From the NCBI RefSeq assembly GCF_003046545.1, contig NZ_QAAA01000005.1:1-64000 (forward strand): a stretch of 64,000 nt of DNA. The letters run 5' to 3'. Origin of the DNA: Rhodovulum imhoffii (lineage in GTDB: Bacteria; Pseudomonadota; Alphaproteobacteria; Rhodobacterales; Rhodobacteraceae). Positions within the stretch are counted from its first letter, which is position 1, and the number at the start of each line of letters is the position of its first letter. The notes under the pieces are model-generated. The model had not been told where the DNA came from, did no database searches, and saw only the letters and a program-made list of their open reading frames with translations. Shown here piece by piece: positions 1 through 64,000 of the stretch. The position numbers and the translations under genes were made by a program.

Positions 1-150
1 GCGGCAATACAGCGATCGCAAGCTTCGACCGCGGCGCTGAGCCGGGAACTCGGGATCAATCCGAAGACCGTCGCGAAGTGGCGCAAGCGCGAGACGGTCG
101 AGGATTTGAAGGCTGGGCCCAAGGAGCCACGATCCTCCGTTCTCAGCGAG
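1..150 (+). mobile_element. Truncated IS481-family transposase remnant (N-terminal part, cut by window edge)
   Basis: The frame open from base 1 encodes a helix-turn-helix segment (AALSRELGINPKTVAKWRKR) followed by ETVEDLKAGPKEPRSSVLSE, which is typical of the N-terminus of IS481-type transposases. Family-like sequence stops near base 150. The frame then continues through unrelated residues to a stop at 289-291, overlapping the next gene. The integrase core with its DDE residues is absent, so this is a broken copy. The start lies outside the window. The element boundary and any inverted repeat cannot be fixed from this side alone. Confidence 0.7.
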
Positions 151-211
151 GCTTGTGGGGCTTCACAGGGTTCTCATTTGGCTTCTTGCGCGAAGATGGT
201 AACCATGGGTT

Positions 212-1036
212 ATGGTTTTAAGATCGGTTGTTCTTGGTTTTGCCCTGTCGTTGCTGATTGCCGTACCGGCCCGCGCCACCGATACGCTTGAGGCGCTGGT
301 GTCCGTGCTGCACCTGCCAAAGCTGATCGGTGTCATGCGGGAAGAGGGGCTTCGCCAGGGGGAAGATATCCGGCAAGATTTGTTCGAGGGGCGCGCAGCA
401 CCGGGTTGGTCGCAGGCGGTATCGCGCGCCCATGACGCGGAGGCGATGCTGGACACCCTGAAAGGGGGGCTGGAACGGGGAATGACCCTGGAGCAAATGG
501 ACGCCTCGGTGGCGTTTTTCCGATCCACGATCGGGGCACGTATCGTGGATCTGGAAGTCTCTGCCCGGCAGGCCCGGCTCGACGAGACGGTGGAAGAGGC
601 CAGTATCCGGTTGCTGGAGCAGATGCAGGCCGACGGCGCGCCGCGCCTCGCGCTGCTGGAAGAGTTTTCCGAAGCCAACGATCTTGTCGAGGCCAACGTG
701 GCTGGGGCGCTCAACTCGAACTATGCCTTCCTGCGGGGTATGTCCGATGGCGGCGCCTTCGGCGAGGCGCTGACCGAGGGGTGGATGCTGCGTGAAACCT
801 GGGTTCAGGAACCGGAAATCCGGGCCGAAACGCGGGAATGGGTGCTTTCATATCTTGCGATGGCCTATGCCTCCTTGTCCGAGGAAGACCTGCGCCGTTA
901 CCTGGAGTTTTCCGGAACGCCGGCGGGGCGGGCGCTGAACGCGGCGCTTTTCTCGGGGTATGAGGAGATGTTCGTGGCAATCTCTTACAAGCTTGGCCTG
1001 GCGGTGGCACGCGATCTGGCGGGTGATGATACCTGA
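212..1036 (+). CDS. Exported DUF2059-like protein
   Basis: The protein has 274 residues. The first ~22 form a signal peptide: a short basic start, a hydrophobic run (VVLGFALSLLIAVP) and an A-R-A cleavage site. The mature protein is mostly helical and acidic. A C-terminal stretch (LSEEDLRRYLEFSGTPAGRA) resembles the DUF2059 repeat of secreted proteobacterial proteins. The function is unknown, and a periplasmic location is inferred. The gene begins about 60 bp after the transposase remnant, so its native upstream region may have been altered. It ends 5 bp before the likely rplU promoter. ATG 212 was chosen because it opens directly into the signal peptide. Confidence 0.65.
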   Translation: MVLRSVVLGFALSLLIAVPARATDTLEALVSVLHLPKLIGVMREEGLRQGEDIRQDLFEGRAAPGWSQAVSRAHDAEAMLDTLKGGLERGMTLEQMDASVAFFRSTIGARIVDLEVSARQARLDETVEEASIRLLEQMQADGAPRLALLEEFSEANDLVEANVAGALNSNYAFLRGMSDGGAFGEALTEGWMLRETWVQEPEIRAETREWVLSYLAMAYASLSEEDLRRYLEFSGTPAGRALNAALFSGYEEMFVAISYKLGLAVARDLAGDDT

Positions 1037-1040
1037 GCCC

Positions 1041-1069
1041 TTGACTTGGCGGAAATGATCCCGGATAAG
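1041..1069 (+). promoter_or_regulatory. Sigma-70-type promoter for rplU-rpmA
   Basis: TTGACT at 1041-1046 is followed by a 17-bp spacer and GATAAG at 1064-1069, which matches four of six -10 positions. It lies immediately after the DUF2059-like stop codon and would give a leader of roughly 125 nt before rplU. Confidence 0.55.
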
Positions 1070-1203
1070 GTCGGCTCCGGCGGGCATGGCCTGTTCCGGC
1101 GAATCATTCATTTTGCCCGGCAAGGGCACGCTGTCCGAAGGCGCATCGGCAACAACGCCGCCACAGGCGGGGCCACAGGACGCGGCAGAAAAAGGAAACG
1201 GCA

Positions 1204-1803
1204 ATGTTTGCGGTCCTCAAGACCGGCGGCAAGCAATACAAGGTCCAGAGCGGGGATATCCTGCGTGTGGAGAAGATTGCGGCTGACGCTGGTGAAAAAG
1301 TCCAGTTCAATGAAATCCTGATGGTTGGCAGCACTGTCGGCACGCCGATTGTCGCCGGCGCGGCCGTCCAGGCCGAGGTGATCGACCAGATCAAAGGCGA
1401 AAAGGTCATTCATTTCGTCAAGCGTCGCCGCAAGCACAGCTCCCAGCGGACGAAGGGCCACCGTCAGCAACTGACCCTTCTGAAGGTCACGGAGATCCTG
1501 GAAAAAGGGGCCGACAAGACCGGTGTGAAAACCGCGGTCGGGGCCGGTTCCGTCGATGCGGGAAAGCCTGCCGCGAAGGCTGTGGCGCCCAAGCCCGCCA
1601 AGGGCGGGGACGATCTCAAGAAACTGTCGGGCGTGGGTCCGGCGTTGGAGAAAAAGCTGCACGAGGCGGGGGTGACAACCTTCGCCCAGATCGCAGCCTG
1701 GACGCCCGAGCAAGTGGCCGCGATGGATCAGAAGCTGTCCTTCAAGGGCCGGATCGAGCGTGAAGGCTGGATCGAACAGGCCAAAGAACTGGCCAAAGGC
1801 TAA
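1204..1803 (+). CDS. rplU: 50S ribosomal protein L21 with C-terminal helix-hairpin-helix extension
   Basis: Residues 1-101 are a complete bacterial L21, a 23S rRNA-binding protein of the large subunit (start MFAVLKTGGKQYKV, motif KRRRKHSSQRTKGHRQ). L21 is normally about 100 residues, but this one has 199. An Ala/Pro/Lys-rich linker at ~102-134 leads to a second domain at ~135-199. That domain starts DDLKKLSGVGPALEKKLHEA, a helix-hairpin-helix signature of the DUF4332/nucleic-acid-binding type. The role of the tail is unknown. The ATG follows an AAAAGGAAAC ribosome-binding site. rpmA lies 18 bp downstream, forming the usual L21-L27 operon. Confidence 0.97.
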   Translation: MFAVLKTGGKQYKVQSGDILRVEKIAADAGEKVQFNEILMVGSTVGTPIVAGAAVQAEVIDQIKGEKVIHFVKRRRKHSSQRTKGHRQQLTLLKVTEILEKGADKTGVKTAVGAGSVDAGKPAAKAVAPKPAKGGDDLKKLSGVGPALEKKLHEAGVTTFAQIAAWTPEQVAAMDQKLSFKGRIEREGWIEQAKELAKG

Positions 1804-1821
1804 GGCAAAGGAGAGAGCGAG

Positions 1822-2091
1822 ATGGCACACAAGAAAGCAGGCGGTTCCTCACGGAACGGGCGCGACTCTGCCGGTCGCCGCCTGGGCGTGAAGCTTTACG
1901 GCGGACAGGCCGCTGTTCCGGGGAACATCATCGTGCGTCAGCGTGGCACCAAGTTCTGGCCGGGCGAAGGCGTGGGTATGGGCAGGGATCATACCATCTT
2001 TGCGACTGCCGAAGGCGCCGTAACCTTCCACAAGGGCCTCAAGGGCCGCACGTTCATTTCGGTTCTCCCGGCGATGGAGGCCGCTGAATAA
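1822..2091 (+). CDS. rpmA: 50S ribosomal protein L27
   Basis: This 89-residue protein starts [16 protein letters not shown], the N-terminus that reaches the peptidyl-transferase centre in L27. It continues with the conserved GVKLYGGQ and [15 protein letters not shown]. The N-terminus lacks the cleavable extension seen in Firmicutes. A ribosome-binding site (AGGAGAGAG) precedes the ATG. The gene is second in the rplU-rpmA operon and is followed by a strong intrinsic terminator. Confidence 0.98.
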
Positions 2092-2117
2092 GCCGAAACC
2101 CGAAAAGGTAAGAAATC

Positions 2118-2152
2118 ACGGGGGATCGGCAAAGCCGGTCCCCCGTTTCGTT
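2118..2152 (+). terminator. Intrinsic terminator of rplU-rpmA
   Basis: A 13-bp stem (2118-2130 with 2134-2146, one A/G mismatch) closes a three-base AAA loop. It is very GC-rich at the base and is followed by TTCGTTTCG. It begins 26 bp after the rpmA stop. Confidence 0.8.
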
Positions 2153-2318
2153 TCGAAGGTTTTCAAAAAGCGGACGTGTCTGGGGGTGTCCGTTTCGGTG
2201 ATCTGCAAAACCTGACGCAGATTTGCCGGGAAAACTTGCAGGTCGTTTTTGCGATGGCCATTTGTCATACCGGTCCGGGCGCATTGTCCGCACGGGCGCT
2301 TTTCTGAGGAGGGAAGGC

Positions 2319-2858
2319 ATGAAACTGGATACCATTGTCACGCAGCCCGCGATTGAAGCCGATCGTTTCGTCTTGCGCCCGGTGCGCAAATCGGATGCCG
2401 GCCTTTTGAACATGTATGCGGGGGATTTGCGGGTATCGCGTTTTACCTCTTCCATTCCGCATCCCCTGCCGCCCGGTGCGACGGAAGCGTTCATAACACG
2501 AGTTCAGACGCCTGACCGGACTGAAGATGTCTGGGTCATGGATGGCAGTTCTGGCGGCCTTTCGGAACTTTTAGGGGTTATCAGCCTCAAGCGCATGACC
2601 GATGCCCAGTCCGAAATCGGCTACTGGGTCGCTCCGGTGATGTGGAACACGGGGATCGCCTCGGAGGCGGTGAAAGCCCTGCTGGCGGCCAATCCGCAGA
2701 ATAACCGGACGGTGTTCGCGTCTGTCTTTCAGGACAATCCCGGTTCGGCCCGGGTGCTGACCAATGCCGGATTCGACTATATCGGTGATGCGGAGGCTTT
2801 CTCGGTTGCACGTAATGCGCAGGTCTCCACCTGGACCTATCTCAAGAAACTGGCCTGA
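2319..2858 (+). CDS. GNAT-family N-acetyltransferase (RimJ/RimL-like)
   Basis: The protein has 179 residues of the Acetyltransf_3 type. It has an N-terminal RFVLRPVRKSDA strand-helix, a central EIGYWVAP strand and a C-terminal NPGSARVLTNAGF motif typical of ribosomal-protein-like acetyltransferases. The acetyl-CoA loop (WNTGIASEAVKALL) is somewhat divergent. ATG 2319 was chosen over an upstream frame start because GAGGAGGGAAGG sits just before it. A second GNAT gene follows after 3 bp, so the two are probably cotranscribed with obg. The substrate is unknown. Confidence 0.85.
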   Translation: MKLDTIVTQPAIEADRFVLRPVRKSDAGLLNMYAGDLRVSRFTSSIPHPLPPGATEAFITRVQTPDRTEDVWVMDGSSGGLSELLGVISLKRMTDAQSEIGYWVAPVMWNTGIASEAVKALLAANPQNNRTVFASVFQDNPGSARVLTNAGFDYIGDAEAFSVARNAQVSTWTYLKKLA

Positions 2859-2861
2859 ACC

Positions 2862-5524
<2,663 letters not shown>

Positions 5525-5528
<4 letters not shown>

Positions 5529-6790
5529 AAGACCACGCAGATATTTCCGTTGTAATGGCCGATATGGGCGCGCGGGCCCGTGCTGCAGCCTCGATCCTGG
5601 CTTGTGTCTCGGGCGACGCCAAGGAGAGGGCCCTGCTGGCCGCAGCAGAGGCCGTCCGGGCGCGCCGGGCAGAAGTTCTCGCCGCGAATGAGCAGGACCT
5701 GGCCTATGGTCGGGAAAAGGCCCTGACCCCGGCGATGATGGATCGCCTGAAGCTGGACGAAGGCCGTCTGCAAGGCATCGCGGACGGGTTGCGCGCCATC
5801 GCCGCCCAGCCCGATCCCGTCGGGCGGGTGTTGGCGGAATGGGACCAGCCCACGGGTCTGCATATTCGCCGTGTGCGTACCCCGCTGGGGGTGGTCGGTG
5901 TGATCTACGAATCCCGGCCCAATGTCACCGCCGATGCGGGGGCGTTGTGCCTGAAGGCGGGGAACGCCGTGATCCTGCGCGGGGGCTCGGAAAGCTTTCA
6001 TTCCTCTCGGGCGCTGCACGGGTGCCTTCTTGAGGGGTTGCGTGCCGCAGGCTTGCCCGCGGACGCGATTCAACTTGTCCCCACGCGGGACCGGGCTGCG
6101 GTCAGCCAGATGCTGTCGATGACCGATGCGATCGACGTGATCGTGCCGCGCGGCGGAAAGGGGCTGGTCGGACTGGTCCAGCGTGAGGCGCGTGTGCCGG
6201 TCTTCGCCCATCTGGAAGGGATCGTCCACATCTATATCGACAAGGCGGCAGATCCGCGCAAAACGCTGGACGTGGTCCTGAATGCCAAGACCCGGCGCAC
6301 GGGTATTTGTGGGGCTGCGGAGTGTCTTCTGATTCATGCCGATATCGCGCAGACGCTTGGGGCGGAGGTCATCGCGATGCTGGTAGAGGCCGGGGTGCGC
6401 GTTCATGCAGATAAGGACCTGGCGCATATTCCCGGAACGAGTCCCGCCACCCCGCAGGATTGGGGGCGCGAATATCTCGACATGGATATCGCTGCGCGGG
6501 TCGTCCCCGATCTTGACGCCGCGATCGCCCATATCCGTACCTATGGATCTTGTCACACGGACGCCATCATGACCGAGGACGATCCCGCCGCCGCGACGTT
6601 TTTCAGCCGACTCGACAGTGCGATCCTGATGCGCAACGTTTCGACCCAGTTCGCGGACGGGGGGGAGTTCGGCATGGGGGCGGAGATTGGCATTGCGACG
6701 GGAAAGATGCATGCGCGCGGCCCTGTGGGGGCCGAGCAACTGACCAGCTTCAAGTACCTTGTGGAGGGGGCGGGAATAACACGGGCCTAA
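5525..6790 (+). CDS. proA: Gamma-glutamyl phosphate reductase
   Basis: ProA reduces gamma-glutamyl phosphate to glutamate semialdehyde with NADPH. The 421-residue protein is of the aldehyde-dehydrogenase superfamily. It shows [12 protein letters not shown], the glycine-rich [18 protein letters not shown], and the catalytic-cysteine segment [12 protein letters not shown]. The length is normal. It is translationally coupled to proB, and its end overlaps the chpT stop on the other strand by 4 bp, so the two transcripts converge without a spacer. Confidence 0.97.
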
Positions 6791-7389
6791 AACCGTAGCA
6801 CGGCACGATCCAGGCCGGTTTCCAGGCGAAGGGTCCGGCCTGCCTCCTCTGCGGCCCGGGGCAGCAGGGCGAACTGAACCTCTGCCGCGCGGAGGTCTTC
6901 CACCGCCCCTTGACCGCGCAGGCAAGCCCACAGGCGATCCTGGAGTTCAAGGCGGGGCCCGGTGGCCTCGACCTGCCAGCCGCCGCGCTGTGGCGTGATG
7001 CGCAAAGTACCGCCTACCGGCAGGGCGCTTTGCAGGCACATGGCGGATAGCAGAATCAGGCGTGCTTCGGCCCGGGGCAGGGTGGCGGGCAAGTCGGCAC
7101 GGGTTGACAAACGCGGGCCGTTGAACGCCCCCCTCAGAACCTCCTGTACTTCCCGGCCGGGAACCTCCTGCCCCGCGGGGGCGGCGCCAAAGGCAAGCCG
7201 GAATAGCCGGATACGGGTATTGGCGTTTTCCACGCTCTGCGAGATCATTTCCAGTTCAGGTCCGTCGAGAGGCACGCATGTTCCCGCCCCCCCCATGGAG
7301 AGCAACTCCACCCCGTTGCCTATTGCGCCGAGAGGGCTGATAATGTCATGGCAAATGCGCGAGCCGACAAGGGACGTCAGGTCTGTCAT
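6787..7389 (-). CDS. chpT: Histidine phosphotransferase ChpT
   Basis: ChpT passes phosphate from CckA to CtrA and CpdR in alphaproteobacteria. The 200-residue protein starts [21 protein letters not shown]14 in the CHD motif is the predicted phospho-acceptor at the start of a two-helix dimerisation domain, followed by [10 protein letters not shown]. The C-terminal half is a degenerate ATPase-like fold, as in the family. Longer in-frame starts exist but run across the divergent DUF3553 gene, so the start at 7389 is preferred. CckA and CtrA are not in the window. Confidence 0.9.
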
Positions 7390-7428
7390 GCGTGTGCCCC
7401 CGAATGCGGAGCCCCCCAGATGTTGCCG

Positions 7429-7602
7429 ATGAACACGATCCTCGAACCCGGAACGCTGGTACGCCACCCCGCCCGCCCGGATTGGGGGGTGGGGCAGGTG
7501 CAGTCGGTTGCGCAACACCGCGTCACGGTGAATTTCCAGCATGCGGGGAAAGTGGTGATTGACGGGGCGCGGGTGGAACTCATGCCTGTTTCTGCCTCTT
7601 GA
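7429..7602 (+). CDS. DUF3553 small protein
   Basis: This short protein (57 residues from ATG 7429; 60 from ATG 7420) has the form LEPGTLVRHPARPDWGVGQV...VTVNFQHAGKVVI. This is a small SH3/Tudor-like beta-barrel also seen near the C-termini of UvrD/CarD-type proteins (DUF3553). Its function is unknown, and an RNA-polymerase or nucleic-acid contact is only a guess from the fold. It is transcribed away from chpT with only 39 bp (or 30 bp) between start codons, so any separate promoters must lie in that gap or inside the partner gene. Confidence 0.8.
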   Translation: MNTILEPGTLVRHPARPDWGVGQVQSVAQHRVTVNFQHAGKVVIDGARVELMPVSAS

Positions 7603-7634
7603 TCGGGTTTTGGGCGTAACCTGAAGCAGGAACG

Positions 7635-7649
7635 TTAAAGGGACATTAA
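7635..7649. promoter_or_regulatory. Perfect CtrA-type box (TTAA-N7-TTAA) upstream of olsB
   Basis: The sequence is TTAA-AGGGACA-TTAA, an exact match to the full CtrA recognition site. It lies 84 bp before the olsB ATG and 246 bp from the chpT start. TTAA tetramers are rare in this GC-rich DNA, so the spacing match is notable. Binding is not shown. Confidence 0.5.
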
Positions 7650-7732
7650 CGCGCAAGTCACTGCGGCGATGTTGCAATACAGCCTCCGTGTGCCTAGAAC
7701 GCCCCCACGCCAAGAACGGACGACATCCGCCC

Positions 7733-8512
7733 ATGCTGCCGCGAGACCCCCATTTCCAGTTGCGACTGGCTGAAACTCCCGAAGACCTGCGCGCCGCCCA
7801 ACGGCTGAGGTATAATGTCTTCGTTGCCGAACTGGGGGGCAGCGGTGCATTGGTCGATCACGACCAACGGCTTGAGAAAGACCGGTTCGACCCGTTCTAT
7901 GATCATTTGATTCTGGTGGATACACGCCGGGACAGGGCTGCGCTTGACCATGTGGTCGGTGTGTATCGCCTGCTGCGCTGCGATCAGGCCCTGAAAATGG
8001 GGCGCTACTACTCAGAGGACGAATATGACCTGACGCCGCTGAAAAAGAGCGGGCGCAGGCTGCTGGAGCTTGGCCGGTCCTGCGTTCACCCGGAATACCG
8101 GGGTGGTACGGCGCTGGTGTATCTTTGGAACGGGCTGGCGGATTACGTGCTGGAGCACGGAATAGAAGTTCTGTTCGGTGTGGCGAGTTTTCACGGTACC
8201 GACATAGGTGCGTTGGCACAGCCGTTGTCTTACCTGCATCACAATCACCTTGCACCACCTTGGCTGCGGGTGCGCACACAGCCCGATCATTTCCAGACAA
8301 TGGATTTGCTGCCGCCGGACCGGATCGATCGCCGCGCGGCGATGCTGGCGATGCCGTCGCTGATCAAGGGGTACCTTCGGTTGGGCGGCTTCGTGGGGGA
8401 GGGGGCTTTTGTCGACCATGACTTTAATACCATCGATATCTGCCTGCTGATGGACACCGCGCGGATGAATGCCAAGTACCGTGCCTATTACACCAGGGGG
8501 CATGCCGGATGA
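7733..8512 (+). CDS. olsB: L-ornithine N-alpha-acyltransferase (ornithine lipid step 1)
   Basis: OlsB transfers a 3-hydroxyacyl chain from ACP to the alpha-amino group of ornithine, giving lyso-ornithine lipid. The 259-residue protein shows the OlsB pattern: LRAAQRLRYNVFVAELG, FDPFYDHLIL, VGVYRLLR, LELGRSCVHPEYRGG, then LFGVASFHG. ATG 7733 was chosen; a GTG at 7688 is in frame but adds residues unlike the family. No strong ribosome-binding site is visible. It overlaps olsA by 4 bp, so the pair forms the usual olsBA operon. Confidence 0.92.
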   Translation: MLPRDPHFQLRLAETPEDLRAAQRLRYNVFVAELGGSGALVDHDQRLEKDRFDPFYDHLILVDTRRDRAALDHVVGVYRLLRCDQALKMGRYYSEDEYDLTPLKKSGRRLLELGRSCVHPEYRGGTALVYLWNGLADYVLEHGIEVLFGVASFHGTDIGALAQPLSYLHHNHLAPPWLRVRTQPDHFQTMDLLPPDRIDRRAAMLAMPSLIKGYLRLGGFVGEGAFVDHDFNTIDICLLMDTARMNAKYRAYYTRGHAG

Positions 8513-9321
8513 CCGTCTGGGTCGGGGAGGCGCCGCCGCCGGATCCGCAGATCGGCGCGCGGGGGTGGTTGCGGGTTCTCTGGCGCGGCGCGGCGTTGGG
8601 GAGCGTAACCTTCGGGTGCCTTGGGGTGCTGCTACTTGTTCGACTGGTTGAACGGCCGATCTTTGGCTGGAAGCGCCCGATAACGCCGTTCATTACCCAG
8701 TTCGTCTGCCGCATGGCGTTTATCATTCTCGGTATCGCGTATCGCGTTGAGGGGACGCAGATGCGTCAGCGTGGCGCGGTGGTGGCAAACCATGCCTCAT
8801 GGCTGGATATTTTTACGCTGAACGCGCGCAAGCGAATCTATTTTGTTTCCAAGGCGGAAGTCGCCAACTGGCCTGGAATCGGCTGGCTGGCGCGGGCGAC
8901 AGGAACCGTGTTTATCAAGCGGAACCCAAAGGAAGCCAGGGCCCAGACGGAGCTTTTTGGAGCCCGCCTGAAGGCCGGCCACAAGCTGTTGTTCTTTCCC
9001 GAGGGCACCTCAACCGATGGATTGAGGGTTTTACCTTTCAAAACAACACTTTTTGCTGCATTCTTCACAGAAGACCTGCGCGATATCATGCATGTTCAGC
9101 CGGTTGGAATTGTCTATGCAGCACCCTGCGGGCAGGATGCCCGGTTCTATGGGTGGTGGGGGGATATGGGCTTTGGCCGGCACCTTCTGAAGGTACTGGC
9201 AGCCCATCCGCAGGGGACGGTTAAGGTGATCTATCACGCACCGCTGAAGGTTTCCGACTACCCTGACCGCAAGGCACTGGCCAAGGCGTGCGAAGATGCG
9301 GTGCGCGCCTCTTTCACATAA
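8509..9321 (+). CDS. olsA: Lyso-ornithine lipid O-acyltransferase
   Basis: OlsA adds the second acyl chain to lyso-ornithine lipid. The 270-residue protein has a hydrophobic N-terminal anchor (~28-48) and then the PlsC signature blocks. These are NHASWLD (the HX4D catalytic motif), the FIKRNPKEAR block and the FFPEGTSTDG block. It is coupled to olsB by an ATGA overlap, which supports ornithine-lipid rather than phosphatidate synthesis. Some bacterial OlsA proteins also accept lysophosphatidate. Its end overlaps the ThiE-like gene on the other strand by 8 bp. Confidence 0.9.
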   Translation: MTVWVGEAPPPDPQIGARGWLRVLWRGAALGSVTFGCLGVLLLVRLVERPIFGWKRPITPFITQFVCRMAFIILGIAYRVEGTQMRQRGAVVANHASWLDIFTLNARKRIYFVSKAEVANWPGIGWLARATGTVFIKRNPKEARAQTELFGARLKAGHKLLFFPEGTSTDGLRVLPFKTTLFAAFFTEDLRDIMHVQPVGIVYAAPCGQDARFYGWWGDMGFGRHLLKVLAAHPQGTVKVIYHAPLKVSDYPDRKALAKACEDAVRASFT

Positions 9322-9931
9322 CGGCGATCAACCTGCCCAAGGCGGCGGCGGGATTCTCCTCACGCCAGATTTCTTCGCCGACGGCAAAAAAATCCGTTAC
9401 AGGAGAAAGGGTTCTGATGGCGTCCTCATCAAGCGCGCCCTCGGCCACCACGGGCAATTCAATCATTTCGGACCACCACGCGAAGAGGTCCCGTGCCGCG
9501 TGGGAACCATCGCCCAGGGCGCTTTGCCCGACCGGGCCGAAGCTGATGTAATCGGCCCCGGCTTCGCCGGCGTTCATCCCATCATGGCGGGATGTGCCGC
9601 AAAATGCGCCCACGATGGCCTCCGCCCCCAACGTCTTGCGCGTTTTGCGCAGGTTGCGGGCGCCATCGGTCAGATGCACGCCGTCCAGACCCAAACGCTC
9701 CACCAGCCCGACATGGGTCTCGATGGTAATGGCAATATCGCGGGCATGGGCAATCTCGCGCAGGGTGTCGGCGGCGCGGGCGACGCGGTCTTCGTCCTGC
9801 GTGGCAAGAGAAAGCCGCAGGCAGGCGACCTCATGCGTATCCAGGACGGCGGCAAGCCGGTCCGGGAAGGTTTCCAGCGTGAACTCGGGCGGGGTGATGA
9901 GGTAGATCTGCGGGCGCTCGATTTCGGCCAT
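9314..9931 (-). CDS. Thiamine-phosphate synthase-like protein (active site divergent)
   Basis: The 205-residue TIM barrel is of the ThiE/TenI family: IYLITPPEF at the N-terminus, LGLDGVHLTDGARNLRKTR and GADYISFGPVG. Key residues of true ThiE are changed. The QxRxK pyrophosphate motif reads CLRLS, keeping only the Arg; the Asn-Asp metal motif before the helix reads ETHVG; and the FPTxTK loop after GPV is replaced by GQSALGD. It may therefore not be a normal thiamine-phosphate synthase. No other thi gene is nearby. A GGAG ribosome-binding site supports the start at 9931. Confidence 0.75.
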   Translation of the reverse strand: MAEIERPQIYLITPPEFTLETFPDRLAAVLDTHEVACLRLSLATQDEDRVARAADTLREIAHARDIAITIETHVGLVERLGLDGVHLTDGARNLRKTRKTLGAEAIVGAFCGTSRHDGMNAGEAGADYISFGPVGQSALGDGSHAARDLFAWWSEMIELPVVAEGALDEDAIRTLSPVTDFFAVGEEIWREENPAAALGRLIAVM

Positions 9932-9990
9932 TTTGGGCTCCTGTCCTTCGTTGCGCTGCTATAGCGGGGTTTTTCGTACTTGGCTACGGC

Positions 9991-10019
9991 TTGAACCGCG
10001 GCGCGCGCCCGCGTATCAG
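9991..10019 (+). promoter_or_regulatory. Sigma-70-type promoter for the TrmJ-like gene
   Basis: TTGAAC at 9991-9996, a 17-bp GC-rich spacer and TATCAG at 10014-10019 match four of six bases at each hexamer. It lies 26-31 bp upstream of the TrmJ-like start, in the divergent gap shared with the ThiE-like gene. Confidence 0.45.
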
Positions 10020-10044
10020 GCGCCCAAGCGATCAGGGGATGCCC

Positions 10045-10788
10045 ATGGAAGAACCGCTCCAGCCGACATTCGTGCTTGTTCGTCCGCAAATGGGCGAAAA
10101 CATCGGCGCCGCCGCGCGTGCGATGCTGAATTTCGGGCTAGACCGGATGCGCCTGGTTTCCCCGCGCGACGGTTGGCCCAATCCGCGTGCCGTCGCGCTG
10201 GCCAGCGGAGCGGGGCGGTTGCTGGACGATGCCGGCGTGTTCGAGACCGCCGCCGGGGCGCTGTCCGATTGTACCTACGTGTTTGCGACCACGGCGCGGG
10301 GGCGAGGGCTGACCAAGCCCATCGTCACGCCCGAGCGCGCGATGGAACAGGCCCGCGCCTTTTGTGCCCGGGGTCAACGTGTCGCCGTTCTGTTCGGGCC
10401 GGAACGTGCGGGTCTTGAAAACGATGACATCGCGCGGGCCAATGCCATCATCTCGGTGCCTGTGAATCCGGAATTCGCCTCCCTCAACCTGGCCCAGTGC
10501 GTGTTGCTGACGGCCTATGAGTGGCGGCGGCAGACTGCCGGCGCGGTGCCTGAGCGGATGGAGATGGCCGGGGCCGATGCCGCCACCGCGCTGGAAGTCG
10601 AAAAACTGGCCGAGCATTATGAAACCCGCCTTGACGAGGCCGGGTTCTTCTTTCCCGAATCCAAGGCGCCGGGCATGAAGCTGGCCTTGCGAAACTTGTG
10701 GAGCCGGTTGCCTCTGACCCGCTCGGACGTGCAGGTTTTTCACGGCCTCTTGCGACAACTGGTGCGGCACCGGGACCGTCAGGACTAG
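10045..10788 (+). CDS. SPOUT RNA methyltransferase, TrmJ-like
   Basis: The 247-residue protein is of the TrmH/SpoU class. It shows FVLVRPQMGENIGAAARAM at the N-terminus, then LFGPERAGLENDDIARAN and VPVNPEFASLNLAQCVLL. These form the knotted SAM-binding core. The closest described relative is TrmJ, which 2'-O-methylates tRNA position 32. A C-terminal helical part (FFPESKAPGMKLALRNL) is also TrmJ-like. AGGGG at 10034-10038 fits ATG 10045; ATG 10039 is an alternative adding two residues. The exact RNA target is inferred. Confidence 0.87.
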   Translation: MEEPLQPTFVLVRPQMGENIGAAARAMLNFGLDRMRLVSPRDGWPNPRAVALASGAGRLLDDAGVFETAAGALSDCTYVFATTARGRGLTKPIVTPERAMEQARAFCARGQRVAVLFGPERAGLENDDIARANAIISVPVNPEFASLNLAQCVLLTAYEWRRQTAGAVPERMEMAGADAATALEVEKLAEHYETRLDEAGFFFPESKAPGMKLALRNLWSRLPLTRSDVQVFHGLLRQLVRHRDRQD

Positions 10789-10843
10789 CTTGCGGGTATT
10801 CGGGCGCGCGCCTAACCTGCCTGCGAACATGGAAAGGTGAGCC

Positions 10844-11950
10844 ATGAGCAAAACCCGCAGCATTTTTGAAGAAGTCGGAACCGAGGCCCCCGTGGAAAAG
10901 CCGCTGGTTCAGCCCGGTGCGATCGACCGGGCCGCGCGCCGGGGGGCGCGGGGGGCGGTACGTATCTGGCTGGTGTTGCTGGCGGTGGTGGCGATGGTAT
11001 TCGTCGTGACCTCCGGTGTGACGCGCGTCAGCGGTACGGCCCTTGATATCCCCGGCTGGCATCCGTTTTACGGGGGGCTGCCGCTGGACAGCGCGCGGAT
11101 GCAGGACGCGCAGGAGGCCTACGCCCAGACCGGGGCGGATCCGGGCCGCTATTCCGCGCTTTACTGGTGGAACTGGGGCCAGCGCCAGTTGGACAGGCTG
11201 ATCCTTGTGCTTTGGGGGCTGGGATTCCTTGGGTTTCTCATGTTTCGCAAGTTGCCCAAGGGCTGGACCCTGCGGGTGCTTGGCATCGGTCTGTTGTCCG
11301 GGCTGCTTGTGGGTGCGGGCATTTTGCGCCATGCGGGCGGGCTCGCCGACCCCTATGCCGCCGCCGTGCAGGTGGGGATGGGCTATGGGCTTGTCGGGGT
11401 GCTGTTGTGGTTGGGGTTCAGGCTGCGCCGCTCGGAGGTTGAACTGTTGCAGGCCCGTCGCGCCCGTGACACGGGCGCGTTCGGCCTGGCGACCGGGATC
11501 ATGCACCTGGCCTTTGTACAGGTCCTGTTGGGCGGGGTGTTGGGGGCACTGGATGCGGGGCGTGGCTTTGCCGATTGGCCGTTGATGGCCGGAGGGATCC
11601 TGCCGCCGGAAATGTTCACCCTGACGCCCGTTTGGACAAACCTTTTTGAAAATGCGGGCAGTGTACAGTTTTTCCATCGTATACTGGGGTATTGCGTGGC
11701 AATTTTGGGTCTGGGTGCGTGGCTGAAGGCACGGCGCTCTGCCAACCGGCATACGCGGCGTGCGTTCGACTGGATGATGGTGATTCTGTTCGGGCAGGTG
11801 GTGCTGGGCGTGGGCACGGTGCTTTACGCGGCCCAGTGGCACATGGCGCTGACACACCAGATCGGTGCGGTCCTGGCTTGGGGGCTGATCTTGCGGGCCC
11901 GCTTTCTGGCGCAGTATCCGGTTGCGCAATCCATTCGGGGCAGCGCATGA
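10844..11950 (+). CDS. ctaA: Heme A synthase homologue (COX15/CtaA family) with altered heme-ligand residues
   Basis: The 368-residue protein has about eight membrane segments and aligns along its length with alphaproteobacterial COX15. Shared features include IFEEVGTEA at the N-terminus, SEVELLQARRARD mid-protein and DAGRGFADWPLMAGG. CtaA converts heme O to heme A for cytochrome oxidase. Two of the four family histidines are present (VQFFHRILGY and ALTHQIGAVL). The EWGHR motif reads NWGQR, so its Glu and His are lost, and the HLG histidine reads AVQVG. Classical activity is therefore doubtful. The stop overlaps the M32 peptidase ATG (ATGA). Confidence 0.8.
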   Translation: MSKTRSIFEEVGTEAPVEKPLVQPGAIDRAARRGARGAVRIWLVLLAVVAMVFVVTSGVTRVSGTALDIPGWHPFYGGLPLDSARMQDAQEAYAQTGADPGRYSALYWWNWGQRQLDRLILVLWGLGFLGFLMFRKLPKGWTLRVLGIGLLSGLLVGAGILRHAGGLADPYAAAVQVGMGYGLVGVLLWLGFRLRRSEVELLQARRARDTGAFGLATGIMHLAFVQVLLGGVLGALDAGRGFADWPLMAGGILPPEMFTLTPVWTNLFENAGSVQFFHRILGYCVAILGLGAWLKARRSANRHTRRAFDWMMVILFGQVVLGVGTVLYAAQWHMALTHQIGAVLAWGLILRARFLAQYPVAQSIRGSA

Positions 11951-13419
11951 CCGCCTATGACGACCTGCTCGCCCATGAGCGTGAGACACAAGCCCTTTCA
12001 CAGGTGATGGGCCGCCTTGGCTGGGACCAGGAAACCATGATGCCCCGTGGTGCCGCACAACAGCGGGCCGAGGAAATGGGCGCGCTGGAGACTGTCCTGC
12101 ACGCCCGGCGCACGGAGCCGCGCATCGGTGAATGGCTGAACGCGATCGACGAGGCGGCACTTGATGCCGTGGGCCGGGCGCAACTGCGCCATATCCGACG
12201 CAGTTATGCCCGTGCGACGCGCCTGCCAAGGACGCTTTCGGCCGAGATCGCGCATGTTACCAGCCGATCGCAGGGGATTTGGGCCGAAGCGCGCGCAGCC
12301 GACGATGTCGGCCATTTCCTGCCCGTATTTCGGGAGGTGGTGCGCCTCAAGCGAGAGGAAGCCGCCGCCCTTGCGGAAGGGCGTGAGGCCTATGATGCCT
12401 TGCTGGACGATTACGAGCCTGGTGCGACGGCCGACAGCATCGCCGGGATGTTTGACCGGATGCGCCCGCGCCTTGTGCAGTTGCGCGAACGCATCATGGG
12501 CACAGAGCGCGGCCAGCCGGGGTTGAGCGGGCATTTCGACGGTGCGATCCAGATAGACCTGTCGCGTGAGATCGCCACGCGCTTCGGATATGACTGGCGG
12601 CACGGCCGGCTGGACAGGTCCGTGCACCCTTTTACCTCCGGGTCCGGGGCGGATGTGCGCATCACCACCCGCGTGGATGAGAAAGAGCCCCTGGGCTGCC
12701 TGTATTCGGTTCTGCATGAGGTCGGGCACGGCGCCTATGAGCAGGCAATCGATCCGGCCTATGCGTTGACGCCGCTCGGGGAGGGGGCTTCGATGGGTGT
12801 GCATGAAAGCCAGAGCCGGATCTACGAAAACCAGCTTGGCCGGTCGCGCGCTTTTACCGGCTGGCTATATGGCCGGATGGCGGACCTGTTCGGGGTTACC
12901 GGCGGGGCAGAGGCCTTTTACGCTGCGGTTAACCGTGTGCATGCGGGCTTTATCCGTACCGAGGCCGATGAAGTGCATTACAACCTGCATATCATGATGC
13001 GCTTCGATCTGGAGCGGGATCTGATCCTTGGCAAGCTGGAACCCGAAGACCTTGAAGAGGCCTGGAACGTTCGGTTCGTCACTGATTTCGGGGTGGCGGT
13101 GGACCGCCCCTCAAACGGTGTGTTGCAGGATGTGCATTGGCCAGTGGGGCTGTTCGGGTATTTTCCGACCTATACGCTTGGCAATGTCTATGCGGGATGT
13201 CTGCACCTCGCGATGCGCGCCGCGCTGCCGTCTCTGGACGCGGACCTCGCTCAAGGGGAGGTCACTGCGGTTACCTCCTGGCTGCGCGACACCGTTCAGC
13301 GGCACGGGGGGCTTTATCTTCCTGCCGATGTGATTGAACACGCCTGCGGTTTTCCCCCGACCGAAAAGCCGTTGCTGGATTACCTTGAGGCCAAGTACAG
13401 CGCGCTTTATGGGGTGTAA
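11947..13419 (+). CDS. M32-family metallocarboxypeptidase (Taq type)
   Basis: The 490-residue protein carries all M32 signatures in order: HPF, DVRITTR, zinc motif HEVGHGAYE (HExxH), HESQSRIYEN, and GYFPTYTLGN near the C-terminus. The family removes C-terminal residues from peptides in the cytosol and needs a divalent metal. The length is normal (about 500). ATG 11947 overlaps the ctaA-like stop by 4 bp, indicating coupling. An upstream in-frame extension inside that gene was rejected because it does not resemble the family. Confidence 0.95.
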   Translation: MTAYDDLLAHERETQALSQVMGRLGWDQETMMPRGAAQQRAEEMGALETVLHARRTEPRIGEWLNAIDEAALDAVGRAQLRHIRRSYARATRLPRTLSAEIAHVTSRSQGIWAEARAADDVGHFLPVFREVVRLKREEAAALAEGREAYDALLDDYEPGATADSIAGMFDRMRPRLVQLRERIMGTERGQPGLSGHFDGAIQIDLSREIATRFGYDWRHGRLDRSVHPFTSGSGADVRITTRVDEKEPLGCLYSVLHEVGHGAYEQAIDPAYALTPLGEGASMGVHESQSRIYENQLGRSRAFTGWLYGRMADLFGVTGGAEAFYAAVNRVHAGFIRTEADEVHYNLHIMMRFDLERDLILGKLEPEDLEEAWNVRFVTDFGVAVDRPSNGVLQDVHWPVGLFGYFPTYTLGNVYAGCLHLAMRAALPSLDADLAQGEVTAVTSWLRDTVQRHGGLYLPADVIEHACGFPPTEKPLLDYLEAKYSALYGV

Positions 13420-13461
13420 CGCCGTCTATGCAAGGGGCCGGGGTTTTGCTACATCGCTGTC

Positions 13462-13713
13462 ATGATCCAGGGGATGTTGCAGGCCGCCGCACGCTGGTCC
13501 CGCCGTATGGCGGCGGTGATCGTGGCTTCGCTATGGCGCCGTCTTTGTGCCGATGAGGTGGAAAGGCGCCTTGCGCGTCAGTCCTTGGCGACACAGTTCA
13601 GCGTGATTGGCGGGGTGTTTCTGGCCCTGTTTCTGGCCAGCGTCCTGTTTGCCCATGCAGGTGTTGCGGGGGTTTTGGGGTTTTTGTTGCTTGTGATCTG
13701 GCTGATCCGCTGA
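13462..13713 (+). CDS. Small hypothetical membrane protein (83 aa)
   Basis: The N-terminal half is basic and probably amphipathic (WRRLCADEVERRLARQ). Two hydrophobic stretches follow at about residues 46-64 and 67-82 (VFLALFLASVLFAH and GVLGFLLLVIWLI), ending in a lone Arg. This suggests a hairpin in the inner membrane. The family is not recognised. No clear ribosome-binding site is seen before ATG 13462. It lies 42 bp after the carboxypeptidase gene and directly before a terminator, which supports it being the last gene of that transcript. Confidence 0.5.
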   Translation: MIQGMLQAAARWSRRMAAVIVASLWRRLCADEVERRLARQSLATQFSVIGGVFLALFLASVLFAHAGVAGVLGFLLLVIWLIR

Positions 13714-13733
13714 GAGCTCACTTTTCTTTTATC

Positions 13734-13761
13734 CGGGCGTGAGAGTGCCCGTTTTTCTTTT
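13734..13761 (+). terminator. Intrinsic terminator after the 83-aa gene
   Basis: CGGGC (13734-13738) pairs with GCCCG (13747-13751) around an eight-base loop, followed at once by TTTTTCTTTT. The stem is short but the U-tract is strong. Confidence 0.65.
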
Positions 13762-13895
13762 GCACGCAAGGGATTGCCTTTTGTGCACGAGTGTATGCAA
13801 TTGAAAACAGTACGATTTATACGCATCAATGTGATCCGATGCCGCACCCGGCCCGTAACCCGGGTACAAAACACACAACAGGAAAGGGAACTCAA

Positions 13896-14039
13896 ATGGA
13901 TATCATCGGCCCCTTGATGCTCGGCACGATCGGTACTGTTCTGGCGCTGGCCTATATCAACCTTCGTCAGACCGAGGAGAAACTCAGGAAAACGCGCGAG
14001 GCCCGGCGGGCCAGGGTGCGGGCCCTTCCCGCGGAATAA
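13896..14039 (+). CDS. Small single-span membrane peptide (47 aa)
   Basis: The peptide begins MDIIGPLMLGTIGTVLALAY, giving one membrane span at ~4-22. A highly charged helix follows (NLRQTEEKLRKTREARRAR), probably cytosolic. A clear ribosome-binding site (AGGAAAGGGA) precedes ATG 13896, and the gene is flanked by terminators on both sides, so it looks like an independent unit. The family and function are not recognised. A longer in-frame start at 13791 lacks a ribosome-binding site. Confidence 0.6.
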   Translation: MDIIGPLMLGTIGTVLALAYINLRQTEEKLRKTREARRARVRALPAE

Positions 14040-14044
14040 GAAAA

Positions 14045-14068
14045 AAGGGCCGGTTCGCCGGCCCTTGT
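14045..14068 (+). terminator. Stable UUCG hairpin after the 47-aa gene
   Basis: A perfect 9-bp stem (14045-14053 with 14058-14066) closes a TTCG tetraloop, starting 6 bp after the stop. The T-tract is poor (TGTGG), so termination is likely but not certain. Confidence 0.6.
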
Positions 14069-14229
14069 GGTGTCGTAACCACGGAAGATTTTACCGTCGA
14101 TTCACCATGACCCCCAATTCCCGGGAAAGTCGGGCCAGACCCTGCAGACGGATACAACCCCCAAGAGTTGGGAAGCCTGGCGCATCCAAAAAGGGGCTGG
14201 CCGGTTTTTCCATATCCCGCGCGGGGAAA

Positions 14230-15792
14230 TCATTCCCACTCGATGGTTCCGGGCGGCTTCGATGTCACGTCATAGGTGACACGGTTGATGCCCTTGACCT
14301 CATTGATGATGCGGGTCGCGGTCTCACCAAGAAAATCGTGGCTGAACGGGTAGTAATCGGCGGTCATGCCGTCCACGCTGGTGACCGCGCGCAGGGCGCA
14401 GGCGTAATCGTATGTCCGCCCGTCCCCCATGACGCCGACCGTGCGCACGGGCAAGATGGCCACGAAGGCCTGCCAGATTTCGTCATACAGCCCATGTTTG
14501 CGGATCTGGTCGATGTAGACCGCATCCGCCTTGCGCAGGATCTCAAGCTTTTCGCGGGTGATTTCTCCCGGGCAGCGGATGGCAAGGCCCGGGCCGGGGA
14601 AGGGGTGACGGGCGATGAAATGGTCGGGAAGTCCCAGTTCCCGCCCCAGTGCGCGCACTTCGTCCTTGAAAAGCTCCCGCAGGGGTTCAACCAGTTTCAG
14701 CCCCATTTTTTCAGGCAGCCCGCCGACATTGTGGTGCGACTTGATGGTGACCGAAGGGCCGCCGGAAAATGAAACGGATTCGATGACATCGGGGTAAAGC
14801 GTCCCTTGGGCGAGGAACTCCGCCCCCTCGATCCGGTTTGCGTATTTCTGGAATACGTCGATGAACAGCTTGCCGATGGTCTTTCGCTTGACCTCGGGGT
14901 CGGCGACGCCTTCCAGCGCCCCTAGGAACAGAGCCGACTCATCGGCGTGGATCAAAGGGATGTTGTAGTGATCGCGGAACATGCCCACGACCTCTTCGGC
15001 CTCTTTGAGACGCAGCAGGCCGTGATCCACGAAGACGCAGGTCAACTGATCGCCGATGGCCTCATGGATCAGCACCGCCGCAACCGAGGAATCAACTCCG
15101 CCCGACAGTCCGCAGATGACTTTCCTGTCGCCAACCTGGTCCCGGATCTGCCTGATGGCCTCCTGCCGGTAGGCCCCCATGGTCCAGTCTCCGGCAAACC
15201 CCGCGATGCGGACGAAGTTTTCCAGAAGCTTCCGGCCGCCCGGGGTGTGGTGGACCTCGGGGTGGAACTGAACCGCATAGAACTGACGTGCCGCATCGGC
15301 GGTGATGGCGTAAGGCGCGTTGGGGGAGGTGGCGTACACCTCGAACCCCGGCGCGATGTCGCTGACATGGTCGCCATGGCTCATCCAGACCTGCTCCCGT
15401 CCACCGTCGAACCAGCCCTCCAGAAGGTCCAGCCGCGCGTCGGTGGGGGCGACATAGGCGCGCCCGAACTCCGCCGTGCCGTCGCCGCGGGTCACCTTGC
15501 CGCCCAGCACCTGCATCATCACCTGTTGACCATAGCAAATGCCCAGCACCGGCACGCCCATCCCGAATACCTTGTGTGGCGGGCGCGGGCTGCCTTCGTC
15601 AGGCACACTGGCCGGCCCGCCCGACAGGATGATGGCGCGGGGCGCCATCGTGTCCAGCACCGCGTCGGTGACGTTCTGGAACGGGTGGATTTCACAATAG
15701 ACGTTCAACTCGCGCAGGCGACGGGCGATAAGCTGGGTCACCTGGCTGCCGAAATCGACGATCAGAAGGGTATCGTGGGATGTGCTGGTCAT
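14230..15792 (-). CDS. guaA: GMP synthase (glutamine-hydrolysing)
   Basis: GuaA aminates XMP to GMP using glutamine and ATP. The 520-residue protein has an N-terminal class I glutamine amidotransferase (VDFGSQ, nucleophile C86 in GICYGQQ, His in FHPEVHH). An ATP-pyrophosphatase domain follows ([11 protein letters not shown]-loop), and then the dimerisation domain ends in [11 protein letters not shown]. The start at 15792 gives the normal length; a longer frame runs into the divergent methyltransferase gene. No guaB is in the window. Confidence 0.98.
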
Positions 15793-15930
15793 GGCGTTCT
15801 GATAGGGGCGTCCGTGCCCATACGCAAGAGCCCGCGCAATGTCGCGGATTGGACGGGAAAGGGCGCAAACCGGGCTGTGGTGCGGGCGGTTCGGCTTTAA
15901 AACCCGAAACAGGAAAGCGGGAGGACCAAT

Positions 15931-17481
15931 ATGGCCGAAACGGAACCGAGCCGAAGCGCCCGCCGCGCACGCAGCGGAGGCGGCGCAGCCCGCAGGGCGG
16001 CCCGCAGCGCAACGGGGGTGGAAACTGCCCGCTTCATCACCCGCAACATACCGGATTTCGATCTTTTTTCTTCCGAGGCGCTGGAACTGATCGAGCACAA
16101 CGCCGAAACCGTGCTGGAGGAAATCGGCGTCGTGTTTTCGGAAAACCCTGCGGCGCTGACCCGCTGGCGCGAGGCCGGGGCCGATGTGCGGGGTGAACGC
16201 GTGCGTCTTCCCCGCGGCCTTGCGCGAAAGCTGTGTGCCACCGCGCCCGCCAGCTTTATTCAGCATGCCCGAAACCCGGAGCGCAGCGTCGGGATCGGCG
16301 GGCGCAGCCTTGTCCTGGCGCCGGTCTATGGCCCGCCCTTCGTGCGCGATAGCGCCGGCGGTCGGCGCTATGCCACGATGGAGGATTTCCGCAAGTTCGT
16401 ACGCCTTGGCTACATGTCGAAATGGTTACACCATTCCGGAGGAACCGTGTGCGAGCCCACCGATATTCCGGTGAACAAGCGGCACCTCGATATGCTGATG
16501 GCGCATATGACCCTTTCGGACAAACCGTTCATGGGCGCGGTCACGGAGCCTTCGCGGGCCCGCGATTCGGTGGCCATGTGCGAAATCCTGTTCGGTCGCG
16601 ATTTCGTCGCCGGGAACGCGGTGATGACGTCGCTGATCAATATCAACTCTCCGCTGACCTTCGATTCCACGATGATGGGTGCGCTGGAGGTTTATGCACG
16701 GGCGAATCAAGCCTGTATCGTGTCGCCCTTCATCGTGGGCGGCGCGATGGCGCCGGTCTCCGTCACGGGAACGCTGACGCAGGTTCTGGCCGAGGCCCTT
16801 GCCGGAATCGCCTATTCCCAGCTTGTGCGTCCCGGAGCACCAGTGATCTTCGGAGCCTTCGTCTCTTCGATCGACATGAATTCCGGCGCGCCAACCTTCG
16901 GTACGCCAGAGGCCAGCCAGATCCTTTATGGCGCGGGCCAGTTGGCGCGGCGTCTCAGGGTGCCGTTTCGCTCCGGCGGGGGGTTGTGCGGATCGAAACT
17001 GCCCGATGCGCAGGCTGCCTATGAAACCGCGAATACCCTGAATGCGGCGCTCATGGGCGGGGTCAATTTCATGCTGCATGCCTGCGGCTGGCTGGAAGGC
17101 GGGCTGGTTGCCAGTATCGAGAAGTTCGTGATGGATGCCGACCAGCTTGGGGCGCTGCACAAGATGGCGGCGGGCGTGGCCCTGGACGAGGCTGCCCAGG
17201 CCATGGATGCCCTGCGTGAGGTCGGCCCCGGCGGCCACTTCCTTGGCTGCGCGCATACCCAGGCCCATTTCCGAGAGGCCTATTGGCGCAGTGATCTGCT
17301 CGATTACAAGGCATTCGAGACATGGGACGAGGAAGGCGCCCGCGATACGATGGTGCTGGCCCGCGACCGCGCGGCGAAGATGCTGGCACAGTACCAGCCG
17401 CCCCCGCTGGATGCGGCGATCCATGAGTCGCTGAACGATTACGCCACACGACGCAAGGCCGAACTGGACGTCTCTGCCTGA
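15931..17481 (+). CDS. MttB-family corrinoid methyltransferase (non-pyrrolysine type)
   Basis: The 516-residue protein is of the trimethylamine methyltransferase family (PF06253-like): a basic Ser/Arg/Ala N-terminus, then [51 protein letters not shown], and a C-terminal half ending near [12 protein letters not shown]. Archaeal MttB needs pyrrolysine at an in-frame UAG. This frame has none, placing it with non-Pyl homologues that demethylate glycine betaine or related quaternary amines via a corrinoid protein. No corrinoid partner gene is adjacent. A GGGAGGACC ribosome-binding site supports ATG 15931. It diverges from guaA. Confidence 0.88.
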
Positions 17482-17771
17482 ACCGGCTGACAGGGGCGGG
17501 CAAGCAACTCCCGCGCCTCGGCCATCAGGGCAATCATCACCTCCACATGATGCGCCGCGTTATAAGTGGCGCCGCCCGTACTGCGGGCGTCATTTATCTG
17601 CGTTTCGCGCGCCATCAACTCCGCCAACTGCCGCGCGGGGGTGCCTCCGGCCAGGCCGGGAATGCGCGGCAGGTCGCGTTCGCGCCGGTAATCGGACAGC
17701 CCGCAGCGGGCGGCACGGATCAGAAGGCGGGGGCGGCGCATCTCGCGCAGGGATTTCAGCAGGTCGTCCAT
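17439..17771 (-). CDS. DUF6477 family protein
   Basis: The 110-residue protein begins MDDLLKSLREMRRPRLLIRA and contains CGLSDYRRERDLPR, then a helical C-terminus (AAHHVEVMIALMAEARELL). This pattern belongs to a short cytosolic family restricted to Rhodobacterales (DUF6477), with no known function. GGAG precedes the start at 17771. The 3' end overlaps the MttB-like gene by 43 bp on the opposite strand. It diverges from the DUF6456 gene across a 203-bp AT-richer gap. Confidence 0.75.
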   Translation of the reverse strand: MDDLLKSLREMRRPRLLIRAARCGLSDYRRERDLPRIPGLAGGTPARQLAELMARETQINDARSTGGATYNAAHHVEVMIALMAEARELLARPCQPVQAETSSSALRRVA

Positions 17772-17906
17772 CGTGGTCTCCGGCTTTTTCGTGACCGGCA
17801 AATGATGCCACGGGTTTGGGGGGTGTTGCGCGTTCGGCCTCTCCAGAGCACGGAGGTTTAAGAGAAGTTTATCATTTAAAAACAATGCTTAGAATTGTGC
17901 GTTTCA

Positions 17907-17931
17907 TTAACGGAACAGTAACCGGGTTTAA
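17907..17931. promoter_or_regulatory. Near-consensus CtrA-like half sites in the DUF6477/DUF6456 divergent gap
   Basis: TTAA (17907-17910), seven bases, then GTAA (17918-17921) is one base off the full CtrA box. Six bases on there is another TTAA (17928-17931). The cluster is 44 bp upstream of the DUF6456 ATG. It is weaker than the site near olsB and is offered as a candidate only. Confidence 0.25.
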
Positions 17932-17974
17932 CGTGGATCAGGCACCGGTTCGCCGTCCGAGAAAAGAGGTCACC

Positions 17975-19075
17975 ATGGAGAACTGTCCCGGTCTGACCCC
18001 GCGTTGGGTCCCCCGTCCCGTGTGTCACTACCTCGATCATGTGGAGGGCGGGTGTTCGCTTCAGGCCTTGGCCCGGCGTGCGGGCTGCCACGCCTCGACC
18101 ATCCTGCGGCAGGTGCGGCGCTGGGAGCAGCGTCGCGATGATCCCCTGATCGATGCGGCACTGTTCCGTCTGGGCGCATTTCATCGTTTTCATCAGAACA
18201 AAACAGGAGAAACCGACATGATCGCCCCCCTGCGCCACAGCCCCGACCTGTCCGACGACACTCAGATCCAGCGTGAGGCCCGCCGTGTTCTTTCCCGCCT
18301 GACCGAACCCGGCGCGCTGCTGGTGATTGGCCGTGACATGGAAAAGGCAGTCGTGATGCGTACCATCGCCGAGGGCAAGCCGGTGCGCGTTGCGGTACTG
18401 GACCGCCCCGTCGCCGAGGCTTTCGCCCTCAAGGACTGGATCAGGTGTTTGGCTCGCGGCCGGGTGATGACCTACACGATCACGCCCGCCGGGCGCGCGG
18501 CGTTCAGGCGGATGTGCGCGGCGGATGAGGCCGCCCCGGTCGCCGGCCACGACGCGCCAAGCCCCTTTGCCGCCCAACAGCGAGAGACCGGCACCCGAAA
18601 GATCCACGCCCCTGGCGCAGACGCCCCCCGGCGTATCCGCTGTAACATGGCGGAATCGCCACTGTCATTGCTGGCCCGTCGCAAGGACCGCGAGGGACGG
18701 CCGTTCCTGTCCACCGATCTCGTCGTCGCCGGAGAGCGTCTGCGTGAGGATTTCGAGATTGCCCAGATGGGGCCGCGCGTTACCCAGAACTGGGACAGGT
18801 TCCTGACCGGGGCGGATCGGGGCGGTTTCAATAGTGGCAGCCCCCAGCGCGGCCCAGCTGCGGCGCGGGAAAGGGTTGCCGCAGCACTGCGTGACCTTGG
18901 GCCGGGTCTTGGCGATGTGGTGCTGCGCTGCTGTTGTTTTCTGGAAGGCATGGAAGAAACCGAGCGCCACATGGGCTGGTCGGCGCGGTCCGGCAAGATC
19001 GTGTTGCGCATCGCGCTTCAGCGTCTCAAGCGCCATTATGAACGTCAGGGCGAGGCGGCCTGCCTGATCGGTTAG
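17975..19075 (+). CDS. HTH and DUF6456 domain protein, putative transcription factor
   Basis: The 366-residue protein has an N-terminal helix-turn-helix at ~30-55 (CSLQALARRAGCHASTILRQ). A middle region (~75-190) resembles a second regulatory domain with TITPAGRAAFRRM, a winged-helix-like tail. A C-terminal DUF6456 domain follows (~215-366; ESPLSLLARRKDREGRPFL, then VLRCCCFLEGMEETER). The family is alphaproteobacterial and its role is not established; DNA binding is inferred. AAGAGG precedes ATG 17975. Its end overlaps the VIT-type gene by 4 bp on the other strand. Confidence 0.75.
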   Translation: MENCPGLTPRWVPRPVCHYLDHVEGGCSLQALARRAGCHASTILRQVRRWEQRRDDPLIDAALFRLGAFHRFHQNKTGETDMIAPLRHSPDLSDDTQIQREARRVLSRLTEPGALLVIGRDMEKAVVMRTIAEGKPVRVAVLDRPVAEAFALKDWIRCLARGRVMTYTITPAGRAAFRRMCAADEAAPVAGHDAPSPFAAQQRETGTRKIHAPGADAPRRIRCNMAESPLSLLARRKDREGRPFLSTDLVVAGERLREDFEIAQMGPRVTQNWDRFLTGADRGGFNSGSPQRGPAAARERVAAALRDLGPGLGDVVLRCCCFLEGMEETERHMGWSARSGKIVLRIALQRLKRHYERQGEAACLIG

Positions 19076-19812
19076 ATGGCGCCGATGACCATGCCAACAC
19101 CGTAGGCAATGAAGGCACACAGAGCGCCTACCAGAACTGTTTCCACTACGGTGCGGCCCAGCCCTTCGCCGGTTGCGTGCCAGCGCAAAACTCCCAGTGC
19201 GCCCAGCGCAACCCCCGTTGCCCCGACCGACAACCGGAACGTGGTTTCGGTCGGGGGGTGGAGGAAATATGGGATCAGCGGGATCGAACCAAAAACAAGA
19301 AAGGAAAAAAACGTGAACAAACCGTTTACGACCGGGCGATCCGAGCCCGGATGGGTCAGGCCGTCTTCATATGTCATCAACATTTCCGCCAGCACGGTAG
19401 GGGAGCGGGTCACGATCGCGGCGGTGGCCTCCGCATCGCTGCGCGACAGGCCGCGCTGCCGAAGAACTCTGGCCAGACGACCGCGCGCGGCGGGCGGATC
19501 GCGGCGGATGTCTTCCCGCACGCAGGACAGGCGCGTCGTATAGAGATCCTGCCGGGCGCGGCTGGACAGGTATTCGCCAAGCCCCATCGAGGCCCCGTCC
19601 GCCAACAGATTTGCCAGCCCGAACAGCAAAACGGCCAGAACCCCGATCTGGGCGGCACCTTCGGCCTGAGCGCCGGCAAAGCCGGCAACCACGGCAAAGG
19701 TGGTGACGATACCGTCATTGCCACCGTACACGATTTGCTTGAGAAATTGCTGAACGTGCCGCAGGCCCTTCCTGGGGTGGGGGGAGGCGGCCATTTCCGT
19801 GTCCTTTGCCAC
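19072..19812 (-). CDS. VIT/CCC1-family membrane protein (Fe/Mn transport)
   Basis: The 246-residue protein shows the VIT1 pattern: YGGNDGIVTTFAVVAGFAGA (first membrane segment), then NLLADGASMGLGEYLSSRAR. A charged cytosolic region (~90-150) holds the usual metal-site acidic residues, and three C-terminal spans follow. Relatives move Fe2+ or Mn2+ out of the cytosol. ATG at 19812 is used; ATG at 19794 would also work. It sits downstream of the peroxiredoxin gene on the same strand but behind that gene's terminator. Confidence 0.85.
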   Translation of the reverse strand: MAKDTEMAASPHPRKGLRHVQQFLKQIVYGGNDGIVTTFAVVAGFAGAQAEGAAQIGVLAVLLFGLANLLADGASMGLGEYLSSRARQDLYTTRLSCVREDIRRDPPAARGRLARVLRQRGLSRSDAEATAAIVTRSPTVLAEMLMTYEDGLTHPGSDRPVVNGLFTFFSFLVFGSIPLIPYFLHPPTETTFRLSVGATGVALGALGVLRWHATGEGLGRTVVETVLVGALCAFIAYGVGMVIGAI

Positions 19813-19832
19813 AGCGTATCACCCGCGCCGCG

Positions 19833-19864
19833 AAAAGAAAAAGGCGCCGGAATACTCCGGCGCC
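19833..19864 (-). terminator. Intrinsic terminator of the peroxiredoxin gene
   Basis: Read on the minus strand, a perfect 9-bp stem (19864-19856 with 19851-19843) and a four-base loop are followed by TTTTTCTTTT. The stem starts 7 bp after the peroxiredoxin stop. Confidence 0.85.
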
Positions 19865-19870
19865 CGAAAA

Positions 19871-20419
19871 TCACGCGGCGTTCTCGCGCGCGTCGTCCTG
19901 AAGCCATTTCAGAACGGTTTCAGGCGAGGAGACACCATAAGGGTCTTCGCCGTGGTTGTCGCACAGGCCCGGCTCTTCGAACCAGGCCTCGATCACACCA
20001 TCCCTGACGACTGCGGCGTAGCGCCAGGACCGCAACCCGAAGCCGAGATTGTCCTTGCGCACCAACATACCGACACGGCGGGTGAATTCGCCCGCGCCAT
20101 CGGGGATGACCTTGATGTTCTTGATGCCCTGCCATTCGGCCCATTTGTTCATGACGAAGCTGTCATTGACGCTGAGGCAGTAGATGTCGTCGATCCCAAG
20201 GGCCTTGAAATCGTCGAATCCGTTCTCGTACCCCGGCAACTGATAGGTCGAGCAAGTCGGGGTAAAGGCGCCAGGCAGGGCAAACAGCACCACGCGCTTG
20301 CCGGCAAAATAGTCGGCAGTGGTCTTGTCTTCCCAGCGGAAGGGGTTCGGGCCGTCGACGCTGTCATCACGAATGCGGGTATGGAAGGTCACGTCGGGCA
20401 GGCGAAAACCTGGGGTCAT
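19871..20419 (-). CDS. Peroxiredoxin (Prx5/AhpE-like, thiol peroxidase)
   Basis: The 182-residue protein has the Prx5 active site [13 protein letters not shown], with peroxidatic Cys at C56. Other cysteines lie at ~C81 and ~C153. Arg of the active site is in [12 protein letters not shown]. It reduces H2O2 and organic peroxides in the cytosol, with glutaredoxin or thioredoxin as likely donors. The length is slightly above human PRDX5. It is monocistronic: a terminator follows, and it diverges from lipA across 167 bp. Confidence 0.93.
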
Positions 20420-20586
20420 TTGGGTGCTCCGGTATTGAACATGTTGGCTCGCGGCCAGTATTTTGCGATTGCAGCATTAGGACAATTCCAACCGCTCCTC
20501 AACCGCCTCTCCTCGGGAAAGATGGAATTTGGGCGTTACATTTTGGGCGCATCGGATTAAGTAGTGCGCACAAACAGAGGTACCCC

Positions 20587-21537
20587 ATGCGCGATCTGAA
20601 GAACCCCACCCAGCGCCACCCGGAAAAAGCCCACCGTCCGGATAATGCCCAGCCGAAGAAACCGGCGTGGATTCGGGTCCGCGCACCGGGCGGGGCGGGG
20701 TATCGGGACACGCACCGGATCATGCGTCAGCACGGGCTTTCGACCGTGTGTGAGGAGGCCGGCTGCCCGAACGTGGGGGAATGCTGGTCCCACGGTCATG
20801 CGACGATGATGATCATGGGGGAGATATGTACCCGTGGCTGTACCTTCTGCAATGTCGCGACGGGCCGCCCCGAAGCTCTCGATATGTTCGAGCCGGGACG
20901 GGTGGCCGATGCGGTGGCGAAACTGGGGCTGAAGCATGTGGTCATCACGTCGGTGGATCGGGACGATCTCGAAGACGGGGGGGCAGAGCATTTCGCCCAG
21001 ACGATCCGCGCGGTGCGTCGCCGCGCGCCGGAGACGACGATCGAAATTCTCACCCCCGATTTTCTGAAATGCGCCCCCTCTGCGCTGGAAACCGTGGTTG
21101 CGGAAAAGCCCGATGTGTTCAACCACAACCTTGAAACGGTGCCTGGCCTTTACCCCGAGGTGCGCCCTGGCGCGCGTTATTTCCACAGTTTGCGTCTGCT
21201 GCAACGGGTGAAGGAAATCTCCCCGGCGATGTTTACCAAGTCCGGCATCATGGTCGGGCTGGGAGAAGACAGGAGTGCCGTGCATCAGGTGATGGACGAC
21301 TTGCGCGCGGCGGACGTGGATTTTCTGACCATCGGGCAGTACCTTCAACCCACCCCGAAACATCACGCGGTGGCGGAGTTCATCACTCCCGAAGCGTTCA
21401 GGGCCTATGAAAAGGCTGCTTACGGCAAGGGGTTTCTCATGGTTTCTGCCACGCCGCTCACGCGGTCAAGCTATCACGCGGGGGAGGATTTCGCCCGTCT
21501 GCGTGCCGTGCGGCTTGAAAAGCTGGGTCTGGCCTAG
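20587..21537 (+). CDS. lipA: Lipoyl synthase
   Basis: LipA inserts two sulfurs into protein-bound octanoyl chains. The 316-residue radical-SAM enzyme shows both cluster motifs: auxiliary C55, C60, C66 ([12 protein letters not shown]) and radical-SAM C81, C85, C88 (CTRGCTFC). The C-terminal RSSY ([11 protein letters not shown]) supplies the auxiliary-cluster Ser. AGAGG precedes ATG 20587. Its stop overlaps the stop of a small membrane-protein gene on the opposite strand. lipB is not in the window. Confidence 0.98.
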
Positions 21538-21710
21538 AACCTGCCGCGGGGCACCTGATTGGGGGTTAGCCATTGGGGCCAGCCGACCAGCCTGTCGATG
21601 GCGAAAAGCGCCGCGCACAGCAGGATGATCGCGGCGATGAATTTTACCCGGCCTTCGCTGGGCGGGTTCTGGGCCCAGCGTTTTGCCCGCAGAAGCCAGC
21701 GGTAATTCAT
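21534..21710 (-). CDS. Small membrane protein downstream of hpt (58 aa)
   Basis: The frame starts [20 protein letters not shown], has one membrane span at ~24-41 ([16 protein letters not shown]) and ends [12 protein letters not shown]. The start overlaps the hpt stop as ATGA, which strongly suggests it is translated with hpt. The composition (aromatic/basic N-terminus, Pro-rich end) looks conserved rather than random, and a similar peptide is commonly found next to hpt in Rhodobacterales as far as I recall. The function is unknown. Confidence 0.65.
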
Positions 21711-22243
21711 GTGAACCTCACCTTTCCGATATAAGGCAGGTTGCGGTTGTTCTGGGCATAGTCAATCCCGTAGCCGACCACGAACTCGTCCGGGATGTCG
21801 AATCCGACCCAATCCGCAGACATGTCCACCTCGCGCCGGGCGGGTTTGTCCAGCAAGGCGCAAACCTTCAGTCTGCGGGGCTTTCGCGCACTCAGCAGGT
21901 GGCGCACATGATGCAGGGTGTAGCCGGTATCGACGATGTCTTCCACCACCAGGACGTCGCGGCCCGCGATTTCTCCGCGCAGATCCTTCAGGATGCGGAC
22001 CTCGCGGGAGCTTTCCGTCATGCTGCCGTAGGAGGACGCTTCCAGGAAGTCGACCTCGACCGGCAGCGACAGTTCGCGCACAAGATCGGCAATGAAGATG
22101 AAGGAGCCTCGCAAAAGCCCCACCACGACAAGCTTATCGGTATCGGAAAAACAGGCGCTGATTTCACCTGCCAGCGCCTCGACGCGCGCGGCGATGGTCT
22201 TGGCGGAGATCATCTCGTCGATGACATATGGGTCTTGAGGCAT
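21707..22243 (-). CDS. hpt: Hypoxanthine phosphoribosyltransferase
   Basis: The enzyme salvages hypoxanthine (and guanine) to nucleotides using PRPP. The 178-residue type I phosphoribosyltransferase shows the [11 protein letters not shown] loop, the flexible-loop SYGSM segment, the PRPP motif [12 protein letters not shown] and the C-terminal [13 protein letters not shown]. It is coupled at its 3' end to the 58-residue membrane protein. It diverges from the Coq10-like gene across 70 bp. Confidence 0.95.
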
Positions 22244-22313
22244 GACTTACCCTTGATCTTGGCGCTGTGACGGGTCAAATGGCGCCCCAAAGTGAAGTAA
22301 CCCCCCTTAGCGC

Positions 22314-22766
22314 ATGCCGACCCATACCGAAAACCGCGAAATGCCCTACACCGCGCAACAGATGTACGATCTGGTGGCCGATGTCGCATCCTATCCGCAG
22401 TTTCTGCCCTGGACGGCGGCGGCACGCATCCGGTCTCTGACGCCGATAGAGGGGGGGGAGTTGATGAAGGCCGATCTGGTTGTTTCCTTCAAGGTTTTCC
22501 GGGAGCGGTTTGGCAGCCGGGTCAGACTGTGGCATGACGACCTCAGGATAGATACCGAGTATCTTGATGGTCCGTTTCGTCACATGAAATCCTACTGGAA
22601 ATTCCGCGACGTTGAAGAAAACCGTTGCGCGGTGGAATTTTTCGTGGATTTCGAGTTCAAGAACCGTGTGCTTCAGGGCGTCATCGGCGCCGTATTCAAT
22701 GAGGCCATGCAGCGCATCGTACGTGCCTTTGAACGCCGGGCCGAGGATCTTTACGGCAAGCGTTGA
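22314..22766 (+). CDS. Coq10/RatA-family START-domain protein
   Basis: The 150-residue single-domain protein begins MPTHTENREMPYTAQQMYDLVADV and contains YPQFLPWTAA and the closing pattern VIGAVFNEAMQRIVRAFERRA. Homologues are mitochondrial COQ10, a ubiquinone-binding chaperone, and bacterial RatA. In alphaproteobacteria a role in ubiquinone handling is the more likely one. Annotation as a toxin is by family name only. The 3' end overlaps the cinA-like gene by 16 bp on the opposite strand. Confidence 0.88.
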   Translation: MPTHTENREMPYTAQQMYDLVADVASYPQFLPWTAAARIRSLTPIEGGELMKADLVVSFKVFRERFGSRVRLWHDDLRIDTEYLDGPFRHMKSYWKFRDVEENRCAVEFFVDFEFKNRVLQGVIGAVFNEAMQRIVRAFERRAEDLYGKR

Positions 22767-23251
22767 TCCAGTGCAGCGATCAGCAGGCGCAAGGCATGGT
22801 CGCGCGTGGCGGCACGCACCCCGGCGCGACCAAGAGGGCCGAACTCAAGCATTTCGGTATGGACAGTGCCCTGACAGGCCAGACCAAACCATACGCGTCC
22901 TTCGGGCTTGTTGTCCGATCCTCCGGGGCCGGCGATTCCGGTCACGGATACCGCCAGTGTGGCCTTCGAACGCATCAGGGCACCTTCGGCCATCTCTGCC
23001 GCGACCCGTTCCGAGACGGCGCCATGCTCGGTCAGGGTTTGTTCCCGTACGCCCAGCATGTCCTGCTTGGCGATGTTCGAATAGGTCACGAAGCCACGAT
23101 CGAAAATCGCGGAAGAGCCGGCCTCGTCGGTAATCGCGGCAGCGATCAGGCCGCCGGTACAGCTTTCGGCGGTGGCGATCGTTGCGCCACGCTCGCGGGC
23201 CAGCGGCAGGAGAATGCCGGCCAGGGACCTCACATCAGGAATTTGTGCCAT
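22751..23251 (-). CDS. pncC: Nicotinamide-nucleotide amidase (CinA C-terminal domain, PncC)
   Basis: The 166-residue protein corresponds to the CinA C-terminal domain alone. It shows ATAESCTGGLIAAAIT with the catalytic Ser, then the family pattern GAVSERVAAEMAEGA and VSVTGIAGPGG. It hydrolyses nicotinamide mononucleotide to nicotinate mononucleotide in NAD recycling. The N-terminal ADP-ribose pyrophosphatase-like domain of full CinA is absent, as in other standalone PncC proteins. It overlaps pgpA by 22 bp on the same strand, so pgpA and pncC are cotranscribed. Confidence 0.92.
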   Translation of the reverse strand: MAQIPDVRSLAGILLPLARERGATIATAESCTGGLIAAAITDEAGSSAIFDRGFVTYSNIAKQDMLGVREQTLTEHGAVSERVAAEMAEGALMRSKATLAVSVTGIAGPGGSDNKPEGRVWFGLACQGTVHTEMLEFGPLGRAGVRAATRDHALRLLIAALDQRLP

Positions 23252-23718
23252 AGGAACGCAAGAATAAGTACCACGGTTGCCGCCGCAATTCCGGCAAAAA
23301 TATCATCCAACATGACGCCAAGGGGCGTTTTCCTGCGGTCGGCCCAGCCGATCGGGCCGGGCTTGACGATATCGAACAGGCGAAAGCACAAGAACGCCGC
23401 GATCCAGCCCGGATAAAGCGCCAGAATGTCCGCCCGGGCCAGGGTGGCGCCGATGGAGACGGGCCAGAGCGCCACCCACATCCCGGCCACCTCGTCGATC
23501 ACGAACTCGCTTTTGTCCGGGTCGGCGGTGCCGTACGTGGCCTGTGCCACCGCCCACCACCCGATCACCGTGACGGCGATGGTCGCGTGGACGACCAGCG
23601 CCACTCCGCCGAGAACGTGCAGGACCCAGAACAATGGCAACGCCGCCAGCGACCCCCACGTTCCCGGCGCGGGGCGCAGGTGGCCGACACCGAACAAGGT
23701 CGCGACAAGGCGGCTCAT
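23230..23718 (-). CDS. pgpA: Phosphatidylglycerophosphatase A
   Basis: PgpA dephosphorylates phosphatidylglycerol phosphate to phosphatidylglycerol. The 162-residue membrane protein shows the family motifs [15 protein letters not shown] at the N-terminus, [12 protein letters not shown] with acidic metal ligands, [14 protein letters not shown], and [14 protein letters not shown]. It has three to four membrane spans. It overlaps ispDF by 4 bp upstream and pncC by 22 bp downstream, so ispDF-pgpA-pncC form one minus-strand operon. Confidence 0.95.
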
Positions 23719-24860
23719 TCCTGCACCAGAGTCACGGTGGCAAGTGCCGCGATACCTTCTTCCCGACCGGTGAAGCCCAGCCGCTCCGAGGTGGTTGCCT
23801 TCACGCTCATGCGGTCTTGCGCCACCCCCATCAGGCGGGACATCTCGGCGCGCATTCGGCTGGCATGGGGGCCGATCCTGGGGTGTTCGCAGATCAGCGT
23901 CAGGTCGGCATTCGCGATACGGTAGCCCCGCCTGCCGGCCAGTTCCACCGCGTGCTTAAGGAAAATATCGCTGGCCGCGCCCTTCCATTCTGGGTCCGAA
24001 GGCGGGAAATGCTGGCCGATATCCCCCTCGGCCAGTGCTCCGTAGATGGCGTCGGTCACGGCGTGCATGCCCACATCTGCGTCCGAGTGTCCCTTGAGCG
24101 CCTTGTCATGAGGCACGGTAACACCGCACAGGATGACCCCGTCGCCTTCGCAGAACGCGTGTACGTCGAAACCGTTGCCGATGCGAATATCCATCTTTCT
24201 CTCCTGCAAGATCCGCGTTGCGCGCGCGAAATCCCCCGGATGGGTGATTTTCAGATTGTCCTCATCCCCTTCGACGATGGCAACGTCAAGACCGGCGGCC
24301 AGCGCCACTTCGACATCGTCCGCCGCGCCGCCGGTATGTTCAGCATGGGCCCTGCGAATCGCGCGCAGGTGAAACCCCTGCGGTGTCTGTGCGCGCAACA
24401 GCCCCGCACGTGGATGCGGCGCGGCAACCTTGCCGTTTTCGCCTTTCCACAACGCGTCGGTCACCGGCAGGGCCGGGGCCGCCCCGGGATGTTCGCTCAG
24501 CGCGTCCAGCACCCGGTCGATCAGCGCCGCGCCGACCAGTGGGCGGGCCCCGTCATGGATCAGCACCGCCTGCTGCCCCTCGGACACCGCCGCCAGTCCC
24601 GCCTGGACAGAAGCATCCCGCGTTTTGCCGCCCTTGACGGTGGTCAGCGGGATTTCCAGCCCGGCCATGGCTTCGCGGAACAGGGCGTCATCTTCGGGGT
24701 GAAGGACCACGACAACCTGCGACACCCGCGGATGCGCGGCAAAAGCCATCACCGTGCGTGCCAGTACCGCGCGCCCGGCAAGCGGCTGATACTGCTTGGG
24801 TTTATCCCCTCCGGCGCGGGTCCCCCGGCCCGCGGCCACAATCAACGCGGTGGTCTGCAT
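23715..24860 (-). CDS. ispDF: Bifunctional IspD/IspF of the MEP isoprenoid pathway
   Basis: The 381-residue fusion carries IspD at ~1-222 ([38 protein letters not shown]), which makes CDP-methylerythritol. IspF follows at ~223-381 ([33 protein letters not shown]), which cyclises the phosphorylated product. The fusion is usual in alphaproteobacteria. The intermediate enzyme IspE is not here. The start at 24860 follows GGGGGACGC; an 18-residue longer frame is unlike the family. It heads the ispDF-pgpA-pncC operon and diverges from dusB. Confidence 0.97.
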
Positions 24861-25048
24861 GCGTCCCCCGAAACTGGTTTGCGTCTGTTTAGGCGGTGGC
24901 GCGATGTAGGGCAATGGGGCATTCGGACCACGATAAAACGCCTAAAAAACAGGCGAAACAGGTTTCGGGGGCGGTTTCTCGGGCAGTTTCGTTGCGGTCG
25001 GGCCTGCCTGGGGCTAAATCTCTGAAAAACTGCACAAGGATTGGGCGC

Positions 25049-26026
25049 TTGGATATCCGGATTGCAACCAGGACAGTTTCTCCGCCGGTTTTTCTCGCCC
25101 CGCTGGCAGGCGTTACCGATCTTCCGTTCCGTCGGTTGGTTTCCCGGTTCGGTGCCGGGCTGGTGGTTTCGGAAATGGTTGCCAGCCAGGATGTCGTGCG
25201 GGCCAGGCCCGGTATCCGCGAACGGGCGGAACTGGGCCTTGGTGCCGATAACACCGCCGTGCAACTTGCCGGTCGTGACGCCTATTGGATGGCCGAGGCC
25301 GCACGTTTTGTGGAGGGGCAGGGCGCCCGGATCATCGATATCAACATGGGGTGCCCGGCGAAGAAGGTGGTAAATGGGTATTCCGGCTCCGCTCTGATGC
25401 GCGATCTCGATCATGCGGTGGCGCTGATCCGGGCGGTGGTGGGGGCTGTTTCGGTGCCGGTGACGCTGAAAACCCGGCTGGGTTGGGACGACACGTCAAG
25501 GAACGCTCCGGAACTGTCCCGGCGGGCGGAGGCGGAGGGTATCGCCATGGTCACGGTTCATGGCCGTACGCGCTGTCAGTTTTACAAGGGCCGTGCGGAC
25601 TGGGCCTCGATCCGCGCGGTCAGGGACGCGGTCCGGATCCCCGTGATCGCCAATGGCGATATCGTGGATGCGGGGACCGCCCGGAAGGCGCTGAAGCAAT
25701 CAGGGGCCGATGGCGTGATGGTGGGGCGTGGCGCACAGGGCCGCCCCTGGCTGCCGGCCCGGATCGCCGCACGGCTTTACGGAACGCCGGCGCCGAAAAT
25801 CCCTGCCGGTCCCGCGTTGGCGGAGGTGGTCGCGGAGCATTACGAGGCCATGTTGTCCTTCTACGGGGCGGAGCTTGGCATCCGGGTCGCACGCAAGCAC
25901 CTTGGCTGGTACATGGATACGGTCGCAACGCCCGCGCCTGTACGCAGGCAGTTGCTGACAGAGCGTGATCCGGCTGTCGTTCTGCGCCTGCTGCCAGAGG
26001 CGCTGAGCGCGGGTATCGCCGCATGA
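25049..26026 (+). CDS. dusB: tRNA dihydrouridine synthase B (NifR3)
   Basis: The FMN enzyme reduces uridines in the tRNA D-loop. Motifs are VFLAPLAGVTDLPFR, the catalytic-cysteine NMGCPAKKV, VTLKTRLGWDD, TVHGRTRCQFYKG, and the phosphate-binding GVMVGRGAQGRPW. TTG 25049 is proposed as the start: AAGGA lies 8 bp upstream and the resulting 325 residues match the family. ATG 24896 is in frame but adds ~50 residues with no family resemblance. The 3' end overlaps ntrB by 4 bp, the classical nifR3-ntrB arrangement. Confidence 0.93.
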   Translation: MDIRIATRTVSPPVFLAPLAGVTDLPFRRLVSRFGAGLVVSEMVASQDVVRARPGIRERAELGLGADNTAVQLAGRDAYWMAEAARFVEGQGARIIDINMGCPAKKVVNGYSGSALMRDLDHAVALIRAVVGAVSVPVTLKTRLGWDDTSRNAPELSRRAEAEGIAMVTVHGRTRCQFYKGRADWASIRAVRDAVRIPVIANGDIVDAGTARKALKQSGADGVMVGRGAQGRPWLPARIAARLYGTPAPKIPAGPALAEVVAEHYEAMLSFYGAELGIRVARKHLGWYMDTVATPAPVRRQLLTERDPAVVLRLLPEALSAGIAA

Positions 26027-27102
26027 GCCCGCCCGATGAACTGATCTGGCCGTCATTACCGGTTCCGGGGCTGGTTCTGGATGGGCGGGACCGGATCGAG
26101 GCGCTCAACCCCGCGGCGGAACTGTTCTTCAACGCGACCCAAAAGGCTCTTGCGGGAGCCCCCCTGTGGGACCGGCTGGCCGTGGATGCCCCCCTGGACG
26201 AAGCGTTTTCCCGCGTGCGGGCCAATCAGGCCCCGCTGTTCATCAATGATGTGGATGTGAGTTCGGGCGAGCGTGCGCCGGTTTTGTGCAGCATCCAGAT
26301 CGCGCCGCTTTCCGATCGTTCCGGGCGGATCCTGGTCCTGGTTTCGCCGCGTGAGATTGCCGGCCGTCTGGGGCGTGCGCAATCGGTGAAAACCGCAGCC
26401 AAATCGGCTATTGGCATGGCGGAGATGCTGGCCCATGAAATCAAGAACCCCCTGGCAGGCATCACCGGAGCGGCGCAGCTTCTTTCGATGACCCTTAAGG
26501 GGGAGGACCTTGAACTGACCGATCTGATCGTTGCCGAAAGCCGTCGTATCGTGAAGCTTCTGGAGCAGGTCGAGCAGTTCGGAAATGTCCGCCCGCCCGA
26601 ATGCCACGCCGTGAACATTCACGATGTGCTGGACAGGGCCCGGCGATCGGCGGCGGTGGGGTTTGCCGCGAACATGGTCATCGAGGACGATTACGACCCC
26701 TCACTGCCCTGTACATGGGGGGACGGGGACCAGCTTTTGCAAGTGTTTCAAAACCTGTTGCGCAATGCCGCACAGGCCGCGGGCGCACAGGGGGGCAGGA
26801 TTCGCCTGCGCACGTTCTATGAGCAATCCCTGCGGCTGCGCCATCCCGACGGCAGCGGCAAACCCATACCGCTTCAGGTGGAGATCATCGACAATGGCCC
26901 GGGCCTGCCGCCGGAAATCGCCGCCGACATATTCGACCCGTTCGTTTCCGGGCGCGAGAACGGGACCGGCCTTGGGCTGGCGCTCGTCTCCAAGATCATT
27001 TCAGAGCATGACGGCTGGATCACGGTGGATTCGGTGCCCGGGCACACCGTGTTCCGCGTTTCCCTGCCCATCGCCCCCAAGCCAACGAAGGATGAAGACT
27101 GA
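26023..27102 (+). CDS. ntrB: Nitrogen regulation sensor kinase NtrB (GlnL)
   Basis: NtrB phosphorylates NtrC when nitrogen is low and is controlled by PII. The 359-residue cytosolic kinase has a PAS-like N-terminal domain (~10-115), a dimerisation helix with phospho-acceptor H138 ([11 protein letters not shown]), and a HATPase domain (N-box [11 protein letters not shown]1 DNGPGLP, G2 GTGLGLALV). It overlaps dusB by 4 bp and ntrC by 1 bp. There is no transmembrane segment, as expected. Confidence 0.96.
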
Positions 27103-28466
27103 TGGACGGAACTGTCCTTGTTGCCGACGACGACCGCACGATCCGCACGGTGCTGACACAGGCGCTGACCCGCGCGGGGTGCAAGGTACATGCAACCAGT
27201 GCGCTGACGACCCTGATGCGCTGGATCGGAGAGGGAAAGGGCGATCTGGTCATCTCCGACGTGGTGATGCCCGACGGTAACGGGCTGGAGATGCTGCCGC
27301 GCATATCCGAATTGCGGCCGGGGTTGCCAGTGATCGTGATCTCGGCCCAGAACACGATCATGACTGCCATTCAGGCCGCCGAAGCAGAGGCCTATGACTA
27401 CCTGCCAAAGCCCTTCGATCTGCCTGACCTGATGAAACGTGCCGCCCGCGCCCTGGAAAGCCAGCGCCGCCGGGCCTCGAGCGAGGAAGGCCCCGTCCCC
27501 CTGACCGAGCAGGACGACCTGCCGCTGGTGGGGCGCACTCCGCAGATGCAGGCGATCTACCGCCTTGTCGCGCGGGTGCTCAATGCCGATCTGCCGGTAC
27601 TTGTGTCTGGCGAGTCCGGGACCGGAAAGTCGCTTCTGGCCCGCGCGCTGCACGATCTTTCAGACCGTCGCGCGCTGCCTTTCGTCGTCGCGACGGCTGC
27701 CGATCTTGACGGGGCCGAGGGCCCTTCGACGCTTGTCGCGCGGGCGCGCGGAGGGTCGGTCCTGTTTGATGAGATCGCCGACTTCCCGATGGAGGCGCAG
27801 GGCCGCATCGTGCGAATGCTGGACAGTTTCGGGGATGGGGCGCCGCGGGTCATGGCATCCACCCAGAGCGATCTGAGTGCGCGGATGGAGGCCGGGAACT
27901 TCCGGCAAGACCTGTTCTACCGCCTGGACGGGGTTACACTGTCTCTGCCCCCCCTGCGTGAGCGGGTTGAAGACATTCCCCTGCTGGCGGCCCATTTTCT
28001 TGGCCGGGCGGAACGGGACGCACCGTCGCGGCGCCTGTCCGCTGATGCCCTGGAGCTGATTCGTGCCTACAGTTGGCCCGGAAACGTCCGCCAGTTGGAA
28101 AATACCCTGCGCAGCCTCGTTGTCACCAGTGCGGAGCCGGTCATATCCCGTGCGGAAGTCGAGGCCCTGCTTGGCCGTCAGCCCAGGCTTGAACCCCTGA
28201 CCGGGGGAGAGAGCGACAAGCTGTCCGCCTCCGTCGCCAGGCATTTGCGGAGATATTTCGATCTGCACGGCGGTGCGTTGCCCTCGCCGGGGCTGTATCC
28301 GCGCATCCTGCGCGAGGTGGAGGCGCCGCTGATCGAGATTGCCCTCGATGCCACGGGGGGCAACCAGGCCCGCTGTGCCGAGTTGCTGGGGATCAACAGA
28401 AATACGCTGCGGAAAAAGATCAACGATCTGGATATCCGCGTGACACGGCGCCGCAAGTTGATGTAA
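27102..28466 (+). CDS. ntrC: Nitrogen regulator NtrC, Rhodobacter type lacking the GAFTGA loop
   Basis: The 454-residue response regulator has a receiver domain with D53 ([11 protein letters not shown]), an AAA+ domain with Walker A GESGTGKS and Walker B-like [12 protein letters not shown], and a C-terminal Fis-type helix-turn-helix ([19 protein letters not shown]). Between Walker A and B the sigma-54-contacting GAFTGA loop is missing; the sequence runs [20 protein letters not shown]. The NtrC of Rhodobacter capsulatus has the same deletion and activates sigma-70 promoters. The same behaviour is inferred here. Its ATG overlaps the ntrB stop. Confidence 0.95.
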
Positions 28467-28527
28467 ATTCGCAACATCAGCGTGGCCCGGTGGACGCATC
28501 CCCCACGCAAGGCGGCGAGAGGCAGAC

Positions 28528-30768
28528 GTGGCGCGCGCGAGAACACGACCGAATCTTGACAGGCTTCTGCGTCTGCGCCGACAGAAGCGTGTACAGACTC
28601 TGGCCACGTTCAGCCTTGTCCTGCTGGGGCCCATACTGGCGGTGGCCACCTTCCTGATGCTTGGGCCGCTGGAGCTTGGGGCGAGTTCAAACGGGTTGCG
28701 CGTCATACTTCTGGCGGATCTCGTGTACGCGCTTCTGGTCGCGGCGCTGGTTTTTGCCCGCGTCATACAAATGGTTGCGGCGCGGCGGCGGCGTTCGGCA
28801 GGGTCGCGGCTGCACCTGCGGCTGACCGGCGTTTTCGCCCTGATTGCGTTGCTGCCGACGGTATTGGTGGCCGTGTTCGCGGGGCTGACCATCAATGTCG
28901 GGCTGGAGGGGTGGTTCTCTGACCGGGTCCGGCAGGTGGTGGGCGCATCGCTTTCCGCCGCCGAGGCGTATGAGGATGAGCACCGAAAGGACCTTTCGCA
29001 GGATGCGCTGGCGCTTGCCGGGTATCTGAACATTGCCCGTCAGGCGACTTATTTCCTTTCGGACGGCGAGATCCGCCAGTTGCTGACACAAGGGCAATCA
29101 CGTGTGCAGCGCGGGCTGAAGGAAGCCTATGTGATCGACGGGGCCGGTACTATCCAGGCGCGGGGGGAACGATCCTATCTTTTCGATTACGAACAGCCCG
29201 ATCCCGCGCAGCTTCGGCGGGCCCGGTCCGAAGACGTGGTGATCATCGAGGATTGGGACAACAACGAATTCCGTGCCCTGGTCGCACTGGAGGAATTCGC
29301 GGATCGTTACCTTTACATTTCCAGGACGGTCGATGGCGAATTGCTGAGCCTGCTGGACGATACCCAGCAAACGGCACGGTTCTACAGGCAACTGGAAAGC
29401 GAGCGCGGGCGGTTGCTGTTCGAGTTCAGCCTGCTCTATCTCGGGTTCGCGGTGATCCTGATCCTCGCCGCGATCTGGCTGGGTCTTTGGTTTGCCGAAC
29501 GTCTGTCGAGGCCTGTCGGGCGGCTGGCGGGCGCGGCGCAGCGGGTTGGCTCGGGCGATCTGGACGTGCGTGTCCTCGAGGAGGAAGGCGAGGATGAAAT
29601 CGCCATGCTGGGACGGTTGTTCAACCAGATGACCGGACAGCTCAAACTTCAGCGCGAGGCCTTGCTGGACACCAACCGCCAGATCGAGGCCCGGCGCAGG
29701 TTGTTCGATTCGGTTCTGTCCTCGGTTACGGCGGGGGTTATCGGCCTGGACGCGGACGGGCGGATCGATTTCATGAACCGTTCGGCTCGCATCCTGTTGG
29801 AAATGGAGACAGATGGGGCGGAAGGGCGGCCGATTGCCGGGACGGTGCCCGAGTTCGCCCCGCTGTTCGACAGGCTGCGGGAGAGCGGGCGCGACGTCGC
29901 ACAGGAAGAATTACGCCTGGCCCGCCATGGCACCCTGGAAACCCTGCTGGTCCGTATCGCGACGCGCTGTAACTCTGAAGGGGCGCCGGAAGGCTACGTG
30001 GTGGCCTTTGACGACGTAACCGATCTTGTCACCGCGCAACGTATGGCGGCGTGGGGGGATGTGGCGCGGCGTATCGCCCACGAAATCAAGAACCCGTTGA
30101 CGCCGATTCAGCTCTCTGCAGAGCGCATCAAGCGCAAGTTCCGCGCCCCGCTGGGCGATCAGGCCGAGGCGCTGGACCAGTTGACCGATGTCATTGTTCG
30201 TCAGACCAATGATCTGCGCCGCATCGTGGATGAATTTTCAAAGTTCGCCCGCATGCCGGTCCCCGAACGCAAGCCGACCGATCTGGCTGTGTTGTTGCGC
30301 GACGCGGTGCTTTTGCAGGAAGCCGGGCAACCGGGTGTACGTTTCGTGACATCCTTTCCCGATGTCGCGGTGATGGCGGACGTGGACGGCACGATGATTT
30401 CGCAGGCCTTGACGAATATATTGAAGAATGCTGGAGAGGCATTTGAAAAATATGATGAAAAACATCCTGAAATTCATGTGTCCCTGCGGTTGGAGGGTGG
30501 GTGTGCCGTGATTGCAGTGGCCGATAACGGCCCCGGCCTGCCTTCGGATCGTACCCGGCTTCTGGAGCCCTACGTCACCACGCGTGACAAGGGGACCGGG
30601 CTGGGTCTGCCGATCGTGAAGAAAATTGCCGAAGAACATGGCGGTGGGCTGGCGCTTCTGGATGCGCACCCCTTTGCCGAGGGGGCGCCTGCGGGCGCGC
30701 TGATCGAAATTCGTCTGCCGGTGCAAGAGGAGGCCCTGACCCGCCCTCCGGCGCCGGTGGCTGTTTGA
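28528..30768 (+). CDS. ntrY: Membrane sensor histidine kinase NtrY
   Basis: The 746-residue protein has three to four membrane spans: two near 26-80, one near 95-118, then a long extracytoplasmic region, and one near 305-325. A HAMP domain (RLSRPVGRLAGAAQRVGSGD), a PAS region, the dimerisation helix with H518 ([15 protein letters not shown]) and a HATPase (DNGPGLP, GTGLGLPIV) follow. NtrY with NtrX responds to nitrogen or redox conditions; the exact signal is unsettled. The start is GTG 28528, preceded by GAGAGG. Confidence 0.95.
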   Translation: MARARTRPNLDRLLRLRRQKRVQTLATFSLVLLGPILAVATFLMLGPLELGASSNGLRVILLADLVYALLVAALVFARVIQMVAARRRRSAGSRLHLRLTGVFALIALLPTVLVAVFAGLTINVGLEGWFSDRVRQVVGASLSAAEAYEDEHRKDLSQDALALAGYLNIARQATYFLSDGEIRQLLTQGQSRVQRGLKEAYVIDGAGTIQARGERSYLFDYEQPDPAQLRRARSEDVVIIEDWDNNEFRALVALEEFADRYLYISRTVDGELLSLLDDTQQTARFYRQLESERGRLLFEFSLLYLGFAVILILAAIWLGLWFAERLSRPVGRLAGAAQRVGSGDLDVRVLEEEGEDEIAMLGRLFNQMTGQLKLQREALLDTNRQIEARRRLFDSVLSSVTAGVIGLDADGRIDFMNRSARILLEMETDGAEGRPIAGTVPEFAPLFDRLRESGRDVAQEELRLARHGTLETLLVRIATRCNSEGAPEGYVVAFDDVTDLVTAQRMAAWGDVARRIAHEIKNPLTPIQLSAERIKRKFRAPLGDQAEALDQLTDVIVRQTNDLRRIVDEFSKFARMPVPERKPTDLAVLLRDAVLLQEAGQPGVRFVTSFPDVAVMADVDGTMISQALTNILKNAGEAFEKYDEKHPEIHVSLRLEGGCAVIAVADNGPGLPSDRTRLLEPYVTTRDKGTGLGLPIVKKIAEEHGGGLALLDAHPFAEGAPAGALIEIRLPVQEEALTRPPAPVAV

Positions 30769-30778
30769 GGAGACCTTC

Positions 30779-32182
30779 ATGGGCGACATTCTGATTGTCG
30801 ATGACGAACGCGACATCCGGGAACTGATTTCCGAAATTCTCTGCGACGAAGGCTATACCACGCGTCTGGCCGCCAACGCGGACGAGTGTCTGAAGGAAAT
30901 CAATGCCGAGCCGCCCGCGCTCATGATTCTCGATATCTGGCTCAAGGACAGCCACATGGATGGGATCGATATCCTGACCAAAACCCGGCGCGACAACCCC
31001 GACATCCCCGTGGTGATCATCTCCGGCCACGGCAACATCGAGATCGCGGTAGCCGCAATCAAACAGGGAGCCTACGATTTCATTGAAAAACCTTTCAATA
31101 TCGACCAGTTGACCGTCGTCATCAGTCGTGCGATGGAAGCTGCCCGTCTGCGCCGCGAGAATCAGGAACTGCGCCGCAGGGATGTGCGCTCCGCCCAAAT
31201 GGTGGGCGACAGCCCGGCGTTTCGGGCGCTCAGGAGCCAGCTTGAAAAGGTGACCAACTCCAATGGCCGGGTGATGCTGAGCGGTCCGGCGGGCAGCGGC
31301 AAGGAGGTTGCCGCCCGGTTCATACATGCCAATTCCAACCGGGCGGAGGGGCCGTTCGTTTCGGTCAACTGCGCTACCATTGCGCCCGAAAGGATGGAGG
31401 AAGTTCTGTTCGGACGCTCGGGCGCCGAACGAAGGGTGGAGCCCGGCCTGCTGGAACAGGCCCATGGCGGTGTATTGTTTTTCGACGAGGTTGCCGACAT
31501 GCCGCCGGGAACCCAGTCCAAGATCCTGCGCGTTCTTGTCGATCAGCAGTTTCAACGTCTTGGCAGCAGCGATAACGTGCGTGTGGACCTGCGGGTGATT
31601 TCCTCGACCAACCGGGATCTTCAGGCGGAGATTGCCGCCGGCCGTTTCCGTGAGGAACTTTACCACCGGCTCAACGTGGTGCCGGTCGTGGTGCCCGCGC
31701 TGGAGGATCGCCGCGAAGACATTCCCCTTCTGGCGGTTCACTTCATCGAGGAACTCCACCGTGCCCAGGGGCTTGCACGGCGCCAGCTCAGCGACGAGGC
31801 GGTCGCGCTTTTGCAGACGATGGCCTGGCCGGGCAATATCCGCCAGCTCAAGAACGTTCTGGAGAGGGTGCTTATTCTCGGTGATGGAAACGGGCCGATC
31901 ACGGCGCAGGAATTGCCCGAAAGCCAGCCGCCCGGAGAGGGGCGGGCGATGCTTTCGGGGGTGTTGGCCACGTTGCCCCTGCGTGAGGCCCGCGAAGTGT
32001 TCGAAAGAGAATACCTTCTGACCCAGATCAATCGATTCGGGGGGAATATCTCACGCACGGCGACCTTCGTGGGAATGGAACGCTCTGCCTTGCATCGCAA
32101 GCTGAAATCGCTTGGGGTTTCCACGACATCGCGGACCAGGGGGCGGGCGGCGCATCTGGAACCCGAAGGCCGCGAAGATTGA
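30779..32182 (+). CDS. ntrX: Response regulator NtrX
   Basis: The 467-residue NtrC-family regulator has a receiver domain with D52 (LMILDIWLKDS), an AAA+ domain (Walker A-like SGPAGSGKE, Walker B GGVLFFDEVADMP) and a C-terminal Fis-type DNA-binding domain (ISRTATFVGMERSALHRKL). The GAFTGA loop is absent here as well (VLFGRSGAERRVEPGLLEQ), so sigma-54 activation is doubtful. It follows ntrY by 10 bp and is its cognate partner. Confidence 0.95.
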   Translation: MGDILIVDDERDIRELISEILCDEGYTTRLAANADECLKEINAEPPALMILDIWLKDSHMDGIDILTKTRRDNPDIPVVIISGHGNIEIAVAAIKQGAYDFIEKPFNIDQLTVVISRAMEAARLRRENQELRRRDVRSAQMVGDSPAFRALRSQLEKVTNSNGRVMLSGPAGSGKEVAARFIHANSNRAEGPFVSVNCATIAPERMEEVLFGRSGAERRVEPGLLEQAHGGVLFFDEVADMPPGTQSKILRVLVDQQFQRLGSSDNVRVDLRVISSTNRDLQAEIAAGRFREELYHRLNVVPVVVPALEDRREDIPLLAVHFIEELHRAQGLARRQLSDEAVALLQTMAWPGNIRQLKNVLERVLILGDGNGPITAQELPESQPPGEGRAMLSGVLATLPLREAREVFEREYLLTQINRFGGNISRTATFVGMERSALHRKLKSLGVSTTSRTRGRAAHLEPEGRED

Positions 32183-32237
32183 CCGCCCTCCCGGCATCTG
32201 CAAAGGATGAATCCGGCTTCGCAAGCGGAAACCTGGC

Positions 32238-33617
32238 ATGAAAGTCATCATCTGTGGGGCAGGGCAGGTCGGCTGGCAGATCGCCCGGCACCTGTCCGGC
32301 GAAAAGAACGACGTTACCATCGTCGATATGAGCGGCGATCTGATCCGCCGCGCCACCGAGGCGCTGGATGTACAGGGCGTCGTGGGCCACGCATCCTACC
32401 CAGACATCCTTGAACGCGCGGGCGCGCGCGATGCGGACATGATCATTGCCGCGACCTATTCGGATGAGGTGAACATGGTCACCTGTCAGGTGGCGCACTC
32501 GGTTTTTGCGGTTCCGCGGAAAATCGCCCGGTTGCGTGCGCAGTCCTACCTCACGGCGATCTATTCCGATCTTTACCGCCGGGACCACATGCCCATCGAC
32601 GTGGTCATCAGCCCCGAACGCGAGGTTGCCGAGGCCGCGCTCCAACGCCTTGCCGCGCCTTCGGCTTTCGATACGGAATATTTTCTGCAAGGGCAGGCCC
32701 AGCTTTTGGGGATCACGCTGGAGGCCCACTGCCCGGTACTCAACACGCCGCTGCGTCAGTTGAGCGATCTGTTCTCCACCTTGCGGGCGATCGTGGTGGG
32801 GATACGACGCAAGGATGGCGCGCTTTTTTCTCCCGAGCCCGGCGACCAGCTGTTCGAAGGGGATCAGGCCTATGTCTTCTCCCATGTCGAGGACGTGGAG
32901 CGGACGATGGAGATATTCGGCAAGGAATCCCGCAAACAGGAGCGGGTGGTGATCATCGGGGGCGGCAATGTCGGGTTGACAGTGGCGCAGGCGTTGGAAA
33001 AAGGCCCCCAACGGGTCCGTGCCAAGGTGATCGAGCGGGACCGCGCCCGTGCCGAGGCGGCCGCCGACGCGCTGGAACGCACCATCGTTCTCAACGGTGA
33101 CGGGTTGGACATGGCATTGCTCGATGAGGCCAATATCGACCGTGCGGATGCCGTTCTGGCGGTCACCGACGATGACAAGACCAATCTTCTGGTGGCGGTA
33201 CGCGCAAAAATGGCCGGTTGTCCGATGGCGATCTGCCTGGTCAACGACCCATCCCTGGTGCCTCTGATGGGGCCGCTGGACGTCGATGCCTATATCAACC
33301 CTCGGGCAACGACCGTCAGTTCGATCCTGCGCCATATCCGACATGGCCGGGTGCGGGGGGTCTATTCCATTGGGGATGCCGAAGCCGAAGTGATCGAGGC
33401 GCAGGTGCTTTCCACCTCGCCCATGGCGGGCCGCAGCATCCGGGACATCGACTTTCCCGAAGGTGCGCTTGTGGGGGCGTTGACGAAAGAGGGCAAGGTG
33501 GTTCGGCCCAGCGGCTCGACCCGGATCGAGGAAGGCGACGTGGTCGCGATCTTCTCCTTGTCCGCCGATGTGCCCGAGGTGGAGCGCCTGTTGCAGGTCT
33601 CCATCGACTTCTTCTAG
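32238..33617 (+). CDS. trkA: Trk potassium uptake regulatory protein TrkA
   Basis: The 459-residue protein is a tandem of two KTN/RCK modules, each with a Rossmann NAD-binding core (MKVIICGAGQVGWQIARHL at 1-19; VIIGGGNVGLTVAQAL near 237), and each followed by a TrkA-C domain. It forms the cytosolic gating ring of the Trk K+ system. It is 55 bp after ntrX and 4 bp before trkH, a conserved alphaproteobacterial order that puts K+ uptake in the nitrogen-regulation transcript. Confidence 0.96.
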   Translation: MKVIICGAGQVGWQIARHLSGEKNDVTIVDMSGDLIRRATEALDVQGVVGHASYPDILERAGARDADMIIAATYSDEVNMVTCQVAHSVFAVPRKIARLRAQSYLTAIYSDLYRRDHMPIDVVISPEREVAEAALQRLAAPSAFDTEYFLQGQAQLLGITLEAHCPVLNTPLRQLSDLFSTLRAIVVGIRRKDGALFSPEPGDQLFEGDQAYVFSHVEDVERTMEIFGKESRKQERVVIIGGGNVGLTVAQALEKGPQRVRAKVIERDRARAEAAADALERTIVLNGDGLDMALLDEANIDRADAVLAVTDDDKTNLLVAVRAKMAGCPMAICLVNDPSLVPLMGPLDVDAYINPRATTVSSILRHIRHGRVRGVYSIGDAEAEVIEAQVLSTSPMAGRSIRDIDFPEGALVGALTKEGKVVRPSGSTRIEEGDVVAIFSLSADVPEVERLLQVSIDFF

Positions 33618-33621
33618 GCCG

Positions 33622-35145
33622 ATGCATCGGCTGTCATCCCTGCCGCTGCTTGTGATCCTGATGGGGATCGGGGCGGCGGCCATGTATTTACCCGCATTCC
33701 TGGGCCTTGCGATGCGCGACTGGGAGGCCTGGCGGGCATTTTTCTACGGGGGGACGCTGTTTTTGTTCCTGACCGTGCTGATTGCCATGGCCACGGCCGG
33801 GCGCCGGCCCCAGCGGCGTGGCCGCAGCCATCTTCTGGCGATGCTGGCAGCCTATCTTGCGCTGCCGGTGATGCTGGCGGTCCCGTTCCAGGAGTCCGTG
33901 GGAAATACGAGTTTTCTGAACGCTTATTTCGAGATGGTGTCTTCCATCACCACGACGGGCGCCACGCTTTTCGACATTCCCGCCCGCCTGACCCCGGCAG
34001 AGCACCTGTGGCGGGCGCTGGTGGCATGGCTGGGGGGGTTTCTTTTGTGGCTGACCGCGCTTGCCATCCTCGCCCCGATGAACCTGGGAGGGTTCGAGGT
34101 CACCGCGGCGCTGGGGGGGGCTGGTGAACAACGCCGGTCAGAGCAGGAACTTGGCGCGATGAGCGGGGATCCGCAGGAACGCCTGATCAGGTTCGCGCCA
34201 AAACTTTTCCCGGTTTATGGCGGGCTGACGGCGGGTCTTTGGCTGTTGCTGCTGGTCGGGGGAGAGGGCCCCTTCGTTGCCATCTGTCACGCGATGTCGA
34301 CAATGGCCAGTTCGGGCATCTCTCCGGTCGGGGGTATGGAAGGTGCAAGAAGTGGAATCGCCGGGGAGATATTTCTGTTTTTCTTTTTTCTTTTCGCGAT
34401 TTCCCGGCAAACCTTCATGCTGGATTTTCGGGCCGAAGGGTGGCGTCGGCTGCGCGACGATCTCGAGTTTCGTATCGGTCTCGCGATTACGTTGATGGTT
34501 ACGCTGTTTCTGTTCGCGCGTCACTGGCTGGGTGCCTATGAGGTGTCAATGCAGGAAAATCTGGGCGCTGCCTTTTCCGCGCTTTGGGGCAGCCTGTTTA
34601 CGGTATTGTCGTTTCTTTCGACGACGGGGTTCGTTTCGGCGGACTGGTCGGCTTCGCGGGAGTGGTCCGGTTTGCAAACGCCGGGGATGATCCTGCTTGG
34701 TCTGGCGGTGTTCGGTGGCGGGGTTGCCACAACCGCCGGGGGGGTCAAGCTGTTGCGTATTTATGCCCTGTACAAACATGGCCTGCGGGAGATGGAAAAG
34801 CTGATCCACCCGTCTTCGGTCGGGGGGGCGGGGGCGTTTGCCCGGCGAATCCGACGGCAAGGGGCCTATATCGCATGGTTGTTTTTCATGATGTTCGCGC
34901 TATCCGTGGCGCTGGTGATGGTGCTGCTTTCTGCGGCGGGGCTGAATTTCGAGTCCTCGATGGTCCTGACCGTGGCCGCGCTGACGACCACCGGCCCCCT
35001 TGCCGGTGCGGGGGTGGACCCGGGGTTGAGCTATGCCGCGCTCGGGGACGGTGCAAAGATGATTCTGTGTGGCGCAATGGTGTTGGGCCGGTTGGAAACG
35101 CTTGTGATTGTTGCGCTCTTCAATCCGGAGTTCTGGCGAAACTGA
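33622..35145 (+). CDS. trkH: Trk/Ktr potassium transporter subunit TrkH
   Basis: The 507-residue membrane protein carries four pore-loop repeats. The filter-like turns are visible in SSITTTGATLF, MSTMASSGISPVGG, LSTTGFVSADW and ALTTTGPLAGAG. It is the ion-conducting partner of TrkA. ATG 33622 lies 4 bp after trkA and starts MHRLSSLPLLVILMGIG. An upstream in-frame extension inside trkA was rejected. A promoter for hfq begins just after its stop. Confidence 0.95.
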   Translation: MHRLSSLPLLVILMGIGAAAMYLPAFLGLAMRDWEAWRAFFYGGTLFLFLTVLIAMATAGRRPQRRGRSHLLAMLAAYLALPVMLAVPFQESVGNTSFLNAYFEMVSSITTTGATLFDIPARLTPAEHLWRALVAWLGGFLLWLTALAILAPMNLGGFEVTAALGGAGEQRRSEQELGAMSGDPQERLIRFAPKLFPVYGGLTAGLWLLLLVGGEGPFVAICHAMSTMASSGISPVGGMEGARSGIAGEIFLFFFFLFAISRQTFMLDFRAEGWRRLRDDLEFRIGLAITLMVTLFLFARHWLGAYEVSMQENLGAAFSALWGSLFTVLSFLSTTGFVSADWSASREWSGLQTPGMILLGLAVFGGGVATTAGGVKLLRIYALYKHGLREMEKLIHPSSVGGAGAFARRIRRQGAYIAWLFFMMFALSVALVMVLLSAAGLNFESSMVLTVAALTTTGPLAGAGVDPGLSYAALGDGAKMILCGAMVLGRLETLVIVALFNPEFWRN

Positions 35146-35146
35146 T

Positions 35147-35175
35147 ATGACGAATGTTTCTGCGGATGCTAAAAT
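35147..35175 (+). promoter_or_regulatory. Sigma-70-type promoter for hfq-hflX
   Basis: ATGACG at 35147-35152 (4/6 to consensus), a 17-bp spacer, and TAAAAT at 35170-35175 (5/6). It starts 2 bp after the trkH stop and would give a leader of about 90 nt before hfq. Confidence 0.5.
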
Positions 35176-35270
35176 TTCCGGTGGAGGGGCTGGAAACTCG
35201 CGCGGGGGCACTCCATAATCTCAGTGGGAAATCTTGCCCGTGGCAGGACAAACAGAAAAAGGCGAAAAGC

Positions 35271-35504
35271 ATGGCTGCCGACAGACAAAATTTGCAAGAT
35301 GCGTTTCTTAATCATGTCCGGAAGACAAAGGTTCCGGTCACGATTTTCCTGATAAACGGGGTCAAGCTCCAGGGCGTGATTACCTGGTTCGATAATTTTT
35401 GTGTCTTGTTGCGTCGGGATGGGCAGTCGCAGCTTGTTTACAAGCATGCGATCTCTACCATCATGCCCGCGCAACCGATCAATCTGTATGACGGTGAGGA
35501 TTGA
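35271..35504 (+). CDS. hfq: RNA chaperone Hfq
   Basis: Hfq forms a hexamer that pairs small RNAs with mRNAs. The 77-residue protein has Sm1 ([20 protein letters not shown] with DNFCVLL) and Sm2 ([12 protein letters not shown]). The short acidic C-terminus (NLYDGED) is typical of alphaproteobacteria, unlike the long tail of E. coli. ATG 35271 follows AAAAAGGCGAAAAGC. The start of hflX overlaps its stop. In Rhodobacter and relatives the locus was first known as nrfA/nif-regulating. Confidence 0.97.
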
Positions 35505-36811
35505 GCCCGAACCTGCTTGACCATAGCCCCCGGACCACACGTGCCTGGGTGCTGCACCCCGACATTACTGCGCATCGCCACCGCCGCGCCGCCGACCCCG
35601 CGCTGGAGGAGGCCGTTTCCCTCGCCGCTGCGTTGCCGGGGCTGAAGGTTTGCGGCGCCGAAATCGTACCGCTTGCGAAGACACGTCCGGGTTTTTTGTT
35701 CGGTGTCGGCAAGATCGAAGACCTTGCCGCCCGGTTTGGCGAAAACGATATTGAGCTGGTCCTGGTCGACGGCCCGCTCACGCCCGTTCAGCAGCGGAAT
35801 CTGGAGCACGCCTGGAAGGTCAAGATCCTCGACCGGACCGGGCTGATCCTTGAAATTTTTGCCGATCGTGCCCGCACGCGGGAAGGCGTGTTGCAGGTAG
35901 ACCTGGCGGCACTGTCGTATCAGCGTACGCGCCTGGTTCGCGCCTGGACCCATCTTGAACGCCAGCGTGGCGGACTTGGGTTCGTGGGCGGCCCCGGTGA
36001 GACCCAGATCGAGGCCGACCGCCGTGCGATCGACGAGTCGATCGCACGCCTGCGCCGCCAGCTTGCCAAGGTGGTGAAAACCCGCGATTTGCACCGTGCC
36101 GCCCGGCGCAAGATCCCGTTTCCCACTGTGGCGCTGGTCGGGTATACCAACGCGGGAAAGTCGACGCTGTTCAATCGTCTGACTGGGGCGGAGGTGATGG
36201 CAAAGGACATGCTTTTTGCCACGCTCGACCCGACGATGCGGGGGCTGACCCTGCCGTCCGGCCAGCGGGCGATCCTGAGCGATACGGTGGGGTTCATTTC
36301 CGATCTGCCGACACAGCTTGTGGCGGCGTTCCGCGCCACGCTGGAAGATGTTCTGGAGGCCGACGTGATCTTGCATGTGCGGGACATTTCCGCACCCGAA
36401 ACCGATGCGCAGGCGCGGGATGTAGAGGCGATCTTGCAGGATCTGGGTGTGGCCGAACAGGTGCCTGTGATCGAGGTCTGGAACAAGCTCGACCAGGTGG
36501 GCGAGACACGCGTGGCACTGGAAACACGCGCGGAACGGCAGGAAAACGTATTTGCCCTGTCGGCGCTGACCGGAGAGGGGATTGCGCCATTGCTGAGCCG
36601 CGTTTCCGCCTTGCTGACCGCGCCCAGGGCCGAGAAAACCCTTCATCTGGGTTTCGATCAGGGCCGGGCGCGGGCCTGGCTGCATGCACAGGAGGTCGTG
36701 ATTGAGGAGAGCAGCACCGAAGAGGGCTATATTCTCATCGTCCGTTGGACAGAACGACAGGAAAGCGAATACCGCGCCCTAAGGTCGGGGGATTGCACCG
36801 GAACGCGGTGA
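35501..36811 (+). CDS. hflX: GTPase HflX (ribosome rescue/splitting)
   Basis: The 436-residue protein has the HflX N-terminal domain ([33 protein letters not shown]), a helical linker with [19 protein letters not shown], and a GTPase domain (G1 [10 protein letters not shown]3 DTVGFI, G4 NKLD). It splits stalled or stressed 70S ribosomes. The start is TTG 35501, overlapping the hfq stop as TTGA, so it is coupled to hfq. No terminator is obvious directly after it. Confidence 0.95.
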
Positions 36812-37343
36812 TTCACGTTTCGAAATCGCAGGCGGCGATATGAGCGACCTTTTCTTGCAGCCGCGACAAGGGAGGCACTTCTGACGTCTTGCCTCCGAAG
36901 TTCCATGACTGCCCGTGGGATGACGATCGGGTGTGTTGGCGGGGGAAATTCTTCAATTCGTGGGCTGCACCGGTGCGCGGCAAAGGTGTCTGGGTGAGAC
37001 ATTCCTTGAGAGGCGGCTGGTGGGGTGAGGCGTCCAGGCCGGGCGCGGAGAGGTCGCATGCCGCCTTTGAAAGGAAAAGGGATCGCCTCTGCTCCCCGTC
37101 ATGACAGGGCGGAAAAGGGGCGATCCCCGCGCAAGGATCTGTATATCCCGCGCCACGAGGTCGAAAACAGCGCGTTCGCTTCACAGACCGGAGACCGTAA
37201 AACGCCATGACAGATCCGGGCGGTGTTTCTTTCTGCCCGTGTCCGCGCTGTCGTCACTTCCTGATCATGTGTCCTGGGCCCTTGTGCCCGTAAAGTCCAC
37301 ACGAGGCAGCAAGATCGTAGCGGCTGGGTCTGAAAGGCCCATT
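36812..37343. other. 532-bp intergenic stretch with three hairpins and no convincing gene
   Basis: This lies between the convergent ends of hflX and tyrS. Open frames on both strands here have no ribosome-binding site and no recognisable sequence. Three inverted repeats stand out. GGAGGCA/TGCCTCC lies at 36871-36896. GGGATCGCC/GGCGATCCC lies at 37079-37127 and encloses a TCATGA core. CGGGC/GCCCG lies at 37217-37239. A small RNA or a decayed gene is possible. No tRNA, tmRNA, RNase P or SRP RNA signature was found. Confidence 0.5.
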
Positions 37344-38597
37344 CTACTCCACCAGCCTGACCAGGGCATGACGCTTTTTGCCGGCGCTCAGCTTGATCGG
37401 TTCCGCCAGCGCGGCGGCGTCGATCATCAGTCCGGCATCGGTCAGCGGTGCGTCGTTCAGGCGCGCACCGTTATCCGCGATCAGACGCTTGGCCTCCTTG
37501 CCCGTTCTGGCCAGTCCCGAGCGGGTAATCAGCTGCACCACGGAAATGCCATCGCCCAGGTCTTCGGTACTCAGCACCAGCGTGGGCAGATCGTCCCCAA
37601 CGCCCCCCCCGGCAAAGACTTCGTGCGCGGTGGCTGCGGCGGCTTCGGCCGCCGCAGCGCCATGGCACAGGCGCGTCACCTCGTTGGCAAGGATCGCTTT
37701 TGCCGCGTTGATATCGCTGCCCTCCAGTGCGCCAAGACGGTCGCATTCTTCCACCGGCAACTCGGTGTAGAGTTTCAGGAACCGGCCCACATCGGCGTCG
37801 GTCGTGTTGCGCCAGAACTGCCAGAACTCATAGGGGCTGAGCATTCCGGCATTCAGCCAGATCGCGCCGCCGGCGGATTTGCCCATCTTGCGCCCGTCCG
37901 AGGTGGTCAGCAACGGCGAGGTCAGTCCGAATACCTCCCGGTCGATGATCCGGCGCGTCAGGTCGATCCCGTTGACAATGTTCCCCCACTGATCGGAGCC
38001 GCCCATCTGCAACGCGCAGCCATACCGGCGGTTGAGCTCCAGAAAATCGTAGGCCTGGAGGATCATGTAGTTGAATTCAAGGAACGAGAGCGACTGTTCC
38101 CGGTCGAGCCGTGACTTGACGCTTTCGAAGCTCAGCATTCGGTTGACGGAGAAATGCCGTCCGATATCGCGCAGGAAGTCGAGATAGTTCAGATCGTCCA
38201 GCCACTCGGCGTTGTTGAGCATGATCGCATCGGTCGCGCCCTCGCCATAGCTCAGGTACTTGGCGAAAACCTGTTTCATGCCCGCGATATTGGCGTCGAT
38301 CTGTTCCGGGGTCAGCAGGGGGCGTTCTTCCGAGCGGAAGGAAGGGTCGCCGATCTTTGTTGTGCCGCCGCCCATCAGGGTGATGGGTTTGTGCCCGGTC
38401 TTCTGCAACCAGCGCAGCATCATGATGTTTAGCAGGTGCCCCACATGCAGGGACTGCGCCGTGGCGTCATAGCCGATATAAGTGGGAACCACCCCCGCCA
38501 TCAGAGCTTCGTCCAGGCCCTGATAATCGGTGCAGTCGGCCAGGAAGCCGCGCTCGATCATCACGCGCAGGAAGTCGGATTTGGGGTGGTATGTCAT
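37344..38597 (-). CDS. tyrS: Tyrosyl-tRNA synthetase
   Basis: The 417-residue class I enzyme shows the HIGH-type motif [15 protein letters not shown], the tyrosine-site LQGYDFLEL-like [23 protein letters not shown], and KMSKS-type [13 protein letters not shown]-terminal S4 RNA-binding domain (~350-417) includes [19 protein letters not shown]. The start at 38597 follows AAGGAAAAGGGC. A longer upstream frame crosses into anmK and is not real. It diverges from anmK across 65 bp. Confidence 0.97.
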
Positions 38598-38609
38598 TTG
38601 CCCTTTTCC

Positions 38610-38637
38610 TTGGTTGGATTTTCGTCTGTGATATAGC
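38610..38637 (+). promoter_or_regulatory. Possible promoter for anmK
   Basis: TTGGTT at 38610-38615, a 16-bp spacer and TATAGC at 38632-38637. It is a modest match, but the only good pair in the 65-bp gap between tyrS and anmK, ending 25 bp before the anmK ATG. Confidence 0.35.
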
Positions 38638-38662
38638 CGCACCGGCAAGGAAGGGAAAGGCC

Positions 38663-39751
38663 ATGCGAAACACGACGATGCGCGCCCTGGGGGCGATGTC
38701 GGGCACTTCGCTGGATGGGGTGGATGCGGCGGTGGTGGAAACCGACGGCTTGCGCATCGTTGGGTTTGGTAAAACCGCCTACCGCCCTTATTCCGATGAT
38801 GAACGCGCCTGCCTGAGCGCCGCCCTGGGCCAATGGCCGGGCGGGCCGGACGTGGCAAGGGCCGCCGCGGTTGTCGACACTGCCCACCGCGAGGTGCTGA
38901 GGTCTTTCAAGGATGTGGATGTCATCGGGTTTCATGGCCAGACGCTGGCCCATGATCCGGCCCGCGGGCGAACTCACCAGGCGGGGGACGGACTGGCACT
39001 GGCGCAGGGGCTTGGTGTGCCGGTGGTCTGGGATTTTCGTACCAACGACATGGCCGAAGGGGGGCAGGGCGCACCGTTCGCGCCGTTCTTTCACTTCGCC
39101 TGTGCGCAGTGGATAAAGGCCGGGGGACCGGTGGCGTTTCTGAATCTCGGCGGTGTGGGAAACCTGACCTGGGTGGACCCGAGCCGGCCTGCGCCGGAAA
39201 GTCCGGGGGCGCTTCTGGCCTTCGATACCGGCCCCGCCAATGCGCCGCTGAACGACCTGATGCAGGCCCGCCGGGCTTTGCCGTTCGATGACGGCGGGGC
39301 CCTTGCCGCGCAGGGCCGTGTTGAGGAAAATGCGATCGCAGAGTTCCTGTGCCACCCGTTTTTTACCCGCCGCCCCCCGAAATCCCTGGATCGTAACGAT
39401 TTCCCGCACCTCTCCGATGCCGTTGCGGGCCTGTCGGACGCGGATGCCGCCGCCACCCTGACCGAGGCCGTTGCCGCCAGCGTTGCACGCGGGCTGAAAC
39501 ATTGCCCGGTTGTTCCGGCACGCCTGCTGGTGACGGGGGGCGGACGGTTGAACCCCGTGATGATGCGCGCGCTGGCCTGCCGTACCGGCATACCCGCCCT
39601 GCCGGTGGAGGCGGTCGGCCTGAATGGCGATATGCTGGAGGCCCAGGCCTTTGCCTTTCTCTCTGTGCGCGCCATGCGGGGGATGCCGCTGTCCGCGCCG
39701 GGGACAACGGGTGTGCGTATGCCGGTCAGTGGCGGAAAAATGAGCCACTAA
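38663..39751 (+). CDS. anmK: Anhydro-N-acetylmuramic acid kinase
   Basis: AnmK recycles cell-wall 1,6-anhydro-MurNAc to MurNAc-6-phosphate. The 362-residue sugar kinase-like protein shows [56 protein letters not shown] and [15 protein letters not shown] 38663 follows GGAAGGGAAAGG; the longer in-frame form starts inside the promoter gap. The length is normal. It diverges from tyrS, a conserved pair in Rhodobacterales. Confidence 0.95.
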
Positions 39752-39847
39752 GGCCCTGATTTCAGAATACTATTGTATGCTGCGCTGCGGCAAAAATTTC
39801 TTGCGCCCTCTTGCCGCACCGCGGCGAAGGTGCTAGTCAGGGCGCGT

Positions 39848-39917
39848 CGGCACCACGGTGCCGCATTTTCCGGAATTGATCAGACGCGGATTCCTCCGCG
39901 CACCCTGTCGGTGCGCG
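39848..39917 (+). other. Two GC-rich hairpins in the leader of the 65-aa gene
   Basis: CGGCACC/GGTGCCG (39848-39854 with 39857-39863) and CGCGCACC/GGTGCGCG (39897-39904 with 39910-39917) are perfect inverted repeats in the 198-bp gap after anmK. The first may terminate anmK (CATTTTCC follows). The second lies 33 bp before the downstream ATG and may shape its translation. Confidence 0.4.
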
Positions 39918-39949
39918 CTGCTTCGCGTTTTGCCCGAAGGAGACATGAG

Positions 39950-40147
39950 ATGCCGATCGAAGAGATGTGCGCCAGAATCGTCGCTTTTGCCCGCCACTGC
40001 GGGCACGATGGCATGGCCCCGCACAATGCGGCCCAAAGCAGGGGATGGCTGGATGACGTTGGCCACCCCACCAAGGACGGGCGCGCCCTTTTGGATGCCC
40101 TGCGTGAACAGGACAATACCCGCGGTATTTTCCGCGCCGTGATCTGA
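39950..40147 (+). CDS. Conserved small hypothetical protein (65 aa)
   Basis: The frame starts MPIEEMCARIVAFARHCGHD and continues MAPHNAAQSRGWLDDVGHPTKDGRALLDAL, then EQDNTRGIFR. It is a compact helical, cytosolic protein rich in His and Cys (C7, C17). A strong ribosome-binding site (GAAGGAGAC) supports ATG 39950. A similar peptide is found next to eno in related genomes as far as I can recall. The function is unknown. It ends against a hairpin terminator shared with the eno end. Confidence 0.65.
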   Translation: MPIEEMCARIVAFARHCGHDGMAPHNAAQSRGWLDDVGHPTKDGRALLDALREQDNTRGIFRAVI

Positions 40148-40152
40148 AGCGG

Positions 40153-40175
40153 TGCGCCGCCCAAAGGCGGCGCAA
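40153..40175 (+). terminator. Hairpin between the 65-aa gene and eno
   Basis: A perfect 9-bp stem (40153-40161 with 40166-40174) and CAAA loop follow the 65-aa stop by 5 bp. A short T-rich stretch (GTCTTATTT) lies downstream on the plus strand. It may also stop eno transcripts from the other side. Confidence 0.6.
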
Positions 40176-40180
40176 CCGTC

Positions 40181-42371
<2,191 letters not shown>

Positions 42372-42447
42372 TTTCGGGACTCGCAGGTTTCGTGGGAGGT
42401 TTTCCCAGCCGTAGCCTGCCCGTGTCCGGAAGGGAAGGGGGCTGCCT

Positions 42448-42870
42448 TCAGTTCCGGGGTTTTTTCCGGAGCGGGACCCCGTAAAGCTCCAGCCGGTGGC
42501 CCTTGAGGCGATAGCCCAGCTTTTTTGCAATCCGTTCTTGCAGGGCTTCGATCTCGGGATCGACAAATTCGATCACCGCGCCATTGCTCAGGTCGATCAG
42601 GTGATCATGGTGATCTCGCTCTGCGTCTTCGTAGCGGGAACGGCCGTCGCCGAACTCCAGCTTTTCGATGATGCCCGCTTCCTCGAACAGTTTGACAGTG
42701 CGGTAAACCGTGGCGAGAGATATCTTCGCATCCACGGCGCTGGCGCGGGCATAAAGATCCTCAACGTCGGGATGGTCGGCACTGTCTTGCAGCACCTGCG
42801 CGATGATCCGGCGCTGCTCGGTCAGGCGGAGGCCGCGGGCCTCGCATCGGTCGATGATCGTCTCCGGCAT
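42448..42870 (-). CDS. fur: Fur-family metal regulator (Fur/Mur type)
   Basis: The 140-residue repressor has an N-terminal winged helix (GLRLTEQRRIIAQVL, ISLATVYRTVKLFEEAGII) and a metal-binding dimer domain with RDHHDHLIDLSNGAVIEF. Structural-zinc CxxC pairs are missing, as in alphaproteobacterial Fur/Mur. The sequence is closer to Fur/Mur than to Irr or Zur, so control of manganese or iron uptake is likely. It is followed by the EamA gene after 76 bp on the same strand. Confidence 0.9.
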   Translation of the reverse strand: MPETIIDRCEARGLRLTEQRRIIAQVLQDSADHPDVEDLYARASAVDAKISLATVYRTVKLFEEAGIIEKLEFGDGRSRYEDAERDHHDHLIDLSNGAVIEFVDPEIEALQERIAKKLGYRLKGHRLELYGVPLRKKPRN

Positions 42871-42954
42871 CGCGATCCTCCGAAAGGTCTTTCGCGCGGG
42901 TTTATCCGCTGTGTGGACCGGATGCTACCGTTTTCAGACGCGGTGCGGGCTGTG

Positions 42955-44367
42955 TCAGGTGCCGCAAAAGGTTTGGCGTACGGTTTCCCCGGCTGCCGGA
43001 GGCTTTGTGAATTCATATGAAAAATGATTTGAAGCAAACGGTTGAATGCAAGAGCTCAGAAACTTCATGAACTGTGACATGTCGCCCCTGACCGCTGCGC
43101 CGATCGCGGCCTCCATCTGATGGTTGCGGGGGATCACAACCGGGTTGGCGCGGCGCATCCGCTCGACGCCACCGGGGGTGTCGCGGCGCAACCGGGCCTG
43201 CCATTCCGCCTGCCATGATGCGAACGCCGCGCGGTTTTTCAGCGGTGCCTCTCCCTCTGCCAGTGCACGGAACGTATTGGTGAAATCGGCCCGTTCAGCG
43301 GCCATCAGGTCAAGAAGGCGGTGGATCAGCTCCGCGTCTGCGGGGTCGTCGGTGGACAGTCCGATCTTGGGTCGGAAGACATCCAGCCATGCCTGCCGGA
43401 ACAGGTTGGGGAAGCCGTTCAGGGCCCTTGTGCCCAGGTTAACGGCGTTTTCGCGGTTTTCATCCAGAACCGGCAACAGCGCCGTGGCGAGTTGGGCGAG
43501 GTTCCACACGGCGATATCCGCCTGGCGGGCATAGGCATAGCGCCCCTGCGCGTCAATGGAACTGAACACCGTTTCCGGGTGATAGCCATCCATGAAGGCA
43601 CAGGGGCCATAATCGATGGTTTCGCCGGAAACGGCCATGTTATCGGTGTTCATGACCCCGTGGATAAAGCCCACACCCATCCATTGCGCAACCAGCCGTG
43701 CCTGCGCCGCGATGACCGACTTTAGAAAATCCAGCGCGGTTTCCGCTTGTGGAAAATGCCGTTGGCGTGCGTGATCGGTTAGCAGGCGCAGGGCTTCGGT
43801 ATCGTTGCGGGCAGCGAAATACTGGAACGTGCCCACCCGGATGTGGCTGGCGGCCACACGGGTCAGAACCGCGCCGGGCAGGCGGGTCTGGCGGTAAACG
43901 TCTTCGCCTGTGGCAACGGCGGCAAGCGCGCGGGTGGTGGGAATCCCCAGCGCGTGCATCGCCTCACTGACAAGATATTCCCGCAGGACCGGGCCCAGCC
44001 ACGCGCGGCCGTCGCCCATGCGGCTGTAGGGTGTGGGGCCGGCGCCTTTCAACTGGATGTCGCGGCGCTGACCGTTGCGGTCGATCACCTCGCCAAGAAG
44101 GATCGCGCGTCCATCGCCCAGCCGGGGAACGAAACCGCCGAACTGGTGTCCGGCATAAACCTGCGCCAGCGGGGCCGCGCCATCGGGCACCAGGTTGCCC
44201 GCCAGAATCTGCACACCTTCCGGACCGCGCAGCGTATCCGGCAGGCCCAGCTCTGCGGCGAGAGGGGCGTTCAGGACAAGAAGCGCCGGCGCGCGCACGG
44301 GGGTGGGGGGCTGCCGGGTGTAAAACCGGGCGGGAAGCCGGGCGTAACTGTTATCGAACGGGATCAT
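42955..44367 (-). CDS. selO: Protein adenylyltransferase SelO
   Basis: SelO is a pseudokinase-fold enzyme that AMPylates proteins, linked to redox control. The 470-residue protein shows [59 protein letters not shown] with [11 protein letters not shown], and a C-terminal TFCGT holding the conserved Cys. ATG 44367 ([12 protein letters not shown]) is the family start; a TTG 9 bp upstream is less likely. It diverges from the ABC-F gene across 76 bp. Confidence 0.94.
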
Positions 44368-44443
44368 GAGGCGCAATCTAGGGCGCAGCGGGCGAAGGCA
44401 ATGGGCGATTGACGGAATACGCGCACCCGGTTACGCCCCGGCC

Positions 44444-46246
44444 ATGGCACGCACACCCTTGTTACAGCTTTCTGACATCTCCCTGACCTTTGGCGGCAAC
44501 CCGGTGTTCGCGAGGCTGGATCTTGTCATCCAGCCGGGCGACCGTGTGGCGCTGGTGGGGCGCAACGGATCCGGCAAGTCCACACTGATGAAGGTCATCG
44601 CCGGGGTGGTGGAGCCGGACACCGGCGGGCGCGTTCTGGCCCCCGGAACGACGGTTGGTTACATGGAACAAGACCCGGATCTGGCCGGGTTCGACACGCT
44701 GGGGGCATTTGCCGCCGCGCATCTGCCCGAAAGCGACGCCTACAAGGTCGAGATGGTTGCCGAAGGGCTGAAATTCGACCCGGCGACGAAAGTCGCCGCC
44801 GCCTCGGGCGGGGAGCGCCGCCGCGCGGCCCTTGCCCGCCTGCTGGCCGGGGCGCCGTCGCTGCTGCTGTTGGATGAACCGACGAACCATCTGGATATCC
44901 AGGCCATCGGCTGGCTGGAAGGGCAGCTTTCCGAAACCCGAAATGCCTTTGTCATCATCAGCCATGACCGGGCCTTCCTGCGGGCGCTGACGCGCGCGAC
45001 GCTGTGGGTCGACCGGGGCGTGGTACGCCGGCAGGAGCAGGGCTTCGCCGCGTTCGAAGACTGGCGCGACAAGGTTTGGGCCGAGGAAGACCTTGCCCGG
45101 CACAAGTTGGATCGCAAGATCAGGGCGGAGGCCCGCTGGGCGGTGGAGGGAATCTCTGCCCGGCGCAAGCGCAACCAGGGCCGGGTGCGGGCCTTGCAGA
45201 ATCTGCGCGCCGAACGAGCAGCGACGATCCGGCGTCAGGGCGCGGCGGCAATGGCGCTTGAAAGCGGTCCCAAATCCGGCAAGCGGGTGATCGAGGCCCG
45301 CGGGATTTCAAAGACATTCGGGGGGCGGCAGATCCTGCATGATTTCACGCTGCGAATCCACCGGGGGGAGCGTGTCGCACTGGTTGGTCCCAACGGGGCC
45401 GGAAAGACCACGTTACTGAACCTGCTGACAGGGGCGTTGCCGCCCGATACCGGCGAGGTGACGCTTGGGGCCAATGTCGAGATGGCGCTCTTCGATCAGA
45501 ATCGCGTCGCGCTCGATCCGGACATGACCCTGTGGGAAAGCCTGACCGGAGATGCGCAGATGCGGGTTTCCGGACAGGCGGACCAGGTGATGGTCCGCGG
45601 CCAGCCCCGGCATGTGGTGGGATATCTCAAGGATTTCCTGTTCGACGAGGCGCAGGCCCGTGCCCCTGTCCGGACCCTGTCCGGGGGGGAGAAGGCGCGC
45701 CTGCTTCTGGCCCGGATCATGGCCCGGCAAAGCAACCTTCTGGTGCTGGACGAACCGACCAACGATCTGGATGTGGAAACGCTCGACCTGTTGCAGGATC
45801 TGTTGGGCGAATATGACGGCACGGTGCTGCTGGTCAGCCATGACCGTGATTTTCTGGACCGTGTGGCAACGACGACAATCGCCATGGAGGGCGATGCCCG
45901 CGCGACCGTCTATGCCGGTGGGTGGTCCGACTATCGCGCCCAGCGTCAGCCCGATGCCGCGCCGGAAAAACCCAGGGCAAAGCCCACCCCGCCCAGGGCC
46001 GCCCCGCAAAGACAGCCCCGTCAGGGGCTGACCTTTACCGAACGGCATCGCCTTGCGGAGCTTCCCGGCCTGATCGGGCGGCTGGAGGCCGAGATCGCCA
46101 GGTTGGAGGCGCTTCTTTCCGATCCGGAACTGTTCACCCGTGATCCGCTGAAATTCAAGAAGGTCTCCGAGGCGCTGGCACAGCGGCAGGAAGCCCTTGC
46201 CTCAGCCGAGGAAGAGTGGCTGACGCTGGAGGACAAGGCCGGTTAG
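44444..46246 (+). CDS. uup: ABC-F ATPase, Uup subfamily
   Basis: The 600-residue cytosolic protein has two nucleotide-binding domains and no membrane spans. Domain 1: GRNGSGKST, SGGERRR, LLLDEPTNHLD. Domain 2: GPNGAGKTT, LSGGEKAR, LVLDEPTNDLD. The linker between them (~200-280) is strongly basic. A C-terminal Pro/Ala-rich stretch and coiled coil (RLEAEIARLEALLSDPELF) is the Uup DNA-binding tail. Such proteins act on ribosomes or DNA structures. ATG 44444 was chosen by similarity to the family. Its end overlaps the SDR gene on the other strand. Confidence 0.92.
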   Translation: MARTPLLQLSDISLTFGGNPVFARLDLVIQPGDRVALVGRNGSGKSTLMKVIAGVVEPDTGGRVLAPGTTVGYMEQDPDLAGFDTLGAFAAAHLPESDAYKVEMVAEGLKFDPATKVAAASGGERRRAALARLLAGAPSLLLLDEPTNHLDIQAIGWLEGQLSETRNAFVIISHDRAFLRALTRATLWVDRGVVRRQEQGFAAFEDWRDKVWAEEDLARHKLDRKIRAEARWAVEGISARRKRNQGRVRALQNLRAERAATIRRQGAAAMALESGPKSGKRVIEARGISKTFGGRQILHDFTLRIHRGERVALVGPNGAGKTTLLNLLTGALPPDTGEVTLGANVEMALFDQNRVALDPDMTLWESLTGDAQMRVSGQADQVMVRGQPRHVVGYLKDFLFDEAQARAPVRTLSGGEKARLLLARIMARQSNLLVLDEPTNDLDVETLDLLQDLLGEYDGTVLLVSHDRDFLDRVATTTIAMEGDARATVYAGGWSDYRAQRQPDAAPEKPRAKPTPPRAAPQRQPRQGLTFTERHRLAELPGLIGRLEAEIARLEALLSDPELFTRDPLKFKKVSEALAQRQEALASAEEEWLTLEDKAG

Positions 46247-46998
46247 CGCATGCGCAGCGCGCCATCCAGGCGGATCACCTCACCGTTGAGGTAGCCGTTC
46301 TGGATGATATGAAGCACCAGGGCCGCATATTCGCCCGGATACCCAAGGCGTTTGGGGCCGGTGACGTCCGCGGCAAGTGCATCCATGATTTCATCGCCCA
46401 GTCCTTCCAGCATGGGGGTTCGGAACACGCCCGGCGCAATTGCCATGATGCGGATCCCCAGCCCGGCAAGATCGCGCGCGACCGGAAGGGTCATGCCCGC
46501 AATGCCGGCCTTGGAGGCTGCGTAGGCCGCTTGCCCCTTTTGCCCGTCAAAGGCCGCGATAGAGGCCGTGTTGACGATGACCCCGCGCTCCCCCTCTTCG
46601 TCAGGCGTGTTGCGGGCCATTTCCGCAGCGGCAAGACGCAACACGTTGAAACTGCCCACTAGGTTGATTTCCAAGGTTTTTCGAAAGGCCTCAAGGCTGT
46701 GCGGCCCGTCCCGGCCCACGGTACGTTCGCCCGTGGCGATGCCAGCGCAGTTGATGCAGGCGGTAATGGCGCCCATCTGCTCTACGGCTTGTCCGATGGC
46801 CTGCGCGACGGAGGTTTCGTCGGTCACGTCCACGGGCTGAAAGCCGGCGCCGATCTCGGCGGCCAGTGCCGCGCCCCGCGCCGCGTCCCGGTCGAGTATC
46901 GTCACCGCAACGTCTTCGGCGCAAAGCGCCCGCGCCGTTGCCGCCCCAAGACCGGAGGCGCCGCCCGTGATGATGGCCTTTGTTTCGGAAATCTGCAT
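46243..46998 (-). CDS. SDR-family 3-hydroxyacyl-CoA dehydrogenase-like protein
   Basis: The 251-residue classical short-chain dehydrogenase has GGASGLGAATARAL (NAD site), NCAGIA, the catalytic Ser in NTASIAAFDGQ, YAASKAGI (Tyr/Lys) and PGVFRTPML. The pattern SIAAFDGQKGQAAYAASKAG matches the type II 3-hydroxyacyl-CoA dehydrogenase/HSD17B10 group, so fatty-acid or branched-chain acyl-CoA oxidation is likely. It diverges from cysS with a 249-bp gap that holds the cysS leader region. Confidence 0.88.
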   Translation of the reverse strand: MQISETKAIITGGASGLGAATARALCAEDVAVTILDRDAARGAALAAEIGAGFQPVDVTDETSVAQAIGQAVEQMGAITACINCAGIATGERTVGRDGPHSLEAFRKTLEINLVGSFNVLRLAAAEMARNTPDEEGERGVIVNTASIAAFDGQKGQAAYAASKAGIAGMTLPVARDLAGLGIRIMAIAPGVFRTPMLEGLGDEIMDALAADVTGPKRLGYPGEYAALVLHIIQNGYLNGEVIRLDGALRMR

Positions 46999-47118
46999 GT
47001 GTTTTCACTCCCTTGGTTTTTCGAAGTGCTAACGGCGCGGTGGAGGGCTGTCCAGCGGCGACCCGCAGGTGTGTGCTTTGGACTTGGCAAGGCCAGGGGG
47101 GGGTGCTAGGCAAGGTGT

Positions 47119-47160
47119 ATGAACATCGGTCTGCACATTACCTGCTGCATTACCGGCTGA
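47119..47160 (+). CDS. Candidate cysteine leader peptide upstream of cysS (13 aa)
   Basis: A 13-codon frame reads MNIGLHITCCITG and stops, with tandem TGC Cys codons at 47143-47148. AAGG lies at 47112-47115. It is 87 bp upstream of cysS and on the same strand. Its last codons form the 5' arm of a hairpin that competes with a second one downstream. A short peptide with repeated codons for the amino acid used by the following gene is the mark of ribosome-mediated attenuation. Expression is inferred; the frame is short. Confidence 0.45.
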   Translation: MNIGLHITCCITG

Positions 47161-47220
47161 CATTCGTCAGGCGGGCCGGTCTTCGTATTTTCATCCCTTT
47201 CCGAATGTGCCAAACCCGCC
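47152..47220 (+). promoter_or_regulatory. Alternative hairpins between the Cys leader peptide and cysS
   Basis: Hairpin A: ACCGGC-TGAC (47152-47161), loop ATTC, GTCA (47166-47169), five unpaired bases GGCGG, then GCCGGT (47175-47180), followed by CTTCGTATTTTC. Hairpin B: GGCGGG (47170-47175) with CCCGCC (47215-47220), and an inner TTCG/CGAA. The two share a base and overlap in space, so they should exclude each other. Confidence 0.4.
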
Positions 47221-47247
47221 GACACGCGCGTGAAGGATTTTGGACGC

Positions 47248-48645
47248 ATGAGTTCTATCAGGCTTTACAACACCCGGACCCGGACGAAGCAGGATTTCTC
47301 CCCGATCGACCCGGCCGATATACGCATGTATGTCTGCGGGCCGACGGTTTATGACCGGGCGCATCTGGGCAATGCCCGCCCGGTGGTGGTTTTCGACGTG
47401 CTGTTCCGCCTGCTGCGCCATGTCTACGGGGGCGGTCACGTCACCTATGTACGCAACTTCACCGACGTCGATGACAAGATCAACGCGCGCGCGGCCGCGA
47501 CCGGGCGCGAAATTTCCGCAATAACCGCCGAAACGACGCGCTGGTTCTTGCAGGACATGGGGGCACTGGGCGCGCTGGAACCGACCCACATGCCGCGGGC
47601 GACGGCCTATATCGGCCAGATGATCGCGATGATCGGGGATCTGATCGGGGCTGGCCATGCCTATGAGGCCGGGGGGCATGTGCTGTTTTCCGTGGCCAGT
47701 TACCCCGACTATGGCAAACTTTCAGGGCGTGCGGTCGATGACATGATCGCCGGCGCCCGGGTCGAGGTTGCGCCATACAAGCGCGACCCGATGGATTTCG
47801 TGCTGTGGAAGCCCTCCACCCCAGACCTTCCCGGTTGGGACAGCCCGTGGGGCCGGGGGCGGCCTGGCTGGCATATCGAATGCTCCGCCATGTCCCACGA
47901 CTTGCTGGGGGACAGTTTCGACATTCACGGCGGAGGCAATGACCTGATCTTCCCGCATCATGAAAACGAGGTGGCGCAAAGCTGCTGTGCGCACCCGGAG
48001 GGGGCATTCGCCAATTTCTGGCTGCATAACGAGATGTTGCAGGTCGAGGGAAAGAAAATGTCCAAGTCGCTGGGCAATTTCTTCACCGTGCGCGACCTGC
48101 TGGATCGGGGAGTGCCGGGGGAGGTGATCCGGTTTGTGTTTCTTTCCACCCATTACCGAAAACCGATGGACTGGACAGCGGAAAAAGCTCGTGAGGCCGA
48201 GGCCGTGCTGCGCAAGTGGCGGCACTTGACCGAAGGTGTGGAACCGGCCGCAGAGCTTGACCCGATGTTTCTGGACCGGTTGAAGAACGATCTCGACACG
48301 GCCGGATCCATCGCTCAGTTGCATTTCTTTGCCAGCCACGCGCACGAGGTTTCCGGTCAGATGCGATCTCAGTTGTTGGGGTGTGCGAACCTGCTGGGTC
48401 TTTTGACGCCAGAGCTTGGAACTTGGCTTGAGAGCAAGGATCTCGATCCGCTGGCGACCGAAAAGATAGAGGCGCTTATGGCTGAACGCTGGCAAGCGCG
48501 ACAGGCAAAGGACTGGCCCAGAGCGGATCGTATCCGCGACGGGCTGAACGCAGCCGGGGTCAGGATTCAAGAAAACAAGGACGGCAGCTACACCTACGAC
48601 CTGACCTCCGGTTTCGACCCCGCAAGGCTGAAGGGGCTGGAATGA
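47248..48645 (+). CDS. cysS: Cysteinyl-tRNA synthetase
   Basis: The 465-residue class I synthetase shows [18 protein letters not shown] (zinc Cys and HIGH-type motif), [36 protein letters not shown] and [18 protein letters not shown] helical anticodon-binding region and a C-terminal ([16 protein letters not shown]) complete it. ATG 47248 with AAGGA upstream is preferred; GTG 47230 is in frame. It is preceded by a candidate Cys leader. cimA follows on the same strand after 103 bp. Confidence 0.97.
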
Positions 48646-48748
48646 ACCGAAGCGTAACAAAGAACCATGCCCCCCGGCCCGGCGGGGTGGGTGTGAAGCC
48701 TTCGCCCCGCGATGGGTGGGCCTGCAGGGCAGAGGAGGGAGCAGGGCA

Positions 48749-50377
48749 ATGACCCGCGAACGCCTCTTTCTGTATGACACGACCCTGCGCGATGGTCAGC
48801 AAACGCAGGGCGTGCAGTTTTCCACCGACGAAAAGCGCAAGATCGCCGGGGTTCTGGACGCTTTGGGCGTCGACTACATCGAGGGCGGCTGGCCCGGCGC
48901 GAACCCCACGGACAGTGCCTTCTTCGAGGCCGTCCCCGCGACCCGCGCCCGCATGACCGCCTTCGGCATGACCAAGCGTGCGGGGCGCAGTGCCGAAAAC
49001 GATGAGGTTCTCGCCTCGGTCCTGAATGCGGGCACGGCGGCGGTGTGTCTTGTCGGCAAGACCCACGATTTCCATGTCAGCACCGCGCTGGGCATCACGC
49101 TGGAGGAAAATGTCGAAAACATTGCCCGTTCGTTGGCTCATGTGGGGGGGCAGGGGCGCGAGGCGCTGTTCGACGCGGAACATTTCTTCGATGGCTGGAA
49201 GGCCAATCCGGCTTACGCGCTGGAATGTCTGAAAGCCGCGTCCGATGCGGGCGCGCGCTGGATCGTTCTGTGCGATACCAATGGCGGGACGCTTCCCCAT
49301 GAGGTGGGGCGGATCGTGGGGCAGGTCATTGCCGCGGGCATCCCCGGAGAGCGGCTTGGGATCCATACCCATGACGACACCGGCAATGCCGTGGCTGCCA
49401 GCCTTGCCGCGGTGGAAGCCGGGGTCCGGCAGGTGCAGGGCACCCTGAACGGTCTGGGCGAACGATGTGGCAATGCCAACCTGACGACGCTGATCCCCAC
49501 GCTGCTGCTCAAGGCGCCTTTTGCCGGCCGGTTTGAAACCGGCGTCACCCCCGAGGCGCTGGCCGGGCTGACCCGTGCCTCGCGTCTGCTGGATGACATC
49601 CTGAACCGCGTTCCCCTCAAAAGCGCGCCTTATGTCGGTGGGTCGGCCTTTGCGCACAAGGCCGGGTTGCATGCCAGCGCAATCCTGAAAGACCCGTCGA
49701 CCTATGAACATGTTCGCCCCGAAACCGTGGGCAACACCCGTATCATCCCGATGTCGAACCAGGCCGGGCAGTCGAACCTGCGCCGCCGCCTGGCCGAAGC
49801 CGGGATTGAGGTGGACAAGGACGATCCGCGCCTTTCCACGATTCTCGAGGAGGTGAAGGCGCGCGAAGCGGCCGGATATGCCTACGATACGGCGCAAGCG
49901 AGTTTTGAGCTTGCCGCCCGGAGGGTGCTGGGGCGTATCCCCCGCTTTTTCGAAGTCAAGCGTTACCGTGTGACTGTTGAGCGCCGCAAGAACAAGTATG
50001 ACCGCATGGTGACGCTTTCCGAGGCCGTCGTGGTGGTCAAGGTCGCGGGGGAGAAGAAGCTCTCCGTTTCCGAAAGCCTTGATGCCGAGGGCAATGACCG
50101 GGGGCCTGTGAACGCGCTGTCGCGCGCATTGGCCAAGGATCTGGGGCCGTATCAGGCCTATATCGACGACATGCGGCTTGTGGATTTCAAAGTGCGTATC
50201 ACCGATGGCGGGACCGAGGCCGTCACCCGTGTCATCATCGACAGCGCCGACCGCAGCGGGCGCCGATGGTCGACGGTCGGGGTATCGGCCAACATAGTAG
50301 ATGCCAGTTTTGAGGCCCTGTTGGATGCGGTGACCTGGAAGCTCATCCGGGACGGGGCGCCCATCCATGACGCTTGA
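48749..50377 (+). CDS. cimA: (R)-citramalate synthase
   Basis: CimA condenses pyruvate and acetyl-CoA to citramalate, a threonine-independent route to isoleucine. The 542-residue DRE-TIM protein shows LYDTTLRDGQQTQGVQFS at the N-terminus, LCDTNGGTLPHEV, GIHTHDDTGNAVA and GTLNGLGERCGNANL. A C-terminal LeuA-type allosteric domain follows (~390-530; FEVKRYRVTVERR). The early glycine/glutamine pattern separates it from homocitrate synthase. GGAGGG precedes ATG 48749. It overlaps the next gene by 11 bp. Confidence 0.95.
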   Translation: MTRERLFLYDTTLRDGQQTQGVQFSTDEKRKIAGVLDALGVDYIEGGWPGANPTDSAFFEAVPATRARMTAFGMTKRAGRSAENDEVLASVLNAGTAAVCLVGKTHDFHVSTALGITLEENVENIARSLAHVGGQGREALFDAEHFFDGWKANPAYALECLKAASDAGARWIVLCDTNGGTLPHEVGRIVGQVIAAGIPGERLGIHTHDDTGNAVAASLAAVEAGVRQVQGTLNGLGERCGNANLTTLIPTLLLKAPFAGRFETGVTPEALAGLTRASRLLDDILNRVPLKSAPYVGGSAFAHKAGLHASAILKDPSTYEHVRPETVGNTRIIPMSNQAGQSNLRRRLAEAGIEVDKDDPRLSTILEEVKAREAAGYAYDTAQASFELAARRVLGRIPRFFEVKRYRVTVERRKNKYDRMVTLSEAVVVVKVAGEKKLSVSESLDAEGNDRGPVNALSRALAKDLGPYQAYIDDMRLVDFKVRITDGGTEAVTRVIIDSADRSGRRWSTVGVSANIVDASFEALLDAVTWKLIRDGAPIHDA

Positions 50378-51134
50378 GGCTTGTGCCGACATGGTCCGGC
50401 GAGGGGACCCGGACAGGTTCCGCGCCGCGATGGCAGCCTCTCCGGTGGCACGGGCGGTTCTGTTGCCGATCTATGCCTTCAACCTGGAGGTGGCGCGTGC
50501 GCCGTGGCTTACGCAGGAGGCCCTGATCGCCGAGATGCGCCTGCAATGGTGGCGCGATGCGCTGGAGGAAATCGCATCTGGCGCACCGGTGCGCCGCCAC
50601 GAGGTCACTGTCCCTTTGGCCGGCGTACTGCCGCCCGACGCCGCGCGCCTGCTGGACGGCCTGGTCGCGGCCCGCCGGTGGGATATCTACCGGGAGTCTT
50701 TTGCCGATGCGGCATCTTTCGACGCCCATATTGAGGCCACGTCCGGCCACCTGATGTGGGCTGCGGTGCGGGCGCTCGGGGTTGGGGAGGGGGAAGCCGT
50801 CGTGCGTGATTTCGCCTTTGCCACGGGCGTGGCCAACTGGCTGCGCGCGGTCCCGGAGCTGGCGTCGCGTGGATGCCTTCCGCTGGTGGATGACCGTGCA
50901 GAGGCGGTTGCGGCGCTTTCCCGCCGGGCGCTGGCGCGCCTGCACCGCGCGCGTCGGGCCCGCGCGCAGGTCCCCCCAACAGCGGCCCCGGCACTTTTGG
51001 CCGGGTGGGGTTCGGAGGCCGTGTTAAAGGCCGCCGCCGCAGATCCCGCGCGGGTTGCGAACGGGACCCTTGCCCCGGCGGAATTCATCCGGCGCGGGGG
51101 GCTGATTTTGCGCAGCCTTTCAGGGCGCTGGTGA
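50367..51134 (+). CDS. Phytoene/squalene-synthase-like protein resembling NDUFAF6
   Basis: The 255-residue all-helical protein begins MTLEACADMVRRGDPDRFRA and contains LPIYAFNLEVAR, AEMRLQWWRDALEEI, TSGHLMW and a WLRAVPELASRGCLPLVDD. The two Asp-rich metal motifs of true prenyl synthases are replaced by RDALEE and AVPELA, so catalysis is unlikely. The pattern matches NDUFAF6/C8orf38, a complex I assembly factor. It overlaps cimA by 11 bp, and no carotenoid gene is near. Confidence 0.85.
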   Translation: MTLEACADMVRRGDPDRFRAAMAASPVARAVLLPIYAFNLEVARAPWLTQEALIAEMRLQWWRDALEEIASGAPVRRHEVTVPLAGVLPPDAARLLDGLVAARRWDIYRESFADAASFDAHIEATSGHLMWAAVRALGVGEGEAVVRDFAFATGVANWLRAVPELASRGCLPLVDDRAEAVAALSRRALARLHRARRARAQVPPTAAPALLAGWGSEAVLKAAAADPARVANGTLAPAEFIRRGGLILRSLSGRW

Positions 51135-52349
51135 TCACTCTTCCTGCGGACGCAAAACCAGCCAGATCAAGGCCCCTCCGGCCAGTGCCAGGAAAGGCAC
51201 CATCGCGAGGTTGACGGACATCCAGCCTTCCTGTGCGCTGCCGCCCGAACAGTTCATCAACCCGCCCGAGGCCAGCGAGGCCAGGGTAACGCCGCCGAAA
51301 ACCAGAAGATCGTTCATCCCCTGCACGCAGCCGCGTTCCTCGGCGGCATGGGCACCGGCCAACATCGAGGTTGCGCCAATGAAGCCGAAATTCCACCCCA
51401 CGCCCAGCAGCACCAGTGCAAGGAAGAAATGCTCCAGTTCGACCCCCATCAGCGCCACGCCCCCGGCAGAGCCGAGGATGGCCAGCCCCAGGGCGACAAT
51501 CCGTTCCACCCCGAAGCGGGCGATCAGGTGCCCGGTGAAAAAACTGGGCAAATACATGGCCAAAACATGGGCGGTGACGATATCGGCGGCCAGGCTCGTA
51601 TCGAATCCGCAGCCGACGACTGCCAGAGGCGTCGAGGTCATCACCAGGTTCATCAATGCGTAAGACACCATCGCGCAGATGATTGCCACCGCAACGTGCG
51701 GAGTTTTCAAAAGCGCCATCCGGCTGCGGCCTGAAGGCATGTCCGCCGTGGGGGCCGGAGGCTTGGGAATGTCGAGGAACAGGAACAAAAGCGCGCCGGC
51801 GAGGTTGATCGCGATCACGGACAGATACGTGCCCAGAAACGGAACCACCATTGCCTGCGCCGTCACTTTGACCAGTTGCGGCCCGATGACGGCTGCCGCC
51901 AGCCCCCCGGCGAGAACGTAGGAAATCGCCTTTGGGCGGAAAGCGTCCGAGGCCGTATCGGCGGCGGCAAAGCGATAGAACCCCTGTGCCGACATGTAGA
52001 CCCCGGTCAGAAACGACCCTGCCAGGAACAGGATGAAGGAGCTTTCCATCAGGCCCAACGCCCCCACCGACGCGCCTGCCGCACCCCCGGCCGCGCCCAG
52101 GCAAAACCCCGCGCGCCGCCCAAATCTCTGCATGAAAGCCGAGAGCGGCGCGGCCGTCAGCATCGAACCCAGAACGATCAGTGAGATCGGAAGCGTTGCC
52201 CAGCACGGGTCGGGGGCCAGGGTTTGCCCCGCCAGCCCGCCGATGGTGAAGATCATCGGCATCTGTGCCCCAAGGAACGCCTGCGCGGCCACCAGAACGA
52301 TGACATTGCGGTGGGCGCGATCAGGGGGCGTCAGGCTGATGTCTGTCAT
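51135..52349 (-). CDS. MFS transporter
   Basis: The 404-residue protein has twelve predicted membrane spans in two halves separated by a cytosolic loop (~190-215, PPAPTADMPSGRSRMALL). It has the loop 2-3 motif MQRFGRRAGF and a second-half GHLIARFGVER. The pattern resembles small exporters of the YfdC/drug type, but the substrate is unknown. It is convergent with the NDUFAF6-like gene, end to end with no spacer. Confidence 0.88.
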   Translation of the reverse strand: MTDISLTPPDRAHRNVIVLVAAQAFLGAQMPMIFTIGGLAGQTLAPDPCWATLPISLIVLGSMLTAAPLSAFMQRFGRRAGFCLGAAGGAAGASVGALGLMESSFILFLAGSFLTGVYMSAQGFYRFAAADTASDAFRPKAISYVLAGGLAAAVIGPQLVKVTAQAMVVPFLGTYLSVIAINLAGALLFLFLDIPKPPAPTADMPSGRSRMALLKTPHVAVAIICAMVSYALMNLVMTSTPLAVVGCGFDTSLAADIVTAHVLAMYLPSFFTGHLIARFGVERIVALGLAILGSAGGVALMGVELEHFFLALVLLGVGWNFGFIGATSMLAGAHAAEERGCVQGMNDLLVFGGVTLASLASGGLMNCSGGSAQEGWMSVNLAMVPFLALAGGALIWLVLRPQEE

Positions 52350-52394
52350 GTCTTGGGCATATCGCCGCAGGGCCCGGCGGGAAAGCCCAAAACG

Positions 52395-53555
52395 TTATTG
52401 CAGGTAGGGCATCGGGTCCACGCTGTCGATTCCCTTGCGGAGCTCGAAATGCACGAAGGCCGGGTCAGTTGCGCGTACCTTGGCAATGGTCTGGCCACGC
52501 TTGACGCTGTCGCCCTTTTGCACGGCGATGTCCTGAATATTGGCATAGACCGAAAGCAGGTTGTCCGGGTGGCGCACGACCAGGATCGGCACCTGGTCGG
52601 TGTTGCGGGTGATCGCGACCACCGCGCCGTCCGCTGCCGCGACCACCGGCCCCCCGGCAGATGCGGCGATGTCGATCCCTTCATTCTTGCCCTTCTGGTA
52701 GGCGCGAATGATCTTGCCCTTGACCGGGAAGCCCATGCGGGTGGAGGTCGTCTTTTCCGACGAAAGGCCAGGGGAGGCAACGGGCGCGGCCGGTTTTTCG
52801 GCTGTCTTGGCTTCGTCGCGGGGCAGGGGGGCGGTGGCGCTTGGCGGTGTGGGGGTCGCGGACCCGGCGCCCGGGCGGCTGGTGTTCGCCGTGCGTGGCG
52901 GCGGCGCCTCGGAGGCGACGGGAATGATCAGGTACTGCCCTTCGCGCAGGGCCATATCGGGGCCGAGGCCGTTCCACTCCCCCAGGGAGCGCACGGTGAC
53001 GTTGTAAAGCCGCGCGATCGAATAGGCGGTTTCCCCACGTTCGACCTTGTGACGCACGGGCTCCGCCCTGGCGGGGGCGCGGGGTGTGGGGCTGGGTTTG
53101 GGCGAAGTGGATTCGGCGCGCTGGATAGCCTCCCCCGCGAGGGTTGTGATGTCCACCTCTTCATTCGGGCGCAGCGGCCCGGTCGACGGCGCCCCCGTGG
53201 CGGGGGAGGGTTCCGCCACCCGGCGGGGCAGAACCAGGATCTCGCCCGCGCGCAGCGGTACATCGGGGGATATCCCGTTGTGCCGGGCCAGTGTTTCGGC
53301 GTTCAGGCCAAGGCGGCGCGAAATGGCGGACACGGTATCGCCGCCGCGGGCCACGACCACCTGATAATTCGGGTAGGAGATGATACCCCGGTCGTCCGCC
53401 CGGGGACGCGGGGCCGTCTGGGTGCGCACTGCCTCGGAAGTGCCGGGCCCGCCCGGGTTGCGAAAGTCAAGGTCAAAACCGGTGGTGTTGCAGCCCGCCA
53501 GAACGGTCAGCGACAGGCCCAGAACCGGGCGAAGAGAACGGTTTGAAGCTCGCAT
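52395..53555 (-). CDS. NlpD-like lipoprotein: two LysM domains and a degenerate M23 (LytM) domain
   Basis: The 386-residue protein has a lipoprotein signal (LGLSLTVLAGC), a LysM domain at ~66-113 (YQVVVARGGDTVSAISRR), a second near 170-215 (HKVERGETAYSIARLYN), a Pro/Ala-rich linker, and a LytM domain at ~275-386. Zinc ligands of M23 are not intact: GIDIAAS follows Asn rather than His, and the last motif reads FVHFEL. This fits non-catalytic amidase activators such as NlpD. surE and pcm lie directly upstream, as in E. coli. The start at 53555 is preferred; 53573 is possible. Confidence 0.92.
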   Translation of the reverse strand: MRASNRSLRPVLGLSLTVLAGCNTTGFDLDFRNPGGPGTSEAVRTQTAPRPRADDRGIISYPNYQVVVARGGDTVSAISRRLGLNAETLARHNGISPDVPLRAGEILVLPRRVAEPSPATGAPSTGPLRPNEEVDITTLAGEAIQRAESTSPKPSPTPRAPARAEPVRHKVERGETAYSIARLYNVTVRSLGEWNGLGPDMALREGQYLIIPVASEAPPPRTANTSRPGAGSATPTPPSATAPLPRDEAKTAEKPAAPVASPGLSSEKTTSTRMGFPVKGKIIRAYQKGKNEGIDIAASAGGPVVAAADGAVVAITRNTDQVPILVVRHPDNLLSVYANIQDIAVQKGDSVKRGQTIAKVRATDPAFVHFELRKGIDSVDPMPYLQ

Positions 53556-53589
53556 GGCTCGAATATTCCTCATGCTCCGCGTTTCGCGG

Positions 53590-54231
53590 TTATTCTTTTC
53601 CAAGTCCTTCCACCAGCGGCACAAAACGCACCGGGCGCAGTTCCTCGTAATCCAGCCCGTCGGGGGTTCGGGTCACCTTGATCAGATGCTGCACGGTATC
53701 CGATTGTCCCACGGGCAGCACCATGATACCGCCTTCGCGCAGTTGCGCCAAGAGCGGCCCCGGCGGGTCCTCGGCCGCGGCGGTGACGAGGATGCGATCG
53801 AAGGGGGCCTGCTCCGGCAGACCGTGCGATCCGTCGCCGACGATGGCGGTGACGTTGCTCAGGTCGAGGCGTTCGAAAACCTGCTGTGCCTCCTGCGCGA
53901 GGCGGCGATAGCGTTCGACCGTGTAAACCCGCCGCGCAAGCTGGCTGAGAACAGCCGCCTGGTAGCCCGAGCCGGTCCCGACCTCCAGCACCTTGTCGCG
54001 GGGGCGTACATCAAGCGCCTGCGTCATCAGGGCCACCACGGAAGGCTGGCTGATGGTCTGGCCGCAGGCGATGGGCAGGGGCATGTCCTCGTAGGCGCGG
54101 CTGGCGAAAACTCCGCGCACGAAAGCGCCGCGATCAATCCGTTCCATCGCCGTCAGAACGCGTGTGTCGGTTACGCCCTTGGAGCGCAGTGCGAAAAGGA
54201 ACTGCATCTTGCGCTCGGCGTCGTCGATCAT
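53590..54231 (-). CDS. pcm: Protein-L-isoaspartate O-methyltransferase
   Basis: Pcm repairs isoaspartyl residues in aged proteins. The 213-residue SAM enzyme shows [22 protein letters not shown], the SAM motif [26 protein letters not shown] and [14 protein letters not shown]. It overlaps surE by 4 bp and is followed by the NlpD-like gene after 34 bp, the surE-pcm-nlpD order known from gammaproteobacteria. Confidence 0.95.
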
Positions 54232-55013
54232 TCAAGGGCCTCTCGAAGGGGGGTGAGGCTGTCATGGGCGGTCAGATCCGCGCGCATCGGGGTCACAGAG
54301 ATGTAACCTTCGAGATTGAGCGCCGCGTCTGTGCCGGGCGCGGTGGGCAGGTGTTGTGCGCCGCCCTTGATCCAGAGAAACCGCCTGCCGGACGGCGCGG
54401 TATGCGGTTCCACCCCGAAAGAGGCATCGCGGCGGTAGCCCTGGGCCCCCACACGCAGGCCCCGGACCCGGCTGGCGGGCAGTGGCGGGAAGTTCACGTT
54501 ATAGAAAAGCCGGTAATCCGCGCTGTCCCACTGGCCATGGTCCAGCAGGGCGCGCACGGTGGCCGCGCCGTGGACCGCGGCAGCCTCGAACGGGTCATCG
54601 GCATGGAACGTCTGCGGCCCCAGATATTGTGACAGCGCAATCGCCGGCAGTCCCTGAAGCGCGGCCTCCATAGCTCCCCCCAGCGTACCGGAATAAAGCG
54701 CGTTTTCCGCCGCGTTATTGCCCCGGTTGACGCCCGAAAGAACCAGGTCGGGGCGGGTTTCGGTCATCACGTCGTAAAGCCCGGCCAGGACGCAATCTGC
54801 GGGCGAGCCTTCGGCGGCATAGCGCCGCTCCCCCATTTTGGCGATCATCATCGGGTGGGTATAGGAAATCTTGTGGGCCACGCCGGATTGCTCGAAGGCG
54901 GGGGCGACGGTCCATACCTCACCGGTTTCGCCGGCGATTTCACTGGCGATGCCCTCCAGCACTTTCAGGCCGGGGGCGTTGATCCCGTCGTCATTGGTGA
55001 TGAGAATGCGCAT
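54228..55013 (-). CDS. surE: 5'/3'-nucleotidase SurE
   Basis: SurE dephosphorylates nucleoside monophosphates and short polyphosphates, helping stationary-phase survival. The 261-residue protein begins [20 protein letters not shown] (NDDG metal motif), has [16 protein letters not shown] and the conserved [19 protein letters not shown]. The length is standard. It is the first gene of the surE-pcm-nlpD-like set on the minus strand. Confidence 0.96.
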
Positions 55014-55116
55014 GCCTGCCCTTCTGCCTTTCGGGTTTGATTAGTAAAACCGGCCGGAGGCGTAAAGCGCTGCGCAGGGCGTGCGGGGCGATCATCGCCC
55101 CGGCGCGGCTGAAAAG

Positions 55117-55782
<666 letters not shown>

Positions 55783-55986
55783 GGCGGGTAATTTTCACTA
55801 TTGCCCCGCCAGTTCAAGGGTAATCGCCCGACATGCCGCCGCGATCCGTCAAAAAACGGAGGTTTGGCACGCTGAAAGGAAGTTTGCGCCATCCACGCCA
55901 TCCTTTCCGGCGGTGTTGATCCCGCGACAAAACAAGTCGGCGTAAAACTGGTACGGGTTCTGGCGGGCCGGGCCGTCCCCGTGGCA

Positions 55987-56394
55987 TCAACTGCGGTGCA
56001 GCGCACCCAGGGCGGCTTCACAAAGGCCCAGGGGGCGCCACTGGCAGTCCGGGCAAAGGTGCCCCAGATCTTCGGGGCGGATGGTGGCGCGGATGCGATC
56101 CCGGGCCGTCCCCCATGACAGCCGGTCCCCCGGCGAAAGCCCCAGCGCCGCGCCATGGACCCTGTCGAGGCGGGAAATCTTTTCCTGCGCCTCACAAGAT
56201 GCGCCAGCCCGGTGCGGGCAGGGGGCGCAGATATCATCGATCCGGGACACGACTTCTATCATCGTGCTGCCGCCCTGCGGCGCGCGCAGGATCGCGACGA
56301 TGCGAGCCATGTTGGCGGCGAACCCGTCATCGTACCCTTTCCCCTGAAAGCCCAGTACACAAAGAAAATGATGGGGCCGCAGACGCAGGATCAT
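55987..56394 (-). CDS. DUF1284 domain protein
   Basis: The 135-residue protein begins MILRLRPHHFLCVLGFQGKGY, typical of DUF1284. It has two Cys pairs with a third flanking Cys each (DDICAPCPHRAGASC and HLCPDCQWRPLGLC), plus one early Cys. This spacing suggests a metal or iron-sulfur site, but the family is uncharacterised. Its start overlaps the purF stop by 4 bp, so it is translated at the end of the radA-cvpA-purF cluster. Confidence 0.85.
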   Translation of the reverse strand: MILRLRPHHFLCVLGFQGKGYDDGFAANMARIVAILRAPQGGSTMIEVVSRIDDICAPCPHRAGASCEAQEKISRLDRVHGAALGLSPGDRLSWGTARDRIRATIRPEDLGHLCPDCQWRPLGLCEAALGALHRS

Positions 56395-57857
56395 TCCGCC
56401 GCTTTCAGCCGGAAACCCTTCTCGATCATGTCACGGGGGGCAACCGGGTAATCGCCCGAAAAACACGCGTCGCAATATTGCGGGCAGGTGGAATCGCGGC
56501 CTCCGGCCTCGCCGACGGCACGATAAAGCCCGTCAAGAGAGATGAAGCGCAGACTGTCCACGGCAAGGTAGTCACGCATTTCACTCTCGGTCATGTGGCT
56601 TGCCAAAAGCTTTTCGCGTTCCGGAGTGTCGACGCCGTAAAAGCATGGCCAGGCGGTCGGTGGGCTGGCAATGCGGAAATGCACCTCTTTCGCGCCGGCA
56701 TCGAGGATCATTTCCTTGATCTTGCGGCTGGTGGTGCCACGCACGACGCTGTCATCGACCAGGATCACCCGTTTTCCCGCAATCAGGGCACGGTTGACGT
56801 TCAGTTTCAGGCGCACCCCCATATTCCGGATTTGCTCGGTCGGCTCGATAAAGGTGCGGCCCATGTACTGGTTGCGGATGATGCCCATGCCGTATGGGAT
56901 GCCGCTTTCGTGGGAAAACCCGATCGCGGCGGGCGTGCCGCTGTCGGGGACAGGGCAGACGATATCGGCCTCTACCGGCGCTTCGCGGGCCAGTTCGACG
57001 CCGATCTGGCGCCGGGTTTCATAAACCGAGCGCCCCCCAAGGATGGAATCGGGACGTGAAAAATAGACATGCTCGAAGATGCAAAAGCGTGACGGGGAAG
57101 GTTCGAACGGGCGGAAACTCTCCACGCCGTGCTCTGCGGAGATCACGACCATTTCCCCCGGAGCGATCTCGCGTACGAATTCCGCCCCGATGATATCCAG
57201 CGCACAGGTTTCGGAGCTGAGCGCCCAGCCGTCCCCGATCTTGCCCAGCACAAGCGGGCGTACGCCCAGAGGATCACGCACGCCGATCAGCTTGGTTCGG
57301 GTCATGGCAACAACGGAGAACGCGCCCTCCACCCGGCGCAGGGCATCCTTCATCCGCTCAGGGATGTTGCGCTGAAGGGAACGGGCCATCAGATGAATGA
57401 TACACTCGCTGTCCGACGAACTCTGAAAGATCGAGCCGCGGTCGATCAGTTCCGCCCGCAGTGCGGCCGCATTGGTTATGTTGCCGTTATGGGCGATCGC
57501 CGCGCCGCCCATGGAAAACTCACCGAAGAAAGGCTGTACATCGCGAATGGCGGTATTGCCCTTGGAGCCGGCGGTCGAGTAGCGCACATGCCCTATTCCG
57601 ATACTGCCGGGCAGCGTGCCCATCAGGCTGGCCTTGGTGAAATTGTCCCGCACGTAGCCGAACCGGCGGGCAGAATTGAACCCTTCTTCGGGACAGTAAC
57701 TGACGATGCCGCCCGCTTCCTGCCCCCTGTGTTGCAGGGCGTGCAGGCCAAGGGCGACAAAGTTGGCGGCCTCGGCAACGCCAGTGACACCGAATACGCC
57801 ACACTCTTCCCTGAGCTTGTCATCATCGAACGGGTGGCTGGGGGGCATCTCACGCAT
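56391..57857 (-). CDS. purF: Amidophosphoribosyltransferase
   Basis: PurF makes phosphoribosylamine from PRPP and glutamine, the first committed purine step. The 488-residue protein has a short propeptide before the nucleophile (REECGVFGV), RGQEAGGI, HNGNITN, and the PRPP motif VILVDDSVVRGTT. Cysteines in SRFCIFEHVY, WPCFYGVD and CPQYCDACFSGDY mark the 4Fe-4S type known from Bacillus. ATG 57857 with GGAG upstream is preferred over GTG 57866. cvpA lies 94 bp upstream. Confidence 0.96.
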   Translation of the reverse strand: MREMPPSHPFDDDKLREECGVFGVTGVAEAANFVALGLHALQHRGQEAGGIVSYCPEEGFNSARRFGYVRDNFTKASLMGTLPGSIGIGHVRYSTAGSKGNTAIRDVQPFFGEFSMGGAAIAHNGNITNAAALRAELIDRGSIFQSSSDSECIIHLMARSLQRNIPERMKDALRRVEGAFSVVAMTRTKLIGVRDPLGVRPLVLGKIGDGWALSSETCALDIIGAEFVREIAPGEMVVISAEHGVESFRPFEPSPSRFCIFEHVYFSRPDSILGGRSVYETRRQIGVELAREAPVEADIVCPVPDSGTPAAIGFSHESGIPYGMGIIRNQYMGRTFIEPTEQIRNMGVRLKLNVNRALIAGKRVILVDDSVVRGTTSRKIKEMILDAGAKEVHFRIASPPTAWPCFYGVDTPEREKLLASHMTESEMRDYLAVDSLRFISLDGLYRAVGEAGGRDSTCPQYCDACFSGDYPVAPRDMIEKGFRLKAAE

Positions 57858-57951
57858 AAGTGCCACGGCTCCGATTCCATTTTGAACGCGATTGGCCCTT
57901 CTCTAAGGGCTTGCGCCGCAAGTGTCACGAAAGGATCATGGGAATTTACGA

Positions 57952-58515
57952 CTAGCGCGTGGGTTTTTCGCAGGCCGTCATAAGCTGGTCGTACTGGCGC
58001 GTCAGCCAGCCAAGGGCCTGTTCGGGGTCACGCTCGGCGATTTTCGCGGTGATACTGTCGAACACCTCGACAGAGCGGCTGTTTTCAACCACCGCGATGT
58101 CGCGCGAACTGACGACGGCCTGATAGATCAGGAACGCAACAGCAACCAGGAGCACCCCCCGTGCCACACCGAACAGGAAACCGAATCCCTGATCGATGCC
58201 GCCAAGGGCCGAGTGCTGTATCATCGAGGAGAGCAGCGGTGTAAAAAGCGATACAATCACCAGCGCCAGCGCGAAGACCGCCGCGAAAGCGGCAATCATG
58301 CTGATCTCGCAACTGTCGCGCAGGAAGTCGCCCAGGATCGGCACCTCCCGTATCAGGGGTTCGGCATCCGGGGCAAAGGTGAAGGCCAGCACCGCGGCGA
58401 TGATCCAGCCCGCGATCGACATCGCTTCGCGCACGAACCCGCGCGAAAAAGCCAAAAGGGCTGAAACCAGAACCACGACGGCGACGCCACCATCGACCAG
58501 CGTAAAACCTTCCAT
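57952..58515 (-). CDS. cvpA: CvpA-family membrane protein
   Basis: The 187-residue protein has four membrane spans (LVDGGVAVVVLVSALLAFSRG, AGWIIAAVLAF, AAFAAVFALALVIVSLF, GFLFGVARGVLLVAVAFLIY) and a charged C-terminal helix. The start LVDGGVA and the GFLFGVARGVLL segment are the CvpA signatures. CvpA is required for colicin V production and cell-envelope traits in E. coli, and it sits before purF there too. It lies 17 bp after radA on the same strand. Confidence 0.93.
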   Translation of the reverse strand: MEGFTLVDGGVAVVVLVSALLAFSRGFVREAMSIAGWIIAAVLAFTFAPDAEPLIREVPILGDFLRDSCEISMIAAFAAVFALALVIVSLFTPLLSSMIQHSALGGIDQGFGFLFGVARGVLLVAVAFLIYQAVVSSRDIAVVENSRSVEVFDSITAKIAERDPEQALGWLTRQYDQLMTACEKPTR

Positions 58516-58532
58516 CGTGTTTTCCTCCGCGG

Positions 58533-59900
58533 CTAACCTGCGCCGAACATCTCCCCCACGAAGGCGGTCAGGTCCGGCATTTGCCGCACCGTGATGCCGG
58601 TGGGCGGACCCAGCTTGCTGCGCGCCGGGGCCACGGCTGTTTTGAAACCAAGTTTCTGCGCCTCTTTCAACCTGTTTTCGGCCTGTCCCACCGGTCTGAG
58701 CGCCCCGGACAGGGAGATTTCGCCAAAGAAGACGTAATCGACCGGCAGGGCTATATCTTCGCGTGCACTCAACAGCGCGGCGGCAACGGCCAGGTCGGCG
58801 GCGGGTTCACTGATTTTCATCCCCCCCGCGACGTTCAGAAATACGTCAAGCCCGGCAAAGGGGATCCCGCACCGCGCCTCCAGCACGGCAAGTGTCGTCG
58901 AAAGCCGCCCGGCATCCAGTCCCACGACGGTGCGGCGCGGCGTGCCCAGCGGGGAGGGGGCGACCAGCGCCTGGACCTCGGTCAGGACCGGGCGCGTGCC
59001 CTCTATCCCCGCAAATACGGCGGATCCGGGGGCCGGGCTTTCCCGCTCCGAAAGAAACAGCGCCGAGGGGTTGGTAACTTCCGCGAGCCCCTGGCCGGTC
59101 ATTTCGAATACGCCGATCTCATCTGCCGCGCCAAAGCGGTTCTTGACACTGCGCAGGATGCGAAACTGGTGGCCGCGCTCTCCCTCGAAATACAAAACAG
59201 TGTCAACCATGTGTTCCACGACACGAGGGCCGGCAATCTGGCCTTCCTTGGTGACATGTCCCACCAGCATCACCGCTGAGCCCCGCCGCTTGGCGAAGCT
59301 TGTCAACTCATGCGCAGCGGCGCGCACCTGGGCCACACTCCCCGGGGCGCTTTCCACATGATCAGCCCACATTGTCTGAATCGAATCGATAACCGCAAGG
59401 TCTGGACGCTCAGCGTCCAGCGTTGTCAGGATGTCACGCAAATTGGTTTCCGTCGCCAGCTTGACAGGCGCATCCGAAAGACCAAGACGCTGCGCGCGCA
59501 TCCGGACCTGCGCGCTGGCTTCTTCTCCCGTAAAGTATATGCAGGACAAACCGTTACGAGAAAAATTTGCGGCGGCCTGAAGCAGCAGCGTTGATTTTCC
59601 GATCCCCGGATCCCCCCCCACCAGAATGGCTGAGGATGGCACCAGGCCGCCTCCAAGAACCCGATCGAACTCCTCCATGCCGGAGCGCGCGCGCGGTGGA
59701 GAAACCTCTTCGGTCCTCAGGTCGTGCAAAGAAATTTTTCGCCCCCGCACGCCCCCCAGCGTTTTCGATGCAGGCCCGGCGGATAACGGGGCTTCTTCGA
59801 CGATCATGTTCCACGCGCCGCACGCATCGCAGCGCCCGGCCCATTTCTTGTGGACTGCCCCGCAGGAGGAACAGGTGAAAGATGTGTCTGTCTTGGCCAT
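58533..59900 (-). CDS. radA: DNA repair protein RadA
   Basis: RadA is a RecA-like helicase that helps process recombination intermediates. The 455-residue protein has an N-terminal zinc finger (CSSCGAVHKKWAGRCDAC), Walker A GGDPGIGKST, the KNRFGAADEIGVFEM motif unique to RadA and a Lon-protease-like C-terminal domain (DVFLNVAGGMKISEPAADLA). AGGAAAGGAC precedes the start at 59900; a longer frame covers the repeat region and is not real. It heads the radA-cvpA-purF-DUF1284 cluster. Confidence 0.96.
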   Translation of the reverse strand: MAKTDTSFTCSSCGAVHKKWAGRCDACGAWNMIVEEAPLSAGPASKTLGGVRGRKISLHDLRTEEVSPPRARSGMEEFDRVLGGGLVPSSAILVGGDPGIGKSTLLLQAAANFSRNGLSCIYFTGEEASAQVRMRAQRLGLSDAPVKLATETNLRDILTTLDAERPDLAVIDSIQTMWADHVESAPGSVAQVRAAAHELTSFAKRRGSAVMLVGHVTKEGQIAGPRVVEHMVDTVLYFEGERGHQFRILRSVKNRFGAADEIGVFEMTGQGLAEVTNPSALFLSERESPAPGSAVFAGIEGTRPVLTEVQALVAPSPLGTPRRTVVGLDAGRLSTTLAVLEARCGIPFAGLDVFLNVAGGMKISEPAADLAVAAALLSAREDIALPVDYVFFGEISLSGALRPVGQAENRLKEAQKLGFKTAVAPARSKLGPPTGITVRQMPDLTAFVGEMFGAG

Positions 59901-59947
59901 GTCCTTTCCTGCCCCAGCGCCGCCGCCGGTGCAAGCGGCGCGGGACA

Positions 59948-60146
59948 GGGGGCGCTGCCCCCGCGCGCAAGCGCGCCCCCCGGGGATATTTTGCCAAAGC
60001 AAGCTCAAGGCCGCAGAAACGCTCCGCCCTAGGGGCCTCGGGCCATCGGGCGGAGCGCCTTGCTTTGGACGGCCATCGGCGTCCCCGCCTGTACCGTGTG
60101 CAGAGGGTAGCAAAAAAAAGGTTTTGCTTTGGTTAAAATATCCTCG
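59948..60146. repeat. Nested palindromic repeat cluster upstream of radA
   Basis: Four inverted repeats lie together. GGGGGC/GCCCCC spans 59948-59962 and GCGCGC/GCGCGC spans 59963-59976. CCAAAGCAAG (59994-60003) pairs with CTTGCTTTGG (60059-60068), enclosing CGCTCCGCCC (60020-60029) and GGGCGGAGCG (60048-60057). An outer pair joins 59981-60000 and 60126-60146, about 20 bp with three differences (core GGATATTTT/AAAATATCC). It resembles extragenic palindromes common in Rhodobacterales, judged from memory. Confidence 0.6.
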
Positions 60147-60167
60147 CCGAAGGCAGGACGCGTTAGG

Positions 60168-60611
60168 TTAGCGGACTTTCAGCGTCCTGGCTGTCAGGTG
60201 CGAAACGCCCAGAGACAGCAGGACGCAGAAAGTGAAAAGATAAAGTCCCCACGCAGTTTCTACGCGGCCCAGTCCCACACTTTTGACGATGACGATGTAC
60301 AGGGCAATCAGAAAAATATCTGCCATTGCCAGCTTGCCCAGAACCTGCAACACCGGCATCGCGCGCGGGGAAACACGGGCATAGTGAACCAGCGTTATGC
60401 CTATGGTTTTGGCCATCGGTGCAATGAGTGCGAACAGAGTGACAAGCCCGGCAAGTAACATATCCGATTGCCAAAGCTTGGTAATGCCGGAGATTACCGA
60501 AATCTCGTTCAGCCCGAAAAGAGGCAACAAGCCTGCACGCAGCAGCGGTGCGAACCATGAGAGCGGGAACAGCACCAGCAGTGCGAGGTTCGCCATCCGC
60601 AGGGCTGTCAC
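60168..60611 (-). CDS. PqiA-like membrane protein
   Basis: The 147-residue protein has four membrane spans and corresponds to one half of a PqiA domain (paraquat-inducible protein A). It contains ISVISGITKLWQ, LVTLFALIAPMAKTIGITLV and VLGKLAMADIFLIALYIVIV with a conserved Asp. Cys motifs of full PqiA are absent. It overlaps the start region of mlaF's 3' end by 4 bp on the same strand, so it is the last gene of alr-mlaE-mlaF-pqiA and probably supports phospholipid transport. Confidence 0.85.
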   Translation of the reverse strand: MTALRMANLALLVLFPLSWFAPLLRAGLLPLFGLNEISVISGITKLWQSDMLLAGLVTLFALIAPMAKTIGITLVHYARVSPRAMPVLQVLGKLAMADIFLIALYIVIVKSVGLGRVETAWGLYLFTFCVLLSLGVSHLTARTLKVR

Positions 60612-61354
60612 CGAACCGCCTCGATCGGGCCGTCGGCACGTCCGTGGATGAACTGGTTCAAGTACGGGTCGCCGCTATTGTCCATGTCCTGGACCCGGCC
60701 AACCCATTGGATTACTCCGTCATGCAGCATGGCCACGTCGTCCGCGATCGCCCGGACCGAGGACATATCGTGTGTAATGGTCATGGCGGTCGCGCCCATT
60801 TCGACGACGATTTCCCGAATCAGATCGTTGATGACGCCGGACATGATCGGGTCAAGGCCGGTTGTGGGTTCGTCGAAAAAGATGATTTCCGGGTCCGCGG
60901 CAATGGCGCGGGCAAGACCCACGCGCTTTTGCATCCCGCCCGAAAGTTCCGCCGGAAAAAGATCCGCAACCTGGGGCTTCAGGCCCACGCGGCGCAGTTT
61001 TTCAATGGCAATGTCACGTGCCTCGTCCCGTGCGAGCCTGCTCTTGCCGCGCAGCAGGCGAAAAGCAACATTGTGCCACACCGGCAGGGAGTCAAAAAGT
61101 GCCGCGCCCTGAAACAGCATGCCGAAACGGGCGAGGAAGGCTTCCCGCTCTGCCTTTGCGGCATCGTGCCCATCGATCAGGATCTTTCCCTGATCGGGAT
61201 GAACCAATCCGAGGATTGACTTCAGCAATACCGATTTCCCGGTTCCCGATCCACCAATGATGACCATGCTTTCGCCCTTGGGGATGGTCAGGTTGACCCC
61301 CCGCAGAACCTTGTTGGCGCCGAACGCTTTATGGACATCGCGAAGTTCGATCAT
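60608..61354 (-). CDS. mlaF: Mla-type phospholipid ABC transporter ATPase
   Basis: The 248-residue ATP-binding protein starts MIELRDVHKAFGANKVLRGV and shows Walker A GGSGTGKS, the Q-loop FQGAALFDSL, the signature LSGGMQKRVGLARA and Walker B IIFFDEPTTGLD. The AALFDSLPVWHNVAF segment is typical of MlaF/Ttg2A. Together with MlaE it moves phospholipids between the inner and outer membranes. It overlaps mlaE and the pqiA-like gene by 4 bp each. The MCE subunit MlaD is not in the window. Confidence 0.92.
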   Translation of the reverse strand: MIELRDVHKAFGANKVLRGVNLTIPKGESMVIIGGSGTGKSVLLKSILGLVHPDQGKILIDGHDAAKAEREAFLARFGMLFQGAALFDSLPVWHNVAFRLLRGKSRLARDEARDIAIEKLRRVGLKPQVADLFPAELSGGMQKRVGLARAIAADPEIIFFDEPTTGLDPIMSGVINDLIREIVVEMGATAMTITHDMSSVRAIADDVAMLHDGVIQWVGRVQDMDNSGDPYLNQFIHGRADGPIEAVR

Positions 61355-62130
61355 GCGGTAAAGAACAGCTCCGTCAGCAGGTAGTTGGCAGCCAGGATCA
61401 GCACCGACGCGGTCACGACGGCGGATTTCGTCGCCCGTCCCACGCCTTGTGCGCCGCGGCCCGAATTCATTCCGAAATAACACCCCACCAGTGCCACGAG
61501 AAATCCGAATACCGCCCCCTTGATGAGGCCGGAAGTCACATCCCAGACTTCAAGAAAGTCGGTGGTGTTTTTCAGGTAGGCCGCCGGGTTGAACCCGAGC
61601 CTTCCGGTTCCCACGATATAGCCGCCAAAGATACCGATGGAATCTCCAACGGCCACCAGAAGCGGCACGCTCAGCGTTGCGGCGAGGACCCGCGGAACGG
61701 TGAGATATTTCATCGGGTCGGTGGAGAGGGTGACAAGCGCATCGATCTGCTCTGTCACTTTCATGGTGCCGATCTCGGCCGCGATGGAACTGGCCACCCG
61801 CGCGGCAACCATGAGCCCGCCCAGGACAGGCCCCAGTTCCCGTGCCATGCCGATGGCGACGATGGAGGGAACGACCTCCTCGGCATTGAACCGGCTGCCG
61901 CCCGCGAAAATTTGCAAGGCAAGTGCGCCGCCGGTAAAAAGCGCCGTCAGCCCGACGACCGGCAGGCTGTTGTAACCGATGGTCAGAAGGGCATGGCCGA
62001 ATTCGCGCAGATAGAAGGGCGGGCGCAGCATCGCGGCCAATGTGGCAAGGAAAAACAACCCGATCCGGCCGATGCCGCTCAGCATTGCCAGTGTCGATCG
62101 GCCGATCGTGGCAACAGGGGTCAGCAGCAT
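61351..62130 (-). CDS. mlaE: Mla-type ABC transporter permease
   Basis: The 259-residue protein has five to six membrane spans and the MlaE family pattern. An N-terminal amphipathic stretch precedes GYNSLPVVGLTALFTGGAL. Then come ARELGPVLGGLMVAARVASSIAAEIGTM and EQIDALVTL near the coupling region, and FGFLVALVGCYFGMNSGRGAQGVG. It pairs with MlaF downstream. Its start overlaps the alr stop by 1 bp, so alr-mlaE-mlaF-pqiA form one unit. Confidence 0.93.
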   Translation of the reverse strand: MLLTPVATIGRSTLAMLSGIGRIGLFFLATLAAMLRPPFYLREFGHALLTIGYNSLPVVGLTALFTGGALALQIFAGGSRFNAEEVVPSIVAIGMARELGPVLGGLMVAARVASSIAAEIGTMKVTEQIDALVTLSTDPMKYLTVPRVLAATLSVPLLVAVGDSIGIFGGYIVGTGRLGFNPAAYLKNTTDFLEVWDVTSGLIKGAVFGFLVALVGCYFGMNSGRGAQGVGRATKSAVVTASVLILAANYLLTELFFTA

Positions 62131-63179
62131 CAGGCGCCCCCCCCAAGGTATCGGCGCCCATAGCGCGCGCCGAGGGATGTCAGGATTTCGTATCCGATCG
62201 TCCGGGCGGCATCGGCCACGTCGTCGACGGTCTGGCTTTCGCCCAGAAGCTGAAGGCTGACGGGATCTTCGGGAAGATGGGTAACGTCAACCGTTATCAG
62301 GTCCATGGACACACGGCCAAGGATCGGGCAGGGGGTACCGTGATGCATCATTCGCCCTTGGTGAGCAAAATAGCGGAAGATGCCATCGGCATAGCCCGCG
62401 GCTACGGTGGCGACGCGGGTGGGGTGTTCGGCCTTCCAGGTCACGCCATATCCCACGGCTTCGCCGGGCATCACCTCCCGAACCTGGATCACGGGCAGAT
62501 CCAGCGTCACGACCGGCTCGGCCCCCTCGAAGGGGCGGCCGCCATAAACGCCGATGCCGGGGCGCGTGACCTCGAAGTGGTAATCCGCCCCCAGCAGTAT
62601 GCCTCCGGTCGCGGACAGAGAACGCGGTATGCCACAGCCGTCGGTCATTTCGCGAAAACACCTCAGCTGGCTGGCGTTTATCGGATGGTCCGGGTCGTCC
62701 GCGCAGGCCAGGTGGCTCATGACGAGGCGCGGCGCGGCAGAGATTGCGATCTCACGGACGGCGGCCCATTCAGCGGGTTCCAGGCCCAGTCGGTTCATCC
62801 CGGAATCGATCTGAACCCCGAACGGATGCCCGGGCAGGGCTTCGAAATGACGGGTCAGTTGTTCGATGGAGTTGAGCATCGGTACCAGGCCGTGGGCGCG
62901 CAGCTTGTCGGCATCGCCTGCCATATGCCCGCCAAAGACGCCTATCTCCGGCCCCGGACCCAGCGCCCGACGCACCGCCGCCCCCTCTTCGGCGGCGGCG
63001 ACGAAAAACCGCCGCGCCCCGGCGCGCGCGAGCCGACGCGCCACCGCGGAGGCCCCAAGCCCATACCCGTTGGCCTTTACCACCGCGCCGCTTTCAACCC
63101 CGCCGCCGCTGGCTTTGTCCAGGACGGTCCAGTTGCGCGCAAGCGCGTCAAGATCGATCGTGAGAAAACCCGTAGCCAT
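62130..63179 (-). CDS. alr: Alanine racemase
   Basis: Alr makes D-alanine for peptidoglycan. The 349-residue PLP enzyme shows the lysine motif [10 protein letters not shown] (K35; usual form is KANAYGHG), [23 protein letters not shown], the second-site Tyr in AVGYGVTW, and [12 protein letters not shown]. The length is normal. The start at 63179 is preferred; an earlier frame adds unlike residues. It lies 52 bp after dnaB on the same strand, a conserved pair. Confidence 0.95.
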
Positions 63180-63231
63180 GGCGGTGGTTTCGGCCTGTGC
63201 GCGCCCAAGGTCAAGCAGGAAACGCGCGCGG

Positions 63232-64000
63232 CTACCGAAAGCCCGCGCCGTCCGCATCTTCCTGCCAGGGTTTTACAAGGTTGCCGAACCGGGTGAATTG
63301 CGCTTCGAAGGAGAGATCGACCGTCCCGATCGGGCCATGGCGCTGCTTGCCGATGATGACCTCGGCCTTGCCGTGCAGACGCCCCATATCCTCGATCCAT
63401 TTTTGCATGGCGTCGCCATTCTCCTCACCGGGTTTTTCGCGTTCCTTGTAATATTCGCCCCGGTAGACAAACATCACAACATCGGCATCCTGCTCAATCG
63501 AGCCGGATTCGCGCAGGTCGGACAGTTGCGGGCGCTTGTCGTCACGGGATTCCACCTGGCGCGAAAGCTGCGATAGCGCCACAACGGGAATCTCCAGTTC
63601 CTTGGCGATGGCCTTGAGTCCCTGGGTGATTTCGCTGACCTCGTTCACGCGGCTGTCCTTGGCGCTGGCCGGGCGCACAAGCTGAAGGTAGTCCACGAAC
63701 AGCGCGTCCAGCCCGTGGGTGCGTTTCAGACGCCGGGCGCGGGCGGCAAGCTGGCTGATCGGCAGGGCAGGGGTGTCGTCGATATAAAGCGGGCAGGATT
63801 CCAACGCCTTCGCGGCTTCGACAAAGCGGCGGAATTCATCCTCTGTCATGTCGCCCTGCCGGATCTTGTGAGAGCTGATTTCCGACGCTTCGGCCAGAAT
63901 CCGCCCGGCGAGCTGCTCGGCGCTCATCTCAAGGCTGTAGAAGCCGACAACCCCGCCGTCCACCGCGCCCTCGGAGCCGTCGGGCAGGCGACCGCGTTTG
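63232..64000 (-). CDS. dnaB: Replicative DNA helicase DnaB (C-terminal part, cut by window edge)
   Basis: The frame is open to base 64000 and encodes the RecA-like C-terminal half. It covers [36 protein letters not shown], the Walker B region [51 protein letters not shown] and [18 protein letters not shown]. The Walker A motif and the N-terminal domain lie outside the window. DnaB unwinds DNA at the replication fork. The insert [14 protein letters not shown] before [11 protein letters not shown] looks typical of alphaproteobacteria. Confidence 0.97.

Follow-up and report, generated by a model that had tools for sequence, protein, structure and literature searches.

The intergenic region in front of cysS, the gene for cysteinyl-tRNA synthetase, in the window (the analysed stretch of 64,000 nucleotides from Rhodovulum imhoffii) probably carries a ribosome-mediated, cysteine-responsive attenuator of that gene and is a member of the published motif uORFC-8-2; we put the probability of this reading at about 0.75. 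The original prediction had proposed a Cys-codon attenuator for cysS, and the comparison with related genomes supported this through conservation of the frame, the position of its Cys codons, compensatory changes in the alternative stems, and the presence of a U-rich stretch. The regulatory codons, those for cysteine, match the product of the controlled gene, and the response to cysteine itself is predicted.

The gene that follows the leader frame was identified as cysS by its match to the TIGR00435 profile (442.9 bits; cut-off 340), in agreement with the earlier assignment. The closest named relatives of the cysS of the window belonged to Rhodobacteraceae or to genera of Rhodobacterales. The neighbour on the other side, a minus-strand gene for an SDR-type reductase, starts at 46998 and is directed away from cysS. 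Because of the ends and orientation of these flanking genes, the region 46999–47247 is intergenic and presumably contains the cysS promoter. The following features were recognized:

47084..47089, plus strand: -35 box TTGGCA of promoter P1; the same or a similar box with the same spacing occurs in many relatives
47104..47112, plus strand: extended -10 element TGC-TAGGCA of P1 (hexamer 47107–47112), after a 17-nt spacer, ending 6 nt 5' of the ATG
47119..47160, plus strand: leader frame MNIGLHITCCITG of 13 codons, probably leaderless (sequence, family conservation)
47119..47130, plus strand: 5' arm of stem C, formed by the first codons of the leader frame (fold, covariation)
47143..47148, plus strand: TGC-TGC, the tandem Cys pair at codons 9 and 10 (sequence)
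47153..47174, plus strand: hairpin T, the hairpin A of the original prediction (fold; arm-swapping test weak)
47170..47175, plus strand: 5' arm of hairpin B, GGCGGG (fold, covariation)
47175..47186, plus strand: 3' arm of stem C, extending into the U-rich stretch (fold, covariation)
47180..47191, plus strand: U-rich stretch TCTTCGTATTTT, 3' of T and C (sequence; T enrichment family-wide)
47188..47216, plus strand: P2, a downstream promoter-like block (TTTTCA, 17 nt, CAAACC), weak in the window and of putative function
47215..47220, plus strand: 3' arm of hairpin B, CCCGCC (fold, covariation)
47233..47237, plus strand: Shine-Dalgarno sequence AAGGA of cysS (sequence)
47248..48645, plus strand: cysS, cysteinyl-tRNA synthetase, with its ATG at 47248 (TIGR00435 match)

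The leader frame reads ATG AAC ATC GGT CTG CAC ATT ACC TGC TGC ATT ACC GGC TGA, with the TGA at 47158–47160; both the frame and its two adjacent Cys codons had been described in this way before.

The conservation of the frame was studied in Rhodobacteraceae. The cysS gene was sought in 149 family genomes, each representing a different genus, and was matched in 144, the window's own included. Of the 143 other genomes, 137 provided upstream DNA, for 140 loci in total; G051, G093, G113, G129, G133, and G162 were left out, mostly because of broken matches. The frame count refers to 136 loci, from which the second cysS-like copies of three genomes and the locus at a contig end (L188, 149 bases) were excluded and among which poor cysS matches, such as G087, were kept. 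The scan accepted frames of 10–18 codons that start with ATG, have at least one Cys among the last eight residues, and lie 100–190 nt 5' of cysS. Such a frame was found in 119 of the 136 family genera versus 8.75 in dinucleotide shuffles, which rules out a chance frame, and a frame with at least two Cys in 96 of the 136 versus 1.25. On the reverse strand of the same genera, the corresponding counts were 12/136 and 5/136, and when the scan was moved 240 nt upstream they were 4 and 0. Applied to more distantly related bacteria (52 cysS loci, chiefly from alpha- and gammaproteobacteria), the scan yielded 12 frames with at least one Cys and one with at least two.

The frames of the family were also similar in composition. 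Counted from the C-terminal end, Cys occupied the fourth position in 78 and the fifth in 73 of the 119 frames, and Ile the third in 111. The Cys residues were adjacent in 70 of these frames, and 18 contained one Cys only. Across 120 frames (119 from the family and that of the window), TGC was used 300 times versus 25 for TGT, and the stop codon was TGA in 112. Within the window's own genus, the frame was kept in 9 of 16 genomes (8 with tandem Cys and one with a single Cys) and was missing from the other 7. Conservation in close relatives, whose lack the original prediction had named as a refuting outcome, therefore holds only in part, which counts to that extent against the reading; we regard absence of the frame as the exception, because the wider family mostly keeps it.

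Two observations on deviating loci were made. The seven genomes of the same genus without the frame (L003, L004, L007, L009, L012, L014, and L015) mostly retain a GTATTTCC...ATGTGCCAGAACCC-like block 5' of cysS, which suggests that the leader was lost in them and that the downstream promoter is relied on. At locus L224 (genome G029), the frame in the expected position, MNAPNRIIGIIIGG, is of normal length and ends with the customary stop but lacks Cys codons. The leader model R1, described below, still matches this locus at 32.3 bits, and its frame is possibly a leader that has lost its sensor codons.

When a promoter was searched for 0–15 nt 5' of the ATG, 114 of the 120 sequences (119 from the family and the window) had their best candidate ending 5–8 nt upstream of this codon, and the score reached at least 8 of 12 in 52/120, versus 3.0 in base-shuffled upstream DNA. 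Directly 5' of the ATG, 118 of the 120 have a pyrimidine, which is C in 105. Because of the distance from the -10 element to the ATG and the C at -1, the start site is predicted to coincide with the A of the leader ATG or to adjoin it, and the frame is probably leaderless. A near-leaderless peptide had been expected from the start, and these sequence data support it well. The ribosome-binding site that the original prediction placed before the frame was rejected, since a family-wide Shine-Dalgarno signal was absent there: the pairing energy with the anti-Shine-Dalgarno sequence was -3.35 kcal/mol versus -3.98 in shuffled DNA (n = 120), in contrast to -5.67 kcal/mol 5' of cysS. As for the proposed promoter, TTGGCA at 47084–47089 was retained, but GCTAGG as the -10 box would require a 15-nt spacer and was replaced by TAGGCA at 47107–47112, with the 17-nt placement shared by relatives. 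Consensus scans of the window called neither the P1 promoter nor the putative leader terminator.

A TG(C/A)TA box was present 15–70 nt before cysS in 8 of the 17 frame-less genomes of the family, with 1.1 expected; this set includes frame-like sequences that fail the Cys rule (e.g., L137, L224, and L233). Among the 120 frame-bearing sequences, 59 had both this box and a TTTC/TTCC element, and in 53 of these the element lay 20–21 nt 5' of the box. Judged by these motifs, P2 may be a further promoter that allows some cysS expression without the leader.

Both hairpins of the original prediction appeared in the folds. Its hairpin A (here T) consists of 47153–47155 paired with 47172–47174 (CCG/CGG) and 47157–47161 paired with 47166–47170 (CUGAC/GUCAG), with the last codons of the frame as its 5' arm. 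In hairpin B, 47170–47175 pairs with 47215–47220, and the fold lengthens it by 47166–47168 paired with 47221–47223. The scheme of A versus B proved incomplete, however, as it lacks a third and best-supported stem, C, in which the sequence following GGCGGG pairs with the opening codons of the frame. The Cys codons are enclosed by stem C and located 5' of T and B, and T and C are followed by the U-rich stretch.

The stems were examined with an arm-swapping test, in which the pairing energy of a genome's own arms is compared with that of arms from different genomes. For stem C, own arms reached -12.16 versus -9.62 kcal/mol for mismatched ones (p = 2.1e-15, n = 120), and an overlapping region located slightly (a few bases) earlier gave a similar outcome (p = 3.7e-13). 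In the control, the 5' arm of stem C against the 3' region of B, own arms gained nothing (-8.90 versus -9.34). Hairpin T varies little, and its test was weak (p = 0.05; p = 0.0025 with narrower arms). For hairpin B, the arm-swapping test within the family was not significant (p = 0.18); its covariation score was 0.118 versus 0.055 in shuffled alignments, 0 of 500 shuffles scored as high, and all slid versions scored lower. The outermost pair of B was C-G in 35, G-C in 33, and unpaired in 31 of 102 sequences, and three pairs of B had changed on both sides, a number reached in 18 of 500 shuffles. These counts come from alignment A1, which comprises the window and 101 of the 119 family frames, selected for the presence of both core motifs and for the usual length; because its rows were chosen for both cores, only the varying pairs of B count and the invariant ones prove nothing. 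RNAalifold on a MAFFT alignment returned three pairs only, all in B, probably because gaps misplace stem C, and the arm-swapping test was therefore used instead. Thus, the compensatory changes that had been suggested as a check were found in stem C and in hairpin B.

The U-rich stretch after T and C was also a feature of the family, with 5.2 T in the best 8 nt versus 3.0 after shuffling (n = 109). In the window, this stretch is interrupted by C and G and is not called by the terminator scan, and the fold of the window alone was no better than those of shuffled sequences (z = -0.23). Taken by itself, the window would therefore be unconvincing, and the case rests on the relatives. Partition-function folds of 106 family leaders gave mean values of 0.57 for C, 0.55 for T, and 0.21 for B in the free state; with a ribosome footprint masked on the Cys codons, the means for the same leaders were 0.18, 0.27, and 0.42, respectively. 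In this modelled stalled state, B exceeded 0.5 in only 42% of the 106 leaders. The predicted energy of the window RNA up to 47200 changed from -26.4 to -10.9 kcal/mol once the first Cys codon was in the A site. In the full leader of the window, the best fold contained B when the ribosome occupied the second Cys codon and lacked it when the ribosome occupied the first. Taken together, covariation and the constrained folds argue for mutually exclusive structures that would be switched by the position of the ribosome.

The mechanism we propose is as follows; of its elements, the comparison with relatives shows the frame, its Cys codons, the distance from promoter to ATG, and stems C and B, whereas the leaderless start, termination at the U-rich stretch, and the response to cysteine are predicted. 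Transcription would begin with the A of the leader ATG or a base beside it, and the frame would therefore be translated without a Shine-Dalgarno sequence. With ample Cys-tRNA, the ribosome would leave the 13-codon frame; stem C, from the first codons and the stretch after GGCGGG, and hairpin T, from the last codons and GGCGGG, would then form before the U-rich stretch, and transcription would terminate 5' of cysS. With scarce Cys-tRNA, the ribosome would halt on the TGC codons and cover the 5' arm of T, leaving GGCGGG free to pair with CCCGCC in hairpin B and allowing read-through into cysS. The second promoter, inside the leader, may supply a share of cysS expression that escapes this control.

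Other outputs of the same sensor were considered. A stalled ribosome could alter access to the cysS start instead of termination, and in the window such an effect is conceivable: in the free state, 47205–47214 pairs with 47239–47249 over the cysS ATG, hairpin B breaks this pairing when the ribosome is on the second Cys codon, and the window's own arms beat mismatched ones (-10.1 versus -6.6). However, the pairing is retained when the ribosome occupies the first Cys codon, and across the family own arms were hardly better than mismatched ones (-5.54 versus -5.05, p = 0.065, n = 94), so a family-wide stem over the cysS start was rejected. The U-rich stretch after T and C also counts against an effect on start access, and we consider it unlikely. 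An equally low probability is given to Rho-dependent rather than intrinsic termination, in which the leader ribosome would keep Rho off and B would shield the RNA. The imperfect U-rich stretch counts for Rho, which has been raised, in the available text of PMC1262725, as a weak prediction for mycobacterial Cys leaders without terminator hairpins; against it, the succession of stem C, T, and T-rich sequence recurs in the family.

It would be far less probable still that the conserved sequence is mainly promoter DNA, namely P1 and P2, with the short frame incidental. P1 is indeed conserved, and the TG(C/A)TA box is retained in frame-less genomes well above expectation, but promoters leave unexplained the in-frame ATG, the presence of two or more Cys codons in most genera, the fixed distance from Cys to stop, and the covarying arms. 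An attenuator that acts through the alternative stems and termination at the U-rich stretch thus remains the reading we favour.

The range of the element was explored with the covariance model R1, which was built from leaders of the family. At E 0.001, it matched 31 of 41 family genomes, once each and always just upstream of cysS, and many of these 31 leaders were part of the model's own alignment. A second leader copy in the window's genome was rejected, as the next matches had 15–21 bits versus 80.5. In 289 genomes of the class at E 0.01, R1 gave 14 matches, four of them in the family at 69–90 bits. The two best outside the family, in G268 and G220 (32 and 30 bits), lay just upstream of the respective cysS, and those in G210, G215, G226, G241, and G289 (23–24 bits) lay away from cysS and are probably false. 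Placement relative to cysS covers these seven of the ten outside matches, the others being in G378, G418, and G450. R1 thus recovers few leaders beyond the family. With Rfam 15, no model reached its gathering threshold in the whole 64-kb window; the two sub-threshold matches within 46950–47350 belonged to unrelated families and neither lay over the leader, so an Rfam identity was rejected for it.

Leaders in front of cysS were also noticed in Hyphomicrobiales, initially at loci of Rhizobium, Ensifer, Mesorhizobium, Devosia, Bradyrhizobium, and Phyllobacterium. The count for this order covers 70 of 87 matched genomes, nearly all top-ranked against the Ensifer protein, and since they were drawn from the top of this ranking, the sample leans to closer relatives. 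The genomes came from the order of G351, which was taken as Hyphomicrobiales because cysS in its genomes reaches up to 79% identity to the Ensifer query; G351 itself and G233 were not counted. A frame of 10–21 codons that has Cys among its ten C-terminal residues was found in 56 of the 70 (16 on the reverse strand), and such a frame together with a promoter (score at least 7, ending 4–9 nt before the ATG) in 42 of the 70 (3/70 on the reverse strand). In these 42 leaders, the base before the ATG was C in 35, tandem Cys occurred in 3, and 18 had one Cys only. The arm-swapping test was positive for C (p = 1.1e-5) and B (p = 3.9e-4), and the control pairing failed. Among the loci L282–L351, the stop codon was TAG in 37 of the 42, in contrast to the TGA that prevails in Rhodobacteraceae, a difference that is possibly due to the stem close to this codon. 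At a few loci of other alphaproteobacterial families (L255, L257, L260, and L276), cysS is also preceded by short frames that have Cys towards their end, e.g., MSNAHTIFICPIICR and MTAPRRSIIRISICS.

Position, promoter, and layout, rather than alignment, point to a common descent of the leaders of Rhodobacteraceae and Hyphomicrobiales. We lean slightly towards the view that they represent an old alphaproteobacterial device common to Rhodobacterales and Hyphomicrobiales, in which the first codons of a leaderless Cys frame form an arm of the terminating stem, one 100-nt RNA reads both its 5' start and the stalling at Cys, and a second promoter behind it provides basal cysS expression. A search of open PubMed Central papers yielded no published cysS leader for Hyphomicrobiales or Alphaproteobacteria, which is weak evidence of absence. 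A motif of this kind, or a close analogue, in a second order with genetic models such as Sinorhizobium/Ensifer would make the cysteine response directly testable.

Among known systems, the closest is uORFC-8-2 (Brewer et al., 2021; PMC8632094), a name that was found in this paper only. The original prediction knew of no described case for cysS in Rhodobacterales, but according to the available text of that paper, 145 examples had already been published, only upstream of cysS and only in Rhodobacterales. They are described there as an AUG frame with tandem Cys codons, UGC being dominant, and two stems, the first of which contains the Cys codons, with a U run thereafter, and they were interpreted as ribosome-mediated attenuation. 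The leader of the window likewise lies directly upstream of cysS in a Rhodobacterales host and has an AUG frame with tandem TGC. By this fit to what the paper describes, the window contains a member of an already known kind of element. The Cys pair usually, though not necessarily, occupies positions 14 and 15 in uORFC-8-2 but positions 9 and 10 in the window; in the family frames with adjacent Cys, the pair starts at 8–10 in 63/70 and at 14 in 1/70. This gap may reflect a different choice of AUG. A leaderless start and promoter spacing, predicted here, are not mentioned for uORFC-8-2 in the available text of PMC8632094, nor does that text report an experiment on the motif. The present analysis thus assigns the element to a published motif and corrects its stems and its start, the latter as probably leaderless; relative to the literature found, including that text, it adds the predicted leaderless start, stem C, and a range beyond Rhodobacterales.

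Similar devices have been reported from more distant systems, in the available text of the sources cited here. In mycobacteria, leaderless polycysteine short ORFs are reported to act as cysteine-responsive attenuators (Canestrari et al., 2020, cited in PMC9094748); the leader of the window resembles them in being short, predicted leaderless, rich in Cys codons, and putatively responsive to cysteine. The actinobacterial Cys leaders of PMC1262725 have no conserved terminator hairpin and precede cys operons, unlike the leader of the window, which precedes cysS. Within Alphaproteobacteria, the trpL RNA (rnTrpL) of Sinorhizobium meliloti is reported to begin directly at the ATG of its leader frame, which has 14 codons (PMC7298713; PMC10117765). 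It is thus an alphaproteobacterial attenuator with the ATG at the 5' end of the RNA, as predicted for the window, although it senses Trp and controls trpE(G).
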